Source of the DNA: Geothrix fuzhouensis
Lineage (GTDB): Bacteria; Acidobacteriota; Holophagae; Holophagales; Holophagaceae
Assembly: GCF_024609325.1 (NCBI RefSeq)
Contig: NZ_JANHMQ010000001.1
Coordinates: 806,001-870,000 of the forward strand
Length of the DNA stretch: 64,000 nt
Direction of reading: 5' to 3'
Part shown: positions 1-64,000 of the stretch, one piece after another
Layout: each line of letters opens with the position of its first letter
Position numbering within the stretch: position 1 is the stretch's first letter
Notes under the pieces: generated by a model
The model's input: the letters and a program-made list of their open reading frames with translations, nothing else
Told to the model about the DNA's origin: nothing
Database searches by the model: none
Position numbers and translations under genes: made by a program

Positions 1-2
1 AG

Positions 3-503
3 GACTTCGGCCCGGTGGTGAAGGCGGCGGGCCTCATCTTCCAGGGGAAAACCCACTTCGGGGTCGTTTGCGATATGGGTCGTAGCCAGGATCTGTTGGC
101 AGATCTCCAGCGAGCCATTCCTGAAGGCTCCACCCTCACCGTGGTCGATGCGCGCCATCCCATGCAGGTAGGTGCTGCCGGCGCTGTGATCAGGCAACGG
201 GGAGTCCAGTTGCTGGCCTTGCTGCCCCGTGACCCCCTGGTTCGTGACGGTTCTGCCTACGCCACCGGTCTCGTGAAACAGCTCACCGGTGCCGTCCCCG
301 CCTTTGGTACCACCCCAGCGGCCCTCAAGAACGGCTGCGTCATGGCCATGGGCCAGGCCACCAACTGGGAGCTGCTGTTCAACCCCAAGCTGCTGGATCT
401 TGACCTGCAGCGGGGCGTCATCGAAGACATCACCATCACCCCCTGGCAGAACGGCACCAAGGGTGGGCCCGCCACCCTGGACCTGGTGTTCCAGTACAAA
501 TAA
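3..503 (+). CDS. C-terminal part of an unrecognised protein, possibly a periplasmic binding-fold protein
   Basis: The reading frame is open from base 3, so the gene starts upstream of the window and only its last ~166 codons are present. The piece alternates short hydrophobic strands (FGVVCDM, LTVVDARHP, GVQLLALLPRDP) with helices, as in the two-lobed fold of ABC-transporter substrate-binding proteins of the TrpX-like type. Near the end, a segment reading AFGTTPAALKNGCVMAMG resembles the region of those proteins where a name-independent default component is scored. That family resemblance is only inferred and the function is not established. The stop is followed by a perfect GC hairpin shared with the converging kinase gene. 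Confidence 0.5.
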   Translation, partial: DFGPVVKAAGLIFQGKTHFGVVCDMGRSQDLLADLQRAIPEGSTLTVVDARHPMQVGAAGAVIRQRGVQLLALLPRDPLVRDGSAYATGLVKQLTGAVPAFGTTPAALKNGCVMAMGQATNWELLFNPKLLDLDLQRGVIEDITITPWQNGTKGGPATLDLVFQYK

Positions 504-519
504 GCGATGGTCCTGCCCT

Positions 520-547
520 GAAGCGCCCCGCCCCGTCGGGGCGCTTC
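520..547. terminator. Bidirectional GC hairpin between converging genes
   Basis: An 11-bp perfect stem (GAAGCGCCCCG at 520-530 with its complement at 537-547) encloses a 6-base loop. It lies 17 bases after one stop codon and directly abuts the stop codon of the opposite-strand kinase gene. There is no T-run on either side, so the termination strength is uncertain. Confidence 0.6.
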
Positions 548-3106
548 TCATGGAACCAACCGCGAGGCCTCTGCGATGCGCCCGTGCAGGTCGTCCAGGG
601 GGCCAGACAGATAATCCGGGAGGTCCCCCCGGATCCGGGCCTGATCGAGCTGCCTGGCCACCATGGCCGCGCCGTTCCGGGAGGCCAGGAGAATCCTCGC
701 GAAGCGGGGATCACGGCGAAGATGCTGCATCTCTGGATTGGTCAGGAGCCAATCCAGGCAGGGAGGGTTACCCATGTCCACGCTCCGCAAGAGGAGCCGC
801 AAGGCGTCGTCAGTCAGGCCCGCCTTGACGAGGTAGGGAGCGTTGAACAGCACTTCGTTCCCGATGTCGATGGCCCGCATCTTGGGGCCCAGCCAGCGGG
901 CCCGCATGGACTTCGCGAGAATCCGGGCCTCCGCCTCCTTCCCGCGGTCCACCGCGCACCAGAACCGGATCGTCCTATCGACCGGCATCTCCAGGCGCGC
1001 GATGTGCGCCTCCACCTCGGCCGGCCGGCCCAATCGTGCCAGGGCGTAAGGCCGGACTGTGTGGTTGAGCAGCACGTGCCCCGGTTCCCTCAGGAGGGCC
1101 CGATCCGCGATGGCGAGGGCCTCCTCCGCGCGTCCCATCCAGGCCAAGCCAAGCGCCACGAAGGCGGGTCCCGTGAGATCCATGGGATCCAGTTCCATGG
1201 ACCGTCGCCCACCCGCGATGAAGAGCCCCACCGACCCCGGCCCGGACAGGATGGTGGCCATGGTGATATGGACCTGGGCCTGGTTCGGGGCCAGGCACAC
1301 GCCCTTCACCGCGTATTCGACGGCCAGATCCGGATTCTCCCGCCGCCCCTGCACCTCCACAGCCCCCAGGAGGCTCCAGGCCAGCCCACTGCGGGAATCG
1401 ATGGCCAGGGCCCGCCGCGCCCACGTCGCTTCGAGCTGCCGCTCGGCTTCGCCCGCCTGGGCCGTGCCCGCCTCGTAGGAGCGCCATCCGTGCAGGCAGG
1501 CCAATTGCACCGCGGCCTCGCTGTTGCGCGGATCCAGGCGAAAGGCCTTCTCGAAGGCGGCTACGGCCTGATCGAAGTCCTGGCTCCGTCTCAGCGCCCG
1601 GTACCGATACAGGAAGTGCCGCCCTTCACCGAAAGCGAGCTCTCCCTCGGAGCCGGTGGTCGGCCGGGCGATGACCGGGCCGAGCCCTTCCTCCCGGGTC
1701 AGGGTCCGGGCCACGGCCTCGGCTGCATCGCGGACCAGGGTGTTGTAGTCCGCCTGGGTTCCTTCGTACTGATGCCCCCAGCGCACTTTCCAGGTCCGCG
1801 TATCCACCAGCTGCACGTTGAGGATCAGATGCTTGGCCTTCTTGGTGATGGTGGTCACGACCAAGTGGTCCGCGTGATAGGCCTCCGTGACCCGCGCCAA
1901 ATCCCCCTCCCACTTCTCCATCTGGAAACTGGAGGGCGGTGCCTTCGTGTCCAGGCCTTCCACTTTAGAGAGCAGCGTGGACAAGGTGTTGGGCACGGCA
2001 TCCGTTAGGAAGGCCGCATCGTCTGCCCCGTACACCCGCGCAGGCAGGGCCAGCACGCTGGGCGGCCCAGGTGCCCGGAGCGCTGAGATCGCAGGGGCCT
2101 GATGGCTCCGCCACCAGGCATAGACGCCAACGCCAGAGCCCAGAACCGTCAGGGCCACTCCGGCGCTCAGGAACTGGAGGGCGTGCCTCGTCGGGGGATG
2201 GGCCGAGGGATGCCAGACCGGTCGGGGACCGAGATCCGCGCGAGCCGCAAAACGCAGGGCCTCCGCCAGGTCCCGGGCCGTCTGGAATCGCTGGGAGGGA
2301 TCCTTCTCCAGGCAGACCCGGAGGATGCGTCCCAGGGGCGAAGGCAGCCGCTCCATCCCTGCCGGCAGCTCCGGCCTGTTCATCAGGATGGCGCGCATGG
2401 TCTCTCCCGGCGTACCCCGCCGGAAAGGGTGGCGGCCCGACGCTAATTCCCACAGGATCACGCCCAGGCTGAACAGGTCGCTTGGGACTTCCACAACCTT
2501 GCCGCTCACCTGTTCTGGGCTCATGTAGTCGGCGGTGCCCATGACCAGGCCTGTTTCCGTAAGCCTCCCGGCCAGCTGAAGCGCCCCCGGCGTCAAACGG
2601 GGTGCATGCGGGTTGGACTGCTCCTTCCGCAGCTTGGCCAGCCCGAAATCGAGGATCTTCACATGGCCATCTGGGGTCAGCATCAGGTTCTCGGGCTTGA
2701 GATCCCGGTGGATGATGCCTTTGGCGTGGGCTGCGGCAAGACCGTCCGCGACCGCCGCCGCCAGTTCCGCCGCCTGGTGCCAGGGCATGGGCCCGGCCTT
2801 CATCCGGTGCCGCAGGGTCTCGCCCTCCACCAGCTCCATCACCAGGTACGGGAGTCCGCGCTGCTCGCCCGCGTCGAAAACCTGCACGACATTGGGGTGC
2901 GACAAGGCCGCCAGCGCATGTGTTTCCTGCTGGAACCGTTTCAACCTCGCCGGATCTGAGGCGAAGGATTCGGCCAGGATTTTGATTGCCACGTCGCGGC
3001 CCAGCTTCGTGTCACGGGCTTGGAAAACTTCCCCCATACCACCCGCACCAAGGGAACCCACGATCTGGTAGGCACCGATGGACGAGCCGGGGACAAGGGG
3101 TGACAT
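548..3106 (-). CDS. Transmembrane serine/threonine protein kinase with TolB-like and TPR domains
   Basis: A Hanks-type kinase domain fills residues ~12-275. It has a glycine loop GAGGMGEV (~20), the ATP lysine in VAIKIL (~42), the catalytic loop HRDLKPEN (~132), DFGLA (~155) and the activation/APE-like segment GTADYMSPEQ. One hydrophobic span near residue 315 should cross the inner membrane. Beyond it comes a region like the TolB N-terminal domain (residues ~340-460) and then TPR-type helical repeats to the end at 852 aa. This layout is common in Acidobacteria, where such kinases phosphorylate cytoplasmic partners in response to an unknown signal sensed outside. The ATG at 3106 is preferred over an in-frame GTG at 3121 because GGAGG lies just upstream of it. 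Confidence 0.93.
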   Translation of the reverse strand: MSPLVPGSSIGAYQIVGSLGAGGMGEVFQARDTKLGRDVAIKILAESFASDPARLKRFQQETHALAALSHPNVVQVFDAGEQRGLPYLVMELVEGETLRHRMKAGPMPWHQAAELAAAVADGLAAAHAKGIIHRDLKPENLMLTPDGHVKILDFGLAKLRKEQSNPHAPRLTPGALQLAGRLTETGLVMGTADYMSPEQVSGKVVEVPSDLFSLGVILWELASGRHPFRRGTPGETMRAILMNRPELPAGMERLPSPLGRILRVCLEKDPSQRFQTARDLAEALRFAARADLGPRPVWHPSAHPPTRHALQFLSAGVALTVLGSGVGVYAWWRSHQAPAISALRAPGPPSVLALPARVYGADDAAFLTDAVPNTLSTLLSKVEGLDTKAPPSSFQMEKWEGDLARVTEAYHADHLVVTTITKKAKHLILNVQLVDTRTWKVRWGHQYEGTQADYNTLVRDAAEAVARTLTREEGLGPVIARPTTGSEGELAFGEGRHFLYRYRALRRSQDFDQAVAAFEKAFRLDPRNSEAAVQLACLHGWRSYEAGTAQAGEAERQLEATWARRALAIDSRSGLAWSLLGAVEVQGRRENPDLAVEYAVKGVCLAPNQAQVHITMATILSGPGSVGLFIAGGRRSMELDPMDLTGPAFVALGLAWMGRAEEALAIADRALLREPGHVLLNHTVRPYALARLGRPAEVEAHIARLEMPVDRTIRFWCAVDRGKEAEARILAKSMRARWLGPKMRAIDIGNEVLFNAPYLVKAGLTDDALRLLLRSVDMGNPPCLDWLLTNPEMQHLRRDPRFARILLASRNGAAMVARQLDQARIRGDLPDYLSGPLDDLHGRIAEASRLVP

Positions 3107-3215
3107 CGAACCTCCGCCCACTCAAGGAGAAGGGGAGCCCCAGAAGGTTACAGCTTCACATCCACTCGGCCAACCGTTTTTTTCCTTGTGGTAGTCCGTG
3201 TTTACGCGGATTCAA

Positions 3216-4259
3216 TCACAATGTCTTCATGTCCAGGACGAACCGGTAGCGGACGTCATTCTTCAGCATCCGCTCATAGGCCTCGTTCACCTGCTGGACC
3301 GGGATGAGCTCAATCTCCGAGACGATGCCGTGCTCGGCGCAGAAGTCGAGCATCTCCTGGGTCTCCTGGATGCCGCCGATGAGCGACCCGCTCAGCGTCT
3401 TGCGGCCGCCGATGAGGGCGATGGCCGCGACAGGAGCGGGCTGGGGCGGGACGCCCAGGAGCACCATGGCGCCCTCCACCCGGAGCAGGCCCAGATACTT
3501 GTTGTAGTCGTGGGGCGCGGAGATGGTGTCGATGATGAGGTCGAAGCGACCCGCCAGCTGTTTGAAAGTCGCGTCATCCGACGTAAGGCCGAAGTGGTGG
3601 GCGCCCAGCTTGCGGGCGTCGGATTCCTTGGACTTCGAGGTGCTGAGCATGGTCACTTCGGCACCCATGGCCGCGGCGATCTTCACGGCCATGTGACCCA
3701 GGCCGCCCAGGCCCACCACGCCCACCTTGTCGCCCTTCTTCGTGTTCCAGTGGCGCAGGGGCGAGTAGGTGGTGATGCCCGCGCAGAGCAGGGGCGCCGT
3801 GGCCGCGAGATCCAGCTTCGGCGAGACCCTCAGCGTGAAGGCCTCGTCCACCACGATGCTGGACGAGTAGCCGCCGTAGGTGGGCGTCACGCGGTCCATC
3901 TCAGTGCTGTTGTAGCTCCAGGCCACGCCCTTCTCGCAGAACTGCTCCAGCTTCCGCTGGCAGCTGGGGCAGGTGCGACAGCTGTCCACCATGCAGCCCA
4001 CGCCAGCCAGGTCGCCCACTTTGAAGGCCTTCACATGGGTGCCCACGGCCGTGATCTTGCCGACGATCTCGTGACCGGGGACCATCGGGTACTTGGAGCC
4101 GCCCCACTCGTCGCGCACCTGGTGCACATCGGAGTGGCAGATTCCGCAGTAGGCGATCTCGATCTGGACATCGTGCGGTCCCACGGCGCGACGCTCGATC
4201 TGGAAGGGGGCCAGGGGAGAGGTGACAGAGGTCGTGGCGTAGGCTTTGGCGGTGGCCAT
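3216..4259 (-). CDS. Zinc-dependent NAD(P) alcohol dehydrogenase, cinnamyl-alcohol dehydrogenase/YahK type
   Basis: A 347-aa medium-chain dehydrogenase. The catalytic-zinc site is visible as YCGICHSD near residue 40 and PGHEIVG near 60. The structural-zinc cysteines follow in GCMVDSCRTCPSCQ, and the nucleotide-binding Rossmann turn reads GLGGLGHM near 175. Members reduce aldehydes to alcohols, or the reverse, usually with NADPH and broad substrate range. The specific substrate cannot be read from sequence. The ATG at 4259 has CAGGAG six bases upstream, and a longer in-frame start at 4289 has no such site. The gene stands alone, followed by the kinase gene on the same strand. Confidence 0.93.
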   Translation of the reverse strand: MATAKAYATTSVTSPLAPFQIERRAVGPHDVQIEIAYCGICHSDVHQVRDEWGGSKYPMVPGHEIVGKITAVGTHVKAFKVGDLAGVGCMVDSCRTCPSCQRKLEQFCEKGVAWSYNSTEMDRVTPTYGGYSSSIVVDEAFTLRVSPKLDLAATAPLLCAGITTYSPLRHWNTKKGDKVGVVGLGGLGHMAVKIAAAMGAEVTMLSTSKSKESDARKLGAHHFGLTSDDATFKQLAGRFDLIIDTISAPHDYNKYLGLLRVEGAMVLLGVPPQPAPVAAIALIGGRKTLSGSLIGGIQETQEMLDFCAEHGIVSEIELIPVQQVNEAYERMLKNDVRYRFVLDMKTL

Positions 4260-4340
4260 GGAAACTCCTGAAAAAGACCGGACCTCCACTCTAGACCACG
4301 TGGCCTCGGGGTGAAGAAGGCACTTCCCGGTGCGTGGCCT

Positions 4341-4358
4341 CCGGACCTGAAGGTCCGG
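4341..4358 (-). terminator. Short perfect hairpin after the 4371-4883 gene
   Basis: CCGGACCT at 4341-4348 and AGGTCCGG at 4351-4358 form a perfect 8-bp stem with a two-base centre. It lies 12 bases beyond the stop codon of the minus-strand gene 4371-4883 and before the alcohol dehydrogenase. There is no T-run, so it may only be an RNA end-stabilising stem. Confidence 0.4.
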
Positions 4359-4370
4359 GACGCCATCCAG

Positions 4371-4883
4371 CTAGAGCGGATGGAGCAGCATCAGGAACCA
4401 GCCGACCGCCGTCAGCAGGGGCGTCCGCGGGTTGGGGCGCCCTTCCGCCGTGATGTCGACTTCCGCCCGGGTCCGGCGGGGCCAAGGCTCTCCCGGCAGC
4501 GAGGGCTCGAGCCGGAGGGTGAGCACCACCTGGCCGTCCTTGTCCCGGAACGACCAGCCTCCATCGTGGTGGACCCGCCGCCACTTGAAGGTCTCGCCGT
4601 CGGAGAACCGGAGCAGCCCCCGCCCCAGGAGGCCCGGATGGAAGATGGCCAGATCCTGGACGGCCTCGGCTTCGCGGATGTGGACGAGGGTGGCGAGGAT
4701 GCCCGTCTGCTTGAAGGTCCAGCGTCCCTCCGCCGTCTCCACCGTGGCGAAAGTCCGACAGAGCGGCTCCAGGGACAGCCGTGCCAGCACCTCATCGCCG
4801 GCATGGAGCTCGTACTTCGGCACTCTCACCATGGGATCCACCCATTCGAGAGGTGGTTTGGTGGCATTCCACATGGCTCTCAT
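4371..4883 (-). CDS. Unrecognised 170-aa protein with C-terminal hydrophobic tail
   Basis: I do not recognise this family. The protein has no signal peptide. It begins with a tryptophan-containing N-terminus, followed by strand-rich sequence with many aromatic residues (WTFKQTGIL, FKWRRVHHDGGWSFRDKDG), and ends in a short hydrophobic segment, VGWFLMLLHPL, after TPLL. The composition fits a compact beta-rich domain tethered or packed through its C-terminus. The ATG at 4883 has a purine-rich AAAGGGGGG upstream. It is divergent from the thioredoxin-fold gene at 4983, with about 100 bp between the two starts for both promoters. Confidence 0.7.
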   Translation of the reverse strand: MRAMWNATKPPLEWVDPMVRVPKYELHAGDEVLARLSLEPLCRTFATVETAEGRWTFKQTGILATLVHIREAEAVQDLAIFHPGLLGRGLLRFSDGETFKWRRVHHDGGWSFRDKDGQVVLTLRLEPSLPGEPWPRRTRAEVDITAEGRPNPRTPLLTAVGWFLMLLHPL

Positions 4884-4982
4884 GGCGCCCCCCTTTCCCG
4901 CGGGCCGCGGTCCGCGCCACCCCAAAGGTACGTCCAGTCACGAGGGCGGGCATGGCAGCATCAGAGGTTCTCTGGAGGTGCC

Positions 4983-5552
4983 ATGCCCCGCCCCCCCACC
5001 CTGCCCACCCTGGATTGGGAGGCCGTGTTCGATTCCGGCCTCACTTACGCCGACTGGCTGGCCGCCGCGGAGTCCACTGAGCAGAGGGACAAGCTCGAAA
5101 CCCAGCGCCAGGCCCTGATGATGGAGCCCACCGTGGCGGGCTTCCTGGCCGCCCTGCCCCGACCCGTACATGTCGTAGCCATCGCCGAGGACTGGTGCGG
5201 CGACGTGGTGCGCCACGCGCCCGTGCTCCAGCGCCTGGCCGAGGCCAGCTCGAACCTGAAGGTCCGCTACCTCAGCCGGCAGCAGCACCCGGGCGTGTTC
5301 GTCCGGTTCCTCACGAATGGCGGAGAGGCCATCCCCAAGTTCATCTTCCTGAGCGACCGGTTCGTGGAGTGCGGGAACTGGGGCCCCATGCCCGAGGGTT
5401 GCAAGGAAATCATCGCCCGGGGCAAAGCATGCGGCGACGTGGCCGCCGCGCGAAAGAAGGTCTCGGCCTCCTACGAGCAGGATCCCGCCTGCCGCGAGGT
5501 CATCAGCGAGCTGTTGCGGTTGGTGGAGATCGCAACCTGCCGCGAACCTTAG
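4983..5552 (+). CDS. Thioredoxin-fold protein with a single active-site cysteine
   Basis: This 189-aa protein has the thioredoxin-like core VVAIAEDWCGDVVRHAP near residues 65-82, followed by a segment containing AIPKFIFL, which matches the cis-proline strand. The usual CxxC is replaced by WCGDV, so only one cysteine is present at the active site. That pattern is seen in the thioredoxin-family group often found in Firmicutes and acidobacteria. Such proteins may act in disulfide isomerisation, glutathionylation or as non-redox binders; the role is not established. The ATG follows GGAGGTGCC. Its last four bases overlap the end of the opposite-strand methyltransferase gene. Confidence 0.85.
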   Translation: MPRPPTLPTLDWEAVFDSGLTYADWLAAAESTEQRDKLETQRQALMMEPTVAGFLAALPRPVHVVAIAEDWCGDVVRHAPVLQRLAEASSNLKVRYLSRQQHPGVFVRFLTNGGEAIPKFIFLSDRFVECGNWGPMPEGCKEIIARGKACGDVAAARKKVSASYEQDPACREVISELLRLVEIATCREP

Positions 5553-6340
5553 CTTGTCAGCCCTTCAACCATCCGGAACATGAGGATCGCCCCGGCAGCG
5601 GCCACGTTGAGACTGTCCATGCCGGAAGCCATGGGAATGGCCACGGCCCGGTCGCACTGAGCCAGTTGGCCCGCGTCGAGGCCTTTGTCCTCGGGCCCCA
5701 TCACCAGGGCGCAGCGGGCGGCGGGCCGCCAACTCCGGGCGTCGTCAGCCCTTTCCGTGAGGGCCGCGGCGACGATTTCGGAACCAGGTTCCGCCGTTTT
5801 CCAGTCCGCCAGCAGCACCCAAGGATCCTCCACCCGCCAGACGGGAATGCGCCACACGGCGCCCATGGAAACCCTGACCGTGCGGCGGCTCCAGAGACCG
5901 GGACCGGGGCCTGCCAGCACGCCGTCCAGCCCCAGGGCCGCGGCGCTGCGCAGCAGCAAACCCAGGTTTTCGCCGTCGTAGAGCCGGGGCAACACCAGCA
6001 GGCGCCGGGCCGACGCCAGGGTTGCCACGGACGGCGGCGGGGGCACCTGGGCCAAGGCCATGAGGCCCCGATGGAAAGAGAACCCCGCCAATTCCGACAA
6101 CGCCGAGGGTTCGGCCACCAGCAGTTCGGTCCCTTCCGGAAGCAGGGCCCGCGCCGCCTCGGCCGCTGGAGTGGTGGCGGCCACCGACACCACGCGCAAG
6201 CGGCCGGCCCGTCCTGCGGCGAGCAGATCCTCCACCAGGATCCGCCCTTCGGCGATGAAACAAGGACCGTACTCCGGGTGCTCCCGCGTCCCGGCGAAGC
6301 GCAGATCGCGGTAAGGGTCCCAGGGATCGAAATCGGTCAT
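5549..6340 (-). CDS. SpoU/TrmH-family RNA 2'-O-ribose methyltransferase
   Basis: The 263-aa protein has a variable N-terminal substrate-binding part and a C-terminal SPOUT knot. SPOUT motif 1 is seen in NLGLLLRSAAALG (~125), motif 2 in ALVMGPEDKGL (~210) and motif 3 in IPMASGMDSLNVAAA (~235). The family uses S-adenosylmethionine to methylate a ribose 2'-hydroxyl in rRNA or tRNA. The N-terminal part looks like the L30e-like domain of RlmB/TsnR types, but the target nucleotide cannot be told. The gene is monocistronic, and its 3' end overlaps the converging thioredoxin-fold gene by four bases. Confidence 0.9.
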   Translation of the reverse strand: MTDFDPWDPYRDLRFAGTREHPEYGPCFIAEGRILVEDLLAAGRAGRLRVVSVAATTPAAEAARALLPEGTELLVAEPSALSELAGFSFHRGLMALAQVPPPPSVATLASARRLLVLPRLYDGENLGLLLRSAAALGLDGVLAGPGPGLWSRRTVRVSMGAVWRIPVWRVEDPWVLLADWKTAEPGSEIVAAALTERADDARSWRPAARCALVMGPEDKGLDAGQLAQCDRAVAIPMASGMDSLNVAAAGAILMFRMVEGLTS

Positions 6341-6376
6341 GGCACCAGGGTAGCCCGCGCGGGCGCGGACCTCATG

Positions 6377-6407
6377 AATTGGAAGTTCCCTACCAATTGT
6401 TCACAAT
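6377..6407. promoter_or_regulatory. Overlapping small palindromes before the aromatic hydroxylase gene
   Basis: AATTGG (6377-6382) pairs with CCAATT (6393-6398), and directly overlapping it ATTG-TTCA-CAAT forms a second dyad (6396-6407). The block is AT-rich in a GC-rich genome and sits 30-60 bases before the start codon. It is therefore a candidate operator/promoter region for the hydroxylase-dehydratase operon. No regulator gene is adjacent. Confidence 0.35.
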
Positions 6408-6435
6408 TTAAAGTTTAATGGATCCCGAGGCCGCC

Positions 6436-8034
6436 ATGCTCCCATTGCCATCACCTACCCGGCGCGCCATCGACCGGCTTCCGACCCACCTCCAGCGCTA
6501 CGTGGCGGATCAGGATTACGGGGCCTACACGCCCCGGGACCACGCCGTCTGGCGGCACATCCTGCATCGGCTCACCCACCGGCTGAAGGATACGGCCCAT
6601 GGCAGCTACCTCGCGGGCTTGGCGGCCACGGGCATCGGCCTGGAGCGCATCCCCAGCCTGGACGAGATGAACCTCAAGCTGGAGGGCCTGGGCTGGTCCG
6701 CCGTGGGTGTCCGCGGCTTCATTCCCCCGGCGGTGTTCACGGAGCTGCAGTCCCTCGGTGTCCTGGCCATCGCTGCGGACATCCGCAGTCACGAGCACAT
6801 CGAGTACACCCCGGCGCCGGACATCGTCCACGAGAGTGCCGGGCATGCGCCCATCCTGGCGGACCGGCGCTACGCCGACTACCTGAAGCGCTGCGGCGAG
6901 GCGGGCTTCCGGGCCATCGCCTCCGTGGAGGACCAGGCGGTCTACGAGGCCATCCGCAACCTCAGCGTGGTGAAGGAGGATCCCGAAGCCACCGAGGCCG
7001 AGGTCCACCTGGCCGAGGAGCGCCTGCGGGCCGCCTCCGCCAGCCGCCGGTACGTCAGCGAGAGCACCAAAGCCAGCCGCCTCTACTGGTGGACGGCCGA
7101 ATACGGCCTGGTGGGCGACCTGGCGGATCCCAAGCTCTATGGCGCCGGGCTCCTCAGCAGCCTGGGCGAGGCCGCCCACTGCCTCACCGACGCCGTGGCC
7201 AAGGTGCCCCTCAGCCTCGCCTGCGCGGACACCGAATACGACATCACCCGCATGCAGCCTCAGCTCTTCGTGGCCCGGGATTTCGACCACCTCTTCGAAG
7301 TGCTGGACGCCTTCGAGGCCACCCTCAGCTGGCGGCGCGGCGGCGACCACGGCCTGGAAGAGGCCCTGCGTGCCCGCACCGTGAACCACCTGGGCCTGGA
7401 GGGTGGCCTTGAACTCACGGGCAAGGTGGTGGCGCGGATTCCGGCCCGCGGTGAGCTGACCCCGGGCCTGGCCACCGCCCTGGTCCGAGTGGAGGGGCCG
7501 GTGCTGCTGTCCCACCACGGCGTCGCAGAAGGCCGCCCTTGGCCCGGCTCGGCCCTAGTGGCCTTCGGGCGTGGTTCCCTGCCGCCTCGCGGGCCGTTCA
7601 GCCTCGACCTGCCTTCGGGCCTTTTCCTCACGGGTTTCCGGGTGGGGGAGCACGAGGTCATCAACCTGCGGGGCCACCAGGACGGGCGGCCCCTGGATCT
7701 GCCCAGCTGGGCCCTGCTCTTTCTCAGTCCAGGCCTGCCTTCCGTGGCCGGGGGTCCCGCCGACCCGGGCGCCTGGGACCAGTGGTACGGAGGGCTGGGG
7801 GCTTTCGCGGAAGGCGAGGCGGAAGCCCAGGCCCGGACCCGGAAGGCATCCTCGCTGCCCTCGGAGCTGGCTGATCTCTATTTGGAGGCGCAGGCCCTGA
7901 GGGAAGACGGCAATTTGGATGGGCAGCGGCTCCGGGCCTTGGCGCGAAAGGCCCGGTCCTTCCCTGAGGAATGGCTCCTCCAGGCGGAGTTGGCAGAACT
8001 GGAAGCCGCCCTGGCCCAGGAGGTGAAGCCATGA
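6436..8034 (+). CDS. phhA: Pterin-dependent aromatic amino acid hydroxylase (phenylalanine 4-monooxygenase family), long form
   Basis: The enzyme hydroxylates an aromatic amino acid, most likely phenylalanine to tyrosine, using tetrahydropterin and O2 at a non-haem iron. The two iron histidines are in PDIVHESAGHAP (HxxxxH, residues ~133-138) and the acidic ligand is in YWWTAEYG. The canonical family reads HELFGH here, so this is a divergent subfamily. At 532 aa it is about twice the length of the Chromobacterium/Pseudomonas enzymes, with an extra C-terminal ~220 residues of unknown role. The ATG at 6436 has GAGG five bases upstream; an in-frame ATG at 6418 lacks such a site. It is translationally coupled (ATGA) to the pterin dehydratase. 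Confidence 0.88.
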   Translation: MLPLPSPTRRAIDRLPTHLQRYVADQDYGAYTPRDHAVWRHILHRLTHRLKDTAHGSYLAGLAATGIGLERIPSLDEMNLKLEGLGWSAVGVRGFIPPAVFTELQSLGVLAIAADIRSHEHIEYTPAPDIVHESAGHAPILADRRYADYLKRCGEAGFRAIASVEDQAVYEAIRNLSVVKEDPEATEAEVHLAEERLRAASASRRYVSESTKASRLYWWTAEYGLVGDLADPKLYGAGLLSSLGEAAHCLTDAVAKVPLSLACADTEYDITRMQPQLFVARDFDHLFEVLDAFEATLSWRRGGDHGLEEALRARTVNHLGLEGGLELTGKVVARIPARGELTPGLATALVRVEGPVLLSHHGVAEGRPWPGSALVAFGRGSLPPRGPFSLDLPSGLFLTGFRVGEHEVINLRGHQDGRPLDLPSWALLFLSPGLPSVAGGPADPGAWDQWYGGLGAFAEGEAEAQARTRKASSLPSELADLYLEAQALREDGNLDGQRLRALARKARSFPEEWLLQAELAELEAALAQEVKP

Positions 8035-8276
8035 CGTGGATCGAACAGGACGGATGCCTGGTCCGGGAATTCAAGACCCGGGATTTCATCACAGCCTTCC
8101 GGATTGTGACCGCTGTGGTGGAACCATCCGAGGCCTTGAATCACCACCCAGATATCATCTTTGGTTGGGGGCATGTCCGAATCAGCCTGACCACCCACGA
8201 CGCGGGAGGTATCACGGATAAAGATCAACAATTAGCGAAGCTCATTGATGAAGCTGTCCGGCCATTCGACTTGTAA
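8031..8276 (+). CDS. phhB: Pterin-4a-carbinolamine dehydratase
   Basis: An 81-aa protein, matching the family's usual small size. It carries the signature histidines in ALNHHPDI (~42) and the conserved SLTTHDAGGITDKD (~55-68). It dehydrates 4a-hydroxytetrahydrobiopterin so that the cofactor of aromatic amino acid hydroxylases can be reduced and reused. Its start codon overlaps the stop of the hydroxylase gene as ATGA, which ties the two products together in amount and supports the hydroxylase call. Confidence 0.95.
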   Translation: MTWIEQDGCLVREFKTRDFITAFRIVTAVVEPSEALNHHPDIIFGWGHVRISLTTHDAGGITDKDQQLAKLIDEAVRPFDL

Positions 8277-8344
8277 GCCTTGCCGAATGTCATGTGTCTT
8301 CTCCCTAGCAGGTCCGGTATTCTGATATGTCCTAGAGGAACCCC

Positions 8345-8998
8345 TTGTTGAAAACATCGATGCTTCCCCACTATTCCAGGCCCTTCGTCGCGAAGGCCAC
8401 TTCGCTGGCTGGTGCCGGACTCCTGGCCTTGGCCGTCGGGTGCAACCGTGACCAGGTGAGCCACTTCCGGGTGCCCAAGGAGGCTCCGAGCTCCGATTCG
8501 CCGATGGCCGTCATGGGAGAGACCCCCTCGGGGATGCCCCCGGCCGCTGGGGACATGCCTGCGCCCCCGAGGCCCGCTGGCCCAGGTTCCCTGAAGTGGT
8601 CCCTGCCCAAGGGCTGGAGCGAAATCCAGGGCGAGGGGATGCGCTTTGCCACCTTCAAGTCCCCCGTGCCGGGCAAGAATGAAGCCACGGTGGTGGTGCT
8701 GCCCGGTGCCGCCGGCGGCGAGCTGGCCAACGTGAACCGCTGGCGCGGCCAGATCGGCCTGGGCCCCATCGACGAGGCCGCCCTGGCCGCGTCGCGTGTG
8801 GTCGTCAAGACCAAGGCCGGCGCCCTGAATGTCTACGACTTCACCAGCGAGGGCCAGACCAAGAGCCGCATGGTGGCCGGTCTGATCTCCACGCCGGACG
8901 GAAACACCTGGTTCCTAAAGCTGACGGGGGACGCCGGTCCTGTAGCCAAGGCCAAGCCTGATTTCATGCGCATCCTGGGGAGCCTCAGCCTTGATTAA
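8345..8998 (+). CDS. Lipoprotein of unknown function in the cytochrome c maturation operon
   Basis: The N-terminus has a hydrophobic signal ending LLALAVGC, a fair lipobox with cysteine near residue 33, so the mature protein is probably a lipid-anchored periplasmic protein. A proline-rich linker follows and then a ~130-residue globular domain beginning SLKWSLPKGW and ending with DFMRILGSLSL. I do not recognise a named family. Translation probably starts at a TTG (8345 or 8348) after AGAGGAA at 8334-8340; an ATG at 8360 would shorten the signal. Its last codons overlap the start of resB, so it is probably co-expressed with haem delivery to c-type cytochromes. Confidence 0.78.
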   Translation: MLKTSMLPHYSRPFVAKATSLAGAGLLALAVGCNRDQVSHFRVPKEAPSSDSPMAVMGETPSGMPPAAGDMPAPPRPAGPGSLKWSLPKGWSEIQGEGMRFATFKSPVPGKNEATVVVLPGAAGGELANVNRWRGQIGLGPIDEAALAASRVVVKTKAGALNVYDFTSEGQTKSRMVAGLISTPDGNTWFLKLTGDAGPVAKAKPDFMRILGSLSLD

Positions 8999-10151
8999 GA
9001 CACTTGCCTCCCGTACCTGGAAGTTCTTCAAGTCCTTCCAACTCACCATCGTCCTGCTGGCCTGCCTGATGGCGCTCGTGGTGCTCTGCACCCTGGCCCA
9101 GGTGAGCATGGGCACCCAGGGCGCCGTGAACGCCTACATGCGCAGCTTCTTCGTCTGGTGGCGAACCTCGGCCCTGCCCTTCCCCCTGCCCGTGTTCCCT
9201 GGCGGTGGGCTGGTGGGCCTTCTCCTCACGCTCAACCTCATCGCCAAGACGCTCGACATCCAGCGCAGCTGGACCAAGGCCGGCATGTGGCTGGTCCACG
9301 CCGGTCTGGTGATCCTGTTCGCCGGCGAGTTCGTGGCCGGCATGATGCAGGTGGACACCAACATGTCCATCGAGGTGGGCCAGACCGTCAACTACGTTCA
9401 GAGCTACAAGAACCTGGAACTGGCCGTTATCGACACGACCGATCCCGCCTGGGACGAGGTCTACTCCGTGCCCGACACGCTGCTGGCCAAGGGCGGGGCC
9501 ATCGCCATCCCCGGCACGCCCATCACCCTGAACGTGAAGCGCTACTACCCCAACGCGGAACTCTCCAATCTGGCGACCGGAGCACAGCCTTCCGGAGCAA
9601 CCGCAGGCATCGGTCCCGGCGTTGCCATCGTCGAGCGCCCCACCGTCACCAACGACAATGAGATGAACATGGGATCCGTGCTGGTGGAACCCATCGCCGG
9701 CGGTCGCAGCTACGGCATCTGGCTGGCCTCCATGGCACTCGGCGCTCCCCAGTCCTTCACCCATGAGGGGCACACCTACTCCCTCTCCATGCGGCTGCGC
9801 CGCCAGTACCTGCCGTACGCCTTCACGCTCAAGCAATTCCGGCATGACGTCTACCCCGGTACCGACATCCCCAAGAACTTCTCCAGCCTGGTCCAGGTGG
9901 TGAACCCCTCGCAGAAGGAATCCCGCGAGGTACTCATCTACATGAACCAGCCGCTGCGGTACGAGGGCAAGACCTTCTACCAGGCGAGCTTTGGCAAGAA
10001 CGACACCCTGTCCGTCCTTTCCGTGGTCGAAAATCCCGGCTGGATACTCCCCTATGTGTCCTGCGTGCTGGTCTCCCTGGGCCTGCTCGTGCACTTCGCC
10101 ATCGTCCTGCGGCGCTCGCTGAAGCGGCGCCAGGACAAGAAGGAGGGCTGA
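8991..10151 (+). CDS. resB: ResB-like cytochrome c biogenesis protein
   Basis: A 386-aa membrane protein with the ResB/Ccs1 layout. Two hydrophobic spans lie in the first ~85 residues, a third (GMWLVHAGLVILFAGEFV) near 105, a large periplasmic domain follows, and a last span (ILPYVSCVLVSLGLLVHFAIVL) lies near the C-terminus. With CcsA it forms the system II haem channel and ligase that attaches haem to apocytochrome c outside the inner membrane. The start is TTG, overlapping the previous stop, with GGGGAG eight bases upstream. The next gene, ccsA, begins one base after its stop, so the two are clearly one operon. Confidence 0.93.
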   Translation: MIKTLASRTWKFFKSFQLTIVLLACLMALVVLCTLAQVSMGTQGAVNAYMRSFFVWWRTSALPFPLPVFPGGGLVGLLLTLNLIAKTLDIQRSWTKAGMWLVHAGLVILFAGEFVAGMMQVDTNMSIEVGQTVNYVQSYKNLELAVIDTTDPAWDEVYSVPDTLLAKGGAIAIPGTPITLNVKRYYPNAELSNLATGAQPSGATAGIGPGVAIVERPTVTNDNEMNMGSVLVEPIAGGRSYGIWLASMALGAPQSFTHEGHTYSLSMRLRRQYLPYAFTLKQFRHDVYPGTDIPKNFSSLVQVVNPSQKESREVLIYMNQPLRYEGKTFYQASFGKNDTLSVLSVVENPGWILPYVSCVLVSLGLLVHFAIVLRRSLKRRQDKKEG

Positions 10152-10152
10152 C

Positions 10153-11928
10153 ATGACCTTCGTGCAGAAATACCTCGCCTGGGGCGCCGGCATCCTCGCC
10201 CTGCTTATCGCGCTTGTTGTCGCCATGCCCGGCGGGAAGGTCCGCGGCTTCGACGCCGCCGGCTTCGGCAACATCCCCATCCTCGAAGGCGGGCGCGTCA
10301 AGCCGCTGGATTCCCTGGCCCGCAATTCCCTGCTCGTCATCCACGGCAGCCAGGGCTTCCGTTACGAAGGCCGCGGTATCGGACCCGACGAGTGGATCCT
10401 GGACGTGATGTTCCGCCCCCAGGTGGCCGATCAGCAGCCCATCTTCATCATCAATGACACAGAAGTGCAGAGCCTGGTCAATACCGAGGGGAAGAAACTG
10501 GGCCGTGACAACTACAGCTTCGCCGATCTCTCCTCCCACCTGGAGGAGATCCAAAAGCAGGCCCAGACCGCCCAGCCCATCGCGCCCCAGAAGCGAACCC
10601 GCTTCCAGAGCGCCATCGTCAATCTCTTCGATCGCGCCTACCTTTACTACAAGCTGCGGAACACCCTTCAGTTGGCCGGCTCACCGGGCCTCGGCTGGGA
10701 ACTTCAGTCCATCAGCGACCCCGAGGCTTCTGCCCGCCACCAGGACTTGATGCAGCTGGCCCAGTTCCGCATCCTGCCGCCCACCGCCGCGGCCGCCCCC
10801 GACGCCTGGCAGAACGTGGGCGAAGGCCTTCGCGTCATGGCCGCCGGCCAGGGTGTCCACCCGGCTCTGGTGCCTCTCGCCCGGCTCAACGCCGCCTACG
10901 TCGCCAATGACGCCACCAGCTTCAACCAGGCCTTGACCGACCTGAAGGGGGTGGTTGCGACCCTGAAGCCCGGCGCACTGAGTCACGCGAACAATGAAGT
11001 CATCTTCAACCGTGCCCAACCCTTCTACGTGGGCCTGTCGATCTACTTCGTGGCCTTCATCGTCCTGTGCCTCTCCTGGATCTGGAAGCCTGAGCTGCTG
11101 CGCCCCACCGCCTACGCCCTGCTCTTCTCGGGCGCAGTGGTCCACACCCTGGGCCTGGCGGCGCGCATCATCCTGCAGGGCCGTCCCCCGGTGACGAACC
11201 TCTACTCCTCCGCCGTATTCGTGGGCTGGGGCGCCGTGATCCTGGGCCTCATCGTCGAGCGGATGTACCGCAAGGGCTTTGGCACCGCCGTGGCCGCCGC
11301 CGCGGGCTTCGCCTCCCTGCTGGTGGCCCAGAACCTGGGCACCGAGGGCGACACCATGGAGATGATGCGGGCCGTGCTGGATTCCAACTTCTGGCTGGCC
11401 ACCCACGTGGTGACCATCACCATCGGCTACTCCGGCACCTTCCTGGCCGGCGCCATCGCCATCGGCTACGCCATCCGCAAGCACATCGTCACCAAGGTGG
11501 ATGCGGAGACGGACAAGGCCCTGGTGGATATGACCTACGGCATCATCTGCTTCGCGCTCTTCTTCAGTTTCGTGGGCACCGTGCTGGGCGGCATCTGGGC
11601 CGACCAGTCCTGGGGCCGCTTCTGGGGCTGGGATCCCAAGGAGAACGGCGCCCTGCTGATTGTGCTGTGGAACGCCATCATCCTTCACGCCCGCTGGGCC
11701 GGCTATGTCCGCGAACGCGGCACCATGGTGATGGCCATCTTCGGCAACGTCATCACTGCCTGCTCCTGGTTCGGCGTGAACATGCTGGGCGTCGGCCTGC
11801 ACTCCTACGGCTTCATGGACAAGGCCTTCTACGCGCTGAGCCTCTTCATCCTCAGCCAGCTGGTCTTCATGGCCATCTGCGCCGCACCGGCACGGTTCTG
11901 GGAACAAAAGCCTCATTCCAAAGCCTAG
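10153..11928 (+). CDS. ccsA: CcsA/ResC-like cytochrome c haem-handling protein
   Basis: The C-terminal half carries the tryptophan-rich WWD haem-binding motif WGRFWGWDPKEN (~490) amid about eight hydrophobic spans, with conserved histidines (THVVTITIGY, ILHARW, LGVGLHSYGF) that serve as haem ligands in this family. The first ~280 residues are an added part: a signal-like span, then a periplasmic region opening with ILEGGRVKPLDSLAR. This is typical of the long CcsA proteins of delta-proteobacteria and acidobacteria. It partners the ResB encoded one base upstream. The total of 591 aa is far longer than plant-type CcsA (~320 aa). A strong terminator follows. Confidence 0.93.
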   Translation: MTFVQKYLAWGAGILALLIALVVAMPGGKVRGFDAAGFGNIPILEGGRVKPLDSLARNSLLVIHGSQGFRYEGRGIGPDEWILDVMFRPQVADQQPIFIINDTEVQSLVNTEGKKLGRDNYSFADLSSHLEEIQKQAQTAQPIAPQKRTRFQSAIVNLFDRAYLYYKLRNTLQLAGSPGLGWELQSISDPEASARHQDLMQLAQFRILPPTAAAAPDAWQNVGEGLRVMAAGQGVHPALVPLARLNAAYVANDATSFNQALTDLKGVVATLKPGALSHANNEVIFNRAQPFYVGLSIYFVAFIVLCLSWIWKPELLRPTAYALLFSGAVVHTLGLAARIILQGRPPVTNLYSSAVFVGWGAVILGLIVERMYRKGFGTAVAAAAGFASLLVAQNLGTEGDTMEMMRAVLDSNFWLATHVVTITIGYSGTFLAGAIAIGYAIRKHIVTKVDAETDKALVDMTYGIICFALFFSFVGTVLGGIWADQSWGRFWGWDPKENGALLIVLWNAIILHARWAGYVRERGTMVMAIFGNVITACSWFGVNMLGVGLHSYGFMDKAFYALSLFILSQLVFMAICAAPARFWEQKPHSKA

Positions 11929-11975
11929 TATTCTCCGGGGGTTCCTCGCTGCGCGAATACCCCCGCGACCCCCGC

Positions 11976-12004
11976 GAAGAAGCCCGGCAGAGCCGGGCTT
12001 CTTC
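11976..12004. terminator. Strong intrinsic terminator after ccsA
   Basis: GAAGAAGCCCGGC (11976-11988) and its exact complement (11992-12004) form a 13-bp stem with an AGA loop. The right arm is itself pyrimidine-rich and is followed by TTG. It closes the lipoprotein-resB-ccsA operon and could also stop the converging gene at 12041. Confidence 0.85.
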
Positions 12005-12040
12005 TTGCCTCCTCTTCCGAGGGGGAGGATGCATGGAAGG

Positions 12041-12547
12041 TCACTTCACCTTGCGGGTGACACCCTCCAGGTAGGTCTTGAAGGCGTCGGGGGCAGTAGG
12101 CGGGGCGATCTCGAAGCGGACAGTGACGGTGTCGGTGGCCCCGCGGAGGTAGGTCAGGCGGAACCGCGGGCCGGGCGCCGCCTCGCTGGTGAAGGCCACG
12201 CCCTGGGGCATGGCGGTCGCCAGGTAGCGGATGACGTGGCCTTCGTTGTCGACATAGAAAGCCTTGAGCTGACCGCCCTCGGCGAAGACCGTCATCAGAT
12301 CCTCGTGATGGGCGGCCGGCCGGCCGTTGGCGGCAGGGAAGTCGGCGTGACTACGCCGCACCAAGGCCTTCCCCTCCACCTCAAAGCGGAAGGAGGCCGC
12401 GCCGCTTGGGGAGCCGGTCTTCCCATCTGACTCGCCCACCCACTCGCCCGCCAGGAACCGGACCAGCGCAAAGGCATCGGTCTTGGGCGCCGGCGGCCGC
12501 GCGAGAAGGGGTGCAACGAGGAGGAGAGCGAGAATGGAAAGGCGCAT
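12041..12547 (-). CDS. Secreted beta-rich protein of unknown function (DUF1579-like)
   Basis: A 168-aa protein with a clear signal peptide (hydrophobic residues 3-14, cleavage likely after LLARP). The mature part starts with ALVRFLAGEWVGESDG and then alternates strands. The opening L-x-G-x-W motif is typical of small lipocalin-like domains such as DUF1579 and nitrobindin relatives. It probably folds as a small barrel in the periplasm; ligand and role are unknown. The ATG has CGGAG five bases upstream. It is a single gene, converging on the ccsA terminator. Confidence 0.75.
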   Translation of the reverse strand: MRLSILALLLVAPLLARPPAPKTDAFALVRFLAGEWVGESDGKTGSPSGAASFRFEVEGKALVRRSHADFPAANGRPAAHHEDLMTVFAEGGQLKAFYVDNEGHVIRYLATAMPQGVAFTSEAAPGPRFRLTYLRGATDTVTVRFEIAPPTAPDAFKTYLEGVTRKVK

Positions 12548-12597
12548 GAAAGCTCCGGGGTTTCCTTGAATCTACCTCGGGATGGACTAACGCGTGA

Positions 12598-14025
12598 TCA
12601 CAGCCTGGGCCCCAGGCGCGTGGTGCCCAGTAGATTCTTGGGGTCCAGCCGCTGCTTGAGCGCCTGATTCACCGCCTTCACCGGCTCGGGCGTATAGGTG
12701 TCGTAGAACCGCTGATTGTGGGGTCCGACGCCATGCTCGGCGCTGTACGAGCCGTCGAAGCCACGGACGGCCAGTTCGTAGATCCGGGACTGCAGCTCCT
12801 CGACGATCTGGGCCGGGGACCGTGGAGACTCGGCTTCATTCCACACCAGGTTGAGGTGGGTTCCGCCATCGCCCCAGTGCCCGAAGTCGCAGCAACGGAC
12901 ATAAGGGTAGTCCTTGGCCAGCAGGGCCACCGCGGCCTCCGTGAAGGCGGCCATGCGGCTGCGGGGCACGCTGATGTCAAAGGCCAGCACTTTCCCCTCG
13001 TTCCGCAGGCTTTCGCTGATGTGATGGCGAATGGCCCAGAAATCCTCAGGCTTGCCCATGAAGACATCCGTGATGCCTTCGCCGGCTGCGCTCTCCAGAA
13101 AGGCCCCCAAGCGTTCCTCCAGCACTTCTGACAGGTTGAGGGCGGTGTCCGGTAGGGTCGAGGAGAGCTCTACCAAAGCCGTGTAGGCGGGAGGATTGGT
13201 GGCGCCGTAGGGATTTCGGATGCCCTCGTGATGCTTGAACACGGGGTTCAGAGCGTTGGCACTGATGACCTCGTAGGCCGTGAACACATCCGCCAGTTCC
13301 CGCTCCACGGCCTGCAGCAAGGCCAGCACCGCCTCGCCGGAGGCACAGCCCACCAGGGCCGTCGCGTCCTGCCTGGGTACAGGCACCACCTGGAGCACCG
13401 CGCCGGTGATCACGCCGTAGACGCCGCTGGTGCCCACGAGGATCTGCTTGAGGTCGAGGCCAGTGTTGTTCTTCCGCAGGTGGTTCATCACATCCACCAC
13501 CGTGCCGTCCGCCAGCACGGCCTCCGCGCCCTGGAGGTTGTGGCGCACGTCGCCGTACTTAAGAAGCCGGGTACCACCGGTGTTGGTGGCGATCATGCCG
13601 CCAATGGTCGGATCCGCCCCGAGATCGATGGGGAACATGAGCCCGTGCGCCGAGAGCGCCTCGTTCAAGGTGCTGAGCAACACACCACCATCCACCACGG
13701 CCGTGCGGTTGATGGGATCGATCTCCAGGCGCTTGTTCAGCCGCTCCAGGCTGAGCACCAGCATGTCGCCGCTGACGTCGGGATTGGACGCGCCCACCAG
13801 CCCCGTGTTGGCGCCCTGGGGCATCACCCGGAGGCCCCGCTCGTGGCAGTAGGCCATGACCTCCGAGACCTGCTCGGTGGTCCCGGGCCGGGCCATCAGC
13901 AGGGCCTTGCCCTTCCCGTATCGCCAGCCAGACTCGTACTTGGCGAGGTCCTCCGCCTCGCTCAGTACGGCATCCTGTCCCAACATGGTTCGCAGATCGG
14001 CGGCAATTCGGGTGGTATCGGGCAT
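12598..14025 (-). CDS. FAD-binding D-2-hydroxyacid dehydrogenase (GlcD/D2HGDH type)
   Basis: A 475-aa flavoprotein of the vanillyl-alcohol oxidase/PCMH fold. The FAD-binding PP-loop is visible in VMPQGANTGLVGAS (~70) and DPTIGGMIATNTGG (~145), and the C-terminal cap domain ends with the conserved SAEHGVGPHN. Such enzymes oxidise D-lactate, glycolate or D-2-hydroxyglutarate and pass electrons to quinone or an electron-transfer flavoprotein. The substrate is not readable here. The ATG at 14025 is chosen because AGAGG lies five bases upstream; a 20-codon longer in-frame start exists. It lies just downstream of murD but with a spacer of ~85 bp, so it is probably separate. Confidence 0.9.
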   Translation of the reverse strand: MPDTTRIAADLRTMLGQDAVLSEAEDLAKYESGWRYGKGKALLMARPGTTEQVSEVMAYCHERGLRVMPQGANTGLVGASNPDVSGDMLVLSLERLNKRLEIDPINRTAVVDGGVLLSTLNEALSAHGLMFPIDLGADPTIGGMIATNTGGTRLLKYGDVRHNLQGAEAVLADGTVVDVMNHLRKNNTGLDLKQILVGTSGVYGVITGAVLQVVPVPRQDATALVGCASGEAVLALLQAVERELADVFTAYEVISANALNPVFKHHEGIRNPYGATNPPAYTALVELSSTLPDTALNLSEVLEERLGAFLESAAGEGITDVFMGKPEDFWAIRHHISESLRNEGKVLAFDISVPRSRMAAFTEAAVALLAKDYPYVRCCDFGHWGDGGTHLNLVWNEAESPRSPAQIVEELQSRIYELAVRGFDGSYSAEHGVGPHNQRFYDTYTPEPVKAVNQALKQRLDPKNLLGTTRLGPRL

Positions 14026-14109
14026 CGCAACCTCTCGCAGATTGACCAATTCTGACGCAAGAAATCCGGGGGCCGGACGGGTCAATCAAGAACGATCATT
14101 GAGTTTTTC

Positions 14110-15432
14110 TCAAAGCCAGGCCCGCACTAGGGACTCGAACCGCTCACCACGTTGCTCGAAATTGTCGAACTGGTCGAAGCTGGCGCAGGCGGGGCTGAGG
14201 AGCACCTGGTCGCCAGAACGCGCCAGGGACAGCGCGGCCCGAACGGCATCGTCGAAGGCCGGCACCACGTCATGGGGCAGATCGCCCAGATCGCGGGTGA
14301 GTTGCGGTATCGCCTCGCCCAGGAAGATCAGGCGGCGCAATTTGCCGTTGAGGGCCTGACGCAGGGGGCCGTAGCTGGCGCCCTTGTCCGTGCCGCCCAA
14401 CAGCAACACGAGCGGCCCCGGCAGGGCTTTGATGGCGGTCAAGGTCGCATCCACATTGGTGCCCTTGGAATCGTTGTAGGCGCGCACGCCGCCTTTCTCG
14501 CCGCAAAAGGCGATGCGATGGGCCAACCCAGGGTAGCTGCGCAAACCTGTGCGGATCGCCTTCAGCTCCGCGCCGCCATGCCGGGCCAGCAGGGCCGCCG
14601 CCAGGGCATTCTCCACATTGTGGTCGCCGGGGATGCGCAACTCATCCCGATGGAGGAGCCCCTCGCCATGCAGACTGAGATTGCCTCTGCCATCGCACCA
14701 GGCTTCGCATTCCGACCAGCCGAAACGCGCGTTCCGCCCCTCGCCCGGCGCGTCCTGCCACCACTCGGGATGGCCCGCGGGCACCACGCGGAGATCCCCC
14801 GCGCCCTGCCGTTCGAAGATCCGCAGCTTGGCCTGGCGGTAGGCTTCGAGGGTGCCGTGGCGAGCCAGATGGTCCGGCGTGAGGTTCAGGAAGGCTGCAC
14901 CTTCGGCATGGAAGGTCGCCACCGTCTCAAGCTGGTAGCTGCTCAACTCCACGACATAGGTAAGTTCCGGAGCACCCGCCACCACGGCCTCGATGACGGG
15001 AGTGCCCAGGTTGCCGCAAGCCACTGCGGCCAGGCCTGAGGCCCTGAGCAGGTGGGCCACCAGATCGGTGGTGGTGCTCTTGCCGTTGGTGCCCGTCACG
15101 GCCAGCACGCGGCTCCCATCGTTCCGGGCTCGCAGGCATCGATGGGCCAGCTCCACCTCTCCGATGACCGGGATGCCCTTGGAAATAGCGGTGGCGACAA
15201 AGGGTGTGCTGGGAGGAATGCCGGGACTGAGGACGAGTTCGCCGCAATGCTCCAGGAGAGCCTCAGGATGGCCGCCCCACACGCCCGGGATGCCTGCTTT
15301 CGCGAGATCAAGTTCCAGTTCGGACTCCGGCCCCGGACGACTGTCGGTGAGCACCACCGACCGCCCCTGCGCCGCCAGGAAACGGGCCGCTGCCAAGCCC
15401 GAACGTCCCGCCCCCATGACCACGGTGCGCAT
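14110..15432 (-). CDS. murD: UDP-N-acetylmuramoyl-L-alanine:D-glutamate ligase
   Basis: Cytoplasmic ATP-dependent ligase adding D-glutamate to UDP-MurNAc-L-Ala in peptidoglycan precursor synthesis. It shows an N-terminal Rossmann segment (VVMGAGRSGLAAAR), the Mur ligase ATP loop VTGTNGKSTTTDL (~110) and the C-terminal signature LSPACASFDQFDNFEQRGERF. The length, 440 aa, is normal. The ATG at 15432 has GGAGGG four bases upstream and gives the normal N-terminus; an in-frame start 15 codons earlier is less likely. It is the last dcw gene in this window but is cut off from mraY by an oppositely oriented EAL gene, so it needs its own promoter. Confidence 0.96.
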   Translation of the reverse strand: MRTVVMGAGRSGLAAARFLAAQGRSVVLTDSRPGPESELELDLAKAGIPGVWGGHPEALLEHCGELVLSPGIPPSTPFVATAISKGIPVIGEVELAHRCLRARNDGSRVLAVTGTNGKSTTTDLVAHLLRASGLAAVACGNLGTPVIEAVVAGAPELTYVVELSSYQLETVATFHAEGAAFLNLTPDHLARHGTLEAYRQAKLRIFERQGAGDLRVVPAGHPEWWQDAPGEGRNARFGWSECEAWCDGRGNLSLHGEGLLHRDELRIPGDHNVENALAAALLARHGGAELKAIRTGLRSYPGLAHRIAFCGEKGGVRAYNDSKGTNVDATLTAIKALPGPLVLLLGGTDKGASYGPLRQALNGKLRRLIFLGEAIPQLTRDLGDLPHDVVPAFDDAVRAALSLARSGDQVLLSPACASFDQFDNFEQRGERFESLVRAWL

Positions 15433-15534
15433 GTCGCCCTCCAGGTCCAGCGTAACCCGAGGTGAAGGTTCCTGCATGCGGGCCCCGGCCGGGCTACACT
15501 TGATGCAGGACCCTTGAACGAGTGCGGAGTGGTC

Positions 15535-16302
15535 ATGTCAAAGGGCATCCTGAAAAGGTTATTGAGCGGCGAGGGGGCCATCGTCCCTCATGTGCAGCCC
15601 ATGTACCGCCTGCGGGACAATCGCATGGTGGCCCAGGAATACCTTGCGCAGCTTCAGGACGAGGCGGGCATCGCCCGCTCCGTGGGCCCGATCCTGCAGG
15701 ACCCTGCCCTGGCCCCCCAGGATCGGCTGGCCCTGGACCTGCGCTTCCTCGAAGCCACCTTCGCGACGCTGGCCCAGCACGGGAGTGGAGACTATCTGCA
15801 CTTCGTGAATCTGGAGCCTGTCAGCCTGGAGGCGCCGGGATTCTGGACCTGTCTTCCGCGCTGGCTGGAGTCCCTGCCCTTCCCGGTGGAGTGTGTCGTG
15901 ATGGAGTTCACCGAATCCCAGGGCATGGATGATCTCGAGGCGCTGCAGAACTATGCCAAGAGGTTGCGCGATACCGGCTTGCGCGTGGCCGTGGATGACC
16001 TCGGCGCCGGGGTGGCCAGCCTCACGCAGATGGCCCGACTGGCGCCCGATTTCATCAAGGCTGACCGCAGCCTCGTGGAGCAGGTCCACCGCCGGCCCTA
16101 CCAGGCTGCCCTCCTCAATGCCCTCTCGCACTTTGCCCGGCACATGTGCATCGGCTTCATCGCGGAAGGCATCGAGACGCTGGAAGAACTCGAAGCCGTG
16201 ATGGACGCGGACGTGCCCTGGGGCCAGGGCTTCATCCTCGGCCAGCCCTGGCCTACGCGGCCAAGGCCCATCGCCCTTCCTACCGAAGCTTCAGAGAACT
16301 GA
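15535..16302 (+). CDS. EAL-domain cyclic-di-GMP phosphodiesterase-like protein
   Basis: A 255-aa stand-alone EAL domain. The signature site reads QEYLAQL (EYL in place of EAL). The other metal and catalytic positions look present: N in VNLEPVS, E in MEFTESQ, the DD pair in VAVDDLGAG, K in FIKADRSL, E in IAEGIET and Q in GQGFILGQPW. The loop-6 phenylalanine of DDFG is a leucine here. It may therefore hydrolyse c-di-GMP or only bind it. The ATG at 15535 follows GGAG at five bases. The gene sits backwards inside the dcw cluster, divergent from murD and overlapping the 3' end of mraY by 23 bases. Confidence 0.87.
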   Translation: MSKGILKRLLSGEGAIVPHVQPMYRLRDNRMVAQEYLAQLQDEAGIARSVGPILQDPALAPQDRLALDLRFLEATFATLAQHGSGDYLHFVNLEPVSLEAPGFWTCLPRWLESLPFPVECVVMEFTESQGMDDLEALQNYAKRLRDTGLRVAVDDLGAGVASLTQMARLAPDFIKADRSLVEQVHRRPYQAALLNALSHFARHMCIGFIAEGIETLEELEAVMDADVPWGQGFILGQPWPTRPRPIALPTEASEN

Positions 16303-17368
16303 GGGCCAGGATCGAGCAGACGATGGCGGTAATCCACATGCGGATGACCACCTTGGTCTCCTGCAGCCCGCCCAGTTCGAGGTGATGGTGGAAGGGCGCC
16401 ATGCGGAAGATGCGCTTGCCCCCCCGCAACTTGAAACTGCCCACCTGAAGGATGACGCTCACGGCCTCCACCACGAAGAGTCCGCCCGCGATGACCAGCA
16501 GCAGCTCCTGCTTGATGACCACAGCCACGGTGCCCAGCGCTCCGCCCAGCCCCAGCGAGCCTGTGTCCCCCATGAAAACCTCGGCCGGATGGGCGTTGAA
16601 CCAGAGGAAGCCCAGGCAGGCGCCTGCCATGGCACCCATGAACACAGAGAGTTCCGCGCCCCCCGGGACATGCGGCACCACCAGGTAGGCGGCGATCTTC
16701 GCGTGGCCCACCACATACGCCAGGATAGCGTAGGTGAGCGATACGATGAGCGTGCCGCCGGTGGCCAGCCCATCCAGACCATCCGTGAGGTTCACGGCGT
16801 TGCTCGTGCCCACCATGACCAGCCAGATCCAGGGGATGAGGAATATCCCCACATCGGGCCGGAAATTCTTGAAGAAGGGCACGGACAGGTGACTGGTGGC
16901 GGTTCCCCGCAGGCCGAAGTGGAGGATCAGCCAGGCAACCAGCAGCGAGATACCCGTTAGCAGGGCCATCTTCTGCCAGCTGGTGAGGCCGAGGTTCTGT
17001 TTCTTGAGCAGCTTCTGCGCATCGTCGAAGGCGCCCACCGTGCCGAAGCCCAGGAGCGCCATGAGCACCACCCAGATGGCGCCACTCTTGAGGTCGCACC
17101 ACAGCAGCGTGGACACCGTGATCACCACCAGGATGAGGATGCCGCCCATGGTGGGCGTCCCTGCCTTCTTCTGGTGATGCTCGGGCCCGACGTCGCGGAT
17201 GTGCTGGCCCATCTTGAGGGCGCGCAGAGTCCGGATCACCCATGGGCCCAGCAACAGGCTCAACACCATGGCCGTGGCCGCGGCCATGGCTGTGCGGAAG
17301 GTGACGTAGCGAAAGACCGAGATGCCCGGGATCACGTCGCGGAAAGGAGAGAGAAGCCAAGGCAGCAT
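16280..17368 (-). CDS. mraY: Phospho-N-acetylmuramoyl-pentapeptide transferase
   Basis: Integral membrane enzyme that moves phospho-MurNAc-pentapeptide onto undecaprenyl phosphate to make lipid I. At 362 aa with about ten hydrophobic spans it has the usual size. The catalytic aspartates are seen in FDDAQKLL (~115), NLTDGLDGLA (~192) and the MGDTGSLGLGG loop (~267). The N-terminus MLPWLLSPFRD and the VFRYVTFR motif match the family, although no good ribosome site precedes the ATG. It follows murF by 22 bases on the same strand and its 3' end overlaps the converging EAL gene. Confidence 0.97.
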   Translation of the reverse strand: MLPWLLSPFRDVIPGISVFRYVTFRTAMAAATAMVLSLLLGPWVIRTLRALKMGQHIRDVGPEHHQKKAGTPTMGGILILVVITVSTLLWCDLKSGAIWVVLMALLGFGTVGAFDDAQKLLKKQNLGLTSWQKMALLTGISLLVAWLILHFGLRGTATSHLSVPFFKNFRPDVGIFLIPWIWLVMVGTSNAVNLTDGLDGLATGGTLIVSLTYAILAYVVGHAKIAAYLVVPHVPGGAELSVFMGAMAGACLGFLWFNAHPAEVFMGDTGSLGLGGALGTVAVVIKQELLLVIAGGLFVVEAVSVILQVGSFKLRGGKRIFRMAPFHHHLELGGLQETKVVIRMWITAIVCSILALSSLKLR

Positions 17369-17390
17369 GGGGAGTCCGGGGGTCTGGTGG

Positions 17391-18740
17391 TCAGTGGGCG
17401 AGGAGCCAATCCACGACGCCTTCCGCGCGCCAGAACCGGCTACCCTTCACCAGGATACGGGCTCCCGACGGGATTGCGGAGAGGCCGGCGGGATCGTCGC
17501 GCAGAGCTTCGAAATGAGGGAAGGCCACGGCGCCCGGACCAAAGCCCTCGGCATAATCCTTCGCAAAATCGCCATACGCCCAGAGTCGAGAGATCCCCAG
17601 GGCCTTGAGGCCGGCTCCGGTCTCCCGGTGGATCTGGGGTGCCTCCACGCCGAGTTCCCGCATGGAGCCCAGCACGGCCAGAGCTTCGCCACCGGGAAGA
17701 TGCAGCAGAGCCTGGGCGCAGGCCAGAATGGAGTCAGGGCTGGCATTGTAGGTCTCGTCCAGCAGGTGGCCGCCGCCAGCCAAGGGGTAAAGCCGCCCCC
17801 GGCCGCATTCGGGAACCACCGTGGCAAGGCCCGCGGCGACCTGGTCCGGTTCATGGCCGGCATGGATGGCGAGCGCCGCGGCCAGGGCGGCGTTGCGTAC
17901 CTGGTGTTCGCCAGGCAGTTGGATCCGCACCGGGAAGGTGCCCTTCGGTGTTCGCATGAGGAAGGCTTCGCCGGAAGCCCCCAACGACTCGACGGCCTCC
18001 CACCCGTAAGGTTGCCCCTCGCCCACAGGCAGGGCCTTGGCATGCTGGGCCCAGGGCTGCTCCGCGATCCAGCGGCACCACTTGTCCGAGGCCAGGTGGA
18101 CCCAGACGCCCCCCGGGACGAGACCCGCCACCAGCTCACCTTTGGCTTCGGCGATGCCCTGCTGACCATGGGCGAAGTTCTCGGCATGGGCGGTGCCTAT
18201 CAGAGTGATGAGGCCGAAATCCAGCGGCGCGATCTCCGTGAGGAGTCGAATCTCGCCGGAGGTACTCATGCCCATCTCCAGTACCGCCGCGTTCAGGCCC
18301 TCCGGCAGGGTGGCCAGTGCCTCCGGCAGGCCCAGCGTATTATTGCGGTTACCCGGAGTCTTCCAGCCACCCACGGCCGCCGCCAACAATTCCTTGGTGC
18401 TGGTCTTGCCCACGCTGCCAGTGACGCCGAAGACGGCTTTGGGTCGCAAGGCCGCCAGCCGGGCCTGGCCCCAGCGTTGAAGTGCCACTTCCGTATCGGG
18501 CACGACCAGTTGTGGACAGTCACTGTCTACTGGATGGTCCACCAGCAGCGCCGAAGCCCCCTTTCCAACCGCCTGGGCGGTGAAATCGTGGCCGTCCCGC
18601 TCGGCTCGCAGGGCCACGAAACAGGCGCCTGGTTGAAGCGTCCGGGTATCCAAGGAAAGAGACGATGGCACTACGGTGCCATCACCCAGGATCTCGCCAC
18701 CCACCTGGGAGGCGACCTGGAACAGAGACCAGAGGCTCAT
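17391..18740 (-). CDS. murF: UDP-N-acetylmuramoyl-tripeptide:D-alanyl-D-alanine ligase
   Basis: Adds the D-Ala-D-Ala dipeptide to UDP-MurNAc-tripeptide, the last cytoplasmic step before lipid I. The N-terminal substrate domain contains SLDTRTLQPGACFVAL, the ATP loop reads GVTGSVGKTSTKEL (~106), and the central domain has NRNNTLGLP and LEMGMSTSGEI. Size (449 aa) is normal. The ATG at 18740 shares bases with the stop of the preceding sua5 gene (ATGA) and has AAGGAG six bases upstream, so the two are translationally coupled. Confidence 0.96.
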   Translation of the reverse strand: MSLWSLFQVASQVGGEILGDGTVVPSSLSLDTRTLQPGACFVALRAERDGHDFTAQAVGKGASALLVDHPVDSDCPQLVVPDTEVALQRWGQARLAALRPKAVFGVTGSVGKTSTKELLAAAVGGWKTPGNRNNTLGLPEALATLPEGLNAAVLEMGMSTSGEIRLLTEIAPLDFGLITLIGTAHAENFAHGQQGIAEAKGELVAGLVPGGVWVHLASDKWCRWIAEQPWAQHAKALPVGEGQPYGWEAVESLGASGEAFLMRTPKGTFPVRIQLPGEHQVRNAALAAALAIHAGHEPDQVAAGLATVVPECGRGRLYPLAGGGHLLDETYNASPDSILACAQALLHLPGGEALAVLGSMRELGVEAPQIHRETGAGLKALGISRLWAYGDFAKDYAEGFGPGAVAFPHFEALRDDPAGLSAIPSGARILVKGSRFWRAEGVVDWLLAH

Positions 18741-19723
18741 GGCTGCTCCTTGGCAGAGGCCCGCCACAGGCGGTCACGGACCGCCAGCCAAGCCTCGTTT
18801 TCTGGAGGGCGTTCCATGAAGATGCGCTCGAAACCCGCGTCATCCAGTTCGTGCAGGAGGGCGTAGAGTCTCGCCGCCACCGCGTCTGCATCCATGGGCA
18901 AGAGGATCCCGCGGACGGTCTCGGGCAGGTCGGGAAGCGAGCCGAGGCCCACGTACGCCACCAACCCGGAGACCTCCATCAAGCCGGCTCCTGGCGCCAC
19001 CAGTTCCAGTCTCGCCCGGGGCGCGTAGTGGCGCTCGGCCATCCCCGGCGCGGCCTGCACCTCTCCGGCCTTCACGGCCCCCTCCCACAGATCCACAGGT
19101 CCCACCAAGACCGCCAGTTCCGCAGGCCCGATGGGACCGGGGCGGAGGATCCGGGGCCGGCCCCCGGTCAGGTCGAGGATGGTGGATTCCAGGCCCGCCG
19201 CAGTGGGCCCGGCGTCCAGGATCAGGTCCACCGCGTCGCCGAGGCTGGAAGCCACGTGCTGGGCCAGCGTGGGCGACAGGTGCTGACTGCGGTTGGCGCT
19301 GGGCGCGGCCAGCGGGCGGCCAGTGGCGCGGATCAGGGCGAGGGCCACGGGGTGGGCGGGACAGCGCAGCGCCACAGTGGACCCACCCGCACGAACAATG
19401 GAAGGAACCAAGTTCGAAGCGGGGAGGACCAGGGTCAGTGGGCCCGGCCAGAAGCGTTCCGCCAGGCCCTGAGCCTCCGCGGACCAGCTCGATACGAGCT
19501 CCCGCGCGGCGGCGGCATCGGCGACATGGAGGATCACGGGATTCGTCGCCGGCCGTCCCTTGGCCGCATAGATCCGGGCCACGGCCTCTGGGTTCAGACC
19601 ATCGGCGCCCAGGCCATACACCGTCTCCGTGGGGAAGGCCACCAAGCCACCCATGGCGAGGACCGCCGCAGCTTCGAGAATGGCCGGGTCGTCCGGTCCC
19701 GTGACGTGAAGGAGGCGCGTCAC
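18737..19723 (-). CDS. sua5: L-threonylcarbamoyladenylate synthase (long Sua5 form)
   Basis: Makes threonylcarbamoyl-AMP from threonine, bicarbonate and ATP, the first step of the tRNA t6A37 modification. The YrdC core (residues 1-205) shows VAFPTETVYGLG (~28), KGRPATNPVILHV (~55), STVALRCPAHP and PLAAPSANRSQ. The extra C-terminal ~110 residues form the small Sua5 domain joined by a linker around APGMAERHYAPRA, a signature of the long form. It is wedged between murE and murF with ATGA overlaps at both ends, an unusual place for a tRNA-modification gene. Confidence 0.95.
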   Translation of the reverse strand: MTRLLHVTGPDDPAILEAAAVLAMGGLVAFPTETVYGLGADGLNPEAVARIYAAKGRPATNPVILHVADAAAARELVSSWSAEAQGLAERFWPGPLTLVLPASNLVPSIVRAGGSTVALRCPAHPVALALIRATGRPLAAPSANRSQHLSPTLAQHVASSLGDAVDLILDAGPTAAGLESTILDLTGGRPRILRPGPIGPAELAVLVGPVDLWEGAVKAGEVQAAPGMAERHYAPRARLELVAPGAGLMEVSGLVAYVGLGSLPDLPETVRGILLPMDADAVAARLYALLHELDDAGFERIFMERPPENEAWLAVRDRLWRASAKEQP

Positions 19724-21177
19724 TTGGTTCCCCCGAGCACCGCTTCCACCGCCGAGCGGTCGCTGTAGGGATACTTCACCCCATGGATCTCCTGGTAGGG
19801 TTCGTGCCCCTTCCCCGCCAGCAGCAACAGGTCGCCGGGGCGGCAGTCCGCCAGGGCCAGGCGAACCGTTTCACGGCGGTCCGCGTTGCGATGGTAGCGG
19901 CTCTGGTCGGCGCGAACCGCAGCGGGAATCCCCGGCGCGGCGTCTTCGAGAATGCGTTCGGGATCTTCCGTTCGAGGATTGTCGCTGGTGTGCCAGAGCA
20001 CGTCCGCGCCCGCAGCCACGGCGGCCGCCATGAGGGGGCGCTTGGCACGGTCACGGTCGCCCCCGCAGCCGAAGAGCACATGCAGGCGGCCGCCCGGCGG
20101 CAGCAGACGCCGGCCCTCGGTCAATAGTTTCTCCAGCGCGTCCGGTGTGTGGGCGTAGTCCACCATCACACCGAAGGGCTGGCCGCAGTCGATGCGCTCC
20201 AGGCGGCCGGGCGCGCCGCTCACCAAGGGTACAGCTGGCACCAGCCGGTCCAAGTCGAAGCCCGCCTCGGCACAGGCCGCCAGGGCCGCAAGCAGGTTGT
20301 ACACATTGAAGCGCCCCAGCAACGGACTGCGAACCTCCCACGTCCCCTTGTCCGTGGCCAGGGCGAACCGCGTTCCCGTCGGCCCCAAGTCCAGATCCTG
20401 GGCACGGTAGCGGGCGGGACGATCCACCGCGTAGTCGGCGTGGCCTTCTCGCCCCAGCAGGCGCCGACCCCAAGGGTCATCGGCGTTCACAAGGAAGCGG
20501 TCGCACTGGGCGACGAGCAGGCGCTTGGCGTCGAAATAGGCCTCCAGCGTGCCGTGGTAGTCCAGGTGGTCCTGGGTGAGGTTCGTGAAGACCCCCACCT
20601 GGAAGCGAGCGCCATGCACCCGGCCCAGGCAGAGGGCATGGCTGCTCACCTCCACCGCCGACGCCGAATCGTGTGCCGCCACGCTGCGGTGCAACCAGCG
20701 GTAGAAGGTCGGACTTTCCGGTGTCGTGCGGACGGCTTCCTCCTCCAGATCACCGGCGGCGTTCAGCACGGTACCCACCAGGCCACAGCCGATACCAGCG
20801 CCCCGCAGGAGCTGGCGGATGAGCGTGGTGGTGGTGGTCTTGCCGTTGGTGCCGGTGACGCCGATGAGGGCCAGGTGCTCGTCTGGCGCCCCGTGGAGGC
20901 GACGGGCCAGCTCGGCCATCTGCAGTCGAGGATCTCCGGTGAAGGCGCAGACCGCGATCTCCGCGGGCGCCGCCAGGCTGGATTCCGCGATCACGGCGTT
21001 GGCACCCTGGGCCAAGGCCTGTGGCACGAACGCTGCGCCATCAGCCTTCTCGCCTTTCAAGGCCAGGAAGGCCCAGCCGGGGCAGATTTCGCGGCTATCG
21101 CTGCTGAGGTCCGCCACTTCGGCGTCCGGACCGGAGCACCGCAGGGCGATTCCATCGATGAGCGCGTCCAGCTTCAT
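19720..21177 (-). CDS. murE: UDP-N-acetylmuramoyl-L-alanyl-D-glutamate:meso-diaminopimelate ligase
   Basis: The cytoplasmic enzyme adds the third stem-peptide residue. The ATP loop GVTGTNGKTTTTT lies at ~106-118, and DNPR at ~398 is the motif specific for meso-diaminopimelate rather than lysine. This predicts a Gram-negative-type A1-gamma peptidoglycan. HSHALCLGRV and TNLTQDHLDYHG are further family landmarks. At 485 aa it is full length. Its start overlaps the ftsI stop and its stop overlaps the sua5 start, both as ATGA, so the whole stretch is a tightly coupled operon. Confidence 0.97.
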   Translation of the reverse strand: MKLDALIDGIALRCSGPDAEVADLSSDSREICPGWAFLALKGEKADGAAFVPQALAQGANAVIAESSLAAPAEIAVCAFTGDPRLQMAELARRLHGAPDEHLALIGVTGTNGKTTTTTLIRQLLRGAGIGCGLVGTVLNAAGDLEEEAVRTTPESPTFYRWLHRSVAAHDSASAVEVSSHALCLGRVHGARFQVGVFTNLTQDHLDYHGTLEAYFDAKRLLVAQCDRFLVNADDPWGRRLLGREGHADYAVDRPARYRAQDLDLGPTGTRFALATDKGTWEVRSPLLGRFNVYNLLAALAACAEAGFDLDRLVPAVPLVSGAPGRLERIDCGQPFGVMVDYAHTPDALEKLLTEGRRLLPPGGRLHVLFGCGGDRDRAKRPLMAAAVAAGADVLWHTSDNPRTEDPERILEDAAPGIPAAVRADQSRYHRNADRRETVRLALADCRPGDLLLLAGKGHEPYQEIHGVKYPYSDRSAVEAVLGGTK

Positions 21178-23345
21178 GGCATCCCCGCCTTGATCTTCAC
21201 GACCGTCCCCACCTCCAGTGGCGCCCCCGGCTCGGGGCTCTGCCCGATCACGTGGGCAGCCGAGGAGCCGGGAGTGGCCTCCACTTTGGGAGTCCCACCC
21301 ACCAGCACCACCCGATGGATGGCGGCCTTGAGGCTGAGGCCCTGCAGGTCGGGTACCCGGCCGCGCTCCACATGCAGGGCCGCTTCGTCGGTCTCGCTCA
21401 CCGGCCAGTCGCGCAGGGACAGCTTCAAATCCGCTTCCCGGTCCGCATCGTTCGCGGTCTGCCGGAACCGCAGGATGCCGTCGCCGATGCGCTTGAACAG
21501 GGGCGCTGCCACGTCACCGCCGGTGGTGTCCCCAGCGGGATCGTCCAGCATCACGAGGACTCCGAACTGGGGTTTGTCCGCCGGGAAAAAGCCCATGAAG
21601 GAGGCGTAGTGACGTTTCGGGTCGTATTGCCCGTCGATGAGCTTGCGGCTGGTGCCGGTCTTGCCGAAGGCCTCCACGCCGTTGTCCAGTTTGGCCCGCT
21701 TGCCGGTGCCCTGGGTGATCACGCCCTTTAGGGTTTCCTTCATGAGATTGGCCGTTTCTTCACTGATGACCTGGCCCCGCACAGTAGGCTTGAATTCCTT
21801 CAGCAGCAGACCTTTGTCGTTGTAGATGCGCTGGACGAGGATCGGCTGCATGAGCTTGCCGCCATTGGCCAGGGCGCAGCCGGCCATGAGGATCTGGAGG
21901 GGCGTGGTGCTCAGCCCGTAGCCGTACGACATCGTGTACTGGGTGGGCACGCTCCAGCGGTCCGGCGCGATCAGGCGGCCGGAGCTCTCGCCAGGAAAGT
22001 TCAGTCCCGTGGCGTCCCCGAATCCAAACTTCCGCAGGTACTGATAGTGCACCGCTGGGTCGAGGCGAATGCCGATCTTGGCGGCGCCGATGTTGGAGCT
22101 CTGCCAGAGCACCTCTTCGAAGGTAAGCAGGCCATGACGGTGGGTGTCCGTGATGGGCGGAATCTTGGGGCTGTACAGCCAGCGGCCCGACATGCAGTCG
22201 ATGCGCTCGCCCAGGTGGACCTTGCGTTCCTCCAGAGCCATGGCCGCCGTGAAGATCTTCATGGTGGAACCGGGTTCGTAAACATCCTCCACCGGATGTA
22301 CCTTGCGGGCAGCCTTCTGGCGCTCCATCTCGCGGTGCAGTTCCTCACGCTCGGCGGAGGAAAGCTCGGATTCAGCACGGTTCCGGAATTTCTTGGGCAG
22401 GATGTGGTTCGGATCGAAGGTGGGCGTGCCGGCCATGGCAAGGATCTCACCGGTCCGGGGATCCACCACCACCGCATACGCCGTGCGTGGATGGGACAGG
22501 CGCACGCCTTCTTCCAGGGCATCCTCCACGATGTGCTGGATGGAGGCATCCAGGCTGAGCTGGAGCGAGGCCCCGTTCACCGGGACCTTGCTGTAGTTCT
22601 CCTGGAGGATGAGCAGCTTGCCGTGGGCATCCTTCGGAGCGATCAACTCGCCCTTCACGCCCACCAGCTGCTTGTCATAGGTCTGCTCGATGCCCAGCTG
22701 GCCCAGGCCGTCGATGTTGGTGAAGCCGATGATCTGGGCCGCAAGGCTGCCCCGGGGATAGAAGCGGCGGCTCTCGGGCTGGAACTCAATGCCGTCCAGG
22801 TTCAGCGCCCGCACAGCGGCGGTCTTGATGGGCGGCAGGTGCCGCTCCAGGTAGACAAAAGTCTTCTTGCGGAGAAGCTTCTCCAGCACCTGGGCCCGGG
22901 TCTGCTCCAGGATGGGCGCGAGTTTTACGGCCACCGCTGCGGCGGACTTGCGGTCCGGCTCGCCCCATTGGCGGTCCTCGCCCTTCCCCGGTTTGTAGTC
23001 CGGGTAGAACATGCGGGGATCCGCGAAGAGGCTCTCGACCTTGATGGAAATGGCCAGAGGCTCGCCACGCCTGTCCAGCAACTCGCCGCGAATGGGCGGA
23101 ATGGGGACGATCGTGGTGTGTTGCTGCTCGGCCCTCGCCTGATATCTCTTGTGCTCCACCCCTTGCAGCCAGAGCAGCCGCAACAGGATGAGCAGGGCCC
23201 AGAAGGCCATGCTCCCCATGATCCAGGGCAGGCGCTGGCTCAACAAATCCTGGGGATCCTGCCGGCCCAGCAGGCGGCGGGAAACGCGGGGCTCGGTGGT
23301 GAAACGGAGGGACACAGGACGGCCGGGGCTAAAGGAAGCGGTCAC
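21174..23345 (-). CDS. ftsI: Division-specific penicillin-binding protein with PASTA domain (FtsI/Spo VD type)
   Basis: A 723-aa class B transpeptidase for septal peptidoglycan. A single N-terminal membrane span lies near residues 45-62, followed by a dimerisation domain. The transpeptidase domain shows the acylation serine in EPGSTMKIF (~360), QSSNIGAAK (SxN, ~416) and FGKTGTSRK (KTG, ~560). Residues ~660-723 form one PASTA domain (VPDLQGLSLKAA, IGQSPEPGAPL, GTVVKIKAG). The PASTA module is normal in Gram-positive SpoVD/PBP2x and in acidobacterial homologues but absent from E. coli FtsI. It starts with GTG and lies between ftsL and murE. Confidence 0.96.
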   Translation of the reverse strand: MTASFSPGRPVSLRFTTEPRVSRRLLGRQDPQDLLSQRLPWIMGSMAFWALLILLRLLWLQGVEHKRYQARAEQQHTTIVPIPPIRGELLDRRGEPLAISIKVESLFADPRMFYPDYKPGKGEDRQWGEPDRKSAAAVAVKLAPILEQTRAQVLEKLLRKKTFVYLERHLPPIKTAAVRALNLDGIEFQPESRRFYPRGSLAAQIIGFTNIDGLGQLGIEQTYDKQLVGVKGELIAPKDAHGKLLILQENYSKVPVNGASLQLSLDASIQHIVEDALEEGVRLSHPRTAYAVVVDPRTGEILAMAGTPTFDPNHILPKKFRNRAESELSSAEREELHREMERQKAARKVHPVEDVYEPGSTMKIFTAAMALEERKVHLGERIDCMSGRWLYSPKIPPITDTHRHGLLTFEEVLWQSSNIGAAKIGIRLDPAVHYQYLRKFGFGDATGLNFPGESSGRLIAPDRWSVPTQYTMSYGYGLSTTPLQILMAGCALANGGKLMQPILVQRIYNDKGLLLKEFKPTVRGQVISEETANLMKETLKGVITQGTGKRAKLDNGVEAFGKTGTSRKLIDGQYDPKRHYASFMGFFPADKPQFGVLVMLDDPAGDTTGGDVAAPLFKRIGDGILRFRQTANDADREADLKLSLRDWPVSETDEAALHVERGRVPDLQGLSLKAAIHRVVLVGGTPKVEATPGSSAAHVIGQSPEPGAPLEVGTVVKIKAGMP

Positions 23346-23372
23346 GTGGACTAGGAGCCCACGCCCTATAGC

Positions 23373-23741
23373 CTACAGCCCATCGGACGAGACCGGGCGG
23401 AGCTTGGCGAGGCGCTGGTCCTCGGGCGTGAAGCCCCGGCGGATCAGGTGCCCCTGTTTGCGGGGCTGGAGCCCGGCCTTCTGGGCATACCCCTGGACTT
23501 CCTCGTCCCGCTGGTACCGGCTGCGCTCCAGCAGGAGCTTGCGCTGGAACTCCTCTTCCTTGCGGATCCGCTCCTTCAGGTCGCCCATGGCATAGCTCAG
23601 GCGGGTGCTCTGGATCTTCAGATAGGCGAGGGTGGCCAGGGGCATCGCCAGGGCCAGCACGAGGAGCAGCACACGCAGGATGCCCTCACTCTCGACCGTT
23701 CGGACGGGAGGGGTGGGGCTCGGCAGAATGGCGGCGGCCAT
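23373..23741 (-). CDS. ftsL: FtsL-like division protein
   Basis: A 122-aa bitopic protein: ~20 cytoplasmic residues, one membrane span (GILRVLLLVLALAMPLATLAY, ~19-39), then a charged periplasmic helix rich in K/E/R and likely coiled coil (LKERIRKEEEFQRKLLLERSR). This topology, the position between rsmH and ftsI, and the start 12 bases after rsmH identify it as FtsL, although sequence conservation in this family is very low. It would form the FtsQLB-type complex that activates septal synthesis. Confidence 0.85.
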   Translation of the reverse strand: MAAAILPSPTPPVRTVESEGILRVLLLVLALAMPLATLAYLKIQSTRLSYAMGDLKERIRKEEEFQRKLLLERSRYQRDEEVQGYAQKAGLQPRKQGHLIRRGFTPEDQRLAKLRPVSSDGL

Positions 23742-23752
23742 GGGAACCTCGG

Positions 23753-24718
23753 TCAGGAGAGACGCTCCGCCACGCGGAGGCGGGCGGAACGCGATGGGGG
23801 ATTTGCGGCGGCCTCGGCCTCGCTGGGGGCGAGACCACCGGGATGAACGAGCTTGAGGATCTTGGGGAGTTCGACGGGGGCCGTCCGGCCCGGCCCGTCG
23901 TAGATGCCCGCGAGGCGGCGCAGAGTCTGTTTGACGATGCGATCCTCCAGGCTGTGGAAGCTGATGACAGCCAGACGCCCGCCGGGACGAAGCTGGGAGA
24001 TGGCGGATTCCAGGGCGGCGGTCAGGCGGTCCAACTCGCCGTTCACGGCGATGCGAATGGCCTGGAAGGTGCGGGTGGCCGGATCACTTTGGCCCTTGCG
24101 CTTGGCGGGTTCCCGGGGGATCACGGAGTAGACGGCCTGGGCCAGGTCCTTGGTGGTGGCCAGCCGGCCTTCGCGGTGCGCCCGGAGGATGGCGCGGGCG
24201 ATGGGCCGGCTGGCACGCTCTTCGCCGTACTGGTAGATCGCGTCGGCCAGGCTTTCATCGGTCTGTTCCGCGATCCATTCCAGGGCAGTGGGGCCGGAAG
24301 AGGTATCCATCCGCATATCGAGGGGGCCTTCGTCCCGGAAGCTGAAGCCGCGCTCCGGGGTCCGGAGCTGCAAGGTGGAGACACCCAGGTCCGCGAGAAT
24401 GGCGTCGAAACCGCCCGGGGCGAATTCGGTCTTCCAGGCCTGGTATTGGGGATCGTTCCAGATGTCCTCGTAATTCCCGCCCAGGATCTCCAGGCGGCTG
24501 TCGTCGCCCAGGCGGCGGCGGGCCTGATAGCGGGCCTCAGGATCGCGATCCACTCCCAGGTAGCGGGAGGCCTCGTCGCAACGGGCCAGCAGGGCCTCCG
24601 CATGGCCGCCCATCCCCAAGGTGAGATCAAGAACCCGGGCAGCCGGAGGCAGCACGAGGTTATCCAGCACCTCCTGAAGGAGGACCGGAACGTGGCGAGG
24701 GGGCTGCAGGGCCATCAT
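23753..24718 (-). CDS. rsmH: 16S rRNA (cytosine(1402)-N4)-methyltransferase
   Basis: The 321-aa SAM-dependent enzyme (old name MraW) methylates N4 of C1402 in 16S rRNA. Visible landmarks are HVPVLLQEVLDNL at the start, the SAM loop LDLTLGMGGHAEALL (~30), ADLGVSTLQL (~108) and the C-terminal LAVISFHSLEDRIVKQTLRR. Its ATG uses the last base of the mraZ stop codon (TGATG). The mraZ-rsmH pairing at the head of the dcw cluster is the classic arrangement. Confidence 0.97.
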   Translation of the reverse strand: MMALQPPRHVPVLLQEVLDNLVLPPAARVLDLTLGMGGHAEALLARCDEASRYLGVDRDPEARYQARRRLGDDSRLEILGGNYEDIWNDPQYQAWKTEFAPGGFDAILADLGVSTLQLRTPERGFSFRDEGPLDMRMDTSSGPTALEWIAEQTDESLADAIYQYGEERASRPIARAILRAHREGRLATTKDLAQAVYSVIPREPAKRKGQSDPATRTFQAIRIAVNGELDRLTAALESAISQLRPGGRLAVISFHSLEDRIVKQTLRRLAGIYDGPGRTAPVELPKILKLVHPGGLAPSEAEAAANPPSRSARLRVAERLS

Positions 24719-25209
24719 CAGATTCCCAGTTCCGCGAGCTGGGCCAAGTCATCGGCACCCAGGGGCTCAGCCGCGAGGCGACGCTCGAAGCCGGCCTTGT
24801 TCCACAGGGCCAGGTGATCCATCTGCCCCAGGACCGCCACCTCGCCGGTGAGCTGGGCGGCCTCGCGCAGGATCGGCGGGATGACGAATCGGCCCTGCGC
24901 GTCCGGTTCCACTTCGCTGCCGAAGTAGGCGGTGGTCTCCAGGAATTTTCGCTTGGCGGGGCTGGTGGATGGCAGGGCGGCCAGACGAGCTTCGATGGCC
25001 TCCCAGACCGGCAGGGGGTAAAGGCGTGCCGAACGACCATCCAAAGAGGTCAGGTAGTGCCGCAGGGCGCCGGAACCTTCACGCAGAGCCTGGACCCCCT
25101 CGCCCTGGGCGAAGGTTTCCAGCTCAGCCTTGAAGGAAGAGGGGAGCTTCAGGCGTCCCTTCTCATCCACCGTGGCCGGTGAGTTTCCGCGCAATCGCAG
25201 CACCGACAT
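24718..25209 (-). CDS. mraZ: Transcriptional regulator MraZ
   Basis: A 163-aa member of the AbrB/SpoVT double-repeat family. The first repeat begins RLRGNSPATVDEKGRLKLPSSF and the second has VEPDAQGRFVIPPILRE, each with the family's D-x-[KQ]-G-R core. MraZ forms ring oligomers that bind direct repeats before its own gene and repress the dcw operon. Five matching repeats lie 47-91 bases upstream, strongly suggesting autoregulation. The ATG is preceded by GAAAGG. Confidence 0.97.
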   Translation of the reverse strand: MSVLRLRGNSPATVDEKGRLKLPSSFKAELETFAQGEGVQALREGSGALRHYLTSLDGRSARLYPLPVWEAIEARLAALPSTSPAKRKFLETTAYFGSEVEPDAQGRFVIPPILREAAQLTGEVAVLGQMDHLALWNKAGFERRLAAEPLGADDLAQLAELGI

Positions 25210-25255
25210 CGCCTTTCAACCAGCGGCTCAGGAAAGACCGGAAGATCGAGTGAGA

Positions 25256-25300
25256 CCACTTTGATCCACTTCAATCCACTTTTCTCCACTGAATTCCACT
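25256..25300 (-). promoter_or_regulatory. MraZ operator: five AGTGG repeats at 10-bp spacing
   Basis: On the minus strand AGTGG recurs five times at exactly 10-bp steps (plus-strand CCACT at 25256, 25266, 25276, 25286 and 25296); four of the copies extend to AGTGGA. Known MraZ sites are three or so TGGGN or AAAGTGG-type direct repeats, one per helical turn, so this is an enlarged version. A possible promoter just upstream is TTGTGG (25327-25332) and TAGACT (25305-25310) with a 16-bp spacer. This would place the repeats over the start of transcription. Confidence 0.85.
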
Positions 25301-25333
25301 CCCAAGTCTAGAAACCTCCGGCCAGCCCACAAG

Positions 25334-25471
25334 CCAAAATAAAAGCGAAAAAGACACGCATCTTGCCAGTTCTCATTGAGAATGGCGAAATTCTTGACCA
25401 CATGTCCTGGTTCTCTCCCGTACGGCCAGGGTTCTCACGGAAGGTCTCGGTCCTTTTTCGCTTTTTTTTGG
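25334..25471. repeat. 138-bp element bounded by 22-bp inverted repeats
   Basis: CCAAAATAAAAGCGAAAAAG at 25334-25353 is repeated inverted at 25450-25471 with one inserted base on each side. Weaker complementarity continues about 10 bases inward. The ~94-bp centre has smaller GAGAA/TTCTC dyads. It lies in the 327-bp gap between mraZ and the gene at 25538 and has no convincing gene. It could be a miniature inverted-repeat element or a long terminator-like hairpin. Confidence 0.5.
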
Positions 25472-25537
25472 TCCACCAAATGGATTCCCTCTCTAGAATT
25501 TGAGGGCCCCACTGCCCTTCCGACATGGACCCATCCC

Positions 25538-26209
25538 ATGGCTGACCCTTCTCTCCGAACAATCGACGACATCATCCGGACTGACTCGGCGACGAATGAA
25601 GAAGTGGTCAGGACGATATTTGGAGAAGCATCCCTGGCGAGGCGCTCTGAAGGCGGGAAGAGAACCGAAGAATTCCTCGACTCCCCGACCAATTCCTGGG
25701 ATGTGCGATCTTCACCAAGCCGCCAGGATTCTGGGAAAGCAAGTGGATTCACCGTCGAGAAGGCCTGGACCTCGTACTATCGATCGGTCGAAGGCCCTGA
25801 TGGCAAACTAACGGCGAATGAATTAAAAGCAGCCAACGCTCGAAGATCCACGGACGGACTGAAGAGGTTCTTGGACGCGACCAACTTTCTCAAAGTCAGT
25901 ACCATGCGCCAGTTTAGAAGCCTTGGCTTTTCCCGTAGGACCTACTTCTACTGGGTAGGTGCGGCTAGGAAAGGAAGGGCCATCCCTTACCGATCCCAAA
26001 TTGACTTCAAGTTCTGGCTCGTCTGGAAAAGTGTGGAATTAGCTAGGTTCAACTTCAGTAGTGAAGATCTCGCAACCTCCTGGTTCCATACTCCGAATAG
26101 GCTGCTCTCCAAAACTGGTCACAGCCCTATCGATGTACTCTTTAATTACGATGTCCGGCGTCGACCTAGGTTTCTTCGGATCCTTCTTGAGATGCCCAAA
26201 CTCGCCTAG
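25538..26209 (+). CDS. Orphan protein with a Xre/MbcA/ParS-antitoxin-like C-terminus
   Basis: A 223-aa protein in visibly lower-GC sequence than its neighbours. The last ~55 residues (from SEDLATSWFHTPNRLL through HSPIDVLFNYD) match the pattern of the DUF2384 toxin-binding domain found in Xre/MbcA/ParS antitoxins, where a helix, the TPN motif and a P-[IL]-[DE]-[VL]-L turn recur. The preceding segment (STMRQFRSLGFSRRTYFYW) could be its helix-turn-helix. The first ~100 residues are unrelated to known antitoxins. No RES or MbcT-like toxin gene lies next to it. The ATG at 25538 gives the best N-terminus but lacks a ribosome site. The family call is inference from motif pattern. Confidence 0.6.
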   Translation: MADPSLRTIDDIIRTDSATNEEVVRTIFGEASLARRSEGGKRTEEFLDSPTNSWDVRSSPSRQDSGKASGFTVEKAWTSYYRSVEGPDGKLTANELKAANARRSTDGLKRFLDATNFLKVSTMRQFRSLGFSRRTYFYWVGAARKGRAIPYRSQIDFKFWLVWKSVELARFNFSSEDLATSWFHTPNRLLSKTGHSPIDVLFNYDVRRRPRFLRILLEMPKLA

Positions 26210-26315
26210 CCTCAATATAGCGACGCTATGAGTCTCTCTTTGATCAGACGGCATGCCCAGACCTTGAGCATCCATATTGAAGGACCACATTCTTCGATAT
26301 CCTTTTGACTCCGCC

Positions 26316-27434
26316 TCAGAAGGAGGCCGTCAGGCTTGCCCCAAATCCCATGTCTGCTGTGTTCTCGTTGTGGGTAATGTTATTGAGATACCGAAATGTG
26401 AAAACGACATCCTTCTTAATCTGCCAGTGGAATCCCAGATCGTGCTGAAGGCTGGGTCGATCCAACTTCTGATAGGGTTGCTTCGGGAGAAAACCACTCT
26501 GAAGATAAAGTTGAAGGAAGGGCCGAACTTTATGCCATCGGCGGTACTCCCAGGTGCTGTGGGCCCCCCAGGCGTCACGGAGGCTCCCAAAAGCCATGGT
26601 GTTATATGCCGCAGAACCACCGGGGCGCCGGATGAATCCGAGTCCTCCATAGAAGACGTGATGCGTGTTTGGCTGCCATCTTCCCGTGAGTCCAAGAGAA
26701 TGATCCCAGCCGGAGCGATAGATATCATAGGTCGTGGTCATGGGCGGTTTGAGTGACATATAAGCGGAGAGTCTCCACGTCGGGCCACTCGAAAGCTCAT
26801 GGGTCAGACCGATGGTCGGATCCTGCGTTTTCCCGCGGATGGGCTGATCGCTGTAGAAGACCAGGTGTCCATTGGTCATCACCATGAGCGTGATCTGATC
26901 CTTCTTCACCCGGTCTCGGCCAAACTGCTCGAACCCCAGGTTATGGAATGCTTCAATGACCCCATCTAGGTACCCGCCACCTTGGCTTTGAAATGGGAGT
27001 TCGGCCCACACATCCGTTTTATCCGTAAGTCCGAATCGCACTCGAAGTGATGTCCGGGCTATCTCCTCGTCGAAGAAAAACATGAGGGGTATCGAGGAGT
27101 ACTCCGCAGCATGCGCGAGCACGAATTCTCGGGTAATCGCAAGCCGCCCTTGAGCATCACGCGGCGCTTGGTCCTTCAAAATGTCCGAGAATTCAAACGT
27201 GTTCGCCTGCATGTGATCCAGGGATACCCGCCAGCGTCCCTGACCTACGGGAGTGGGATCCACCGGTTGGTAGACCATCGGCATGAGGTAAAGCGGGAAC
27301 ATTTCTCTCGTTGGGAAGGGGCCCATTTCCATCGGCTCCTGGCCGATCAGAGGCAGCATGCCTCCCAGCATCAAGGCCAGACTGATGCCATGGGCTTTCC
27401 TCCATCTGCCCGACAACTTCTTCCGCGAACGCAT
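26316..27434 (-). CDS. DUF3187-like outer-membrane beta-barrel protein
   Basis: From the ATG at 27434 the product is 372 aa with a signal peptide (positively charged start, then ISLALMLGGMLPLIG). The mature part is strand-rich with many aromatic residues (WRVSLDHMQ, YSSIPLMFFFDEEIARTSLRVRFG, SAYMSLKPP, HHVFYGGLGFI) and ends with a C-terminal phenylalanine (GASLTASF). Together these fit an outer-membrane barrel of the DUF3187 type. Function is unknown. The frame stays open for 99 further codons upstream, but that part encodes a GGDEF fragment and is treated separately. Confidence 0.75.
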   Translation of the reverse strand: MRSRKKLSGRWRKAHGISLALMLGGMLPLIGQEPMEMGPFPTREMFPLYLMPMVYQPVDPTPVGQGRWRVSLDHMQANTFEFSDILKDQAPRDAQGRLAITREFVLAHAAEYSSIPLMFFFDEEIARTSLRVRFGLTDKTDVWAELPFQSQGGGYLDGVIEAFHNLGFEQFGRDRVKKDQITLMVMTNGHLVFYSDQPIRGKTQDPTIGLTHELSSGPTWRLSAYMSLKPPMTTTYDIYRSGWDHSLGLTGRWQPNTHHVFYGGLGFIRRPGGSAAYNTMAFGSLRDAWGAHSTWEYRRWHKVRPFLQLYLQSGFLPKQPYQKLDRPSLQHDLGFHWQIKKDVVFTFRYLNNITHNENTADMGFGASLTASF

Positions 27435-27731
27435 AAGTACCGTGGTAATTGAAGGCGTCAAACCGCACATATCTGAGGCGCGAAGTTCGTGGCGGAGCGC
27501 GTCAGAAGTAAGGCGCATCACTTGGTTCCCAGTCGCATGTCCAAAGGTGTCGTTGATCCGTTTGAAATGATCAAGGTCCACCTTCAGGACGCAAAGGGGA
27601 TGGCCGCATCGGATGGCGAGACGGAGAGGATCAGCGATAATCTCAGGCTGAGTTGCTCGTACTCCCTGAACCGGAATTCTGTGAACGTGGCCAGGAAACG
27701 TGGGAGGGTGTGAGGAAGCCTGTTGTTCCAT
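27435..27731 (-). pseudogene. GGDEF-domain remnant fused in frame to the next gene
   Basis: Codons before the DUF3187-like gene spell the core of a diguanylate cyclase: AIRCGHPLCVLKVDLDHFK, then RINDTFGHATGNQV and LRHELRASDM. The D-x-D-H-F-K and N-D-x-x-G-H elements are intact. The preceding D-x-L-T-x-x-x-N-R region and the GG[DE]EF active loop are missing. Immediately after RASD the neighbouring frame reads RYVRFDAF then AFAEEVVGQMEE, which looks like a decayed, frameshifted continuation. No cyclase activity can be expected. Confidence 0.7.
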
Positions 27732-27944
27732 CGTCCACCAGCCTGGAAGGAATGAAATTGTATTGCACAGTTGGGTGAAAGTTGGAATTTGTGCCCGTCA
27801 TGACGTGAAAATTCCATTTACTACGAGAACAAGTTAGGTCATTTCGACACGGGCAGGAGGGGTTCCACCCAGGGAATTCCAAGCGACCTGGCTGTCCGTC
27901 TCCTCCATTTTGGAATTCCTTGAGCAGAGGCTCCCGGATCTCGC

Positions 27945-28745
27945 TCAGGAAAGGCAGGCATCCAAGGGCAGATTGATGCAGAAGGTGGCACCGTGGCCGT
28001 ACACGCTCTCAACCCAGACCTTGCCTCCGTGACGTTCCACCATCTGTCTGACGATCGAGAGCCCGAGGCCCGCCCTGGACTCGCCCCCGGTGGGCCTGGC
28101 AGACAATATCTGAAACGGGCAGAAGGCCTTGGCCTTGTCCTCCGGTGTCAGGCCAGGGCCTTGGTCCTTCACCTGGATCAAGGCAACGGGCTCTCCTTCC
28201 CGTTCGTGTGAACGGAGAGTCACCTGCACCTCCGAACCCGGGGGGGAATACTTGATGGCGTTGTTCACCAGGTTGTCCACGGCCATGCGCAGACCTTCCT
28301 CGTCCACTTGGCCCCAGCATTCCTCTGACCCCAGGTCCGGGATACGAAGGCGGATGTTTTTGCTCAGGGCATATTCCCAGTTGGACTTGACGACTTGGCG
28401 CAAAAGTTTGTAAATACTGCACTTTGTGTAATGAAAGGGAAGGTCCCGGATCTCACCTGCGGCAGCTTCTATGAGGTTGTTGATGCACTGCTGCATCCGC
28501 TTGCCTCCCTCTAGGATCCGCTGCGCCAGAGCGTCGATTCCGGTTTCAAGGGCCCCGGATTCAAAGGTGATCCGTTCCGCCAAGAGTAGGATCCCTGTAA
28601 GCAGGTTCTTCAGGTCGTGGGCGGACGTGGCCATGGACCGGATGGTGATATGTGGTCCGTAGTCCATCGTGTCCGAGCATTCGATCTGTGTATTCATCTG
28701 GAGTTTCATGTCCATGATTTTGTGACCTTGAAGGGGTGAGGGCAT
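27945..28745 (-). CDS. Small soluble sensor histidine kinase
   Basis: A 266-aa protein with no membrane span and no sensory domain beyond ~35 N-terminal residues. The dimerisation/phosphoacceptor helix carries the histidine in SAHDLKNLLTGIL (~43). The HATPase domain shows the N-box in MAVDNLVNNAIKYS (~170), G1 in QVKDQGPGLTPED and G2 in RAGLGLSIVRQMVERHGG. It would phosphorylate an unidentified response regulator; none is encoded nearby, so it is an orphan. An in-frame ATG at 28715 is an alternative start. Confidence 0.85.
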   Translation of the reverse strand: MPSPLQGHKIMDMKLQMNTQIECSDTMDYGPHITIRSMATSAHDLKNLLTGILLLAERITFESGALETGIDALAQRILEGGKRMQQCINNLIEAAAGEIRDLPFHYTKCSIYKLLRQVVKSNWEYALSKNIRLRIPDLGSEECWGQVDEEGLRMAVDNLVNNAIKYSPPGSEVQVTLRSHEREGEPVALIQVKDQGPGLTPEDKAKAFCPFQILSARPTGGESRAGLGLSIVRQMVERHGGKVWVESVYGHGATFCINLPLDACLS

Positions 28746-28816
28746 GGCATCGGTTCCATGCCTAGATAGAAGCTAGAGATCGATTGCAGACCTCGTTATC
28801 TGCTCCATCCGGCCGG

Positions 28817-28846
28817 GATGGAGGCGATCGTGGGATCGCCTCCATC
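28817..28846 (-). terminator. Perfect 13-bp hairpin downstream of the outer-membrane protein remnant
   Basis: GATGGAGGCGATC at 28817-28829 is exactly complementary to 28834-28846 with a 4-base loop. It lies ~65 bases after the stop of the minus-strand outer-membrane protein remnant and before the histidine kinase gene, which fits a terminator. There is no T-run. Confidence 0.5.
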
Positions 28847-28909
28847 TGGCATGATCAAACCTCCGGGACGGGGAGATGTGTCCGCCCACGTTCTACAAAG
28901 CTGCCCGGT

Positions 28910-29077
28910 TCAGAACCGGAAGATGAAGCTCGCATTGATGGCAGGCGCGTCTACCGTGGGTTTGCTGGTGTAACCCCGAGGAGCGAAATCGGCCACTTCG
29001 GGCTTGTATCGGCTCCAGGTGTAGCGCAGCTCGGCGCCCAGGTTCTTGGTGAACATCCAGCCATCCGGGAGGCGAGG
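28910..29077 (-). pseudogene. C-terminal tail of a beta-barrel outer-membrane protein
   Basis: The minus-strand frame ending at 28910 reads RLPDGWMFTKNLGAELRYTW, then SRYKPEVADFAPRG, and ends NASFIFRF with a stop. Alternating hydrophobic residues and a terminal phenylalanine are the outer-membrane barrel signature recognised by the BAM complex. Only ~55 codons remain, and the rest has been lost where it abuts a TetR fragment in another frame. It may have been a decahaem-associated or other barrel protein, but the identity cannot be told from so short a piece. Confidence 0.65.
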
Positions 29078-29283
29078 TGAAGAGAGGCGGCATGCAGACC
29101 GGCCTTTCCTCCAAAGTGGAAGGAGATGAGGCTGCTGTTGACTCCTGCCGCATCGGCGATCTCTCGGATGGAGGCGCCTTCGAACCCCTTCTCGGCGAAG
29201 ATGCGGATGGCGGCTTTCAATAGCATCAGTCTCGAGTTTGTGATCGGCGCAGGCGTTTTCAGGTTGTCTCTAGATTCAGTCAT
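28951..29283 (-). pseudogene. TetR-family regulator truncated after its DNA-binding domain
   Basis: The first ~60 residues are a good TetR N-terminal domain: LLKAAIRIFAEKGFEGASI and REIADAAGVNSSLISFHFGG. After KAGLHAASL the frame runs into out-of-frame outer-membrane protein sequence, giving an unrelated tail that ends at residue 110. A normal TetR protein has ~190 aa with a ligand-binding domain, which is missing. The ATG overlaps the TolC stop (ATGA), so it was probably the last gene of the efflux operon. The peptide might still bind DNA but could not sense a ligand. Confidence 0.75.
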
Positions 29284-30623
29284 TGGTTTAGACCTCCTCC
29301 GAGCAGTCGATCCAGCTCGGCGCGCGTGAGATCATGTCCCAGGCGAGCGGCGAGAAGTTCTGCCTCGGAAGCATTGGCCTCGGCATCCGCTTCCAACTTT
29401 TTTGAGACTGGGATCAGTCCGGACTTGTGCTGATTCCCGGCCAGACGGGCCTTTTCTACGTTCATGGCATACGCATCTTCAGCGGCCTCTGACAGGATTC
29501 GCGCTGTTTCCAGCTTACGGAGCAGCCGATCGAGATCGATCTCGGTTCGGTTGCGCACCCGGTCGTAGTTGCTCGAGGCTTGGCTCGCAAGGGCAGCCCG
29601 CTGGTGGACCACACCGGATCGCTTGCCCCAATCAAAAATGGTCCAACTCAGGGAGAGCCCGTAGGAGGTGGAGTTGGCTTGGACGAAAGGAAGTCCATCC
29701 TGGTGGGTCTGACGAATGAAGGCACCCACTTCTGGAATGTATTCGGATTTACCTGCCTTGAGGGCGCTACGGCTTTTCTCGAGCGACGCCTGGGCAACCG
29801 CCAAATCGGGATTGGACGTCCGGACCTGTTCCAGCATCGCTTCGCGCGTTGGAAGCGGACGTGAATCAGGGGAGACAGGGGCAAGGTCCAGTGGAGTCTG
29901 AAGGGGTTCACCCATCAGGTCGTTGAGTTCCGAAGTGAGATCAGCGGCTGTGGCCTGGGCGGTACTCAGCTTGTAGCGGTTCTGAAGGAGCTTGGCCCGA
30001 CTCCCAATTTGCTTCACATTCAGGGCATTCCCCGCTTTGACGGCATCTTGGGCATCCAGTTCCTGGGATTCGGCCGCAGCCACGCCTGCCTGAGCAGCCG
30101 AGATTTGGGCCTGAGCGATCAGAAGGCCATAGTAAGCCTGGCGTGTCTGATAGGCGATCTCGGTCTCTATCTTTCGCAGCTCGGCCTTTGCCACCCGCTC
30201 CTCGGCAGAAGCAACCTCGTTCCCATGGTGGATCTTAATAAGCTGGGTGAGGGGCTGACTCAAGGTGATGTTCTGATAGAAAAGATGCGTCTTACCCTGG
30301 CCCAAGTTGGCGTCCTGGGTCGGGAAGGGCCCTAGACCTGGCACGTTCCCGAGGGAGCCTGCCGGAACGGTCATGAATGGTTGATCGTTGCGCTTCAACC
30401 AGGTGGCATCCATTGCGAGTTGTGGGAAGTAGTCGGCTCTCGCCGTGTGTTTCTTCCCCGCTGCCTCATCGACCTTGGCCCGGGAGATGCGGATTGCCGC
30501 ACTGTGGTCGAGGGCGCTGGCCACAGCGCTCTCGAGGGTCAGGTGCTTGGGGTCCGGCGCCCCCGCGCTGAGCGGGGATGCCAAGACCAAGGCCAGGAGG
30601 ACCATCGGGATGACCGAAGCCAC
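29280..30623 (-). CDS. TolC-family outer-membrane efflux protein
   Basis: About 447 aa from a GTG at 30623, or 441 aa from an ATG at 30605. A signal-like stretch (MVLLALVLASPLSAGA) is followed by HLTLESAVASALDHS, the usual TolC opening. Two outer-membrane-efflux repeats follow, with long helical coiled-coil segments (residues ~100-230 and ~300-440) and YGLSLSWTIFDWGKR near the second barrel part. It would form the outer-membrane channel of a tripartite efflux pump. Its inner-membrane partner is reduced to a stub, joined in frame upstream with no stop between. The real start is therefore uncertain and no convincing ribosome site is present. Confidence 0.82.
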   Translation of the reverse strand: MASVIPMVLLALVLASPLSAGAPDPKHLTLESAVASALDHSAAIRISRAKVDEAAGKKHTARADYFPQLAMDATWLKRNDQPFMTVPAGSLGNVPGLGPFPTQDANLGQGKTHLFYQNITLSQPLTQLIKIHHGNEVASAEERVAKAELRKIETEIAYQTRQAYYGLLIAQAQISAAQAGVAAAESQELDAQDAVKAGNALNVKQIGSRAKLLQNRYKLSTAQATAADLTSELNDLMGEPLQTPLDLAPVSPDSRPLPTREAMLEQVRTSNPDLAVAQASLEKSRSALKAGKSEYIPEVGAFIRQTHQDGLPFVQANSTSYGLSLSWTIFDWGKRSGVVHQRAALASQASSNYDRVRNRTEIDLDRLLRKLETARILSEAAEDAYAMNVEKARLAGNQHKSGLIPVSKKLEADAEANASEAELLAARLGHDLTRAELDRLLGGGLNQ

Positions 30624-30983
30624 ACGGCTTCCAGGAGACGAATTCTCTTTGGACCGGAACACGAGCACGTAGATGACGGGGACCACCAGGAGCGTGAAGA
30701 ACATCGAGAAGATGAGTCCCACAGCCAGAACACTCGCAAGGGGGCTCCAGAGTTTGGAACCGGAGATGATCATGGGCGTGACACCCACGGCCGCAGCCAT
30801 GGTGGTGAGGAAAATGGGACGGAGCCTGCGTTCGCCTGCAAGGGTGGCGGCCTCTACCAGAGGCACTCCCTCGTGCAGCTTTTCCTTAATGTAGTCGATG
30901 AGGATGATGGCGTTCCGGACCACGATGCCGCAGAGACTGATCATGCCCATGAAGGCCGTGAAGGGGAGCAGACCCAGCTTTGG
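30624..30983 (-). pseudogene. C-terminal stub of an RND efflux permease
   Basis: The minus-strand frame from ~30983 reads KLGLLPFTAFMGM, ISLCGIVVRNAIILIDYI, GERRLRPIFLTTMAAAVG and LLVVPVIYVLVF. This is the last ~120 residues of an AcrB-type RND transporter, which is normally ~1,000-1,050 aa. An in-frame stop codon sits two codons before KLG, so the other ~90% is gone. The frame continues without a stop into the TolC gene. The stub retains three hydrophobic spans but cannot form a pump. Confidence 0.85.
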
Positions 30984-30995
30984 TCATCCCGATTC

Positions 30996-31640
30996 ATGCG
31001 GATCAACCAACCGGGCAGCCAAGTGGATTTTCTGGTCGATTTCACCCTGGGAGTCTCCTACAACATCGATCACCACAAGAAACTCATCCAGAAGATGAGC
31101 TGGGACGACCTTGAGATCGCGGCGGGGGCTGCCGCAGAAAAGCTGAAGAAGCTGCCGCCCTTGGTCCTGAAGGTGATGGGTGCCAACGATGTCACCGTCA
31201 CCGTGGTGGACGAAGGGTCCGAAATCCTCCTTGGCCGCGAGTGCCACAAGTGGAAGATCGCCATGGGCCCGATGATCATCGAGACCAGCAACGATCCCTC
31301 GATCACCCCCCCGGTGCCCGCCATCCCCTATCAGCGCTTCCTCAGGCTTCATACCGCCATCGGCCAGCTGCAGGCCGATGCCGCCTCCACGCTCAAAGTT
31401 GGTGAGGAACTGGCCAAGGTGCAAGGCATTGCCATGAAGTACCGCATCTTGCTGCCCATCGCGGGACAGACGACGACTACCACCACCCATATCGAGGAAG
31501 GGCCCATTCCCCCCTCCGCCTTCGAACTGCCTGCGGACTACCAGGTGGAAGACACAGGCAAGCAACTGCGGGAGAACCTGGGCGTATACGTCAGTCGTCC
31601 TGCTTCTGTAATCCAGGTTCAGCCGTGTTCAGGGATCTGA
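30996..31640 (+). pseudogene. Headless secreted-type protein (5' end lost at a rearrangement junction)
   Basis: 214 codons are open from an ATG at 30996, but there is no signal peptide and no ribosome site. The frame is coherent further upstream only to ~30981 (SSRFMRIN), where it meets the RND stub on the other strand. The sequence (VDFLVDFTLGVSYNIDHHKK, then CHKWKIAMGPMIIE) resembles periplasmic DUF4412-like proteins that normally have a signal peptide and ~60 more N-terminal residues. The 3' end is intact and overlaps the start of the MscS gene by 16 bases. The gene may be expressed but should not be exported. Confidence 0.6.
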
Positions 31641-33040
31641 GGACCGTCGTCAGTCCGTGGCGGCGATGGGTGGCCATCGGTCTGCTGCTGACGGCAGGGG
31701 TCCTGGCCGTCTCAGTGCTGGGTGATGGTCACGGCTACCCCGTGCTGGTGCGGGCGCGCGAGCTCGTATTCTGGGCCCTGGGCTGCTACCTGGGAATCCG
31801 GGTCTTCACCCATGTGCTGCTGGACCCGCTGCTGAGCCACTGGCGCACCTCCACTCCCGGGTTCGCCCGGGATCTGGTGGTGGTCGCTCTGTACCTGGGT
31901 GCCGCGATCTTCCTGCTGCACAGATCTGTGGGCGTGAACCTGGGCACCCTGATGAGCACGGGCGCCATCGCCGCGGCGGTGGTGGGTCTTTCCATGCAGG
32001 AGACTCTGGGCAACCTGTTCGCTGGCATCTCCATGAGCCTTTCCCCGGCCTTCCGGGTGGACGACTGGGTGGAGGTCACCGGCAATCTGAGGGGTAGCAG
32101 CGGTCAGGAGAACTTCATCGGCCGGGTCGATGCCATGACCTGGCGCACGGTCCAGATCATCACCGAGAACGGGGACACCACCATCCTTCCCAACCGGATC
32201 ATCGCCCAGGCAGTGGTCACCAACCTGTACGCCCCTTCCGGTCTCCACCGACGCACTTTCAAGGTTGTCATTGCTCCCCACGACGCCATGGCGGCCACCC
32301 TGGCGGCCCTGGAGCAGGCCCTGGGCGGCATCCCCCACTACCCCAATCGCAAGCCCGAGGTCAGAACCCACAGTTTCGACATGGGCGGAGTAGTACTGGA
32401 ATTGCGGTTTTGGGCCCTTGGATTCCGTCATGGCCGGGCTGCCAACTACCAGGCGGTGCGCCTGACCCAGACGGTGCTGAACCGCCTCGAGGTGCCCCTG
32501 CTGGGGCCCCACGGACCTACCCCCACCTGGACTGACCCGGTGGTACTCAGGGACGGGGCCATGGAAGACATCCTGGAACGCTTCGGGTTGCCGCGGGAGT
32601 GGGCCCCGGAGCTCAAGGAGGGCGTGGTCCTGCGCCGGGCCGAGCCAGGCGAGGGAGTGATTCGGGAAGGGGATCCGGGCGCGTCCCTGTTCCTGGTCAT
32701 GGCCGGCACCTTGCAGGCGGTGAAGGCGGTCGAGCGGTTCGAACCCTACACCGGGCTGTTCTGGGAGGTGATCGGGGAACTCGGCCAGGGGGCCTGGTTC
32801 GGCGAAGGCTCCCTGCTCACGGGCGCGCCCCGCCGGGCCACGGTGGTGGCGGTGACGGCGTGCGAGCTGGTGGAGGTACCCAAGGCCGCCTTCGAGCGCG
32901 TCCTGCGCAGCGCCCCCCATCTGGTGGAGGGCCTGGTCGAACTGAAGGAATCCAGGTCCGGGCACTTGTCCGACTTGACCCGGACGGCCAACCGCCGAGA
33001 CTTGGCGCGGGCGGAAATCAAGCGCTGGTTTGGGCTCTGA
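31625..33040 (+). CDS. MscS-type channel with C-terminal cyclic-nucleotide-binding domain (bCNG type)
   Basis: 471 aa. Three or four N-terminal membrane spans precede the MscS pore helix (STGAIAAAVVGLSMQETLGNLFAGISM, here residues ~115-145) and the cytoplasmic beta domain beginning RVDDWVEV, with TILPNRII. Residues ~325-440 form a cNMP-binding beta-roll (GEGVIREGDPGASLFLVMAG) and the phosphate-binding cassette GEGSLLTGAPRRATVVA. Channels of this architecture are gated, or tuned, by cyclic nucleotide rather than only by membrane tension. Start is GTG after AGG at nine bases. It precedes the patatin gene by five bases and probably shares its transcript. Confidence 0.92.
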   Translation: MFRDLRTVVSPWRRWVAIGLLLTAGVLAVSVLGDGHGYPVLVRARELVFWALGCYLGIRVFTHVLLDPLLSHWRTSTPGFARDLVVVALYLGAAIFLLHRSVGVNLGTLMSTGAIAAAVVGLSMQETLGNLFAGISMSLSPAFRVDDWVEVTGNLRGSSGQENFIGRVDAMTWRTVQIITENGDTTILPNRIIAQAVVTNLYAPSGLHRRTFKVVIAPHDAMAATLAALEQALGGIPHYPNRKPEVRTHSFDMGGVVLELRFWALGFRHGRAANYQAVRLTQTVLNRLEVPLLGPHGPTPTWTDPVVLRDGAMEDILERFGLPREWAPELKEGVVLRRAEPGEGVIREGDPGASLFLVMAGTLQAVKAVERFEPYTGLFWEVIGELGQGAWFGEGSLLTGAPRRATVVAVTACELVEVPKAAFERVLRSAPHLVEGLVELKESRSGHLSDLTRTANRRDLARAEIKRWFGL

Positions 33041-33045
33041 TCCCC

Positions 33046-35706
33046 ATGCGATGTTTCCTGGCCATCCTCCTCCTGAGTTTCTGCCTGTGGGCCCAGGCCC
33101 AGGAACGCCTCGCGCTGACCGTGAGTCCGCCAGACCAGCGGTTCCGTTTCCTGCCGGTGCTCCACGCGCCCGGTGAGCGCCCGCTGGTGCTGGCTCTGCG
33201 GGGCGGAAGCGCCAAGGGCCTGGCCCACGCCGGCGTGCTGCGGCGCCTGGAAGAGGAAGGCTGGCACCCCGAGGGAATCGTGGGCACCAGCGCCGGCAGC
33301 TTCGCAGCGGCGCTCTACGCCAGCGGTTTCGGCGGGGTCGGGGCCGAGCGGATCTTCGAGCGCCGCGATTTCTCACTGGTGCTCGATGATCGACGGCGGA
33401 CGCCGGGCCTGAGCGCATCCGAGGACGAGGAGCGGCACGGCACCTTGATGGGACTCTCCTTCGTCGGCGGTCGGCCCATCCTGGTGCCCGGCGAGGAGCG
33501 TGCGCGCCGCCTGCGGATCGCCCTGTTCGAAACCCTGGCCCGGGCCCAGGCGCTGGGTGGCTCCGACTTCGACCGCCTCGGTTCCCGCCTGCGGGTTGTC
33601 ACGTCCAGCCTCACGCGGGGCGAGGCCCGCATCCTGGCCCAGGGGGACCTTGTGGATGCCGTGAAGGCCTCCATGTCCATCCCGGGGCTGTTGGCCCCCG
33701 TGACCATCGGAGATGAGCAACTGGTGGATGGAGGCCTGGTGGAGAACCTGCCCGCCATGGCGGCCCGCTCGGCATTTCCCGGCGCCCGCATCCTCGCCGT
33801 GAACATCGGGCGAACCTGGAACACCACGCCGCCTTCCGACATCCTGACCCTGCTGGACCGCAGCCTGGACCTGGCCATGCGGGTCACCGAATCGCGCAGC
33901 GAGGCGAATTCGGATCTGGTGATCCGGCCCGAGACCGACCAGGTGGACGAGTTCGCCTACCGGGGCAAGGAGTCCCTGCTCTTCGAGGCTGGCGCGACCG
34001 CCCTCAGTGGCGCCCTGCCCAAGCTGGAGGCCCTCCTGATGGCGGATGCCGGGGTACCGGCCGCGACCACCCTGAGGGTCGATGGCCCCGGGCATCCTGA
34101 TCTGGCTGGGTTGCTGGCCGACACCCGGCCGGCCGCCGGTCCCTGGCGCCGCGCCGACCTCTGGCGCCTGCTCCGCCGTGCCTACCGAAGGTTGCCGCTG
34201 GAACAGGCCTGGGTGGATCTGCCCGCCACTCCTGAAGGCGAGGCTACCTTCCACTGGGAGCCCGCGGCTCTCATCCAGCGGGTACAGTTGGACCTGCCCG
34301 CGGACTGGGCCACGACCTACAAGGCCCGAGTGGTCCAGAGCCTGCGCGAGCGGGGCCTGGTCACGGGGCAGCCCTTCCACGCCGCACGCTTCGGACTGGC
34401 TGAACAGGAACTCCTCGCCGAGGCCGTCGGCAAGGGCGCAGCCATGCTGGATCTGCGGGGCAGTGGTTTCGCCAATGGGGTGCTCACCCTCCAGGTGCGT
34501 GAGCCCAGCCTCGTGCGCGTGCAAGTGGAGCCCGGCCCCATGGCGGCCTCCACCCGCGCCATCGCCCAGGAGTTGGAAGGCCAAGCGCTTCGCGCCTCGG
34601 AACTGGAGGAGGTACTGGGACGCGCCCAGGACCGCATGGGTTTCCAGCGGCTGGAGACCCGCCTCCAGGAGCGCGAAGAGGGCCTTGTCCTCAACCTTCG
34701 CCCCGTGGGCACCCAACCCACCCTACTGAACCTCACCCTGGCCTACGAAAGCGACTGGGGCCCGCACGGCGGGGTCCTTATGCGGGGCCGGAACCTCTTC
34801 GGCGGCGGCGAGAGCGGCTCCATCGAAGCGGTGGCCGACAACCTCCAGAAGCGCCTGGAGGGACACGTGGCCTGGAGCTTCCCCTCCCTTCCAGCCTTGT
34901 CGCTGGGGGCTTTCGGCACTTGGTCGCAAAACGACGTGCGTGGCGGCGTCCTGTTCGTGGAGCCCATGGCGGACCTAGACTCGCGCTTCACCCGGAAGGA
35001 ATTGGGCGTGGAGGCCATCCTGCGCTGGGGCAAGGAGGATCGAGCCCGCTTCGGCCTCGCGGCCTTCCAGCACAGGGGCACCTTCACCCGCGCAGGGACC
35101 GACATCGACACGCCGAATGCCACGGTGGTGCGGGGCTGGCTGGAGTGGGACGATCTGGACTTCCACACCATCCCCACCGAAGGCACCCTCCTGCGCTTTT
35201 CGGCGGACCGGAGCCTCTCCGTGGAAGGCGAGGCCCACCCGTACTGGCGCAGCTATGCCCGAGCCAAACGCCACCAGCCCCTGAGTTCCAACTGGGGACT
35301 AATGGTGGACACCGAAGTGGCCCTGTCGAAGGATGCGCCGCCGGATCGCCTGTGGATCGCGGGCGGCAGCGATTCCTTTATCGGCACCCGCAGTGCCGCC
35401 TACCTCATGCCGAACTTGGCGGCACTAAAGATCGGCCTGCCCTACACCAAGGCGTCGATGGTGGGTACGGGCTGGCAGATCGGCCCCCGCTTCGACCTGG
35501 GTCGGGCCTCTGACCAGCCGTCCACTTTGGGCGATGGCCTGCGCATCGAAGGGTTGGGCCTGGTGGCCAGGACCGGCTTCCGAGAATTCTTCATGGAGTT
35601 ATCCGTCGGCCGGGTGCACCTCCACCGAGGCTCCGCCTCCCAACACGAGAACCGGGTGTCGATTCTCCTGGGCGCCCGGCCTTTCGATCTCTGGCGGAGG
35701 AAGTAG
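33046..35706 (+). CDS. Patatin-like phospholipase fused to a BamA-type outer-membrane barrel (PlpD-like)
   Basis: 886 aa: a signal peptide (FLAILLLSFCLWAQA), then a patatin domain at ~45-310 with the oxyanion motif RGGSAKG, nucleophile elbow GTSAGS and catalytic aspartate in VDGGLVENLP. POTRA-like sequence follows (~390-560), and a 16-strand Omp85/surface-antigen barrel from ~580 to the C-terminus (GGVLMRGRNLFGGGES, RLWIAGGSDSFIGTRS). This is the type Vd autotransporter layout, in which the barrel secretes its own lipase to the cell surface. The ATG at 33046 begins a clean signal peptide; the frame is open far upstream inside the previous gene, but that part is not coding. Confidence 0.93.
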   Translation: MRCFLAILLLSFCLWAQAQERLALTVSPPDQRFRFLPVLHAPGERPLVLALRGGSAKGLAHAGVLRRLEEEGWHPEGIVGTSAGSFAAALYASGFGGVGAERIFERRDFSLVLDDRRRTPGLSASEDEERHGTLMGLSFVGGRPILVPGEERARRLRIALFETLARAQALGGSDFDRLGSRLRVVTSSLTRGEARILAQGDLVDAVKASMSIPGLLAPVTIGDEQLVDGGLVENLPAMAARSAFPGARILAVNIGRTWNTTPPSDILTLLDRSLDLAMRVTESRSEANSDLVIRPETDQVDEFAYRGKESLLFEAGATALSGALPKLEALLMADAGVPAATTLRVDGPGHPDLAGLLADTRPAAGPWRRADLWRLLRRAYRRLPLEQAWVDLPATPEGEATFHWEPAALIQRVQLDLPADWATTYKARVVQSLRERGLVTGQPFHAARFGLAEQELLAEAVGKGAAMLDLRGSGFANGVLTLQVREPSLVRVQVEPGPMAASTRAIAQELEGQALRASELEEVLGRAQDRMGFQRLETRLQEREEGLVLNLRPVGTQPTLLNLTLAYESDWGPHGGVLMRGRNLFGGGESGSIEAVADNLQKRLEGHVAWSFPSLPALSLGAFGTWSQNDVRGGVLFVEPMADLDSRFTRKELGVEAILRWGKEDRARFGLAAFQHRGTFTRAGTDIDTPNATVVRGWLEWDDLDFHTIPTEGTLLRFSADRSLSVEGEAHPYWRSYARAKRHQPLSSNWGLMVDTEVALSKDAPPDRLWIAGGSDSFIGTRSAAYLMPNLAALKIGLPYTKASMVGTGWQIGPRFDLGRASDQPSTLGDGLRIEGLGLVARTGFREFFMELSVGRVHLHRGSASQHENRVSILLGARPFDLWRRK

Positions 35707-35795
35707 CCCCGGGGCCAAGCCCCGTGACGGTGCCCCCAGTCAGGCCCTTGAAATTTCCGTGAGTTTCTATGCCAGTGCTAAGTCCAGCCGCTTGC

Positions 35796-36155
35796 CTAGA
35801 GGCAAAGCTTCCCGCCCAGGGGCTTCCCGCCCAGGAGGTGGAAATGCAGGTGGAAGACGCTCTGGCCGGAGTCGGGGCCGTTGTTGCTCAGGAGGCGCCA
35901 ACCCCTGGCGGCGATCCCGTGTTCCTGGGCCAGGCGGGTGGCCACCTGGGGAAGCCGCCCCACGACTTCCGCGATCTCAGCGGTCATGTCACCCAACCCC
36001 TCACAGTGGGCCTTGGGGATGAGCAGCAAGTGCACCGGCGCCTGCGGAAAGATGTCCTTGAAAGCGAGCAGGCTGTCATCTTCGTACACTAGGGCGGCGG
36101 GGATTTCCTTCCGCGCGATCTTGCAGAACAGGCATTCGCTCGTCGTGGCGCTCAT
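35796..36155 (-). CDS. HIT-family (HINT branch) nucleotide hydrolase
   Basis: 119 aa, the usual size. The N-terminal CLFCKIARKEIPA and the active-site histidine triad HLHFHLLGG (~103) are intact, with NNGPDSGQSVFH just before it. HINT enzymes hydrolyse AMP linked to lysine and other phosphoramidates. Its ATG is only 11 bases from the ATG of the divergent trmL gene, and GGAGG in that gap serves as its ribosome site. Confidence 0.95.
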   Translation of the reverse strand: MSATTSECLFCKIARKEIPAALVYEDDSLLAFKDIFPQAPVHLLLIPKAHCEGLGDMTAEIAEVVGRLPQVATRLAQEHGIAARGWRLLSNNGPDSGQSVFHLHFHLLGGKPLGGKLCL

Positions 36156-36166
36156 CAGGACCTCCC

Positions 36167-36622
36167 ATGTTCCATATCATCTTGCATCAGCCCGAGATTC
36201 CGCAGAATACCGGAAGCATCGGCCGCCTCTGCGTGAACAACGGGGCGAAGCTCCACCTGATCCATCCGCTGGGTTTCGACACCAGCGATTATTACTTGCG
36301 TCGGGCTGGCCTGGATTATTGGGAGAAGCTGGAGCCCACACACTACGAGAACTGGGAGGATTTCCTGACCCGCACGCCCGCGAAACGCCTCTGGTTCTTC
36401 AGCACCAAGGGCGCACGGCGACATACGCAAGTGCCCTGGGCCTACGGCGACGGCCTGGTGTTTGGCCAGGAGACGGTAGGGCTTCCCGATCACCTCCTGA
36501 AGGCCTACAACGACCATCTGGTGCGGATCCCCATGGTGGGCGACCACCATCGCAGCCTGAACCTGGCGCAGGCGGCAGCCATTGGCCTTTACGAGGCGCT
36601 GCGGCAGACTGAGAACTGGTAA
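36167..36622 (+). CDS. trmL: tRNA (cytidine(34)-2'-O)-methyltransferase
   Basis: 151 aa, a minimal SPOUT enzyme methylating the wobble ribose of certain leucine tRNAs. The start matches the family closely ([20 protein letters not shown]), [11 protein letters not shown] (~100) is motif 2, and the C-terminal [19 protein letters not shown] is motif 3. It is divergent from the HIT gene, with AGGA in the shared 11-bp gap. The B12-binding protein gene follows after 19 bases, and radA overlaps that gene, so the three probably form one transcript. Confidence 0.96.
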
Positions 36623-36641
36623 TCCTCGTACCGGAGTCCCC

Positions 36642-37040
36642 ATGAGCCAGGCCCCCATCCGCGTCGTCATCGCCAAGCCCGGCCTGGATGGGCATGATCG
36701 CGGCGCCAAGGTCGTGGCCCGGGCCCTGCGGGATGCCGGCATGGAGGTCATCTACACCGGCCTGCGCCAGACGCCCCAACAGATCGTGGCCGCGGTGGTG
36801 CAGGAGGACGCCCGGGTGCTGGGCATGAGCATCCTCAGCGGTGCCCACAACCAGATCTTCCCCGAGGTCATGCGCCTGCTGAAGGAACAGGGCGCGGATG
36901 ATGTGCTGGTGTTCGCCGGCGGCATCATCCCCGACGGCGATATCCCCGATCTCAAAGCCATCGGCATCCGCGAGATCTTCCAGCCCGGCACGAACACCGA
37001 CGACATCGTGGCCTTCATCCGCCGCGAGATCTCCGCCTGA
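36642..37040 (+). CDS. Stand-alone cobalamin-binding protein (methylmalonyl-CoA mutase C-terminal type)
   Basis: 132 aa: a complete B12-binding domain with the base-off ligand motif DxHxxG in [14 protein letters not shown] (~16), the SxL element in [10 protein letters not shown] and the GG element in [11 protein letters not shown]. Such small subunits pair with a separate catalytic chain of methylmalonyl-CoA or isobutyryl/ethylmalonyl-CoA mutase. No large subunit is in the window. The ATG follows CGGAG and its stop shares bases with the radA start (TGATG). Confidence 0.92.
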
Positions 37041-38404
37041 TGGCCAAGACCTCACCCCTGTTCGAGTGCACCGCCTGCGGCGCGCGCCATCCCAAGGCCA
37101 TGGGCAAGTGTACCGGCTGTGGCGCCTGGGATACGGTGCAAGAGGTGCGCGGAAGCCTGAAGCGTGACCTTCAGCGGGCGGGCTCGGCCTACGCGCAAAG
37201 CCACTACACAGGCCCTGTTGCCTTGCCCGATGTGGATGTGACGGACACCGAGCGCAGCCCCACGGGTCTGGTGGAGTTGGATCGGGTCCTGGGCGGCGGT
37301 GTGGTGCCGGGCATGGTGGCCCTGCTGGGCGGTGAGCCCGGCATCGGCAAGTCCACCCTGCTGTTGCAATGGGCCGCCACGGCGGAAGGCACCGTCCTCT
37401 ATGCCAGCGGCGAGGAGAGCGAGCGCCAGATCAAGCTGCGGGCCCAGCGCCTTGGCGCCGAGAACCCCGGCATCCACCTGCTGGCGGAAACGGACGTGCG
37501 CCGCATCATCGAGGAGGCTGAGCGCATGAAGCCGGGCCTGCTGCTGGTGGACAGCATCCAGACCCTCTTCGATCCCGACTTCGAAAGCAGCGCCGGCAGC
37601 GTGAGCCAGGTGCGCGGCTGCGCCGCCATGCTCACCCGCTGGGCCAAAACCACGGGCACCCCCCTGGTGCTGGTGGGTCATGTCACCAAAGATGGAAGTC
37701 TGGCGGGCCCCAAGGTCCTGGAGCACCTGGTGGACACGGTGCTGGCCTTCGAGGGCGACCGCCATCACCATCATCGCCTGTTGCGGGCGCTGAAAAACCG
37801 CTTCGGCGCGGCCTTCGAGCTGGGCGTCTTCGCCATGACCGAGAAGGGCCTGGTGCCCGCCGAGGGCAACCCCTTCTTCCTCGACGCCGAACCCCGGCCG
37901 GGTTGCGCCGCCACGGTGGTGCTCAGCGGCACCCGGCCCATGGTGGTGGAGATCCAGGCTCTGGTCGCCGCCGCGGGCCTGGGCATCCCCCGCCGCACGG
38001 CCCTGGGCATCGATGGACCACGGCTGGCCATGCTCTGCGCCGTGGCGGAGCGCCGGGGCGGCGTGCAACTCCATGACCGGGACATCTACGTCAACGTGGC
38101 AGGAGGCCTGGAGATCGAAGACCCCGCCGCCGATCTCGCCGTGATCGCCGCCCTCTGCAGCAGTGCGGGAGGGCGTCTGCTGGCCGAGAAGTGCCTCTTC
38201 ATGGGCGAAGTGGGGCTGACCGGCGAAGTGCGACCCGTGGCCCAACTTCCCTTGCGGCTCCAGGAGGGAGCGCGCCTGGGGTTCGCCTCGGCTGCCGTGC
38301 CCCGCCTCGGTCTGGAAGGGAAAAGCCCCCTTGATCTCTTCCCCGAGACCAGCGTTGAACGCCTGCGGGGGAAGGCGTGGCTGAAGGGGGTCGTGGAAGA
38401 ATGA
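37040..38404 (+). CDS. radA: DNA repair protein RadA
   Basis: 454 aa. An N-terminal C4 zinc finger (CTACGARHPKAMGKCTGCG), a RecA-like ATPase with Walker A GGEPGIGKSTLLL (~97), the RadA-specific KNRFG (~252), and a C-terminal Lon-protease-like domain (GDIYVNVAGG-type segment, LAEKCLFMGEVGLTGEVRPV). RadA is a branch-migration helicase in recombinational repair. Length and motifs are complete. It is coupled to the preceding B12-protein gene by a one-base start/stop overlap, which is more likely operon convenience than functional linkage. Confidence 0.97.
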   Translation: MAKTSPLFECTACGARHPKAMGKCTGCGAWDTVQEVRGSLKRDLQRAGSAYAQSHYTGPVALPDVDVTDTERSPTGLVELDRVLGGGVVPGMVALLGGEPGIGKSTLLLQWAATAEGTVLYASGEESERQIKLRAQRLGAENPGIHLLAETDVRRIIEEAERMKPGLLLVDSIQTLFDPDFESSAGSVSQVRGCAAMLTRWAKTTGTPLVLVGHVTKDGSLAGPKVLEHLVDTVLAFEGDRHHHHRLLRALKNRFGAAFELGVFAMTEKGLVPAEGNPFFLDAEPRPGCAATVVLSGTRPMVVEIQALVAAAGLGIPRRTALGIDGPRLAMLCAVAERRGGVQLHDRDIYVNVAGGLEIEDPAADLAVIAALCSSAGGRLLAEKCLFMGEVGLTGEVRPVAQLPLRLQEGARLGFASAAVPRLGLEGKSPLDLFPETSVERLRGKAWLKGVVEE

Positions 38405-38453
38405 ACGGGGTCTCTGGGAGGCCAGTCTCCTCATTCCGCTTTATGATCGCCTC

Positions 38454-39437
38454 ATGACCTGGCGACCCATTCCCCGGGTGGACGTGGATTCCCGCGCCCT
38501 GCCCCTTGATCCCCGCCAGGGCTACTTGCTGTCGCGCCTGGATGGGACCCTAGACCTGCCCACCCTCGCGGCGCTCACCGGCCTGGAGGAAGGTGAGCTG
38601 GCTGGGATGCTGCACGAACTGGTGGCCCTGGGCGCCGTGGCCGTTGAGGAACCCTCCGCCCCGGTGGCACCTCATCCGGCCATCGAACCCAATCCCGGGG
38701 AGAGCGAACCCCGAGGCGAGGAGGCGGACGAGGATGCCCCCCTCGTCGCCGCCCGGGCGGCAACCCACCGCCAGTTGTTCGAGCATCAGCTGCACGCCCG
38801 GCCGGTGGATGAGCGCGTGGCCCTGGCGCACGCGGCCGTGGAACCCGAACTGAGCGCCTTCTGCTTCGATCCTACGGCCGAGGTGATCCGCGCCGTGCTG
38901 GAGAACCCCCGGGTGGGCCCCGTCCACGCCCGCCTTCTCGCGGCGCACCACCGGACCTCTGCGGGCCTGGAGGCCCTGGGCGGCCGCGCGGCCTTTACGA
39001 ACGACCCTGGCGTGCGCCGAGCCCTCCTCCAGAACCCGCTGCTCCCGGCCAGCCTCTACCGCCGGCTCTGGTCCTCCCGGCGCCTGCTTGAGCAGTACCT
39101 CGTGGCCACCTCGCGCGATGCACCCGAGCAGGTGCGCGCCATGGCCCGTGATCTCCTCCGCGCCAGCTTCACCCAGCGCACGGGCGAGGAGAAGGCCGAG
39201 CTCATCTTCACCACCGAAGGCCGCTGCCTCGCCAGCCTGGTGGGTCTCACCCTCGACGGCCACGCCACCGCCCTGCTCTGCCGCCGCACCTACGTCTCTA
39301 CCCTGCTCATCCAGAACCTGGGCCGCTGGAGCGCCACGCCGCCCCAGCTCATCGCCCACCTCCGCCGCCAGGACACCGTGAAGCGCAACGCGCCCCTGCG
39401 CCAGCTGCTGGAGCGGCACCCCAATGCGAGCGGATGA
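38454..39437 (+). CDS. Unrecognised 327-aa protein with HEAT/LRV-like repeats
   Basis: No family recognised. Residues 1-65 resemble a small winged-helix-like start (DPRQGYLLSRLDGTLDLPTL, ALTGLEEGELAGML). Residues ~70-100 are an acidic, proline-rich linker, and the rest is helical with a repeating asparagine-proline pattern (VLENPRVGPVHARLL, LLQNPLLPASLYRRL), as in leucine-rich-variant or HEAT-like repeats. No signal peptide or membrane span is present. The first part resembles the cytosolic adaptor-like segments seen in myxobacterial and acidobacterial proteins of unknown role. It converges on the next gene with 12 bases between. Confidence 0.75.
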   Translation: MTWRPIPRVDVDSRALPLDPRQGYLLSRLDGTLDLPTLAALTGLEEGELAGMLHELVALGAVAVEEPSAPVAPHPAIEPNPGESEPRGEEADEDAPLVAARAATHRQLFEHQLHARPVDERVALAHAAVEPELSAFCFDPTAEVIRAVLENPRVGPVHARLLAAHHRTSAGLEALGGRAAFTNDPGVRRALLQNPLLPASLYRRLWSSRRLLEQYLVATSRDAPEQVRAMARDLLRASFTQRTGEEKAELIFTTEGRCLASLVGLTLDGHATALLCRRTYVSTLLIQNLGRWSATPPQLIAHLRRQDTVKRNAPLRQLLERHPNASG

Positions 39438-39449
39438 CCGCCAGCTGAG

Positions 39450-40163
39450 CTAGCGCGTCACCCAGGTGGCGAAAGTCATCCAGAGCCCGGTGCCGGCCAG
39501 GGCCAGGCGCAGCCAGTGCGACAGGATGATGAAGAGCCCGCCCCACAGGAAAGCCGGATGGAGGCGGCCCGTGTGGCGGCGATCGTAGATCGCACAGCCG
39601 ATCACCGCGAGATCCGTCAGCCCGAAGTAGGCCAAGGGGCCCGCCTTGGCGATGGCATCCAGCGGGATCCGCGCGATGGCCGCCGCGAGGATGCCCACGC
39701 AGGAGAGCAGCATGAACCGCTTGTGGTAGTCTCCCCGGGCCCTGAGGCCAAGGCCCGCGCCGACCATGGTTCCGAACACCACCATGTCCCCCAAGGGCAC
39801 CACCAGGAAGATCAGGGGCGGCGGTCCCGGGGAGCGCCCCGAGTGGGCGGCATTGATGGCCGTCACCGTACCGACCACCAGCACCGCCACGGCCAGGAAG
39901 GCTCCGAGCATCCCGAGCTGACGATGGAGATCCAGCCGGCGCACAGCCACCAGCCGCGTCTGCACGACAAACAGGCCGAACCAGAGGCTCATGATCAGGC
40001 CGTGCAGATGTAGCAGGGGCGGGAGCGTGGGCGTGCCGAAGGCCACCTTTAGATAGTAGGTCTTGGCGAACCCCAGGAGCACGAGGCCGACGATGGCCCA
40101 GGCGCCGAAGGTGTAGAGGCCGTGGCGCGAGGCAAGTGCCGTCGCACGCGAGTCAGTGGTCAT
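39450..40163 (-). CDS. Unrecognised six- or seven-span inner-membrane protein
   Basis: 237 aa with about seven hydrophobic spans (for example FGAWAIVGLVLLGFAKTYYL, LIMSLWFGLFVVQTRLVAV, MLGAFLAVAVLVVGTVTAI). Histidines occur near membrane edges (LLHLHGLIMS, LDLHRQLG, DYHKRFMLLS), a pattern that could bind haem or metal, as in small DUF2306-like membrane proteins. No enzymatic motif is visible. The ATG at 40163 has GGAGG six bases upstream and is preferred over an in-frame start 13 codons earlier. Confidence 0.78.
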   Translation of the reverse strand: MTTDSRATALASRHGLYTFGAWAIVGLVLLGFAKTYYLKVAFGTPTLPPLLHLHGLIMSLWFGLFVVQTRLVAVRRLDLHRQLGMLGAFLAVAVLVVGTVTAINAAHSGRSPGPPPLIFLVVPLGDMVVFGTMVGAGLGLRARGDYHKRFMLLSCVGILAAAIARIPLDAIAKAGPLAYFGLTDLAVIGCAIYDRRHTGRLHPAFLWGGLFIILSHWLRLALAGTGLWMTFATWVTR

Positions 40164-40574
40164 GTCTGTCCTCCGGGTGCAAGGGCAACGGTGGAAAAGC
40201 AAAGAATGGAGTGGCCCTTCATGTTGGGCTACTGAGACCCATGATCAATAGTTTTTTATCGATATTTTTTTCTAACGACAATGAAACATCCAGGCCTATT
40301 CCTGTCTCTGCGCCCGGTCCTCCGGTGGCCCGCCGCGCAGCATGTCGGCAGGGACCGGAGGGAGGTCAGGAGCGAAACGACGACCTCCCGAGCTCCACCG
40401 GGAGGAGATCGTGGTTGAGCGGCGGGGTGGCCTTCTGTCAGCCACCGCCCTCTTCAGAAGGAAAGCCTGACCAACCGCCAAGGCACTAAGACCACCAAGA
40501 AAACCGAAGACAGATTGCCTTTGCGGTTCTGGGTGGTCTTGGTTGTGTTTCTATATTTATGAAGGCAGGCCGGC
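40164..40574. other. 411-bp gap with AT-rich block and hairpins, no gene seen
   Basis: An AT-rich stretch (about 40240-40300) is followed by GC-rich inverted repeats (GGAGGTC/GACCTCC and CTCCCG/CGGGAG near 40360-40410) and then by the CCAAG-type repeat described separately. Short frames on both strands have no ribosome site or protein-like composition. The AT-rich block may hold the promoter of the membrane-protein gene that starts at 40163. Confidence 0.5.
40477..40552. repeat. CCAAG-type imperfect palindromic intergenic repeat
   Basis: Left half: CCGCCAAGGCACTAAGACC followed by ACCAAGAAAACC. The arm at 40488-40506 is complementary, with small gaps, to CGGTTCTGGGTGGTCTT at 40524-40540. The short CCAAG/CTAAG/CCAAG units recur about every 9 bases. 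A related structure occurs at 54329-54438, also between genes. Confidence 0.6.
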
Positions 40575-42302
40575 TCAGGCGTAGACGCGCTGGAGCCCCG
40601 GATCCTGGGTCAGTTCCTCGATGAGGTCGCGGACGCTGATCAGGTCACGGAGCTTGGCGCCGTTGCTGCCGGTGAAGAAGAGGCCGTTCTCTTCGTCGCC
40701 TTGCATGGCATCAGCCAGACGGTCGGCGATGCAGTAGCCCACGGCCGCGGCGCCCTTGCCGTGGCCGCAGGGCGACAGGCAGTTGCTGACGCAGCGGATC
40801 TGGGGCGCGGTGCCGGCCTCGATGCGCGCCTGCAGGGAGGTGCGCACGCCGCGGGCGGGCAGGCCCACGGGAGACTTCATGAGGCCGATGTCCTCAGCCT
40901 TGGCACGGAGGATGACCTCCTTGAAGATCGGGGAAGCATCGCACTCGAAGGTGCCGATGAAGCGGGTGCCCATCTGCACGCCGGAGGCACCCAGAGCCAG
41001 GAAGCGCTGGATGTCCGCGTGATCCCAGACGCCGCCGGCCACCAGGATGGGGAAGTCGCCCCACTTGTCCCGCTCCGCGATGACCTCGGGCAGGATGTTC
41101 TCCAGGGTGTGGGCCGGATCGGCGCAGCCCTCGTGGCTGAAGCCCTGGTGGCCGCCGCTTTCGGGGCCTTCCAGCACCACCGCGTCGGGCAGGCGGTTGT
41201 ATTTCCGCTGCCACTGCTTGCAGATCACCTGGAGCGCCCGGCCCGAGGACACGATGGGCACCAACGCCACGTCCGCGTCGCCCACCATGCCCGGCAAGCC
41301 CAGGGGCAGACCCGCGCCCGACACGATCATCTGGGCGCCACCTGCGAGGGAAGCCTTTACGGCGGCTTCGTAGCCCTCGATGGCACAGAGGATGTTCACG
41401 CCCACGGCACCGCGGCCAGCTGCACGTTCCCGGGCCTCCCGGATGATCCACTCCAGGGCCTTCGGCGGATTCAGCGAATCGGAGCCATCGGGACGGCCCA
41501 GGCGCATCTTCGGATTGGCCGAGCCGTGATAGCCCGTGCCGATGGCCGAGACCAGGCCCACACAGCCCTCGTGGGCGACGGCCCCGGCGAGCCCCTCCCA
41601 GGAGATGCCCACGCCCATGCCACCCTGTTGGATGGGATAGGCCAGGTCGAGGTTGCGGATCCGCAGGCGCGGCAGCGTGCAGGCACCTTTGCGCACCAGA
41701 GCCTGAGCCATGGAATCAAGGCCGGCCATGAGGCGCGACCGGAAGGCCGCCAGCGGCGAGGCATCCAACATCGAGGGTGTGCGGGGCTGAAGGCCGAAGG
41801 CGCCGTCGGCCATGGCCTGCTTCGCCTCGGCTTCGGTATCGGCCGTGGCCATCACGGGCAGGCCCAGAGAACGGAGAGCCGCGACCAGGCCGGGCCGGGC
41901 CAATAGCGCGGAAGCGCCGCCGGCCTTCGCCTGGGCTGCTTCTTCTGCGTTCTGGACGGCCACAATGCGGGGCAGGTTCGCCTGGCGCAATAGATCCAGC
42001 GTGGGGGGCAGCTCCGCCGTGTGCAGGAGGAAGGCCACGCCAGCCTCGCGGGCCGCGGCCATGACGCTGTCGGCACTGTCGCGGAGGCCGCGCAGGTCCA
42101 ACCCGATCTTGCCCCCATCACGCATGGAGGCTCTCAGTTCGTGCAGTCGTTCCCGGAGCTTGGCGGTATCGGGAAAAGCTTCGGTGCGGGGCAAGGCCCA
42201 GCCGCCAGCCCGGAGGAAGGCGGCCTGGAAATCAAGCGACCCGGGAGCCTGCCAGCCCTGGAGGGTGGGCAGGGACGCGGTGTTGAAGACAGACTCGGAC
42301 AT
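40575..42302 (-). CDS. Nitronate monooxygenase/FabK-like flavoprotein with an extra N-terminal domain
   Basis: 575 aa. Residues ~215-550 form an FMN TIM barrel of the 2-nitropropane dioxygenase family: IQQGGMGVGISWEGLAGAV, AQMIVSGAGLPLGLPG, VVLEGPESGGHQGF (with the family's catalytic-type histidine), ILVAGGVWD and GVQMGTRFIGTFEC. The first ~200 residues are additional and look like a degenerate second barrel half (FLLHTAELPPTLDLLRQ, LPVMATADTEAEAKQAMADG). The enzyme may oxidise alkyl nitronates or act as an enoyl reductase or dehydrogenase; this cannot be decided here. The start has GGAG eight bases upstream. It is the gene beyond the end of the ilv operon. Confidence 0.85.
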   Translation of the reverse strand: MSESVFNTASLPTLQGWQAPGSLDFQAAFLRAGGWALPRTEAFPDTAKLRERLHELRASMRDGGKIGLDLRGLRDSADSVMAAAREAGVAFLLHTAELPPTLDLLRQANLPRIVAVQNAEEAAQAKAGGASALLARPGLVAALRSLGLPVMATADTEAEAKQAMADGAFGLQPRTPSMLDASPLAAFRSRLMAGLDSMAQALVRKGACTLPRLRIRNLDLAYPIQQGGMGVGISWEGLAGAVAHEGCVGLVSAIGTGYHGSANPKMRLGRPDGSDSLNPPKALEWIIREARERAAGRGAVGVNILCAIEGYEAAVKASLAGGAQMIVSGAGLPLGLPGMVGDADVALVPIVSSGRALQVICKQWQRKYNRLPDAVVLEGPESGGHQGFSHEGCADPAHTLENILPEVIAERDKWGDFPILVAGGVWDHADIQRFLALGASGVQMGTRFIGTFECDASPIFKEVILRAKAEDIGLMKSPVGLPARGVRTSLQARIEAGTAPQIRCVSNCLSPCGHGKGAAAVGYCIADRLADAMQGDEENGLFFTGSNGAKLRDLISVRDLIEELTQDPGLQRVYA

Positions 42303-42426
42303 GCAGGGCTCCGTGGGAGCGGAAATGGCTTATCTCCCAAGGACTATTGTGAGGCCAATACCCCTGTGACGGAGTTCAACCTTCCTACCTTGGGTCAAAA
42401 GCCTTGACCGCTCCCCCGGGATTCTC

Positions 42427-43449
42427 CTAGCTGCGTGGGGCCTGCGCTGGCGCCGGGACCTCGACGGGATCAAGGAAAGGCATCATGCGACGCAGCTCGC
42501 GACCCACCTGCTCCAGGGGATGGTCGTGGTCGGCGGCCCGCTGGGCCTCGAACCACTTGCGGCCCGTGCGGTTTTCCTCGATCCAGGCGTTGGCGTAGCG
42601 GCCGTCCTGGATCTCCTTGAGGATCTCCTTCATTTCAGCCTTGGTCTGGTCGGTCACGATGCGGGGGCCGCCGGTGTAGTCGCCGTACTCGGCCGTATCG
42701 CTGATGCTGTAGCGCATGTAGCTGAGGCCGCCCCGCTGCATCAGGTCCACGATGAGCTTCAGCTCGTGCAGGCACTCGAAGTAGGCGATCTCAGGCTGAT
42801 AGCCGGCTTCCACCAGCGTCTCGAAGCCTGCTTTCACGAGGGCGCTGGTGCCGCCACAAAGTACAGCCTTCTCACCGAAGAGATCGGTTTCTGTTTCTTC
42901 CGTAAACGTCGTCTCCAGGACGCCTGCCCGAGTCAGGCCAAGGGCCGCCGCATAGGACAGGGCCATGGCTTGGGCCTGCCCGCTGGCGTCCTGGTGGACC
43001 GCCACCAGGGCCGGCGTGCCACCGCCTTCGACGAAGACCTCACGGACGCGGTGGCCGGGGCTCTTGGGCGCCACCAGGCTCACATCCACGCCGGCGGGCG
43101 GCTTGATGAGGCCATACCGGATGTTGAAGCCGTGCGCGAACATCAGCGTTTTGCCCGGAGTCAGGTGGGGCGCGATGGCTTCCTCGTAAAGGGCGGCCTG
43201 ACCCGTATCTGGCGTGAGCACCATGATCACATCCGCCCAGGCTGACGCCTCGGCGGGGGTCATGACGGTGAGCCCCTGGGCCTCAGCCTTCGCCCGGGAG
43301 GCGGAGCTGGCCGGCAGGCCCACCCGGACGTGGACGCCACTGTCCTTGAGGTTGAGGGCGTGGGCGTGGCCCTGGGAACCGTAGCCCAGGATGGCGACCT
43401 TGCGGGCGCGGATGAGGCCGAGGTCGGCGTCGTAGTGGATCTTGGCCAT
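42427..43449 (-). CDS. ilvC: Ketol-acid reductoisomerase, class I
   Basis: 340 aa. Converts acetolactate or acetohydroxybutyrate to the dihydroxy acid by Mg-dependent alkyl migration and NADPH reduction. The Rossmann motif is [17 protein letters not shown] (~24). [14 protein letters not shown] and the metal-binding helices of the knotted domain ([32 protein letters not shown]) are all present. It is the last gene of ilvD-ilvB-ilvN-ilvC, 41 bases after ilvN, with AAGGAG before its ATG. A weak 6-bp hairpin (42393-42409) follows the operon. Confidence 0.97.
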
Positions 43450-43490
43450 GGTGGGCTCCTTGTTGGTGGTCGGGATGGGAAGGTTTTGGG

Positions 43491-44033
43491 TCAGACGGAC
43501 ATGGCTTGGTTGCTGGCCGGTTCGGAAACCCGGTCAGGGCGGGCTTCCGGTGAGGCCCGGGGCCCCCGGGCCATGGCGACGGCACCCGTGCGGCCCAATT
43601 CGAGGATTCCGTAGGGGCGCAGCGCATCCACCAGGGCATCGATCTTGTCGGGACCGCCAGAGCACTCGATGGCGAGGCTGTCCCCGGCGATGTCCACCAC
43701 GTTGGCGCGGAAGACCTGGGCCAGCTGGAGGATCTCGGAGCGGACGTCCAGTCCCGCCGCCACCCGGATGAGGGCCAGGTCCCGCACCACCTTCGGACGG
43801 TCGCCCAGCTGCTGGACCTCAAGGACGTTCACCTGCTTTCGCAAGTGCTCCACCGCCAGCCGGACAGTGGTTTCTTCTGCGTCCACAACGATGGTCATGC
43901 GGGACTGGCGGGGCCGCTCCGTGGGGCCCACGGTGAGGGAATGGATGTTGAAGCCCCGGCGGCGGAACAGCGAGGCGACGCGCGTCAGCACGCCGGGTTC
44001 ATCATCGGTATAGACCACGAGCACATGGGGCAT
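43491..44033 (-). CDS. ilvN: Acetolactate synthase regulatory small subunit
   Basis: 180 aa. The N-terminal ACT domain ([34 protein letters not shown]) binds valine for feedback control, and the second domain (~80-160) contacts the catalytic subunit. The chain is slightly longer than E. coli IlvH and much longer than the short IlvN. It lies ten bases after ilvB with an AAAGGA ribosome site. The last ~20 residues (after [13 protein letters not shown]) are a low-complexity tail. Confidence 0.94.
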
Positions 44034-44043
44034 GGGGTTCCTT

Positions 44044-45774
44044 TCAAACAGGGTCGGACCCGGTTTCGGCGATGACGCTGGCAGAAGGGCGCCGGATCAT
44101 CTCGTGCAGCGCCGCCCCGGCAGGAACCATGGGATAGACGCTGTCCTCCTGCTCCACCCGGAACTCGATGAGGGCGGTACCTGCCGCTGCCCGGGCCGCG
44201 GCCACGGCCTCAGCCAATGCAGCCCGGGTGTCCACGCGTTGGCCATGGATACCGAAGGCCTCGGCCAGCTTCACGAAGTCCGGCGACAGGATGGGGGTCG
44301 CGGCGTAGCGGCCCTCGTAGAACATGGCCTGCCACTGGCGGACCATGCCGAGGAAGCCGTTGTTGATGACGGCGATGTTCACCTTCACCCCCTCCTGCAC
44401 CGCGGTCATCAGCTCGGCGAAGGTCATCTGGAAGCCGCCGTCGCCGGCCACCACCCAGACCTCGGCCTCGGGCCGGGCGATCTTCGCGCCAATGCCCGCC
44501 GGCAGCGCAAAGCCCATGGTCCCCGCGCCCCCGCTGGTGATGAGGCTGCGCTCCGCGTCGTGATGGTAGTACTGGGCCTCCCACATCTGGTGCTGGCCCA
44601 CGTCTGTTGCCACCACGGCCTGGCCGTCGGTGAGGCGCCAGAGGTCGTGCATCACATGGGCGGCGTAGAGGTGGCCGTCGTCCGGCAGGTTCTTGATGTC
44701 CCTGACCGCGGAATCACCGCGCCACTCCCGGATCTTCCCCAACCAGGCAGAGCGGTCCGCCACTGGGACGCCGGGCAGCAGGGCCTGCAGGGTGCTGCGC
44801 AGGTCTCCGGCGATGGCCACGTCCACCGGCACGTTCTTCCCCAGTTCGCTGGCATCGATGTCGATGTGGATCTTCTTCGCGTGGAGAGCGTACTCCTTGA
44901 GCTTGCCGGTCACGCGGTCGTCGAAGCGCATGCCCAGAGCCAGCAGGAGGTCCGCCTCCTGGATGGCCTTGTTGACCCAGGCCTCGCCGTGCATGCCCAT
45001 CATGCCGAGGCTGAGGGGATGAGTAGCGGGCACCGCGCCCAGACCCAGCAAGGTCAAGGCGAAGGGGATGTCCGCCCGTTCGGCCAGGGTGAGCACCTCG
45101 GCCCGGGCGCCGGAGAGCTGGATGCCATGGCCCGCCAGGATGAGCGGCCGCTTGGCGTGGCGGATCAGTTCCAGCGCGCGGTCCAGCGCGGTCGGATCCA
45201 GGGGCGGCGGCAGGTGGCGCAAGTGCCGGATGGGCTGGGCCGCTTCCCAATCGAGGTCCGCCCGGCCCTGCTGGGCGTCCTTGGTGATATCCACCAGCAC
45301 GGGACCGGGACGACCGCTCTTCGCCACCGCGAAGGCCTCCCGCAGGGCGGGCACGATGTCGCTGGCGCGGGTGACCAGGTAGTTGTGCTTGGTGACAGGC
45401 AGGGTGATTCCGGTGATATCCACTTCCTGGAAGGCGTCGGTGCCCAGCACGCCGGAGCCCACCTGCCCCGTGATGGCCACCAGTGGGGTGGAGTCCATCA
45501 TGGCCGTGGCCAAGCCCGTCACCAGGTTCGTGGCGCCGGGGCCCGAGGTGGCCACCACCACGCCCACCCGCCCGGAGGCGCGGGCGTAGCCGTCCGCCAT
45601 GTGCACGGCGCTCTGCTCGTGGCGCACCAGCACGTGGCGGATGTCGAAACCCACCATGGCGTCGTAGGCCGGCAGGATGGCCCCGCCCGGATAGCCGAAG
45701 ACGGTGGTGACGCCTTCCCGCGTCAGGCATTCCCAGATGAGCTGGGCCCCCGTGTGCGTTCCAGTCAGAGTCAT
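44044..45774 (-). CDS. ilvB: Acetolactate synthase catalytic large subunit
   Basis: 576-aa thiamine diphosphate enzyme condensing two pyruvates, or pyruvate with 2-oxobutyrate, the first committed step of valine, leucine and isoleucine synthesis. The catalytic glutamate is in RHEQSAVHMADGYAR (~50), the FAD-binding region in GMMGMHGEAWVNKAI and the TPP/Mg motif in GDGGFQMTFAELMT with IAVINN (~430). All match the AHAS family rather than catabolic synthases. It is ten bases downstream of ilvD. Confidence 0.96.
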   Translation of the reverse strand: MTLTGTHTGAQLIWECLTREGVTTVFGYPGGAILPAYDAMVGFDIRHVLVRHEQSAVHMADGYARASGRVGVVVATSGPGATNLVTGLATAMMDSTPLVAITGQVGSGVLGTDAFQEVDITGITLPVTKHNYLVTRASDIVPALREAFAVAKSGRPGPVLVDITKDAQQGRADLDWEAAQPIRHLRHLPPPLDPTALDRALELIRHAKRPLILAGHGIQLSGARAEVLTLAERADIPFALTLLGLGAVPATHPLSLGMMGMHGEAWVNKAIQEADLLLALGMRFDDRVTGKLKEYALHAKKIHIDIDASELGKNVPVDVAIAGDLRSTLQALLPGVPVADRSAWLGKIREWRGDSAVRDIKNLPDDGHLYAAHVMHDLWRLTDGQAVVATDVGQHQMWEAQYYHHDAERSLITSGGAGTMGFALPAGIGAKIARPEAEVWVVAGDGGFQMTFAELMTAVQEGVKVNIAVINNGFLGMVRQWQAMFYEGRYAATPILSPDFVKLAEAFGIHGQRVDTRAALAEAVAAARAAAGTALIEFRVEQEDSVYPMVPAGAALHEMIRRPSASVIAETGSDPV

Positions 45775-45784
45775 GGTTCCCCCT

Positions 45785-47473
45785 TCACTGGGCCAAGGTG
45801 ATCGCGCCTTCGGAGGCGCTGGCCACCGTGGCGGCGTACTTCGCGAAGACGCCTGTGCGGTACCGCGGCGCGGGGGCTTTCCACTCGGCCCGACGCTTCG
45901 CCAGCTCCGCCTCCGGCACCTTCAGATCCAGGCGTCGGGTGGGAATGTCGAAGACCACCGTGTCGCCCTCGCGCACCAGGGCGATGGGCCCACCCACGGC
46001 CGCCTCCGGCGCCACGTGACCCGCCATCAAGCCGCGGGTGGCGCCTGAGAAGCGGCCATCGGTGAGGAGCGCGACGGATTCGCCGAGGCCGGCGCCCACC
46101 AGGGCCGCGGTGACGCCCAGCATCTCGCGCATGCCCGGACCACCCTTGGGACCTTCGTAGCGGATCACCACCACGTCACCGGGGTCGATACGTCCTTCCT
46201 GCACGGCCGCGAAGGCATCCTCCTCATGCTCGAAGACGCGGGCCGGGCCCGTGTGGTGCAGGCGCTCGTGGCCGGCCACCTTGATGACGCAGCCCTCCGG
46301 CGCCAGGCTGCCGCGCAGGATCACGAGACCGCCGCTGGCCTTCAGGGGCTTGTCGAAGGGGCGCACGACCTCCTGCCCGGGCGTCTCCGGCGCACCAGCC
46401 AGTTCTTCGCCCAGGGTGCGACCGGTCACGGTCATGGCCGCGCCATGGATGAGCCCGCCCTCCAGCAGGCGGTTCGCCACCAACCGGATGCCCCCGGCGG
46501 CGTACAGGTCCGGGGCCATGAACCTTCCGCCGGGCTTCATGTCCGCCAGCAGCGGCGTGCGGGCGCTCACACGATCGAAGTCCTCCAGGGTGAAGGGCAC
46601 ACCGGACTCCCGGGCCAGGGCGAGGTAGTGCAGCACGGCGTTCGTGGAACCTCCCGTGGCGGCCACGGCGGCCACGGCGTTCTCGAAAGCCTCCCGGGTG
46701 AGGATGGCGCTGGGGCGCAGGTCGCGCTTCAGCAGCTCCATGACGAGGCGCCCGCAGGTCTCGGCGGCCTCGCCCTTGCGGGGATCCTCCGCGGGAATGC
46801 CGTTGAGGCCCATGGGGCTGAGGCCGAGGAGCTCCAGGCTGGCGGACATGGTGTTGGCGGTGAACTGGCCGCCACAGGCTCCGGCGCCGGGACAGGCGGC
46901 ATCCTCGACTTCCTTCAGGCCCGCGTCGTCCAGGCGGCCCGCGCTGTGGGCGCCCACGGCCTCGAAGACATCCTGCACGGTGAGGTCCTTCCCCTCGCAG
47001 TGCCCGGAGGCCGTGGAGCCGCCGTAGAGGATCAATCCGGGGATGTCCAGGCGAGCCAGGGCCATGGCCACGCCAGGATTGGTCTTATCGCAGCCGGAGA
47101 GGCACACCAGCCCGTCGAAGGCGTTGCCCCGGGCCACCAGCTCGATGGAATCGGCGATGACCTCGCGGCTCACCAGGGAGGCCTTCATGCCTTCCGTGCC
47201 CATGGTGATGCCATCGCTGATGGAGACCGTGCAGAACTCCATGGGTGTGCCGCCGGCGGCACGCACGCCCACCTTCACGCGCTCCGCCAGCTCGCGCAGG
47301 TGGTAGTTGCAGGGGCCGATCTCGGTCCAGGTGTTCGCAATGCCGATGATGGGCTTGGCCAGGTCCTCGTCCGTGAAGCCGATGGCCTTGAGCATGGCCC
47401 GGGCCGGGGCGCGGCTGGGGCCTTGCGTGATGACGCGGCTGCGGCGATTGAGAGATTGTCCTGCGTCCGTCAT
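45785..47473 (-). CDS. ilvD: Dihydroxy-acid dehydratase
   Basis: 562 aa. Dehydrates dihydroxyisovalerate and dihydroxymethylvalerate to the 2-oxo acids, using an Fe-S cluster. The cluster cysteines appear in [10 protein letters not shown] (~128) and [14 protein letters not shown] (~200), and the C-terminal region has [18 protein letters not shown]. It is the first structural gene after two leader-attenuator modules; the second attenuator hairpin ends 51 bases before its ATG. GAGGAAGACC precedes the start. Confidence 0.97.
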
Positions 47474-47523
47474 GGTCTTCCTCAGTGGAAGGCCGCCGAC
47501 CTCGGAGTGGCAGGACCGATGTG

Positions 47524-47555
47524 AAAAGGCCCCGCATCCTTCGAGGTGCGGGGCC
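47524..47555 (-). terminator. Attenuator 2: terminator hairpin before ilvD
   Basis: On the minus strand GGCCCCGCA (47555-47547) pairs with TGCGGGGCC (47536-47528) across a 10-base loop and is followed by TTTT, a normal intrinsic terminator. GGGGGCC at 47591-47585, in the last codons of leader peptide 2, can pair instead with the first arm and so form an antiterminator. A ribosome reaching the leader stop codon would mask that segment. Confidence 0.85.
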
Positions 47556-47578
47556 GGTTTCGGTTTTGTTCCGAGAAC

Positions 47579-47704
47579 TTAGGGGGCCCCCACCTCGCCG
47601 CTAATAATCAGCACGGCGGGAATGGCCACCAGGCCGGCCACGGGGCGCACCACTGCGGGCGACATCGCCGCAGGTGCCGAGTGGTCGAAGGGGGAGAAGC
47701 TCAT
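47579..47704 (-). CDS. Leader peptide 2, Val/Ile-rich (ilv type)
   Basis: A 41-codon frame with ATG at 47704 and TAA at 47579-47581; an internal ATG (codon 14) is another possible start. The second half reads AVVRPVAGLVAIPAVLII, with six valines, three isoleucines and two leucines in the full peptide. Two adjacent isoleucine codons (ATT ATT) stand ~9 codons before the stop. Neither ATG has a strong ribosome site. Composition, position before ilvD and the hairpin just downstream identify it as an attenuation leader rather than a functional protein. Confidence 0.75.
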   Translation of the reverse strand: MSFSPFDHSAPAAMSPAVVRPVAGLVAIPAVLIISGEVGAP

Positions 47705-47816
47705 GGGCAACGAGTTTCAGGGGTCGTGTGGGAAAAGTCAACCAGGAAGTCGGGCCGTATCGGGGGGTCATGGGAATCCTCAGGAGAATCGATTTCGAAA
47801 GGGTCGGGCTGATGTG

Positions 47817-47842
47817 AAAAGGCCCCGCCTGGGTGCGGGGCC
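47817..47842 (-). terminator. Attenuator 1: terminator hairpin after leader peptide 1
   Basis: On the minus strand GGCCCCGC (47842-47835) pairs with GCGGGGCC (47828-47821) with a 6-base loop, followed by TTTT. The 18 bases from GATGTG through GGCCCCGC on the plus strand are identical to those at attenuator 2, which suggests duplication. GCGGGG at 47869-47864, right after the leader stop codon, can pair with the first arm as an antiterminator. Confidence 0.82.
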
Positions 47843-47871
47843 GGGATCCAGATGGTGTGCCGTCCCCGCCC

Positions 47872-47976
47872 CTAGCCCGTCAGCCGCAGTACCAGCCCGG
47901 GCAGCCTGGTAATCAGGACGACAGCCCGCACTCGGGAGAGCGGGAGCACGTCGATGCGGGCAGAGGTGGGAGGCAT
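47872..47976 (-). CDS. Leader peptide 1, Leu-rich (leu type)
   Basis: A 34-codon frame with ATG at 47976 and TAG at 47872-47874. It ends VRAVVLITRLPGLVLRLTG; the whole peptide has seven leucines, five valines and two isoleucines. The leucine codons are CTG and CTC, densest in the last ten codons. No strong ribosome site precedes the ATG. It starts 39 bases after the leuB stop and is followed after 30 bases by attenuator hairpin 1. It should report leucyl-tRNA charging, in contrast with the Val/Ile-rich leader 2. Confidence 0.72.
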   Translation of the reverse strand: MPPTSARIDVLPLSRVRAVVLITRLPGLVLRLTG

Positions 47977-48014
47977 GGGTTGGGTTTCCGGGTGGAGGAA
48001 GAAGGGAGTGAGGA

Positions 48015-49151
48015 TCAGAGCTGGTTGCGGACGCCCTCGGGCGAACCGCACCAGGCATAGGCGGAGTCGGCGAGCCGGGCTCCTTTGGCGCCGGGAGGAC
48101 GGATGGCCTCGCGGATCCGCGTGCCCAGGGCGCGGGTGCCGTGGTGGTGCTTGAGGCCCTGCAGGTCGGCCGTGCCGTGGCCACCCTTGAGCACGCGGTC
48201 CACGGCGGCTTCGAGGGCCCGGGCTTCGGTGTCGAGCCGGAGGCTGTGGCGGAGCAGCATGGCCGCCGAAAGGATCGTGCCGATGGGATTGGCGGCATCC
48301 TTGCCCGCGATGTCCGGCGCGGAGCCATGGATGGGTTCATAGAGGCCCACGGGTCCGCCCAGGCTGGCGGAGGGGAGCAAGCCCAGCGAGCCGGCGAGCA
48401 CCGCCGCCTCGTCGCTGAGGATGTCTCCGAAGAGGTTTTCCGTCAGCACCACGTCAAAGTCCCGGGGCCGGGTGATGAGGGCCATGGCGAAGCTGTCCAC
48501 GTAGGCGTGGGTGACCTGCACCGTCGGATAGGAAGGCGCCAGCTCGTCCACCACCTGGCGCCAGAGGCGGGAGGTCTCCAGCACATTGGCCTTGTCCACC
48601 GAAACCAGCCGACGGCGTCGGGTAGCGGCCAGCTCGAAGGCTACGCGGGCGACCTGTTCGATCTCGGTGCGCGTGTAGGGCAGCGTGTTCACGGCCCGTT
48701 CGTTCGAGAAGGAACGCGGCTCGCCGAAGTAGAGGCCGCCGCCCAGTTCGCGGACGATCATCAGATCCGTGCCATGGGTCACCTCCGGACGGAGGGGCGA
48801 GGCATCCTCCAGGGCCGGGTGGACCTTGACGGGGCGCAGGTTGGCGTAGAGCCCCAGGGACCGCCGCAGACGCAGAAGACCGGATTCGGGCCGCTGTTCC
48901 CGGGGGTGGCGATCCCAGGCGGGCCCGCCCACGGCGCCCAGCAGGACGGCCTGACTGGCCTGGCACTGGGCGAGGGTCTCCGCCGGGAACGGATCACCGG
49001 TGGCGTCTACTGCGGCGCCGCCGATGAGGGCCTCCTCAAGGTGGAACTGGTGCCCGTAGGCCGCAGCCACGGCCGTGAGGCAGGCGGCGGCTTCGTGGAC
49101 CACTTCAGGCCCCACGCCATCGCCGGGAAGAAGGGTGATGCGGGCTTCCAC
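48015..49151 (-). CDS. leuB: 3-isopropylmalate dehydrogenase
   Basis: 378 aa from the GTG at 49151 (a TTG two codons earlier is possible but leaves no room for the ribosome site GGGGAG). It oxidatively decarboxylates 3-isopropylmalate with [20 protein letters not shown] starts the chain. The substrate arginines are seen in [19 protein letters not shown] and [17 protein letters not shown]. The metal/NAD site is in [18 protein letters not shown] and [18 protein letters not shown]. It follows leuA with a small ORF in between. Confidence 0.96.
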
Positions 49152-49153
49152 GA

Positions 49154-49285
49154 TCAAACTCCCCAGAGGTACTGGTCTGGATCCGCCCCGTCCTCCGGGG
49201 GCGTGGCGGGCAGCACGACGACCGGAACGAAAAGGTCCGTTCGGGCAGCAGCGACTTCAAGGCCTTCCGGCAAGGATTCCTTCAT
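49154..49285 (-). CDS. 43-aa ORF coupled between leuA and leuB, function unknown
   Basis: It starts four bases after the leuA stop, with AGAGGTG positioned five bases before its ATG, and its TGA ends two bases before the leuB GTG. The peptide begins [20 protein letters not shown], has a short valine/proline-rich middle ([10 protein letters not shown]) and an acidic end ([10 protein letters not shown]). The spacing is exactly that of a real translationally coupled operon gene. The peptide is too short to assign. It could also serve only to carry ribosomes to leuB. Confidence 0.5.
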
Positions 49286-49289
49286 CACA

Positions 49290-50882
49290 TCACCTCTTGG
49301 CCGTCTTGGCCGCGGAGCCGCTGGATTTGGTGGCCGGCGCCGGGCCGGCGGCGGCGGGCGCTCCCGAGGCCCGGCGGGCGAACAGGACCTTGTTGGAGGC
49401 GTTCAGGTAGGCCCGGGCGCTGGCCTCGACGATGTCCGTGCTGGCGCCCTTCCCCCCTTGGATGACGCCATCGAACTCGACCTGGACGAACACCTCCCCC
49501 ACCGCATCCGCACCGCCCGTGATGGAATGCACGCGAAAATCCACCAGCCGTCCCTTCAACCCCGTGAGCTTGTCCACGGCGGCGAACACGGCGTTCACGG
49601 GACCATCCCCCATGGCTGTCTCCGTGGCCACCCCCGCCTCGCTCCCGAGGGTGACGAGGGCGGTGGCGAACATGGCCGTGCCGGCCGTGGCCTGCACCGC
49701 GCGGAGCTTGAAGGTTTCGGGGATCTGCGGGAGCCCATCGCGCACGATGGCCAGCAGATCCTCGTCGAAGATCTCCTTCTTCTGATCACTGAGCTTGGTA
49801 AAGAGCTTGTAGGCCTTCTCCAGGGCCGCCTTGTCCAAGGGATAGCCCAGTTCCTCGAAGCGCTTGGCCAGGGCGTGGCGGCCGGAATGCTTGCCGAGCA
49901 CCAGGTTCGTGCGGCCGGCGCCCACGGATTCAGGCGTCATGATCTCGTAGGTGGAGTGGTGGCTCAGCATCCCGTGCTGGTGGATCCCGCTCTCGTGGGC
50001 GAAGGCGTTCCGTCCGACGATGGCCTTGTTGGGTTGCACTTCGACGCCAGTGATGTTGGCCAGGGTCTGGCTGGCCCGATAGATGGCCTCCTTGTGGATG
50101 CCGGTCTCGAAGGGCAGCGCGTCCCGGCGGACGGAAAGCGCCATCACCAGTTCTTCGAGCGCGGCATTGCCGGCCCGCTCGCCGATGCCGTTCACCGTGC
50201 ATTCCACCTGGCGCGCTCCGGCGGCCACAGCCGCCAGGGAGTTCGCCACGGCGAGGCCCAGATCGTTGTGGCAGTGGACGCTGATGGTGACGCCATCAAT
50301 GCCGGGCACCTTCTCCCGCAGGTGCCGGATGAGACGGCCGTACTCGTCGGGAACGGTGTAGCCCACCGTATCGGGCACGTTGAGCACCGTGGCACCTTCT
50401 TCGATGGCGACCGTGAAGACCTCCACGAGGAAGTCCCAGTCGCTGCGGGTGGCGTCCTCCGCGGAGAACTCCACATCCTGCGTGAAGCCCTTGGCGGTCC
50501 GCACGCCCTCGCGGATCATGGCCAGCGCCTCTTCGCGTGTCTTCTGCAGCTTGTAGGCCAGGTGGATGTCCGAGGTGGCCAGGAAGGTGTGGATCCGCGG
50601 CCGGGCGGCCTCGGACACCGCCTGCCAGGCGCGCTCGATGTCCCGGGGAAGGGCGCGGCAGAGGGCGGCGATGATCGGCTTCCGGCACTCGCGGGCCACG
50701 GCCTGCACGGCGGCGAAGTCATCGTCCGAGGCCACGGGGAAACCGGCCTCGATGACATCCACGCCCAGGGCCTCCAGCTGGCGGGCCATCAGCAGCTTCT
50801 CGTCCAGGTTCATGCTGCAGCCGGGCGACTGCTCTCCGTCTCGGAGGGTGGTGTCGAAGATGGCGATCCGCTCGCTGCCCAT
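49290..50882 (-). CDS. leuA: 2-isopropylmalate synthase
   Basis: 530 aa, type I enzyme condensing acetyl-CoA with 2-oxoisovalerate, the entry to leucine synthesis. The catalytic domain begins [17 protein letters not shown] and contains the metal-binding [13 protein letters not shown] (~205), [13 protein letters not shown] and [11 protein letters not shown]. The C-terminal LeuA dimer domain (~390-510), which binds leucine for feedback inhibition, is complete. The last ~25 residues are an Ala/Pro/Lys-rich tail. GGAG precedes the ATG at seven bases. It is divergent from the LysR gene across 133 bp. Confidence 0.97.
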
Positions 50883-50968
50883 GACGGTGCTCCTGGACCG
50901 GCCGGAGCCGGTGGGATCAACTGAAGATCACCCAATCCAGCTCATAAATACATTTAATTTTTTTTATG

Positions 50969-50982
50969 ATTACATAAGTAAT
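50969..50982. promoter_or_regulatory. Candidate LysR-type operator between leuA and the LysR gene
   Basis: ATTAC-ATAA-GTAAT is a perfect 5+5 dyad in a markedly AT-rich 60-bp stretch (50935-50995) of the divergent intergenic region. LysR-type proteins commonly bind such dyads between their own gene and a divergently transcribed target. Assignment to the adjacent regulator is inferred from position. Confidence 0.5.
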
Positions 50983-51015
50983 ACTTAAGACTCTACACTT
51001 CCCCGCGGAGGGCCC

Positions 51016-51936
51016 ATGGATCTCGGGCAGCTGGAAACATTCCTGGTGGTGGCGCGCGAAAAGAGTTTCTCCCGCGCGGCGGAGCGTCTGTTCCGCACCC
51101 AACCCGCCGTGAGTCTATCCCTGAAGAAGCTCGAAGAGGAGCTGGGTGAGACCCTCGTGGATCGGACCACCAAAGGTGGCATCCTCACGGACGCAGGCAC
51201 GACGTTGCTGCCCCTGGCCAAGCGCATGTTCGACCTGCGCCAGGAGATCCTCGATACCTTCGGGGCGCTGAAGGGGCTTCAGCAGGGCCGCCTGAACGTC
51301 GGCGCGAACGAAAGCGTGTCGGAGTTCCTGCTCCCGCGACTCCTGCTGGCCTACCAGCAGGCCTGGCCGGCCATCAAGATCCAGGCCTACCGCCAGACCT
51401 CGGAGCGCATCCCGAATGAAGTACTGGAACGCCGCCTGGACGTGGGATTCGTCTCCTACGACGCCCTGCATCCCGAACTGGTAAGCGAGGTCATCCACCG
51501 GGACCGCATGGTGCTGGTGGTGCCGCCTGGGCACCGTTTCGCCAAGCGGAAGAACCTCCGCATCGCCGATCTGGGCGAGGAGCGCTTCGTGGCTCACAAC
51601 GCGCCCACCCCCACCCGGACCGCCATCATCGAGCTGTTCGCCCGTTGCGACACGCCCCTCCGACTCACGATGGAGCTCGCCTCCATCGCCACCATCCTGG
51701 AGTTCGTGGCCCTGGGCGCCGGCCTGGCCATCCTGCCCCGGATGACCACCCTCGCAGCCGTTCAAGAAGGCCGGCTGGTGGAGGTCAACGTGCAGGAGCT
51801 GCAGATGGAGAAGCTCATCCGCATCGTCACCCGCCGCGAAGCCGCCCTGTCCCCCGCCACCCGGGCGTTCCTCGACCTCATCCGTTCCACGGACCTGAAT
51901 CACCCCATGCCCGCCGCAGGAAGGAAGCGTCCATGA
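51016..51936 (+). CDS. LysR-family transcriptional regulator of the leucine genes (inferred)
   Basis: 306 aa with the standard LysR N-terminal winged helix ([40 protein letters not shown]) and a periplasmic-binding-fold effector domain from residue ~92. GGAGGG precedes the ATG. Its stop overlaps the leuC start as ATGA, and leuA is divergent from it, so both leuA-leuB and leuC-leuD are plausible targets. The effector may be a leucine-pathway intermediate such as 2-isopropylmalate, by analogy with known leu-linked LysR proteins. This is not shown by sequence. Confidence 0.92.
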
Positions 51937-53342
51937 CCCCGCGAACCCTCTATGACAAAATCTGGGATGAGCATCTGGTGGCCACCCGCGCCGATGGCAC
52001 CAGCCTGATCTACATCGACCGCCACCTGGTCCACGAAGTCACCAGCCCCCAGGCCTTCGAGGGCCTGGTGCTCGCCGGCCGGACCCTCCGGCGACCGGGC
52101 AACATCCTGTCCGTGGCCGACCACAACGTGCCCACGGTGGACCGGGAGAAGGGTGTCGCCGACGAGACCTGCCGCCTCCAGGTGGAGGCGCTTGAAAGCA
52201 ACGTGAAGGTCCACGGCGTGCCCTACATCCCGCTCCTGGATGACCGGCAGGGCATCGTCCACGTGGTGGGTCCCGAGCAGGGTTTCACGCTACCTGGTAC
52301 CACCGTGGTCTGCGGCGACAGCCACACCAGCACCCACGGCGCCTTCGGGGCCCTCGCCTTCGGCATTGGCACCAGCGAAGTCGAGCACGTCATGGCCACC
52401 CAGACCCTGCCCCAGCGGCGCTCGAAGAACCTGCGGGTGCGCTTCGAAGGCGTCCTGCCCCCAGGCACCGGGGCCAAGGACATGGCCTTGCGCCTCATCG
52501 GCCAGATCGGCACCGCCGGCGGCACCGGCAGCGTGATGGAATACACAGGGCCCGCGGTCCGCGCCCTGTCCATGGAGGGCCGCATGACCCTCTGCAACAT
52601 GAGCATCGAAGGGGGCGCCCGCGCCGGTCTGGTGGCCCCCGACGACACCACCTTCGCCTATGTGGCAGGCCGCCCGCTCGCGCCGAAGGGCGCCCTGTGG
52701 GACGCGGCCTTGGCCCACTGGCGCACCCTGGCCTCGGACCCGGAAGCCACCTTCGACCAGGAGGTGGTGGTCGAACTTCGCGACCTGGCCCCCCAGGTCA
52801 CCTGGGGCACGAGTCCCCAGTGGGTTACGGACATCACCGGGCGCGTGCCGGACCCCGCCCAGGCCCGCAACGCGGAGGAGCGTGACGCCATCCTCCGCGC
52901 CCTTGAGTACATGGGGCTGGAGCCAGGCACGCCCATGGAGGCCATCGACATCCAGGCCGTGTTCATCGGCTCCTGCACCAACGGGCGCATCGAGGACCTG
53001 CGTGCAGCTGCGAGCATCGCGCGCGGCCGCAAGGTAGCTCAGGGCGTGCGCGCCCTCGTGGTGCCCGGCTCCGGGCTCGTGAAGAAGCAGGCCGAGGCGG
53101 AAGGCCTGGACCGCATCTTCCTCGAGGCGGGCTTCGAGTGGCGCCAGCCCGGGTGCAGCATGTGCCTCGGCATGAACGAGGATCGGCTGGAGGCCGGCGT
53201 GCGCTGCGCCAGCACCAGCAACCGCAACTTTGAGGGCCGGCAGGGCCGGGGCAGCCGCACCCACCTCATGAGCCCGGCCATGGCTGCCGCCGCCGCCGTG
53301 GCGGGCCACTTCACGGATGTCCGCCGCATGGAGGTGCGCTGA
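51933..53342 (+). CDS. leuC: 3-isopropylmalate dehydratase large subunit
   Basis: 469 aa aconitase-family protein, isomerising 2- to 3-isopropylmalate together with LeuD. It has [19 protein letters not shown] (~127) and the 4Fe-4S ligands as [13 protein letters not shown] (~350) and [11 protein letters not shown] (~410). [18 protein letters not shown] closes the chain. It is the short bacterial (LeuC1) form. The start overlaps the LysR stop and its stop overlaps the leuD start (TGATG). Confidence 0.97.
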
Positions 53343-53944
53343 TGAATCCCTTCACCACCCTCACCGGTGTCGCCGCTCCCCTTCTCCGCGCCAACGTGGA
53401 CACCGACCTCATCATCCCCAAGCAGTTCCTCACGACCCTGGTGCGGTCGGGCCTCGGCCGCCACCTCTTCCACGAGTTGCGCTACGATCCTGCGGGCCGG
53501 GAACTGCCGGGTTTCCTGCTGAACCGCGAGCCGTACCGGAAGGCCACCATCCTGCTGTCGGGGCCAAACTTCGGCTGCGGCTCCAGCCGTGAGCATGCGC
53601 CCTGGGCCCTGCTGGACTTTGGGATCTGTTGCGTCATCGCCCCGAGCTTCGCCGACATCTTCTTCAACAACTGCTTCGCCAACGGCATCCTCCCCGTGGT
53701 CCTGCCTGCGGAAGCCATCGCGCAGCTCGCCACCGTCGAGGGCCCCCTCACCGTGGACCTTCCGGCCCAGGCCGTGCGGGCCGGCAACCTCACCTTCGCC
53801 TTCCAGATCGAGCCCGCCCGCAAGGCCGCCCTCCTGGAAGGCATGGACGAAATCAAGCGCAGCGAGGCCAACCTGGCCGACATCGAAGCCTACGAGGTTC
53901 GCCGCCGCGCCGAAGCACCCTGGCTGGCCATCAGCGGCCGCTGA
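53342..53944 (+). CDS. leuD: 3-isopropylmalate dehydratase small subunit
   Basis: 200 aa, the swivelling domain that completes the LeuCD active site. NVDTDLIIPKQFL (~18) and GPNFGCGSSREHAPWALLDF (~72) are the family's defining segments, and FADIFFNNCFANGILPV follows. Its ATG shares a base with the leuC stop. This is the last gene of the LysR-leuC-leuD unit; a repeat-rich intergenic region of 576 bp follows. Confidence 0.97.
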   Translation: MNPFTTLTGVAAPLLRANVDTDLIIPKQFLTTLVRSGLGRHLFHELRYDPAGRELPGFLLNREPYRKATILLSGPNFGCGSSREHAPWALLDFGICCVIAPSFADIFFNNCFANGILPVVLPAEAIAQLATVEGPLTVDLPAQAVRAGNLTFAFQIEPARKAALLEGMDEIKRSEANLADIEAYEVRRRAEAPWLAISGR

Positions 53945-53966
53945 GCTCGACGAGCTATTAAGAAAA

Positions 53967-54316
53967 CCTGCTTATCGGCGAATCTCAGCCAGAAAGCAGG
54001 AACACAGAAGGCATAGAAGCGCCCGCCGGGCGCCCACAGAGGGCACAGAAGGGGCCCGGACCACCGCAGACATCCCTTCGCGGGCGACGGCTCCGGGCGG
54101 CTTCCAGGGGCCACCATGGCCGCCGCCCGCGAAGCAGGCCGCGCGAAGCGCGACCTGGGACCGTAGGCCCGGATGTCCTGGCTGGAGCGCCGGGTGCATG
54201 TTCCTTTCCTCCGCTTTCCTCGGCCTCCGCGACCTCTGCTTAGGGATGCCTTTTCTCCGCCCATCTGCGGCATCTGCGGTTTCGAGCTTTCAGTCTGAGG
54301 CTCGCCGATAAGCAGG
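53967..54316. repeat. 350-bp noncoding element with 31-bp inverted ends
   Basis: A 31-bp end beginning CCTGCTTATCGGCGA (53967-53997) recurs inverted at 54286-54316 with 27 of 31 bases matching. Inside lie ACAGAAGG/GGCACAGAAGG-type purine repeats on the left, pyrimidine-rich counterparts on the right, and a GC-rich centre with further dyads. No plausible gene is present on either strand. It looks like a mobile or amplified noncoding element in the leuD-yicC gap. Confidence 0.6.
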
Positions 54317-54328
54317 TAAGAAAATTCC

Positions 54329-54438
54329 CACCACCAAGACACCAGATGCGATTTTGTCTCGCGAATCCGCATCGCGGATACCAAGAAGGCACCGAGACCT
54401 GCATTCGCTTTTCTTGGTGCCTTGGTGTCTTGGTGGTG
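54329..54438. repeat. CCAAG-type palindromic repeat, second copy
   Basis: CACCACCAAGACACCA (54329-54344) is perfectly complementary to 54423-54438, and a nested AAGGCACC/GGTGCCTT pair (54386-54393 and 54417-54424) lies inside. The right half carries tandem CTTGGTGCCTTGGTGTCTTGG units with ~9-base period, the reverse complement of the units at 40477-40552. It follows the 350-bp inverted-end element and precedes yicC. Confidence 0.6.
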
Positions 54439-54520
54439 TTCCTTTGCTTTCCGACGACAATCAACGCGAGCCCTGCGCCGCGCTACCCTGAAAGACCAAC
54501 ACGCCTCCGAGGTCTCGCCC

Positions 54521-55396
54521 ATGAAATCCATGACCGCCTTCGCCGAGGTCGTCCGGCCCCTGGCCGCCGGGCAGCTCCGGCTGTCCCTCCGCAGCGTCAA
54601 CAGCAAGGCCCTGGATCTCAGTCTGCGCCTGCCCCCGGCCCTGTTCCCGCTGGAGGCCGGCCTGCGCACCCAGGTGCGCGAAGCCGCCCAGCGCGGCAAG
54701 CTCGACCTCACGGTGGAGGTGCAGGATGAGCCATCGCTGGAGCCCCGCCTGAACCGCGCCCTGCTTCGCGCCGTGGCCAAGAGCTGGCAGGAGGACGCCG
54801 AATGGCTGAACCTGCCGCCCCTCACCGCCGAAGCCTTCTTCCGCCTGCCCGGCGCCTTCCAGGCCCCCGCCTCGGACCTGGGCGAGCGCATGGAGGCGCC
54901 CGTGCGCGAGGCGTTGGCGGCCCTGCTCGACACGTGGAACGAAGGCCGGGCCCGAGAGGCCGAGCGGCTGCGCCCCTTCTTCGTGGAGGGGCTGGCGCGG
55001 CTGTGCTCCCTGTGCGAGCGCCTCCAGGCCGAGGCGGACCTCCAGGCCGCGGAACTCCCCGGCCTCTACCGCCAGCGCATCGAGCAGCTCCTGGAGGACG
55101 CCCGCCTCGCGGGCCAGCTCCCCGCCGAGCGCCTGCTGGCCGAAGCCGGCGTGCTGGCCGAGCGCCAGGACGTGCGCGAAGAACTCACCCGCCTTGCCGC
55201 CCACCTCGACGACTTCGCCGAACGCCTCACCACCGGCCGCCTCGAAGGAAAAGCCATCGACGTCTGGTGCCAAGAAGTCCTCCGCGAACTCAACACCACC
55301 GGCAGCAAATGCAAACGCCTCCCCATGACCCGAGCCGTCATGGAAGCCAAGGGCGCCCTGGATCAGATCAGAGAGCAGTCGGCGAATTTGGAGTGA
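54521..55396 (+). CDS. YicC-family endoribonuclease
   Basis: 291 aa. The N-terminus MKSMTAFAEV corresponds to the family's MxxSMTGFG opening, RSVNSKALDLSLRLP follows, and the C-terminal domain has EGKAIDVWCQEVLRELNTTGSKC and the closing REQSANLE. YicC proteins are small RNA-cleaving enzymes that help turn over RNAs such as RyhB in E. coli. The GF of the opening is changed to AF, but the rest is well conserved. The start is the ATG at 54521. No signal or membrane span is present. Confidence 0.92.
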   Translation: MKSMTAFAEVVRPLAAGQLRLSLRSVNSKALDLSLRLPPALFPLEAGLRTQVREAAQRGKLDLTVEVQDEPSLEPRLNRALLRAVAKSWQEDAEWLNLPPLTAEAFFRLPGAFQAPASDLGERMEAPVREALAALLDTWNEGRAREAERLRPFFVEGLARLCSLCERLQAEADLQAAELPGLYRQRIEQLLEDARLAGQLPAERLLAEAGVLAERQDVREELTRLAAHLDDFAERLTTGRLEGKAIDVWCQEVLRELNTTGSKCKRLPMTRAVMEAKGALDQIREQSANLE

Positions 55397-55557
55397 GCGG
55401 ACGATTAGCTAGCCCACATAAGGGTGATCCCACCCCGCAGACGTTCCCTTCCTGGGGTTGGTTAGGTGCCTGTCCGCTCTAAGCGCCCGACTTTCGGATT
55501 ACAGCCCCGGAAGGCCTCTTGGGGTTCGTATTGGTACGAATCACGGGACCTGGAAAC

Positions 55558-57054
55558 TTAATCAAGATCCTCGGTCCCTTGTCTCATGTCTAAGCCGTCA
55601 CGGTATAGAAAGGGGACCCAAAACACCTGCTCGGTTCGGTCTCCTCGAACTTCAAAGAAACCAATGCGAGCTAAGTTGCCAGCAATCGAATTTGCTTCCT
55701 CACTAGAAACCCCCCAAATGCTGGAAAGAGTCGCAACAGACTGCTTTGTTCTCGCACCACGGAGTTTCTCAAGCCACTGTTTGAGATTCGGGTACTCCGC
55801 GTACAGCGTCTGCTCTAATCGAATCTTGGACACTTCCGGAAGGGCTTCTTTATAGCTTCCCCGCTCAAACAGGGCTTCTGCTTCAGGTTGTGCCCCCCCA
55901 ACTTCCAGTCGCTGTGATTGCACTTCGCGAAGCCTGTTGAAGAAGTGAATGACTTCTCTAGGGGCGACAACCTTAAGCCCATCTGTTGTCCGAGAGATCA
56001 CCCAGCCGAACGTCGGAGATTTGTTGGGACCCACCTCAACCTGGGCAGGGGAAAGTCGATAGAAGAAAGCTTCCTGCTCAACAAGTGGCGCTGTGGGAAG
56101 AGTGATTGCCACCGAATAGAAATCACGAAGATCATTGTTATACACTGCGCGGCGAACAACGAGATTCAACAGGGACGATTGATTCCATTCAATCGTGAGT
56201 GTTCGGGTGATATGGCTGGCTTCTCTGAACCCACTTTCAGTAATTCTTGACCAAATATCAGAGCGGAGGAAAATTTTGAGTTTGATCTGGGGATGCGCCA
56301 TTAGATCTAGATAAACCCGGAACAAAGCACGGAGAGCGTTTGCTTCGAGATCCTCATGTTCGGCGAAGGCTACATCTAGTCGATCAAGCAAGACCCAGAC
56401 AGTAAATCCGTTCTCCGTAAAAGCTTCATTTGCTAGTTCCAGGAGTCGATCAACACTCGTGCTTCCACTTGCGTCTCCTTGACTGTCAGGGGAAAAATTG
56501 ATTTTGGCGCCAACCCCGACTGGAAGTTGAGTGTTTGGGTCGAATTTAACGATCCCTTCGACGGACTCTGGGCGAATCACCCGCTTCACATAGGCAGACA
56601 CTTTCGCAAGCAATTGGGCAAGAGACCCTGAGCCCTTTACGAGCCCGGTTGAAGCCAGAATCCTGCCTAGTTCTGTTGCGGGTTGGTTAGTGATGTCGTA
56701 TTCGTTCAGGACCGCGTGAAGTAGACAGCAGATATACAACTTCCAAAGGCTGGTGAATTCTAGCTCGGTGAGAGGCGGATCGACTGTGATTCCCTTGAAG
56801 GCTGTTGCACCGCGAGGATTCTCACCAGCCACCAGAAGTATGCCTCTGTCGAAAAGGGGCTCACGCTTGGCAATTAGGAGAGAATATAGAGCGCTCTTCC
56901 CCGATCCCTTCGGTCCATAAACAACATCAATTGCACCTCCGAATACCTGAGCCCAGGCATCAGTCTCAACAAAATATTGAGACAAGGCATCGGTTTCCTC
57001 TTCTGCAATCCGGCTTCCAAATGTCAGCCTTCGCAAGACGGTCAGCTTTTCCAC
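55558..57054 (-). CDS. P-loop ATPase of the Sll1717 type, probably acquired
   Basis: 498 aa with codon use and GC visibly lower than both flanks. Walker A is VVYGPKGSGKSALYSLLI (~45-60) and a Walker B-like strand is VWVLLDRLDVAFAE (~220). The order FG-x-AEEE before the P-loop, the middle helices and the LKIFLRSDIW segment fit the Sll1717 family, a relative of KAP/STAND ATPases. A winged-helix-like region (SVATLSSIWGVSSEEANSIA) lies near the C-terminus. Function of the family is not established; such lone ATPases are often found in accessory or defence regions. GTG at 57054 has GGAG five bases upstream. Confidence 0.8.
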   Translation of the reverse strand: MEKLTVLRRLTFGSRIAEEETDALSQYFVETDAWAQVFGGAIDVVYGPKGSGKSALYSLLIAKREPLFDRGILLVAGENPRGATAFKGITVDPPLTELEFTSLWKLYICCLLHAVLNEYDITNQPATELGRILASTGLVKGSGSLAQLLAKVSAYVKRVIRPESVEGIVKFDPNTQLPVGVGAKINFSPDSQGDASGSTSVDRLLELANEAFTENGFTVWVLLDRLDVAFAEHEDLEANALRALFRVYLDLMAHPQIKLKIFLRSDIWSRITESGFREASHITRTLTIEWNQSSLLNLVVRRAVYNNDLRDFYSVAITLPTAPLVEQEAFFYRLSPAQVEVGPNKSPTFGWVISRTTDGLKVVAPREVIHFFNRLREVQSQRLEVGGAQPEAEALFERGSYKEALPEVSKIRLEQTLYAEYPNLKQWLEKLRGARTKQSVATLSSIWGVSSEEANSIAGNLARIGFFEVRGDRTEQVFWVPFLYRDGLDMRQGTEDLD

Positions 57055-57385
57055 AGGCACTCCGTTTGAAGCACAAGAAAACTATACCGATAAATTCAAT
57101 CCTTATGGCGATTGAACTTGTGAACCACCTTAATGCATTGCTCAGTTCTATCCCTTTAAAGCAAAGCCCACCGCAGATGATTAGCTTGCTTACATCACTT
57201 CAGCTTGCTGCTTCCTAATGAAGATGCAAATCCGCGCCGAATTTCGGTAAACCGTTCAGCAAACATTCTCAAGTGACACCATCGCCGAATAAATAATGTT
57301 CAACGCGATAGCGATTCGCCGGCCAAGATTGCTACTCAAGTTGGTGAAAAAATCTTAGATGAGGATCGATCGGTTTCAGGTGATC
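57055..57385. other. 331-bp AT-richer gap upstream of the P-loop ATPase, no gene supported
   Basis: The gap has the same lowered GC as the ATPase gene and probably contains its promoter; on the minus strand TATAGT at 57086-57081 could be a -10 element, without a clear -35. A 37-codon plus-strand frame (57105-57218) has no ribosome site. Nothing else is recognisable. Confidence 0.45.
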
Positions 57386-58252
57386 TCAAAACCCTAATGG
57401 ATCGTACGGCAATTCTGTGGAGCTCTTCCAGGTGCCGAAGAGTCTGGTGCGGGTCCAGTCCGAAGGATCGGGCCTGAGGCGCCGCATGCGGCGGGAGAGG
57501 AACCACACGGTGCCGTCCTTCATGCGGTACTCGTCGTAGGGGGCGATGCGGACCTTTGCCATATCCTCGGGCGCCACCTGACCTGGAAACACGGCCCAGG
57601 CCCAGCGGCGGGCGGCCAGGCTTTCGGCCCAGGCACGGCTTTCCAGCAGGGCCGGATCGGTGGCGACTTTCACCCCAGCCAGGCCCGGACGACCCGGGGT
57701 GAAGCGCTCGAAGCGGGTGAGGGTCAGCCCTTGGCGCATGAAGGGCCCGCTGCCGGGAATTCGCCACTGAACCAGTAGGGTCGGCAGGTTCGCCTGGCGG
57801 AGCTTGAACCGCAGGTCGAGGGTGGTGCCGTCGATCACGCGGGAGGTTCCCCCCAGCCGTCCGAGCTCGGGGGCCAGATCCTTGGCCATCCGCGTGGCAT
57901 CCAGCATCGTTCCGTCCTGCAGCCGCCAGCCTGGGCGCACGCCTAGGCGCCACCGGCGCCCGTGTCGCGAACCCTCAAGGGTGGACAACAACTGTCCAAT
58001 CCAATCGCCTTCGGGGGCCTTCTCCAACAGCGCGAGGGAAGACTGGGCGACGAGGAAGGCCTCGACCCCGGGGCCTGGGGGCAAGAGCGCCTCCACCACC
58101 GCCTCGTCCTCGCCGAACTCGGGCTGGCCGGGCACGAACAAGGCTTCGTTCGAAACCAGCGGCACCGGCACCAACGTGTCCTGGTACCACCAGTACCCGC
58201 CCGCAGCCAGGGCGAGCAGCACCACAACCACAAGGATGAGGCGGGCTTTCAT
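57386..58252 (-). CDS. Membrane-anchored protein resembling part of an SBP_bac_5 peptide-binding protein
   Basis: 288 aa. An uncleaved-looking N-terminal membrane helix (LILVVVVLLALAAGGYWWY) anchors a periplasmic domain. Residues ~95-125 (RRWRLGVRPGWRLQDGTMLD, then ATRMAKDL) match the characteristic W-x-F-x-LR-x-G-x-x-x-x-DG-x-x-x-x-A segment of oligopeptide-binding proteins. The chain is about half their normal 500-550 aa, so a ligand-binding second lobe is lacking or reduced. It starts one base after the threonine aldolase stop and is probably co-transcribed. Role unknown. Confidence 0.7.
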   Translation of the reverse strand: MKARLILVVVVLLALAAGGYWWYQDTLVPVPLVSNEALFVPGQPEFGEDEAVVEALLPPGPGVEAFLVAQSSLALLEKAPEGDWIGQLLSTLEGSRHGRRWRLGVRPGWRLQDGTMLDATRMAKDLAPELGRLGGTSRVIDGTTLDLRFKLRQANLPTLLVQWRIPGSGPFMRQGLTLTRFERFTPGRPGLAGVKVATDPALLESRAWAESLAARRWAWAVFPGQVAPEDMAKVRIAPYDEYRMKDGTVWFLSRRMRRLRPDPSDWTRTRLFGTWKSSTELPYDPLGF

Positions 58253-58254
58253 GA

Positions 58255-59283
58255 TCAGGCCGACCGCAGCAGGTGGGCCTGGGGTTCGATGCGGCGCAGG
58301 GCGTCCTCGATGTCGGCCATCTCGATGTCGCGATGGGGGATGAAGCGGACGGCCTGTCCCACCGGCAGGGCTCGAACGCCGATGGCTTCCAGCGCCGCCA
58401 GAGCCGCGGCGGCATCGGGCACAGGGACCAGCAGAATGTTCGTCTCAGGCGTGGGCGCCGCGATGCCGAAGGCGCGCAGCCCTTCGGCGAGACGCCGGGT
58501 CTTGGCGTGATCCTCGGCGATCCGGGGCAGGTAGTCCAGCGCCACCAGGCCCGCCGCGGCCACGACACCGCCCTGGCGGACACCGCCACCCAGCATCTTG
58601 CGCAGGCGCCGGGCCTCTGCGATGACAGGCTTCGTACCAGCCAGCAGCGAGCCCATGGGCGCACCCAGCCCCTTGCTGAGGCAAACCTGAACGGTATCCA
58701 CGCCTTCGGTGAGCGAAGAGGGCGCAAGCCCCAGCGCGGTCGCGGCGTGCCAGATCCGCGCGCCATCCAGGTGCACCGCCAGCTTCGCGGCTTTGGCGGC
58801 GGCCACCAGGGCGCGATGTTCGGCCAGCGGTGTCACGGCGCCGCCCGCGAAGTTGTGGGTGTTCTCCAGGCAGAGCAGCGTGGTGCGCAGCGCGTAGTAG
58901 GGACCGGGCGACCCCGCAGCCTTGGCCACCTGGGCCGGCGTGGGCCGGCCGGGACCGCCCTCCCAGGCCAGCGCTTCGGGCATGCCGCCCGCCAGCCAGG
59001 CACCAGTGCCCAGCTCCGCGCCCAGCACATGGGCCTGGGCAGGCGCCAGGAACCGGTCACCACGCTTGAGGTGCAGCATCAGGCCGATCAGGTTGCCCAT
59101 GCAGCCTGAAGGCACCCACAAGGCCGTTTCCAGGCCCAGCAGCTCCGCCACCCAGCCCTCTAGGCGGGCCATGGTGGGATCGTGCTCCAACACGTCATCC
59201 CCGACTTCCGCGGCCGCCATGGCGGCACGCATCTCCTTCGAGGGCTGGGTCACGGTGTCGGAGCGGAGGTCGATGGATCGCAT
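58255..59283 (-). CDS. ltaE: Low-specificity L-threonine aldolase
   Basis: 342-aa fold-type I PLP enzyme cleaving threonine or allo-threonine to glycine and acetaldehyde. IDLRSDTVTQPSKEMR and GDDVLEHDPTMARLE open the chain. LENTHNFAGG (~135), HLDGARIWHA (PLP-contacting aspartate, ~170) and the PLP lysine in VCLSKGLGAPMGS (~195) are intact. The ATG at 59283 gives the usual N-terminus. It faces a divergent regulator gene across ~65 bp. Confidence 0.95.
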   Translation of the reverse strand: MRSIDLRSDTVTQPSKEMRAAMAAAEVGDDVLEHDPTMARLEGWVAELLGLETALWVPSGCMGNLIGLMLHLKRGDRFLAPAQAHVLGAELGTGAWLAGGMPEALAWEGGPGRPTPAQVAKAAGSPGPYYALRTTLLCLENTHNFAGGAVTPLAEHRALVAAAKAAKLAVHLDGARIWHAATALGLAPSSLTEGVDTVQVCLSKGLGAPMGSLLAGTKPVIAEARRLRKMLGGGVRQGGVVAAAGLVALDYLPRIAEDHAKTRRLAEGLRAFGIAAPTPETNILLVPVPDAAAALAALEAIGVRALPVGQAVRFIPHRDIEMADIEDALRRIEPQAHLLRSA

Positions 59284-59321
59284 GGGGAGATTCAATCACG
59301 GGTCTCGCTTTTCAGTTGACG

Positions 59322-59348
59322 AAACCTGTTTGTATTGCAAACCTGTTT
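59322..59348 (+). promoter_or_regulatory. Two AAACCTGTTT operators, 17 bp apart, touching a start codon
   Basis: AAACCTGTTT occurs at 59322-59331 and again at 59339-59348, each a near-dyad AAAC..GTTT. The second copy ends one base before the ATG of the winged-helix regulator, leaving no ribosome site, and TTGACG (59316-59321) may be a -35 element. Autoregulation by the adjacent regulator is the obvious inference. Confidence 0.65.
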
Positions 59349-59349
59349 C

Positions 59350-59673
59350 ATGGTCAAAAACGAAACCACCCCCAAGGCCATCCTCGAACTGGATCGGATG
59401 GTCCATGAGCCGGCCCGCCTGGCCATCCTCACCGTACTGGCCTCGGCGGAGGAAGTGGCCTTCCTCTTCCTCCAGCGGGTCACGGGGCTGAGCAAGGGCA
59501 ACCTCTCCAGCCACACGCAAAAACTGGAAGCGGCCGGGTATCTCGAGACGGTCAAGGCCTTCCAGGGCCGCATCCCCGTCACCAGTTTTCGCATCACGGA
59601 GGACGGGCGGACGGCCCTCCGTGCCTACCACCACCAGCTCCGGGCCCTGCTCCCGAAGGAAGGAAAGCCATGA
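59350..59673 (+). CDS. Small winged-helix transcriptional regulator
   Basis: 107 aa, almost entirely one winged helix: VHEPARLAILTVLASAEEVA, recognition helix in GLSKGNLSSHTQKLEAAGYL, then the wing with VTSFRITEDGRTALRAY. It belongs to the PadR/MarR-like group of one-domain regulators typically paired with a membrane-protein gene. The ATG at 59350 abuts a repeated operator. Its stop overlaps the next start as ATGA, coupling it to the membrane protein it probably controls. Confidence 0.88.
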   Translation: MVKNETTPKAILELDRMVHEPARLAILTVLASAEEVAFLFLQRVTGLSKGNLSSHTQKLEAAGYLETVKAFQGRIPVTSFRITEDGRTALRAYHHQLRALLPKEGKP

Positions 59674-60413
59674 CCACGACAGATCTCAACGGGCCGGACC
59701 TTGCAGCCTTGGCCGCCCTGACCCGCGACTATGCAGCCTTCCAGGCCCGCAAGAGCGGCCTGGCCACGGCGTTGGGGGGGCTGATGGCGGTGGTTTTCGT
59801 CATCGCTGCGCTGAGCCCGAACTTCATGGGGGCCCATGTTTTGGACCGCCTCTTCATCGAGTATCTCGTCTGGGTACCCTTCCTCTGGCTCGCCGTTAAA
59901 GGGCTGGGTAGCCGAATCCTTTACCGGCGCCTCGGGCTCGTGAAGGCATCGCCCGATGGCACCTACGAGCGCCGGCGCTGGTTCTGGATCCTGGGCCTTG
60001 CGTTGTTCCTCATCACAGTGCTGTTGGCGGGCCTGTACGCCTTCGCGTCGGGCTTCCTGCAAGCGCACCAGCCCCGGGCGGCCCTTTGTCCTCCTCCCAT
60101 GTGGATCCTGCTGATGCCCTTCCTCTACCTCCTGCCCATGCCCTGGGCCATTCGCGGCATCGAGGAGGCCCGCGCCTACGTCGTGCTGGTGGGCCAGTCC
60201 ATTCTTTGGCTCCTGCCCTTCTTCATCTTCAGCTTCGGGCCGCCGACTCCGCCCTTGAAGACCGGCTGGGGCATCTTCGGTGACGTCATGGGCGTCAGCA
60301 TCCTTGTCCTCATCTATGTGGTGCTGATTTGGGGGGCCTTGGCCATGGTGCGCGGATGGCGCGAACACCGCGAATACCTGGCGATGTTGCGGGCGCTCCC
60401 CCGGGAAGCCTGA
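59670..60413 (+). CDS. Unrecognised multi-span membrane protein coupled to the regulator
   Basis: 247 aa with about six hydrophobic spans (for example LMAVVFVIAALSPNFM, IEYLVWVPFLWLAV, FWILGLALFLITVLLAGLYAF) and a short cytoplasmic start. No transport or catalytic motif is seen. The ATGA overlap with the upstream regulator and the pair's compactness are typical of regulator/membrane-protein cassettes of unknown purpose. Confidence 0.78.
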   Translation: MTTTDLNGPDLAALAALTRDYAAFQARKSGLATALGGLMAVVFVIAALSPNFMGAHVLDRLFIEYLVWVPFLWLAVKGLGSRILYRRLGLVKASPDGTYERRRWFWILGLALFLITVLLAGLYAFASGFLQAHQPRAALCPPPMWILLMPFLYLLPMPWAIRGIEEARAYVVLVGQSILWLLPFFIFSFGPPTPPLKTGWGIFGDVMGVSILVLIYVVLIWGALAMVRGWREHREYLAMLRALPREA

Positions 60414-60450
60414 GGGCTCTGGCACACTATCCCTTTGTGCCGGAGACCGA

Positions 60451-61332
60451 ATGAACTTGCTGCACGCCATCCTCCTGGGGCTGATCCAGGGCCTGACGGA
60501 ATTCCTGCCGGTGTCCTCTACGGCGCACCTCACGCTGGCCGAGCACCTGATGTTCGGGGGGCGCCCCATGCCCCTGGCCTTCGACGTGCTACTCCATGTC
60601 GGCACCCTGGTCGCCTTGACGATCTATTTCCGCCGCGAGCTGTTCCAGGTGGCCATGGGTTGCCTGGGCCGCGATTCGGAGGGCCGGAAGCTGGCCTTGT
60701 GGCTGTTCATCGCCATGATCCCCACGGGCATCTTCGGCTTGGCCACCAAAGGTGTGAAAGAGGTGGCGAAGGAGCATCTGTGGGTCTACGGAATTGGGCT
60801 GGTCTGCACCTCCGCCTTGCTCTACTTTGCCAATCGCCTCAGCCGTGAGCGGATCAATCTGGCTGGCGATGACCAGGCCGGGCGCGGTCTCGGCGACCTC
60901 CGGGCCGCGGATGCCCTGGCCGTGGGCGCCATCCAGGGCATCGGCGGCGGTTTCGGGCTGTCGCGCTCGGGATCAACCATCGCCATGGGCGTGTTCCAGG
61001 GTCTGCGGCTCCCGGTCTCGACGCGGTTCAGCTTCCTCCTGGGCGTGCCCACCATCGCCGCGGCCGCGGTGGTGGAACTGCGGGGCCTGCTGAAGCCCCT
61101 GCTCCACCACCAGCCGCTGCCACCAGAACTGGCCTTCCCCGCCGGCTCGGCCTCCCCTGCCCTGCTCTGCGGGATGGGTGTCCTGGTCGCGGCCATCTCG
61201 GGCTACATGGCCATCGGCATCCTGGACCGATTCACCCGGAAGCCGAAGCTCAACGGCTTCGCCCTTTATTGCCTGGGCCTGGGCCTGGTGATGCTGGCCC
61301 TGAGCGCCACAGGCGCTCTCGGGCATCACTGA
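60451..61332 (+). CDS. uppP: Undecaprenyl-diphosphatase
   Basis: 293-aa inner-membrane enzyme (BacA type) regenerating undecaprenyl phosphate for cell-wall synthesis and giving bacitracin tolerance. The two signature repeats are GLIQGLTEFLPVSSTAHL (~10-27) and GFGLSRSGSTIAMGV (~166-181), containing the catalytic glutamate, serine and arginine. It has 8 or so hydrophobic spans and normal length. CGGAG precedes the ATG. Confidence 0.96.
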   Translation: MNLLHAILLGLIQGLTEFLPVSSTAHLTLAEHLMFGGRPMPLAFDVLLHVGTLVALTIYFRRELFQVAMGCLGRDSEGRKLALWLFIAMIPTGIFGLATKGVKEVAKEHLWVYGIGLVCTSALLYFANRLSRERINLAGDDQAGRGLGDLRAADALAVGAIQGIGGGFGLSRSGSTIAMGVFQGLRLPVSTRFSFLLGVPTIAAAAVVELRGLLKPLLHHQPLPPELAFPAGSASPALLCGMGVLVAAISGYMAIGILDRFTRKPKLNGFALYCLGLGLVMLALSATGALGHH

Positions 61333-61437
61333 CAGTCCGGTCGCCCCCGTTCACCGGCCCGTCCACGCCGTTCGCCGGTCCATCCGCTCTGGAAGGCTGC
61401 TTGCCCCTACACTGGGACCTTCCTGCCCGGAGGCCCG

Positions 61438-62199
61438 GTGATCCAGCTGAATGAGGTCCACAAATCCTTCACGGTGAAGGACCGGAAGACTCGCGTCACC
61501 AAGCGCATCGACGCCGTGCGCGGGATCTCGCTGGAGGTGAAACCGGGTGAGATCTACGGCCTGCTGGGCCCGAACGGCGCCGGCAAATCCACCACGCTGC
61601 GCATGATCGCCGGTCTTATGGAGCCCGATATGGGCTCCATCCATGTCTGTGGCCACGAGACCCGCCAGAAGCCCGAGGCGGTCCGCGGCTGCCTGGGCTA
61701 CCTGAGCACGGACATGGGCGTGTACGTGCGCTTCACGCCCCGAGAGCTGCTCCGGATCTTCGGGGAATTTCAGAATGTGGATCCCATGATCGCCGAGCGC
61801 CGAGGCCTGCATCTGCTGGAAAAGCTCCAGCTCGCCGATTTCGCGGACGTAAAGATGGAAGGTTTCTCCTCGGGGCAGAAGCAGAAGGTGAGCATTGCCC
61901 GGGCCCTGCTGCACGATCCGAAGGTCGTGATCTTCGACGAACCCACCACGGGCCTGGACGTGCTCACCGCCAAGACCGTGCTGGACCTGCTCCGCATCAT
62001 GCGGGAGGAGGGCCGCACCGTGATCGTGTCGACCCATGTCATGCCCATGGTGGAAGACATCTGCGACCGCGTGGGCATCATCTTCGACGGCAAGCTGCAC
62101 GGCGACGCCCCGCCCCTGGAGCTCCTGCGGTCCCGAGGTGCCAAGTCCCTCGATGAAGTCTTCTTCCAACTGGCGGCCGAATCGGAAGGGGGCAACTGA
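61438..62199 (+). CDS. ABC exporter ATP-binding protein, NatA type
   Basis: 253 aa. Walker A GPNGAGKSTTLRMI (~45), signature GFSSGQKQKVSIARALLHDP (~145), Walker B VVIFDEPTTGLD (~165) and the switch histidine in VIVSTHVMPMVED are all present. The N-terminus starts at GTG after GGAGG. The sequence is closest to the NatA sodium-efflux-type ATPases. It is coupled by a TGATG junction to the permease that follows. Confidence 0.93.
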   Translation: MIQLNEVHKSFTVKDRKTRVTKRIDAVRGISLEVKPGEIYGLLGPNGAGKSTTLRMIAGLMEPDMGSIHVCGHETRQKPEAVRGCLGYLSTDMGVYVRFTPRELLRIFGEFQNVDPMIAERRGLHLLEKLQLADFADVKMEGFSSGQKQKVSIARALLHDPKVVIFDEPTTGLDVLTAKTVLDLLRIMREEGRTVIVSTHVMPMVEDICDRVGIIFDGKLHGDAPPLELLRSRGAKSLDEVFFQLAAESEGGN

Positions 62200-63389
62200 T
62201 GCGCGGCGCTCTGCTCATCGCCAAGAAAGAGTTCCTGGAACTCTCGAAGGATCGGAAGACACTCTTCTTCGCCTTCGTGCTGCCCTTCCTGCTCTACCCC
62301 GCCATCTTCGGGATGATGGCCAAGATGGCGAAGCGGGATGAGGACCAGAACCGCAATAAGGCCAGTCGGATCTACCTGGCCGATCCCTCGGGTGCCATCT
62401 CCGGGATGCTGCAAGCCGACCGGAAACAGTTCGAGCTGGTGCCGAAACCCGAGGGGGACCTCAAACAGGCCCTCCGTGATCAGAAGCTGGACCTGGCGTT
62501 GGAGGCGGACCAGGGAGCGGCCGCGTCACTCCAGAGATCCGAGACCTTCACCCTGGCCGTCACCGTGGATGAGAGCGAGCACACCTCCGAGTTGGCGCTC
62601 AAGCGCGTCAAAGACGCCCTCAAAGGCCAGGAGAAGAGCTGGATCCAGGCGCGGCTGCAGACGCTTGGAGCCTCCTCCCAGCTGGCGGAGCCTCTGAAGC
62701 TGGAGGTGAAGAATGCCGCGGACCCGACCCTGGAAATGGGCAAGGTTCTGGGCCGGATTCTCCCCTACCTGCTGATGATCATGATGTACACCGGCTCGAT
62801 GCAGCACGGGATCTACGCCACAGCCGGAGAGAAGGAGCGCCACACACTGCTGAGCCTCATGGCCACGCGCCTCCCGAGAAACCAGATCATCCTGGGCAAG
62901 CTGCTCTACATCTTCAGCATGGGCGTGATCGCGGCGCTGCTGAACCTGTTGAGCATGAGCCTCTCCATCCCCTTCATCGGAGGGGGCTCCACGAATTCCA
63001 TGCAGGCGCTGGCGGCCGTAGCCAACCCCATGACCCTGGGTCTCACCTTCATGATCATGGTGCCGCTGGGTCTCTTCTTCTCGAATTTCATCCTGCTCAT
63101 GGGCATCCAGGCCCGGAACACCATCGAGGCCGGCAGCGCCATCACGCCTGGCATCTTCCTGGTGGTCTTCCTCGGCATCTTCACCATGTCTCCGGGCGTG
63201 GACAAGATGGCCTTCCTTTCCTACGTGCCCGTGGTGAACGTCTGTCTGGCCCTGCGCAAGTTGTTCAGCCAGCAGTTCAACCAGATGGAATACCTGGTGG
63301 CCTTCGCCATGACGGTGGGTCTGGCGGCCCTCATGACCTGGGTTTCCACCCGGATCCTCAACCGGGAGAAGGCCCTCTTCAAGGCCTGA
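62199..63389 (+). CDS. ABC-2 type permease, NatB type
   Basis: 396 aa with the ABC-2 permease layout: one membrane span near residue 22 (LFFAFVLPFLLYPAIFGMM), a ~150-residue extracytoplasmic domain, and five or six spans from residue ~185 (ILPYLLMIMMYTGSMQHGIY, containing the conserved small-residue region, and GLTFMIMVPLGLFFSNFIL). NatB proteins pair with NatA to export sodium or other substrates; the substrate here is inferred only by similarity of layout. Its start overlaps the ATPase stop. Confidence 0.9.
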   Translation: MRGALLIAKKEFLELSKDRKTLFFAFVLPFLLYPAIFGMMAKMAKRDEDQNRNKASRIYLADPSGAISGMLQADRKQFELVPKPEGDLKQALRDQKLDLALEADQGAAASLQRSETFTLAVTVDESEHTSELALKRVKDALKGQEKSWIQARLQTLGASSQLAEPLKLEVKNAADPTLEMGKVLGRILPYLLMIMMYTGSMQHGIYATAGEKERHTLLSLMATRLPRNQIILGKLLYIFSMGVIAALLNLLSMSLSIPFIGGGSTNSMQALAAVANPMTLGLTFMIMVPLGLFFSNFILLMGIQARNTIEAGSAITPGIFLVVFLGIFTMSPGVDKMAFLSYVPVVNVCLALRKLFSQQFNQMEYLVAFAMTVGLAALMTWVSTRILNREKALFKA

Positions 63390-63417
63390 GGGTGGATTCC
63401 CCGGGGCCGGGGGGACA

Positions 63418-63446
63418 TTGCCCGGAGAAAGCTGTCATCCTATAGT
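63418..63446 (+). promoter_or_regulatory. Sigma-70-type promoter before the TPR gene
   Basis: TTGCCC (63418-63423) and TATAGT (63441-63446) are separated by exactly 17 bp. The ATG of the downstream gene is 28 bases further on. Both boxes are close to consensus in an otherwise GC-rich gap. Confidence 0.65.
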
Positions 63447-63473
63447 TTCTCCAAGGCTTCCCGAGGATCACGC

Positions 63474-64000
63474 ATGGCGACGAAGGCAAAGTCAGAACAA
63501 GCTCCCAAGTCCGCCCCCGCTCCGGCCGCCCAGCCCCAGCCCTCGTCGTTGGCCGGTGCCTTCGCGAAGGCCGTCAAGCTCGTGGACGGCGGCAAATACG
63601 CCGAGGCCATCAAGGCCCTGGACACGCTGATCGATGAGGCCCAGGCCGCAGGTGAATGGGCGATCAAGCGCCGGGCCCAGGTCTACCACGCCCTGGCCGA
63701 ATCGAAGCTGCACCCCGCCAAAGTCAGCACCCCCGATGTCATCACCGAGATCCAGGCCAGCCTGAACCGGCGCGATACGGATGGCGCGCTCAAGCAGCTT
63801 GAGAAGGCCATCAAGGCGCACTCGGCGCAGGGCAACCTCCACTACCTCCGCGCCGTGGCTTTCGCCCAGGCGGATAATGCCGAAGCCGCTGCGGAAAACC
63901 TGAAGAAGGCCGTGGAACTGGATGCCGACCTGATCTTCCAGTGGCACATGGAGCCGGACTTCAACTCCGTTCGCAAGTCTCCCCTCTTCGCCTTCACTGA
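63474..64000 (+). CDS. TPR-repeat protein, 3' end beyond the window
   Basis: 175 codons are visible and the frame is still open at the last base. After a low-complexity Lys/Ala/Pro start (~25 residues), TPR-like helical pairs begin: FAKAVKLVDGGKYAEAIKAL, ASLNRRDTDGALKQLEKAIK and AQADNAEAAAENLKKAVELD. The closing DFNSVRKSPLFAFT is typical of the final segment of small TPR proteins, so little is probably missing. A good promoter lies 28 bases upstream. Partner and role unknown. Confidence 0.8.
   Translation, partial: MATKAKSEQAPKSAPAPAAQPQPSSLAGAFAKAVKLVDGGKYAEAIKALDTLIDEAQAAGEWAIKRRAQVYHALAESKLHPAKVSTPDVITEIQASLNRRDTDGALKQLEKAIKAHSAQGNLHYLRAVAFAQADNAEAAAENLKKAVELDADLIFQWHMEPDFNSVRKSPLFAFT

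Follow-up and report, generated by a model that had tools for sequence, protein, structure and literature searches.

The dcw cluster of Geothrix fuzhouensis is headed by five AGTGG words, spaced exactly 10 bp apart, between positions 25256 and 25300 on the minus strand of a 64,000-nucleotide stretch of the genome that was analysed as a whole (the window). Read from 25300 to 25256, the minus strand is AGTGG-AATTC-AGTGG-AGAAA-AGTGG-ATTGA-AGTGG-ATCAA-AGTGG, and mraZ follows 46-52 bp downstream. The AGTGG-type word is the known binding site of the repressor MraZ. Table 1 presents the features of the locus. In the direction of transcription, mraZ is succeeded by rsmH, by an ORF of 122 amino acids that occupies the usual place of ftsL and has no Pfam match, by the gene for an ftsI-type penicillin-binding protein and by one for a Mur ligase. 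Beyond these lie Sua5, another Mur ligase, mraY and murD, in that order. The genes from mraZ to murD form the dcw cluster, which is presumably transcribed as one unit. Upstream of the dcw promoter region, an ORF on the minus strand (26316-27731) shows a DUF3187 match together with a partial GGDEF match.

Table 1. Features of the mraZ locus in window coordinates, with the evidence for each (family, Holophagaceae)
Feature	Position	Strand	Evidence
T-rich element (TTTCGNTTTTATTT-like) that precedes the -35-like hexamer	25335..25350	-	family conservation
Putative -35-like hexamer TTGTGG (family: TTGTTG or TTGTGG)	25327..25332	-	16 nt before the -10-like hexamer
Putative -10-like hexamer TAGACT (family: TAGACT, TACACT or TAAACT)	25305..25310	-	conservation
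MraZ box 1, AGTGG	25296..25300	-	GTGG in 75/75 Holophagaceae; 4 nt after the -10-like hexamer
MraZ box 2, AGTGG	25286..25290	-	TGG in 72/75 Holophagaceae
MraZ box 3, AGTGG	25276..25280	-	TGG in 74/75, AGTGG in 49/75 Holophagaceae; most degenerate box of the family
MraZ box 4, AGTGG	25266..25270	-	TGG in 74/75, AGTGG in 57/75 Holophagaceae
MraZ box 5, AGTGG	25256..25260	-	TGG in 75/75, AGTGG in 57/75 Holophagaceae
mraZ	24718..25203	-	PF02381, E 3.7e-18; ORF called as 24718-25209
rsmH/mraW, first gene after mraZ	23753..24718	-	PF01795, E 4.5e-90
ftsI-type penicillin-binding protein, dcw cluster	21174..23345	-	PF00905 and PF03717
Mur ligase (murE position), dcw cluster	19720..21177	-	PF08245 and PF02875

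The ATG at 25209, from which the mraZ ORF was called, is not kept in an alignment of the Holophagaceae. Two codons after it stands a GTG (TTG in some relatives), 8 nt past a conserved GAAAGG (25198-25215, minus strand), and this GTG at 25203 is probably the start codon of mraZ, giving a product of 161 amino acids. As expected of MraZ, the protein combines the PF02381 domain with two half-repeats bearing D...GR motifs. In an alignment of 38 sequences, made up of 37 of the 43 usable loci and the sequence from the window, D15, R19, G106 and R107 are invariant and D103 is nearly so. An AlphaFold model of the monomer (mean pLDDT 89.8) has the MraZ fold and matches five MraZ entries from M. pneumoniae and M. 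genitalium with Z scores of 17.0-18.7 over 137-141 residues. Residues 33-50 (25060-25113, minus strand) constitute an insertion of roughly 17-20 residues that is absent from the MraZ of other phyla, shorter in part of the family, and modelled at low confidence. Elsewhere in the phylum, two genomes (G111 and G145) contain paired MraZ-like ORFs that lie close together (L097 and L098).

The two-box pattern AGTGGN5AGTGG is found four times in the 64-kb window, every time within the array, where 0.14 matches are expected by chance; none of 100 shuffles reached four. These matches, together with the PF02381 assignment of the downstream ORF, bear out the earlier note, which had described five AGTGG units at exact 10-bp spacing preceding mraZ. 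An MraZ operator is recognised by direct repeats built on a GTGG or GTG core, by a 10-bp period, and by a place directly before mraZ, where the dcw cluster begins; the array displays each of these marks. Such operators are expected to have three repeats, or four in some species, and the five repeats found here exceed the minimum of three.

Transcription of the cluster probably begins beneath the boxes. A strict sigma-70 scan found no promoter in this stretch of the window, and therefore the assignment of promoter elements rests on conservation. Of the 74 family arrays that were scored, 62 have a -10-like hexamer 4-5 nt ahead of box 1. Since the hexamer stands only 4 nt from the boxes in Geothrix fuzhouensis, the start site is probably under the array. 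Further upstream, the T-rich element TTTCGNTTTTATTT is strongly conserved across the Holophagaceae and possibly represents an UP element.

To place the array in the family, mraZ was located in 75 of 77 Holophagaceae genomes and all 75 upstream regions were used; the two genomes lacking MraZ and two short partial matches with no MraZ ORF (L076 and L077) were left out. In 70 of the 75 genomes every one of the five registers reads TGG, and in the other five genomes four registers do. All five boxes are GTGG in 34 members and AGTGG in 26. Boxes 3 and 4 have the least conserved second base and commonly read AATGG, or else ATTGG or TTTGG, so not all five boxes need be strong sites. At the same time, the last two G of each box, the outermost boxes 1 and 5 included, are invariant in the 74 distinct family sequences. 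Across these 74 sequences the box columns carry a mean of 1.68 bits of information versus 0.87 for the spacers and about 0.1-0.2 for the middle of the promoter spacer, values that favor the box columns to some degree, as the register of the alignment was picked to maximise TGG, a bias addressed by the shuffle and period controls. On the strength of this difference, the boxes appear to be conserved well beyond shared ancestry.

The same controls rule out a chance origin of the array. Among 3,000 shuffles of the family upstream regions, there were no runs of five boxes and about one run of four. At periods of 6-9 and 11-15, not one family sequence had a run of four, in contrast to the runs of five seen at period 10 in 70 of 75. 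On the other strand, no group of genomes had a run of five, and runs of at least three were confined to 6 of 20 Pseudomonadota and 1 of 87 genomes from other classes of the phylum.

Box number in other bacteria was counted as the longest in-phase run of TGG within about 250 nt upstream of the best MraZ ORF at each locus. By this measure, shuffled sequences gave runs of three or more at a rate of 0.3-0.6% and runs of two at 8-15%, and for that reason runs of two are weak evidence. In other families of the class (13 genomes), seven genomes have a run of two and six a run of three. In other classes of the phylum (87 genomes), the mode is three (47 genomes), with four boxes in eight genomes, five in one, and two or fewer in 31. 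Outside the phylum, three sets of 31 genomes each were examined, and their centre genomes were excluded from the counts because they had been chosen for having five boxes. The mode is again three in Actinomycetota (18 of 29, with four boxes in three genomes, five in one, and two or fewer in seven) and in Bacillota (22 of 29, with four boxes in five genomes, two in two, and five in none). The 19 Pseudomonadota divide into six genomes with three boxes, six with four, and seven with two or fewer, and none has five. Uncounted in these three sets were one genome with no match, one that matched but yielded no locus, and eleven with no match; likewise left out were 2 of 61 class genomes and 8 of 119 phylum genomes without a match, 11 more genomes outside the class, and a second MraZ-like gene of one genome (L196 of G179).

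Runs of at least five boxes are thus found in 70 of 75 Holophagaceae versus 1 of 100 genomes from the rest of the phylum (Fisher p about 1e-41, with ancestry ignored). Five boxes are a fixed trait of the Holophagaceae. The earlier note had looked to other Holophagae for the constancy of the repeat number, and the answer is divided: five is kept within the family, but the 13 genomes from other families of the class have only runs of two or three. Its statement that MraZ sites usually contain about three repeats agrees with the mode of three in the rest of the phylum, Actinomycetota and Bacillota, with the three or four boxes of Pseudomonadota, with the three of E. coli, and with published sites of three and four. 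The idea that five boxes are a peculiarity of the Geothrix fuzhouensis genome is not supported, as the number is family-wide and five or more boxes also precede mraZ in scattered other lineages.

A search of species genomes by the pattern of five in-phase GTGG words alone returned at least 119 stretches. Among the 119 listed, 44 have the start of an MraZ ORF 41-149 nt downstream and 75 have no MraZ ORF. The 44 with mraZ comprise five from Holophagaceae/Geothrix, 22 from Actinomycetota (15 of them Nocardioides or Nocardioidaceae), ten from Bacillota, three from Pseudomonadota, and one each from Eremiobacterota, Anaerolineales, Verrucomicrobia and Pirellulales. The five-box form therefore recurs in scattered lineages of at least seven other phyla; it is uncommon but recurrent among bacteria. 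Longer arrays also exist. Six boxes precede mraZ at two Nocardioides loci (L200 and L225), and an Acidimicrobiaceae MAG (L197) has a run of seven TGG, six of which are GTGG.

We consider it very probable that the array is an MraZ operator that serves autoregulation of the dcw cluster, in an enlarged form with five boxes instead of the usual three. From known MraZ systems we infer binding by MraZ, the geometry of its ring and the resulting repression, and by the same analogy MraZ is predicted to use all five boxes. Adjacent subunits of the ring would each read one of the AGTGG words, which follow each other every 10 bp along one face of the DNA, and the strict 10-bp step is proposed to exist because neighbouring subunits read neighbouring boxes. 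Since the -10-like hexamer is so close to box 1, MraZ on its boxes would occupy the transcription start along with roughly the first 40 bases and thereby block RNA polymerase. The outcome would be less transcription of mraZ, rsmH, ftsI and the mur genes. During the evolution of the Holophagaceae, the common three-box form would have been enlarged to five boxes, all of which would have been kept under selection. That five boxes confer tighter or graded control, as the earlier note suggested, is a fair hypothesis, if a speculative one.

An MraZ operator does not oblige the ring to engage every box. The ring may hold three or four boxes at a time, with the fifth offering alternative registers or a higher local occupancy, in which case the number five would have no separate regulatory meaning. 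This arrangement fits with the solved complex whose title speaks of a 4 box promoter, with the mode of three boxes elsewhere, and with boxes 3 and 4 being the most degenerate in the Holophagaceae. The invariance of the last two bases of every box in the 74 distinct sequences, at the ends of the array as well as within it, speaks against it, as a dispensable end box should decay. On balance, we take a ring of three or four boxes to be a serious possibility, although not the outcome that we would expect.

A second question is whether the binder is MraZ or another transcription factor. Among 47 genomes from the genus, 39 contain the exact three-box pattern AGTGGN5AGTGGN5AGTGG, and in 38 of those 39 all listed matches lie just upstream of mraZ; the lone exception (G037:C157) is a local simple repeat. 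While MraZ as the binder of this array is a prediction by analogy and to that extent leaves room for another factor, the word and its 10-bp spacing match both published MraZ sites and the region upstream of mraZ in E. coli, and in the genus the array adjoins mraZ and practically nothing else. Another factor in the place of MraZ is accordingly judged very improbable. A wider MraZ regulon was also considered. In the Geothrix fuzhouensis genome, RGTGG three-box sites with at most one mismatch number nine, of which three are the array, as compared with ten for a reversed control pattern, and only one place away from mraZ was found in the 47 genus genomes; a wider regulon is not supported. To judge from the three-box word in these 47 genomes, the target looks to be the dcw cluster alone.

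Lastly, that the repeats act in the RNA of the 5' leader, as an attenuator, a protein-binding RNA or a riboswitch rather than as a DNA operator, is hardly credible: the array is probably within the transcribed leader and the leader of the window folds somewhat better than its shuffles (z -2.16), but the single fold, an Rfam scan without matches at E up to 1, and a consensus fold of 24 of the 75 family leaders, which yielded no structure at all, give no support to such a role, and exact 10-bp phasing beside mraZ across phyla fits a DNA-binding ring.

Returning to the MraZ operator, a more specific proposal is that the five boxes are held jointly by a single MraZ assembly that exceeds the four-box Mycoplasma complex in size or differs from it in curvature, or else by two side-by-side rings. 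Box number could then be a dial by which evolution adjusts dcw autoregulation; it would have reached five on the stem of the family and, independently, among Nocardioides-like, clostridial and other lineages. We offer this proposal tentatively and think it rather unlikely as a whole. The mechanism itself is already known, and the five-box form departs from this familiar switch in a real but modest way. Nonetheless, a box number that differs between lineages, with five as the fixed value of one family, provides natural material on how many subunits of the MraZ ring engage DNA at once. The same natural variation makes it possible to ask whether extra boxes tune the repression of division genes.

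A five-box MraZ operator is not described in the accessible portions of PMC8475190, PMC5138195, PMC5089854, PMC5282649 and PMC7761207, a set that lies apart from most of the subscription literature, and no five-box MraZ-DNA complex appears among the structure matches listed. Several known systems are nevertheless close to that of Geothrix. In E. coli K-12 (NC_000913.3), GTGG words at 10-bp steps likewise stand just upstream of mraZ (AGTGG, TGTGG, AGTGG); three boxes are intact there and the fourth register reads AGGGG, whereas all five are intact in the window. In Burkholderia cenocepacia, where binding of MraZ to its site was demonstrated by gel shift according to the available text of PMC7761207, the repeats also have a GTG core and a 10-nt period. 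They are located downstream of the -10 element and over the start site, a placement that in Geothrix is predicted from the promoter-like elements, and they number four in a different phylum as opposed to five. For the Mollicutes, the consulted part of PMC5282649 gives the core MraZ site as (AAAGTGKN3)3 and accepts AAAGTGT as well; these AAAGTG direct repeats share the 10-bp period of the Geothrix array, and the published core has three of them compared with five in Geothrix. At the structural level, the chains of the M. genitalium MraZ-DNA cryoEM entries 9r4j and 9sz7 match the Geothrix MraZ model with Z scores of 17.0 and 17.8. The latter is, by its title, a 4 box promoter complex, while the Geothrix array has five boxes.
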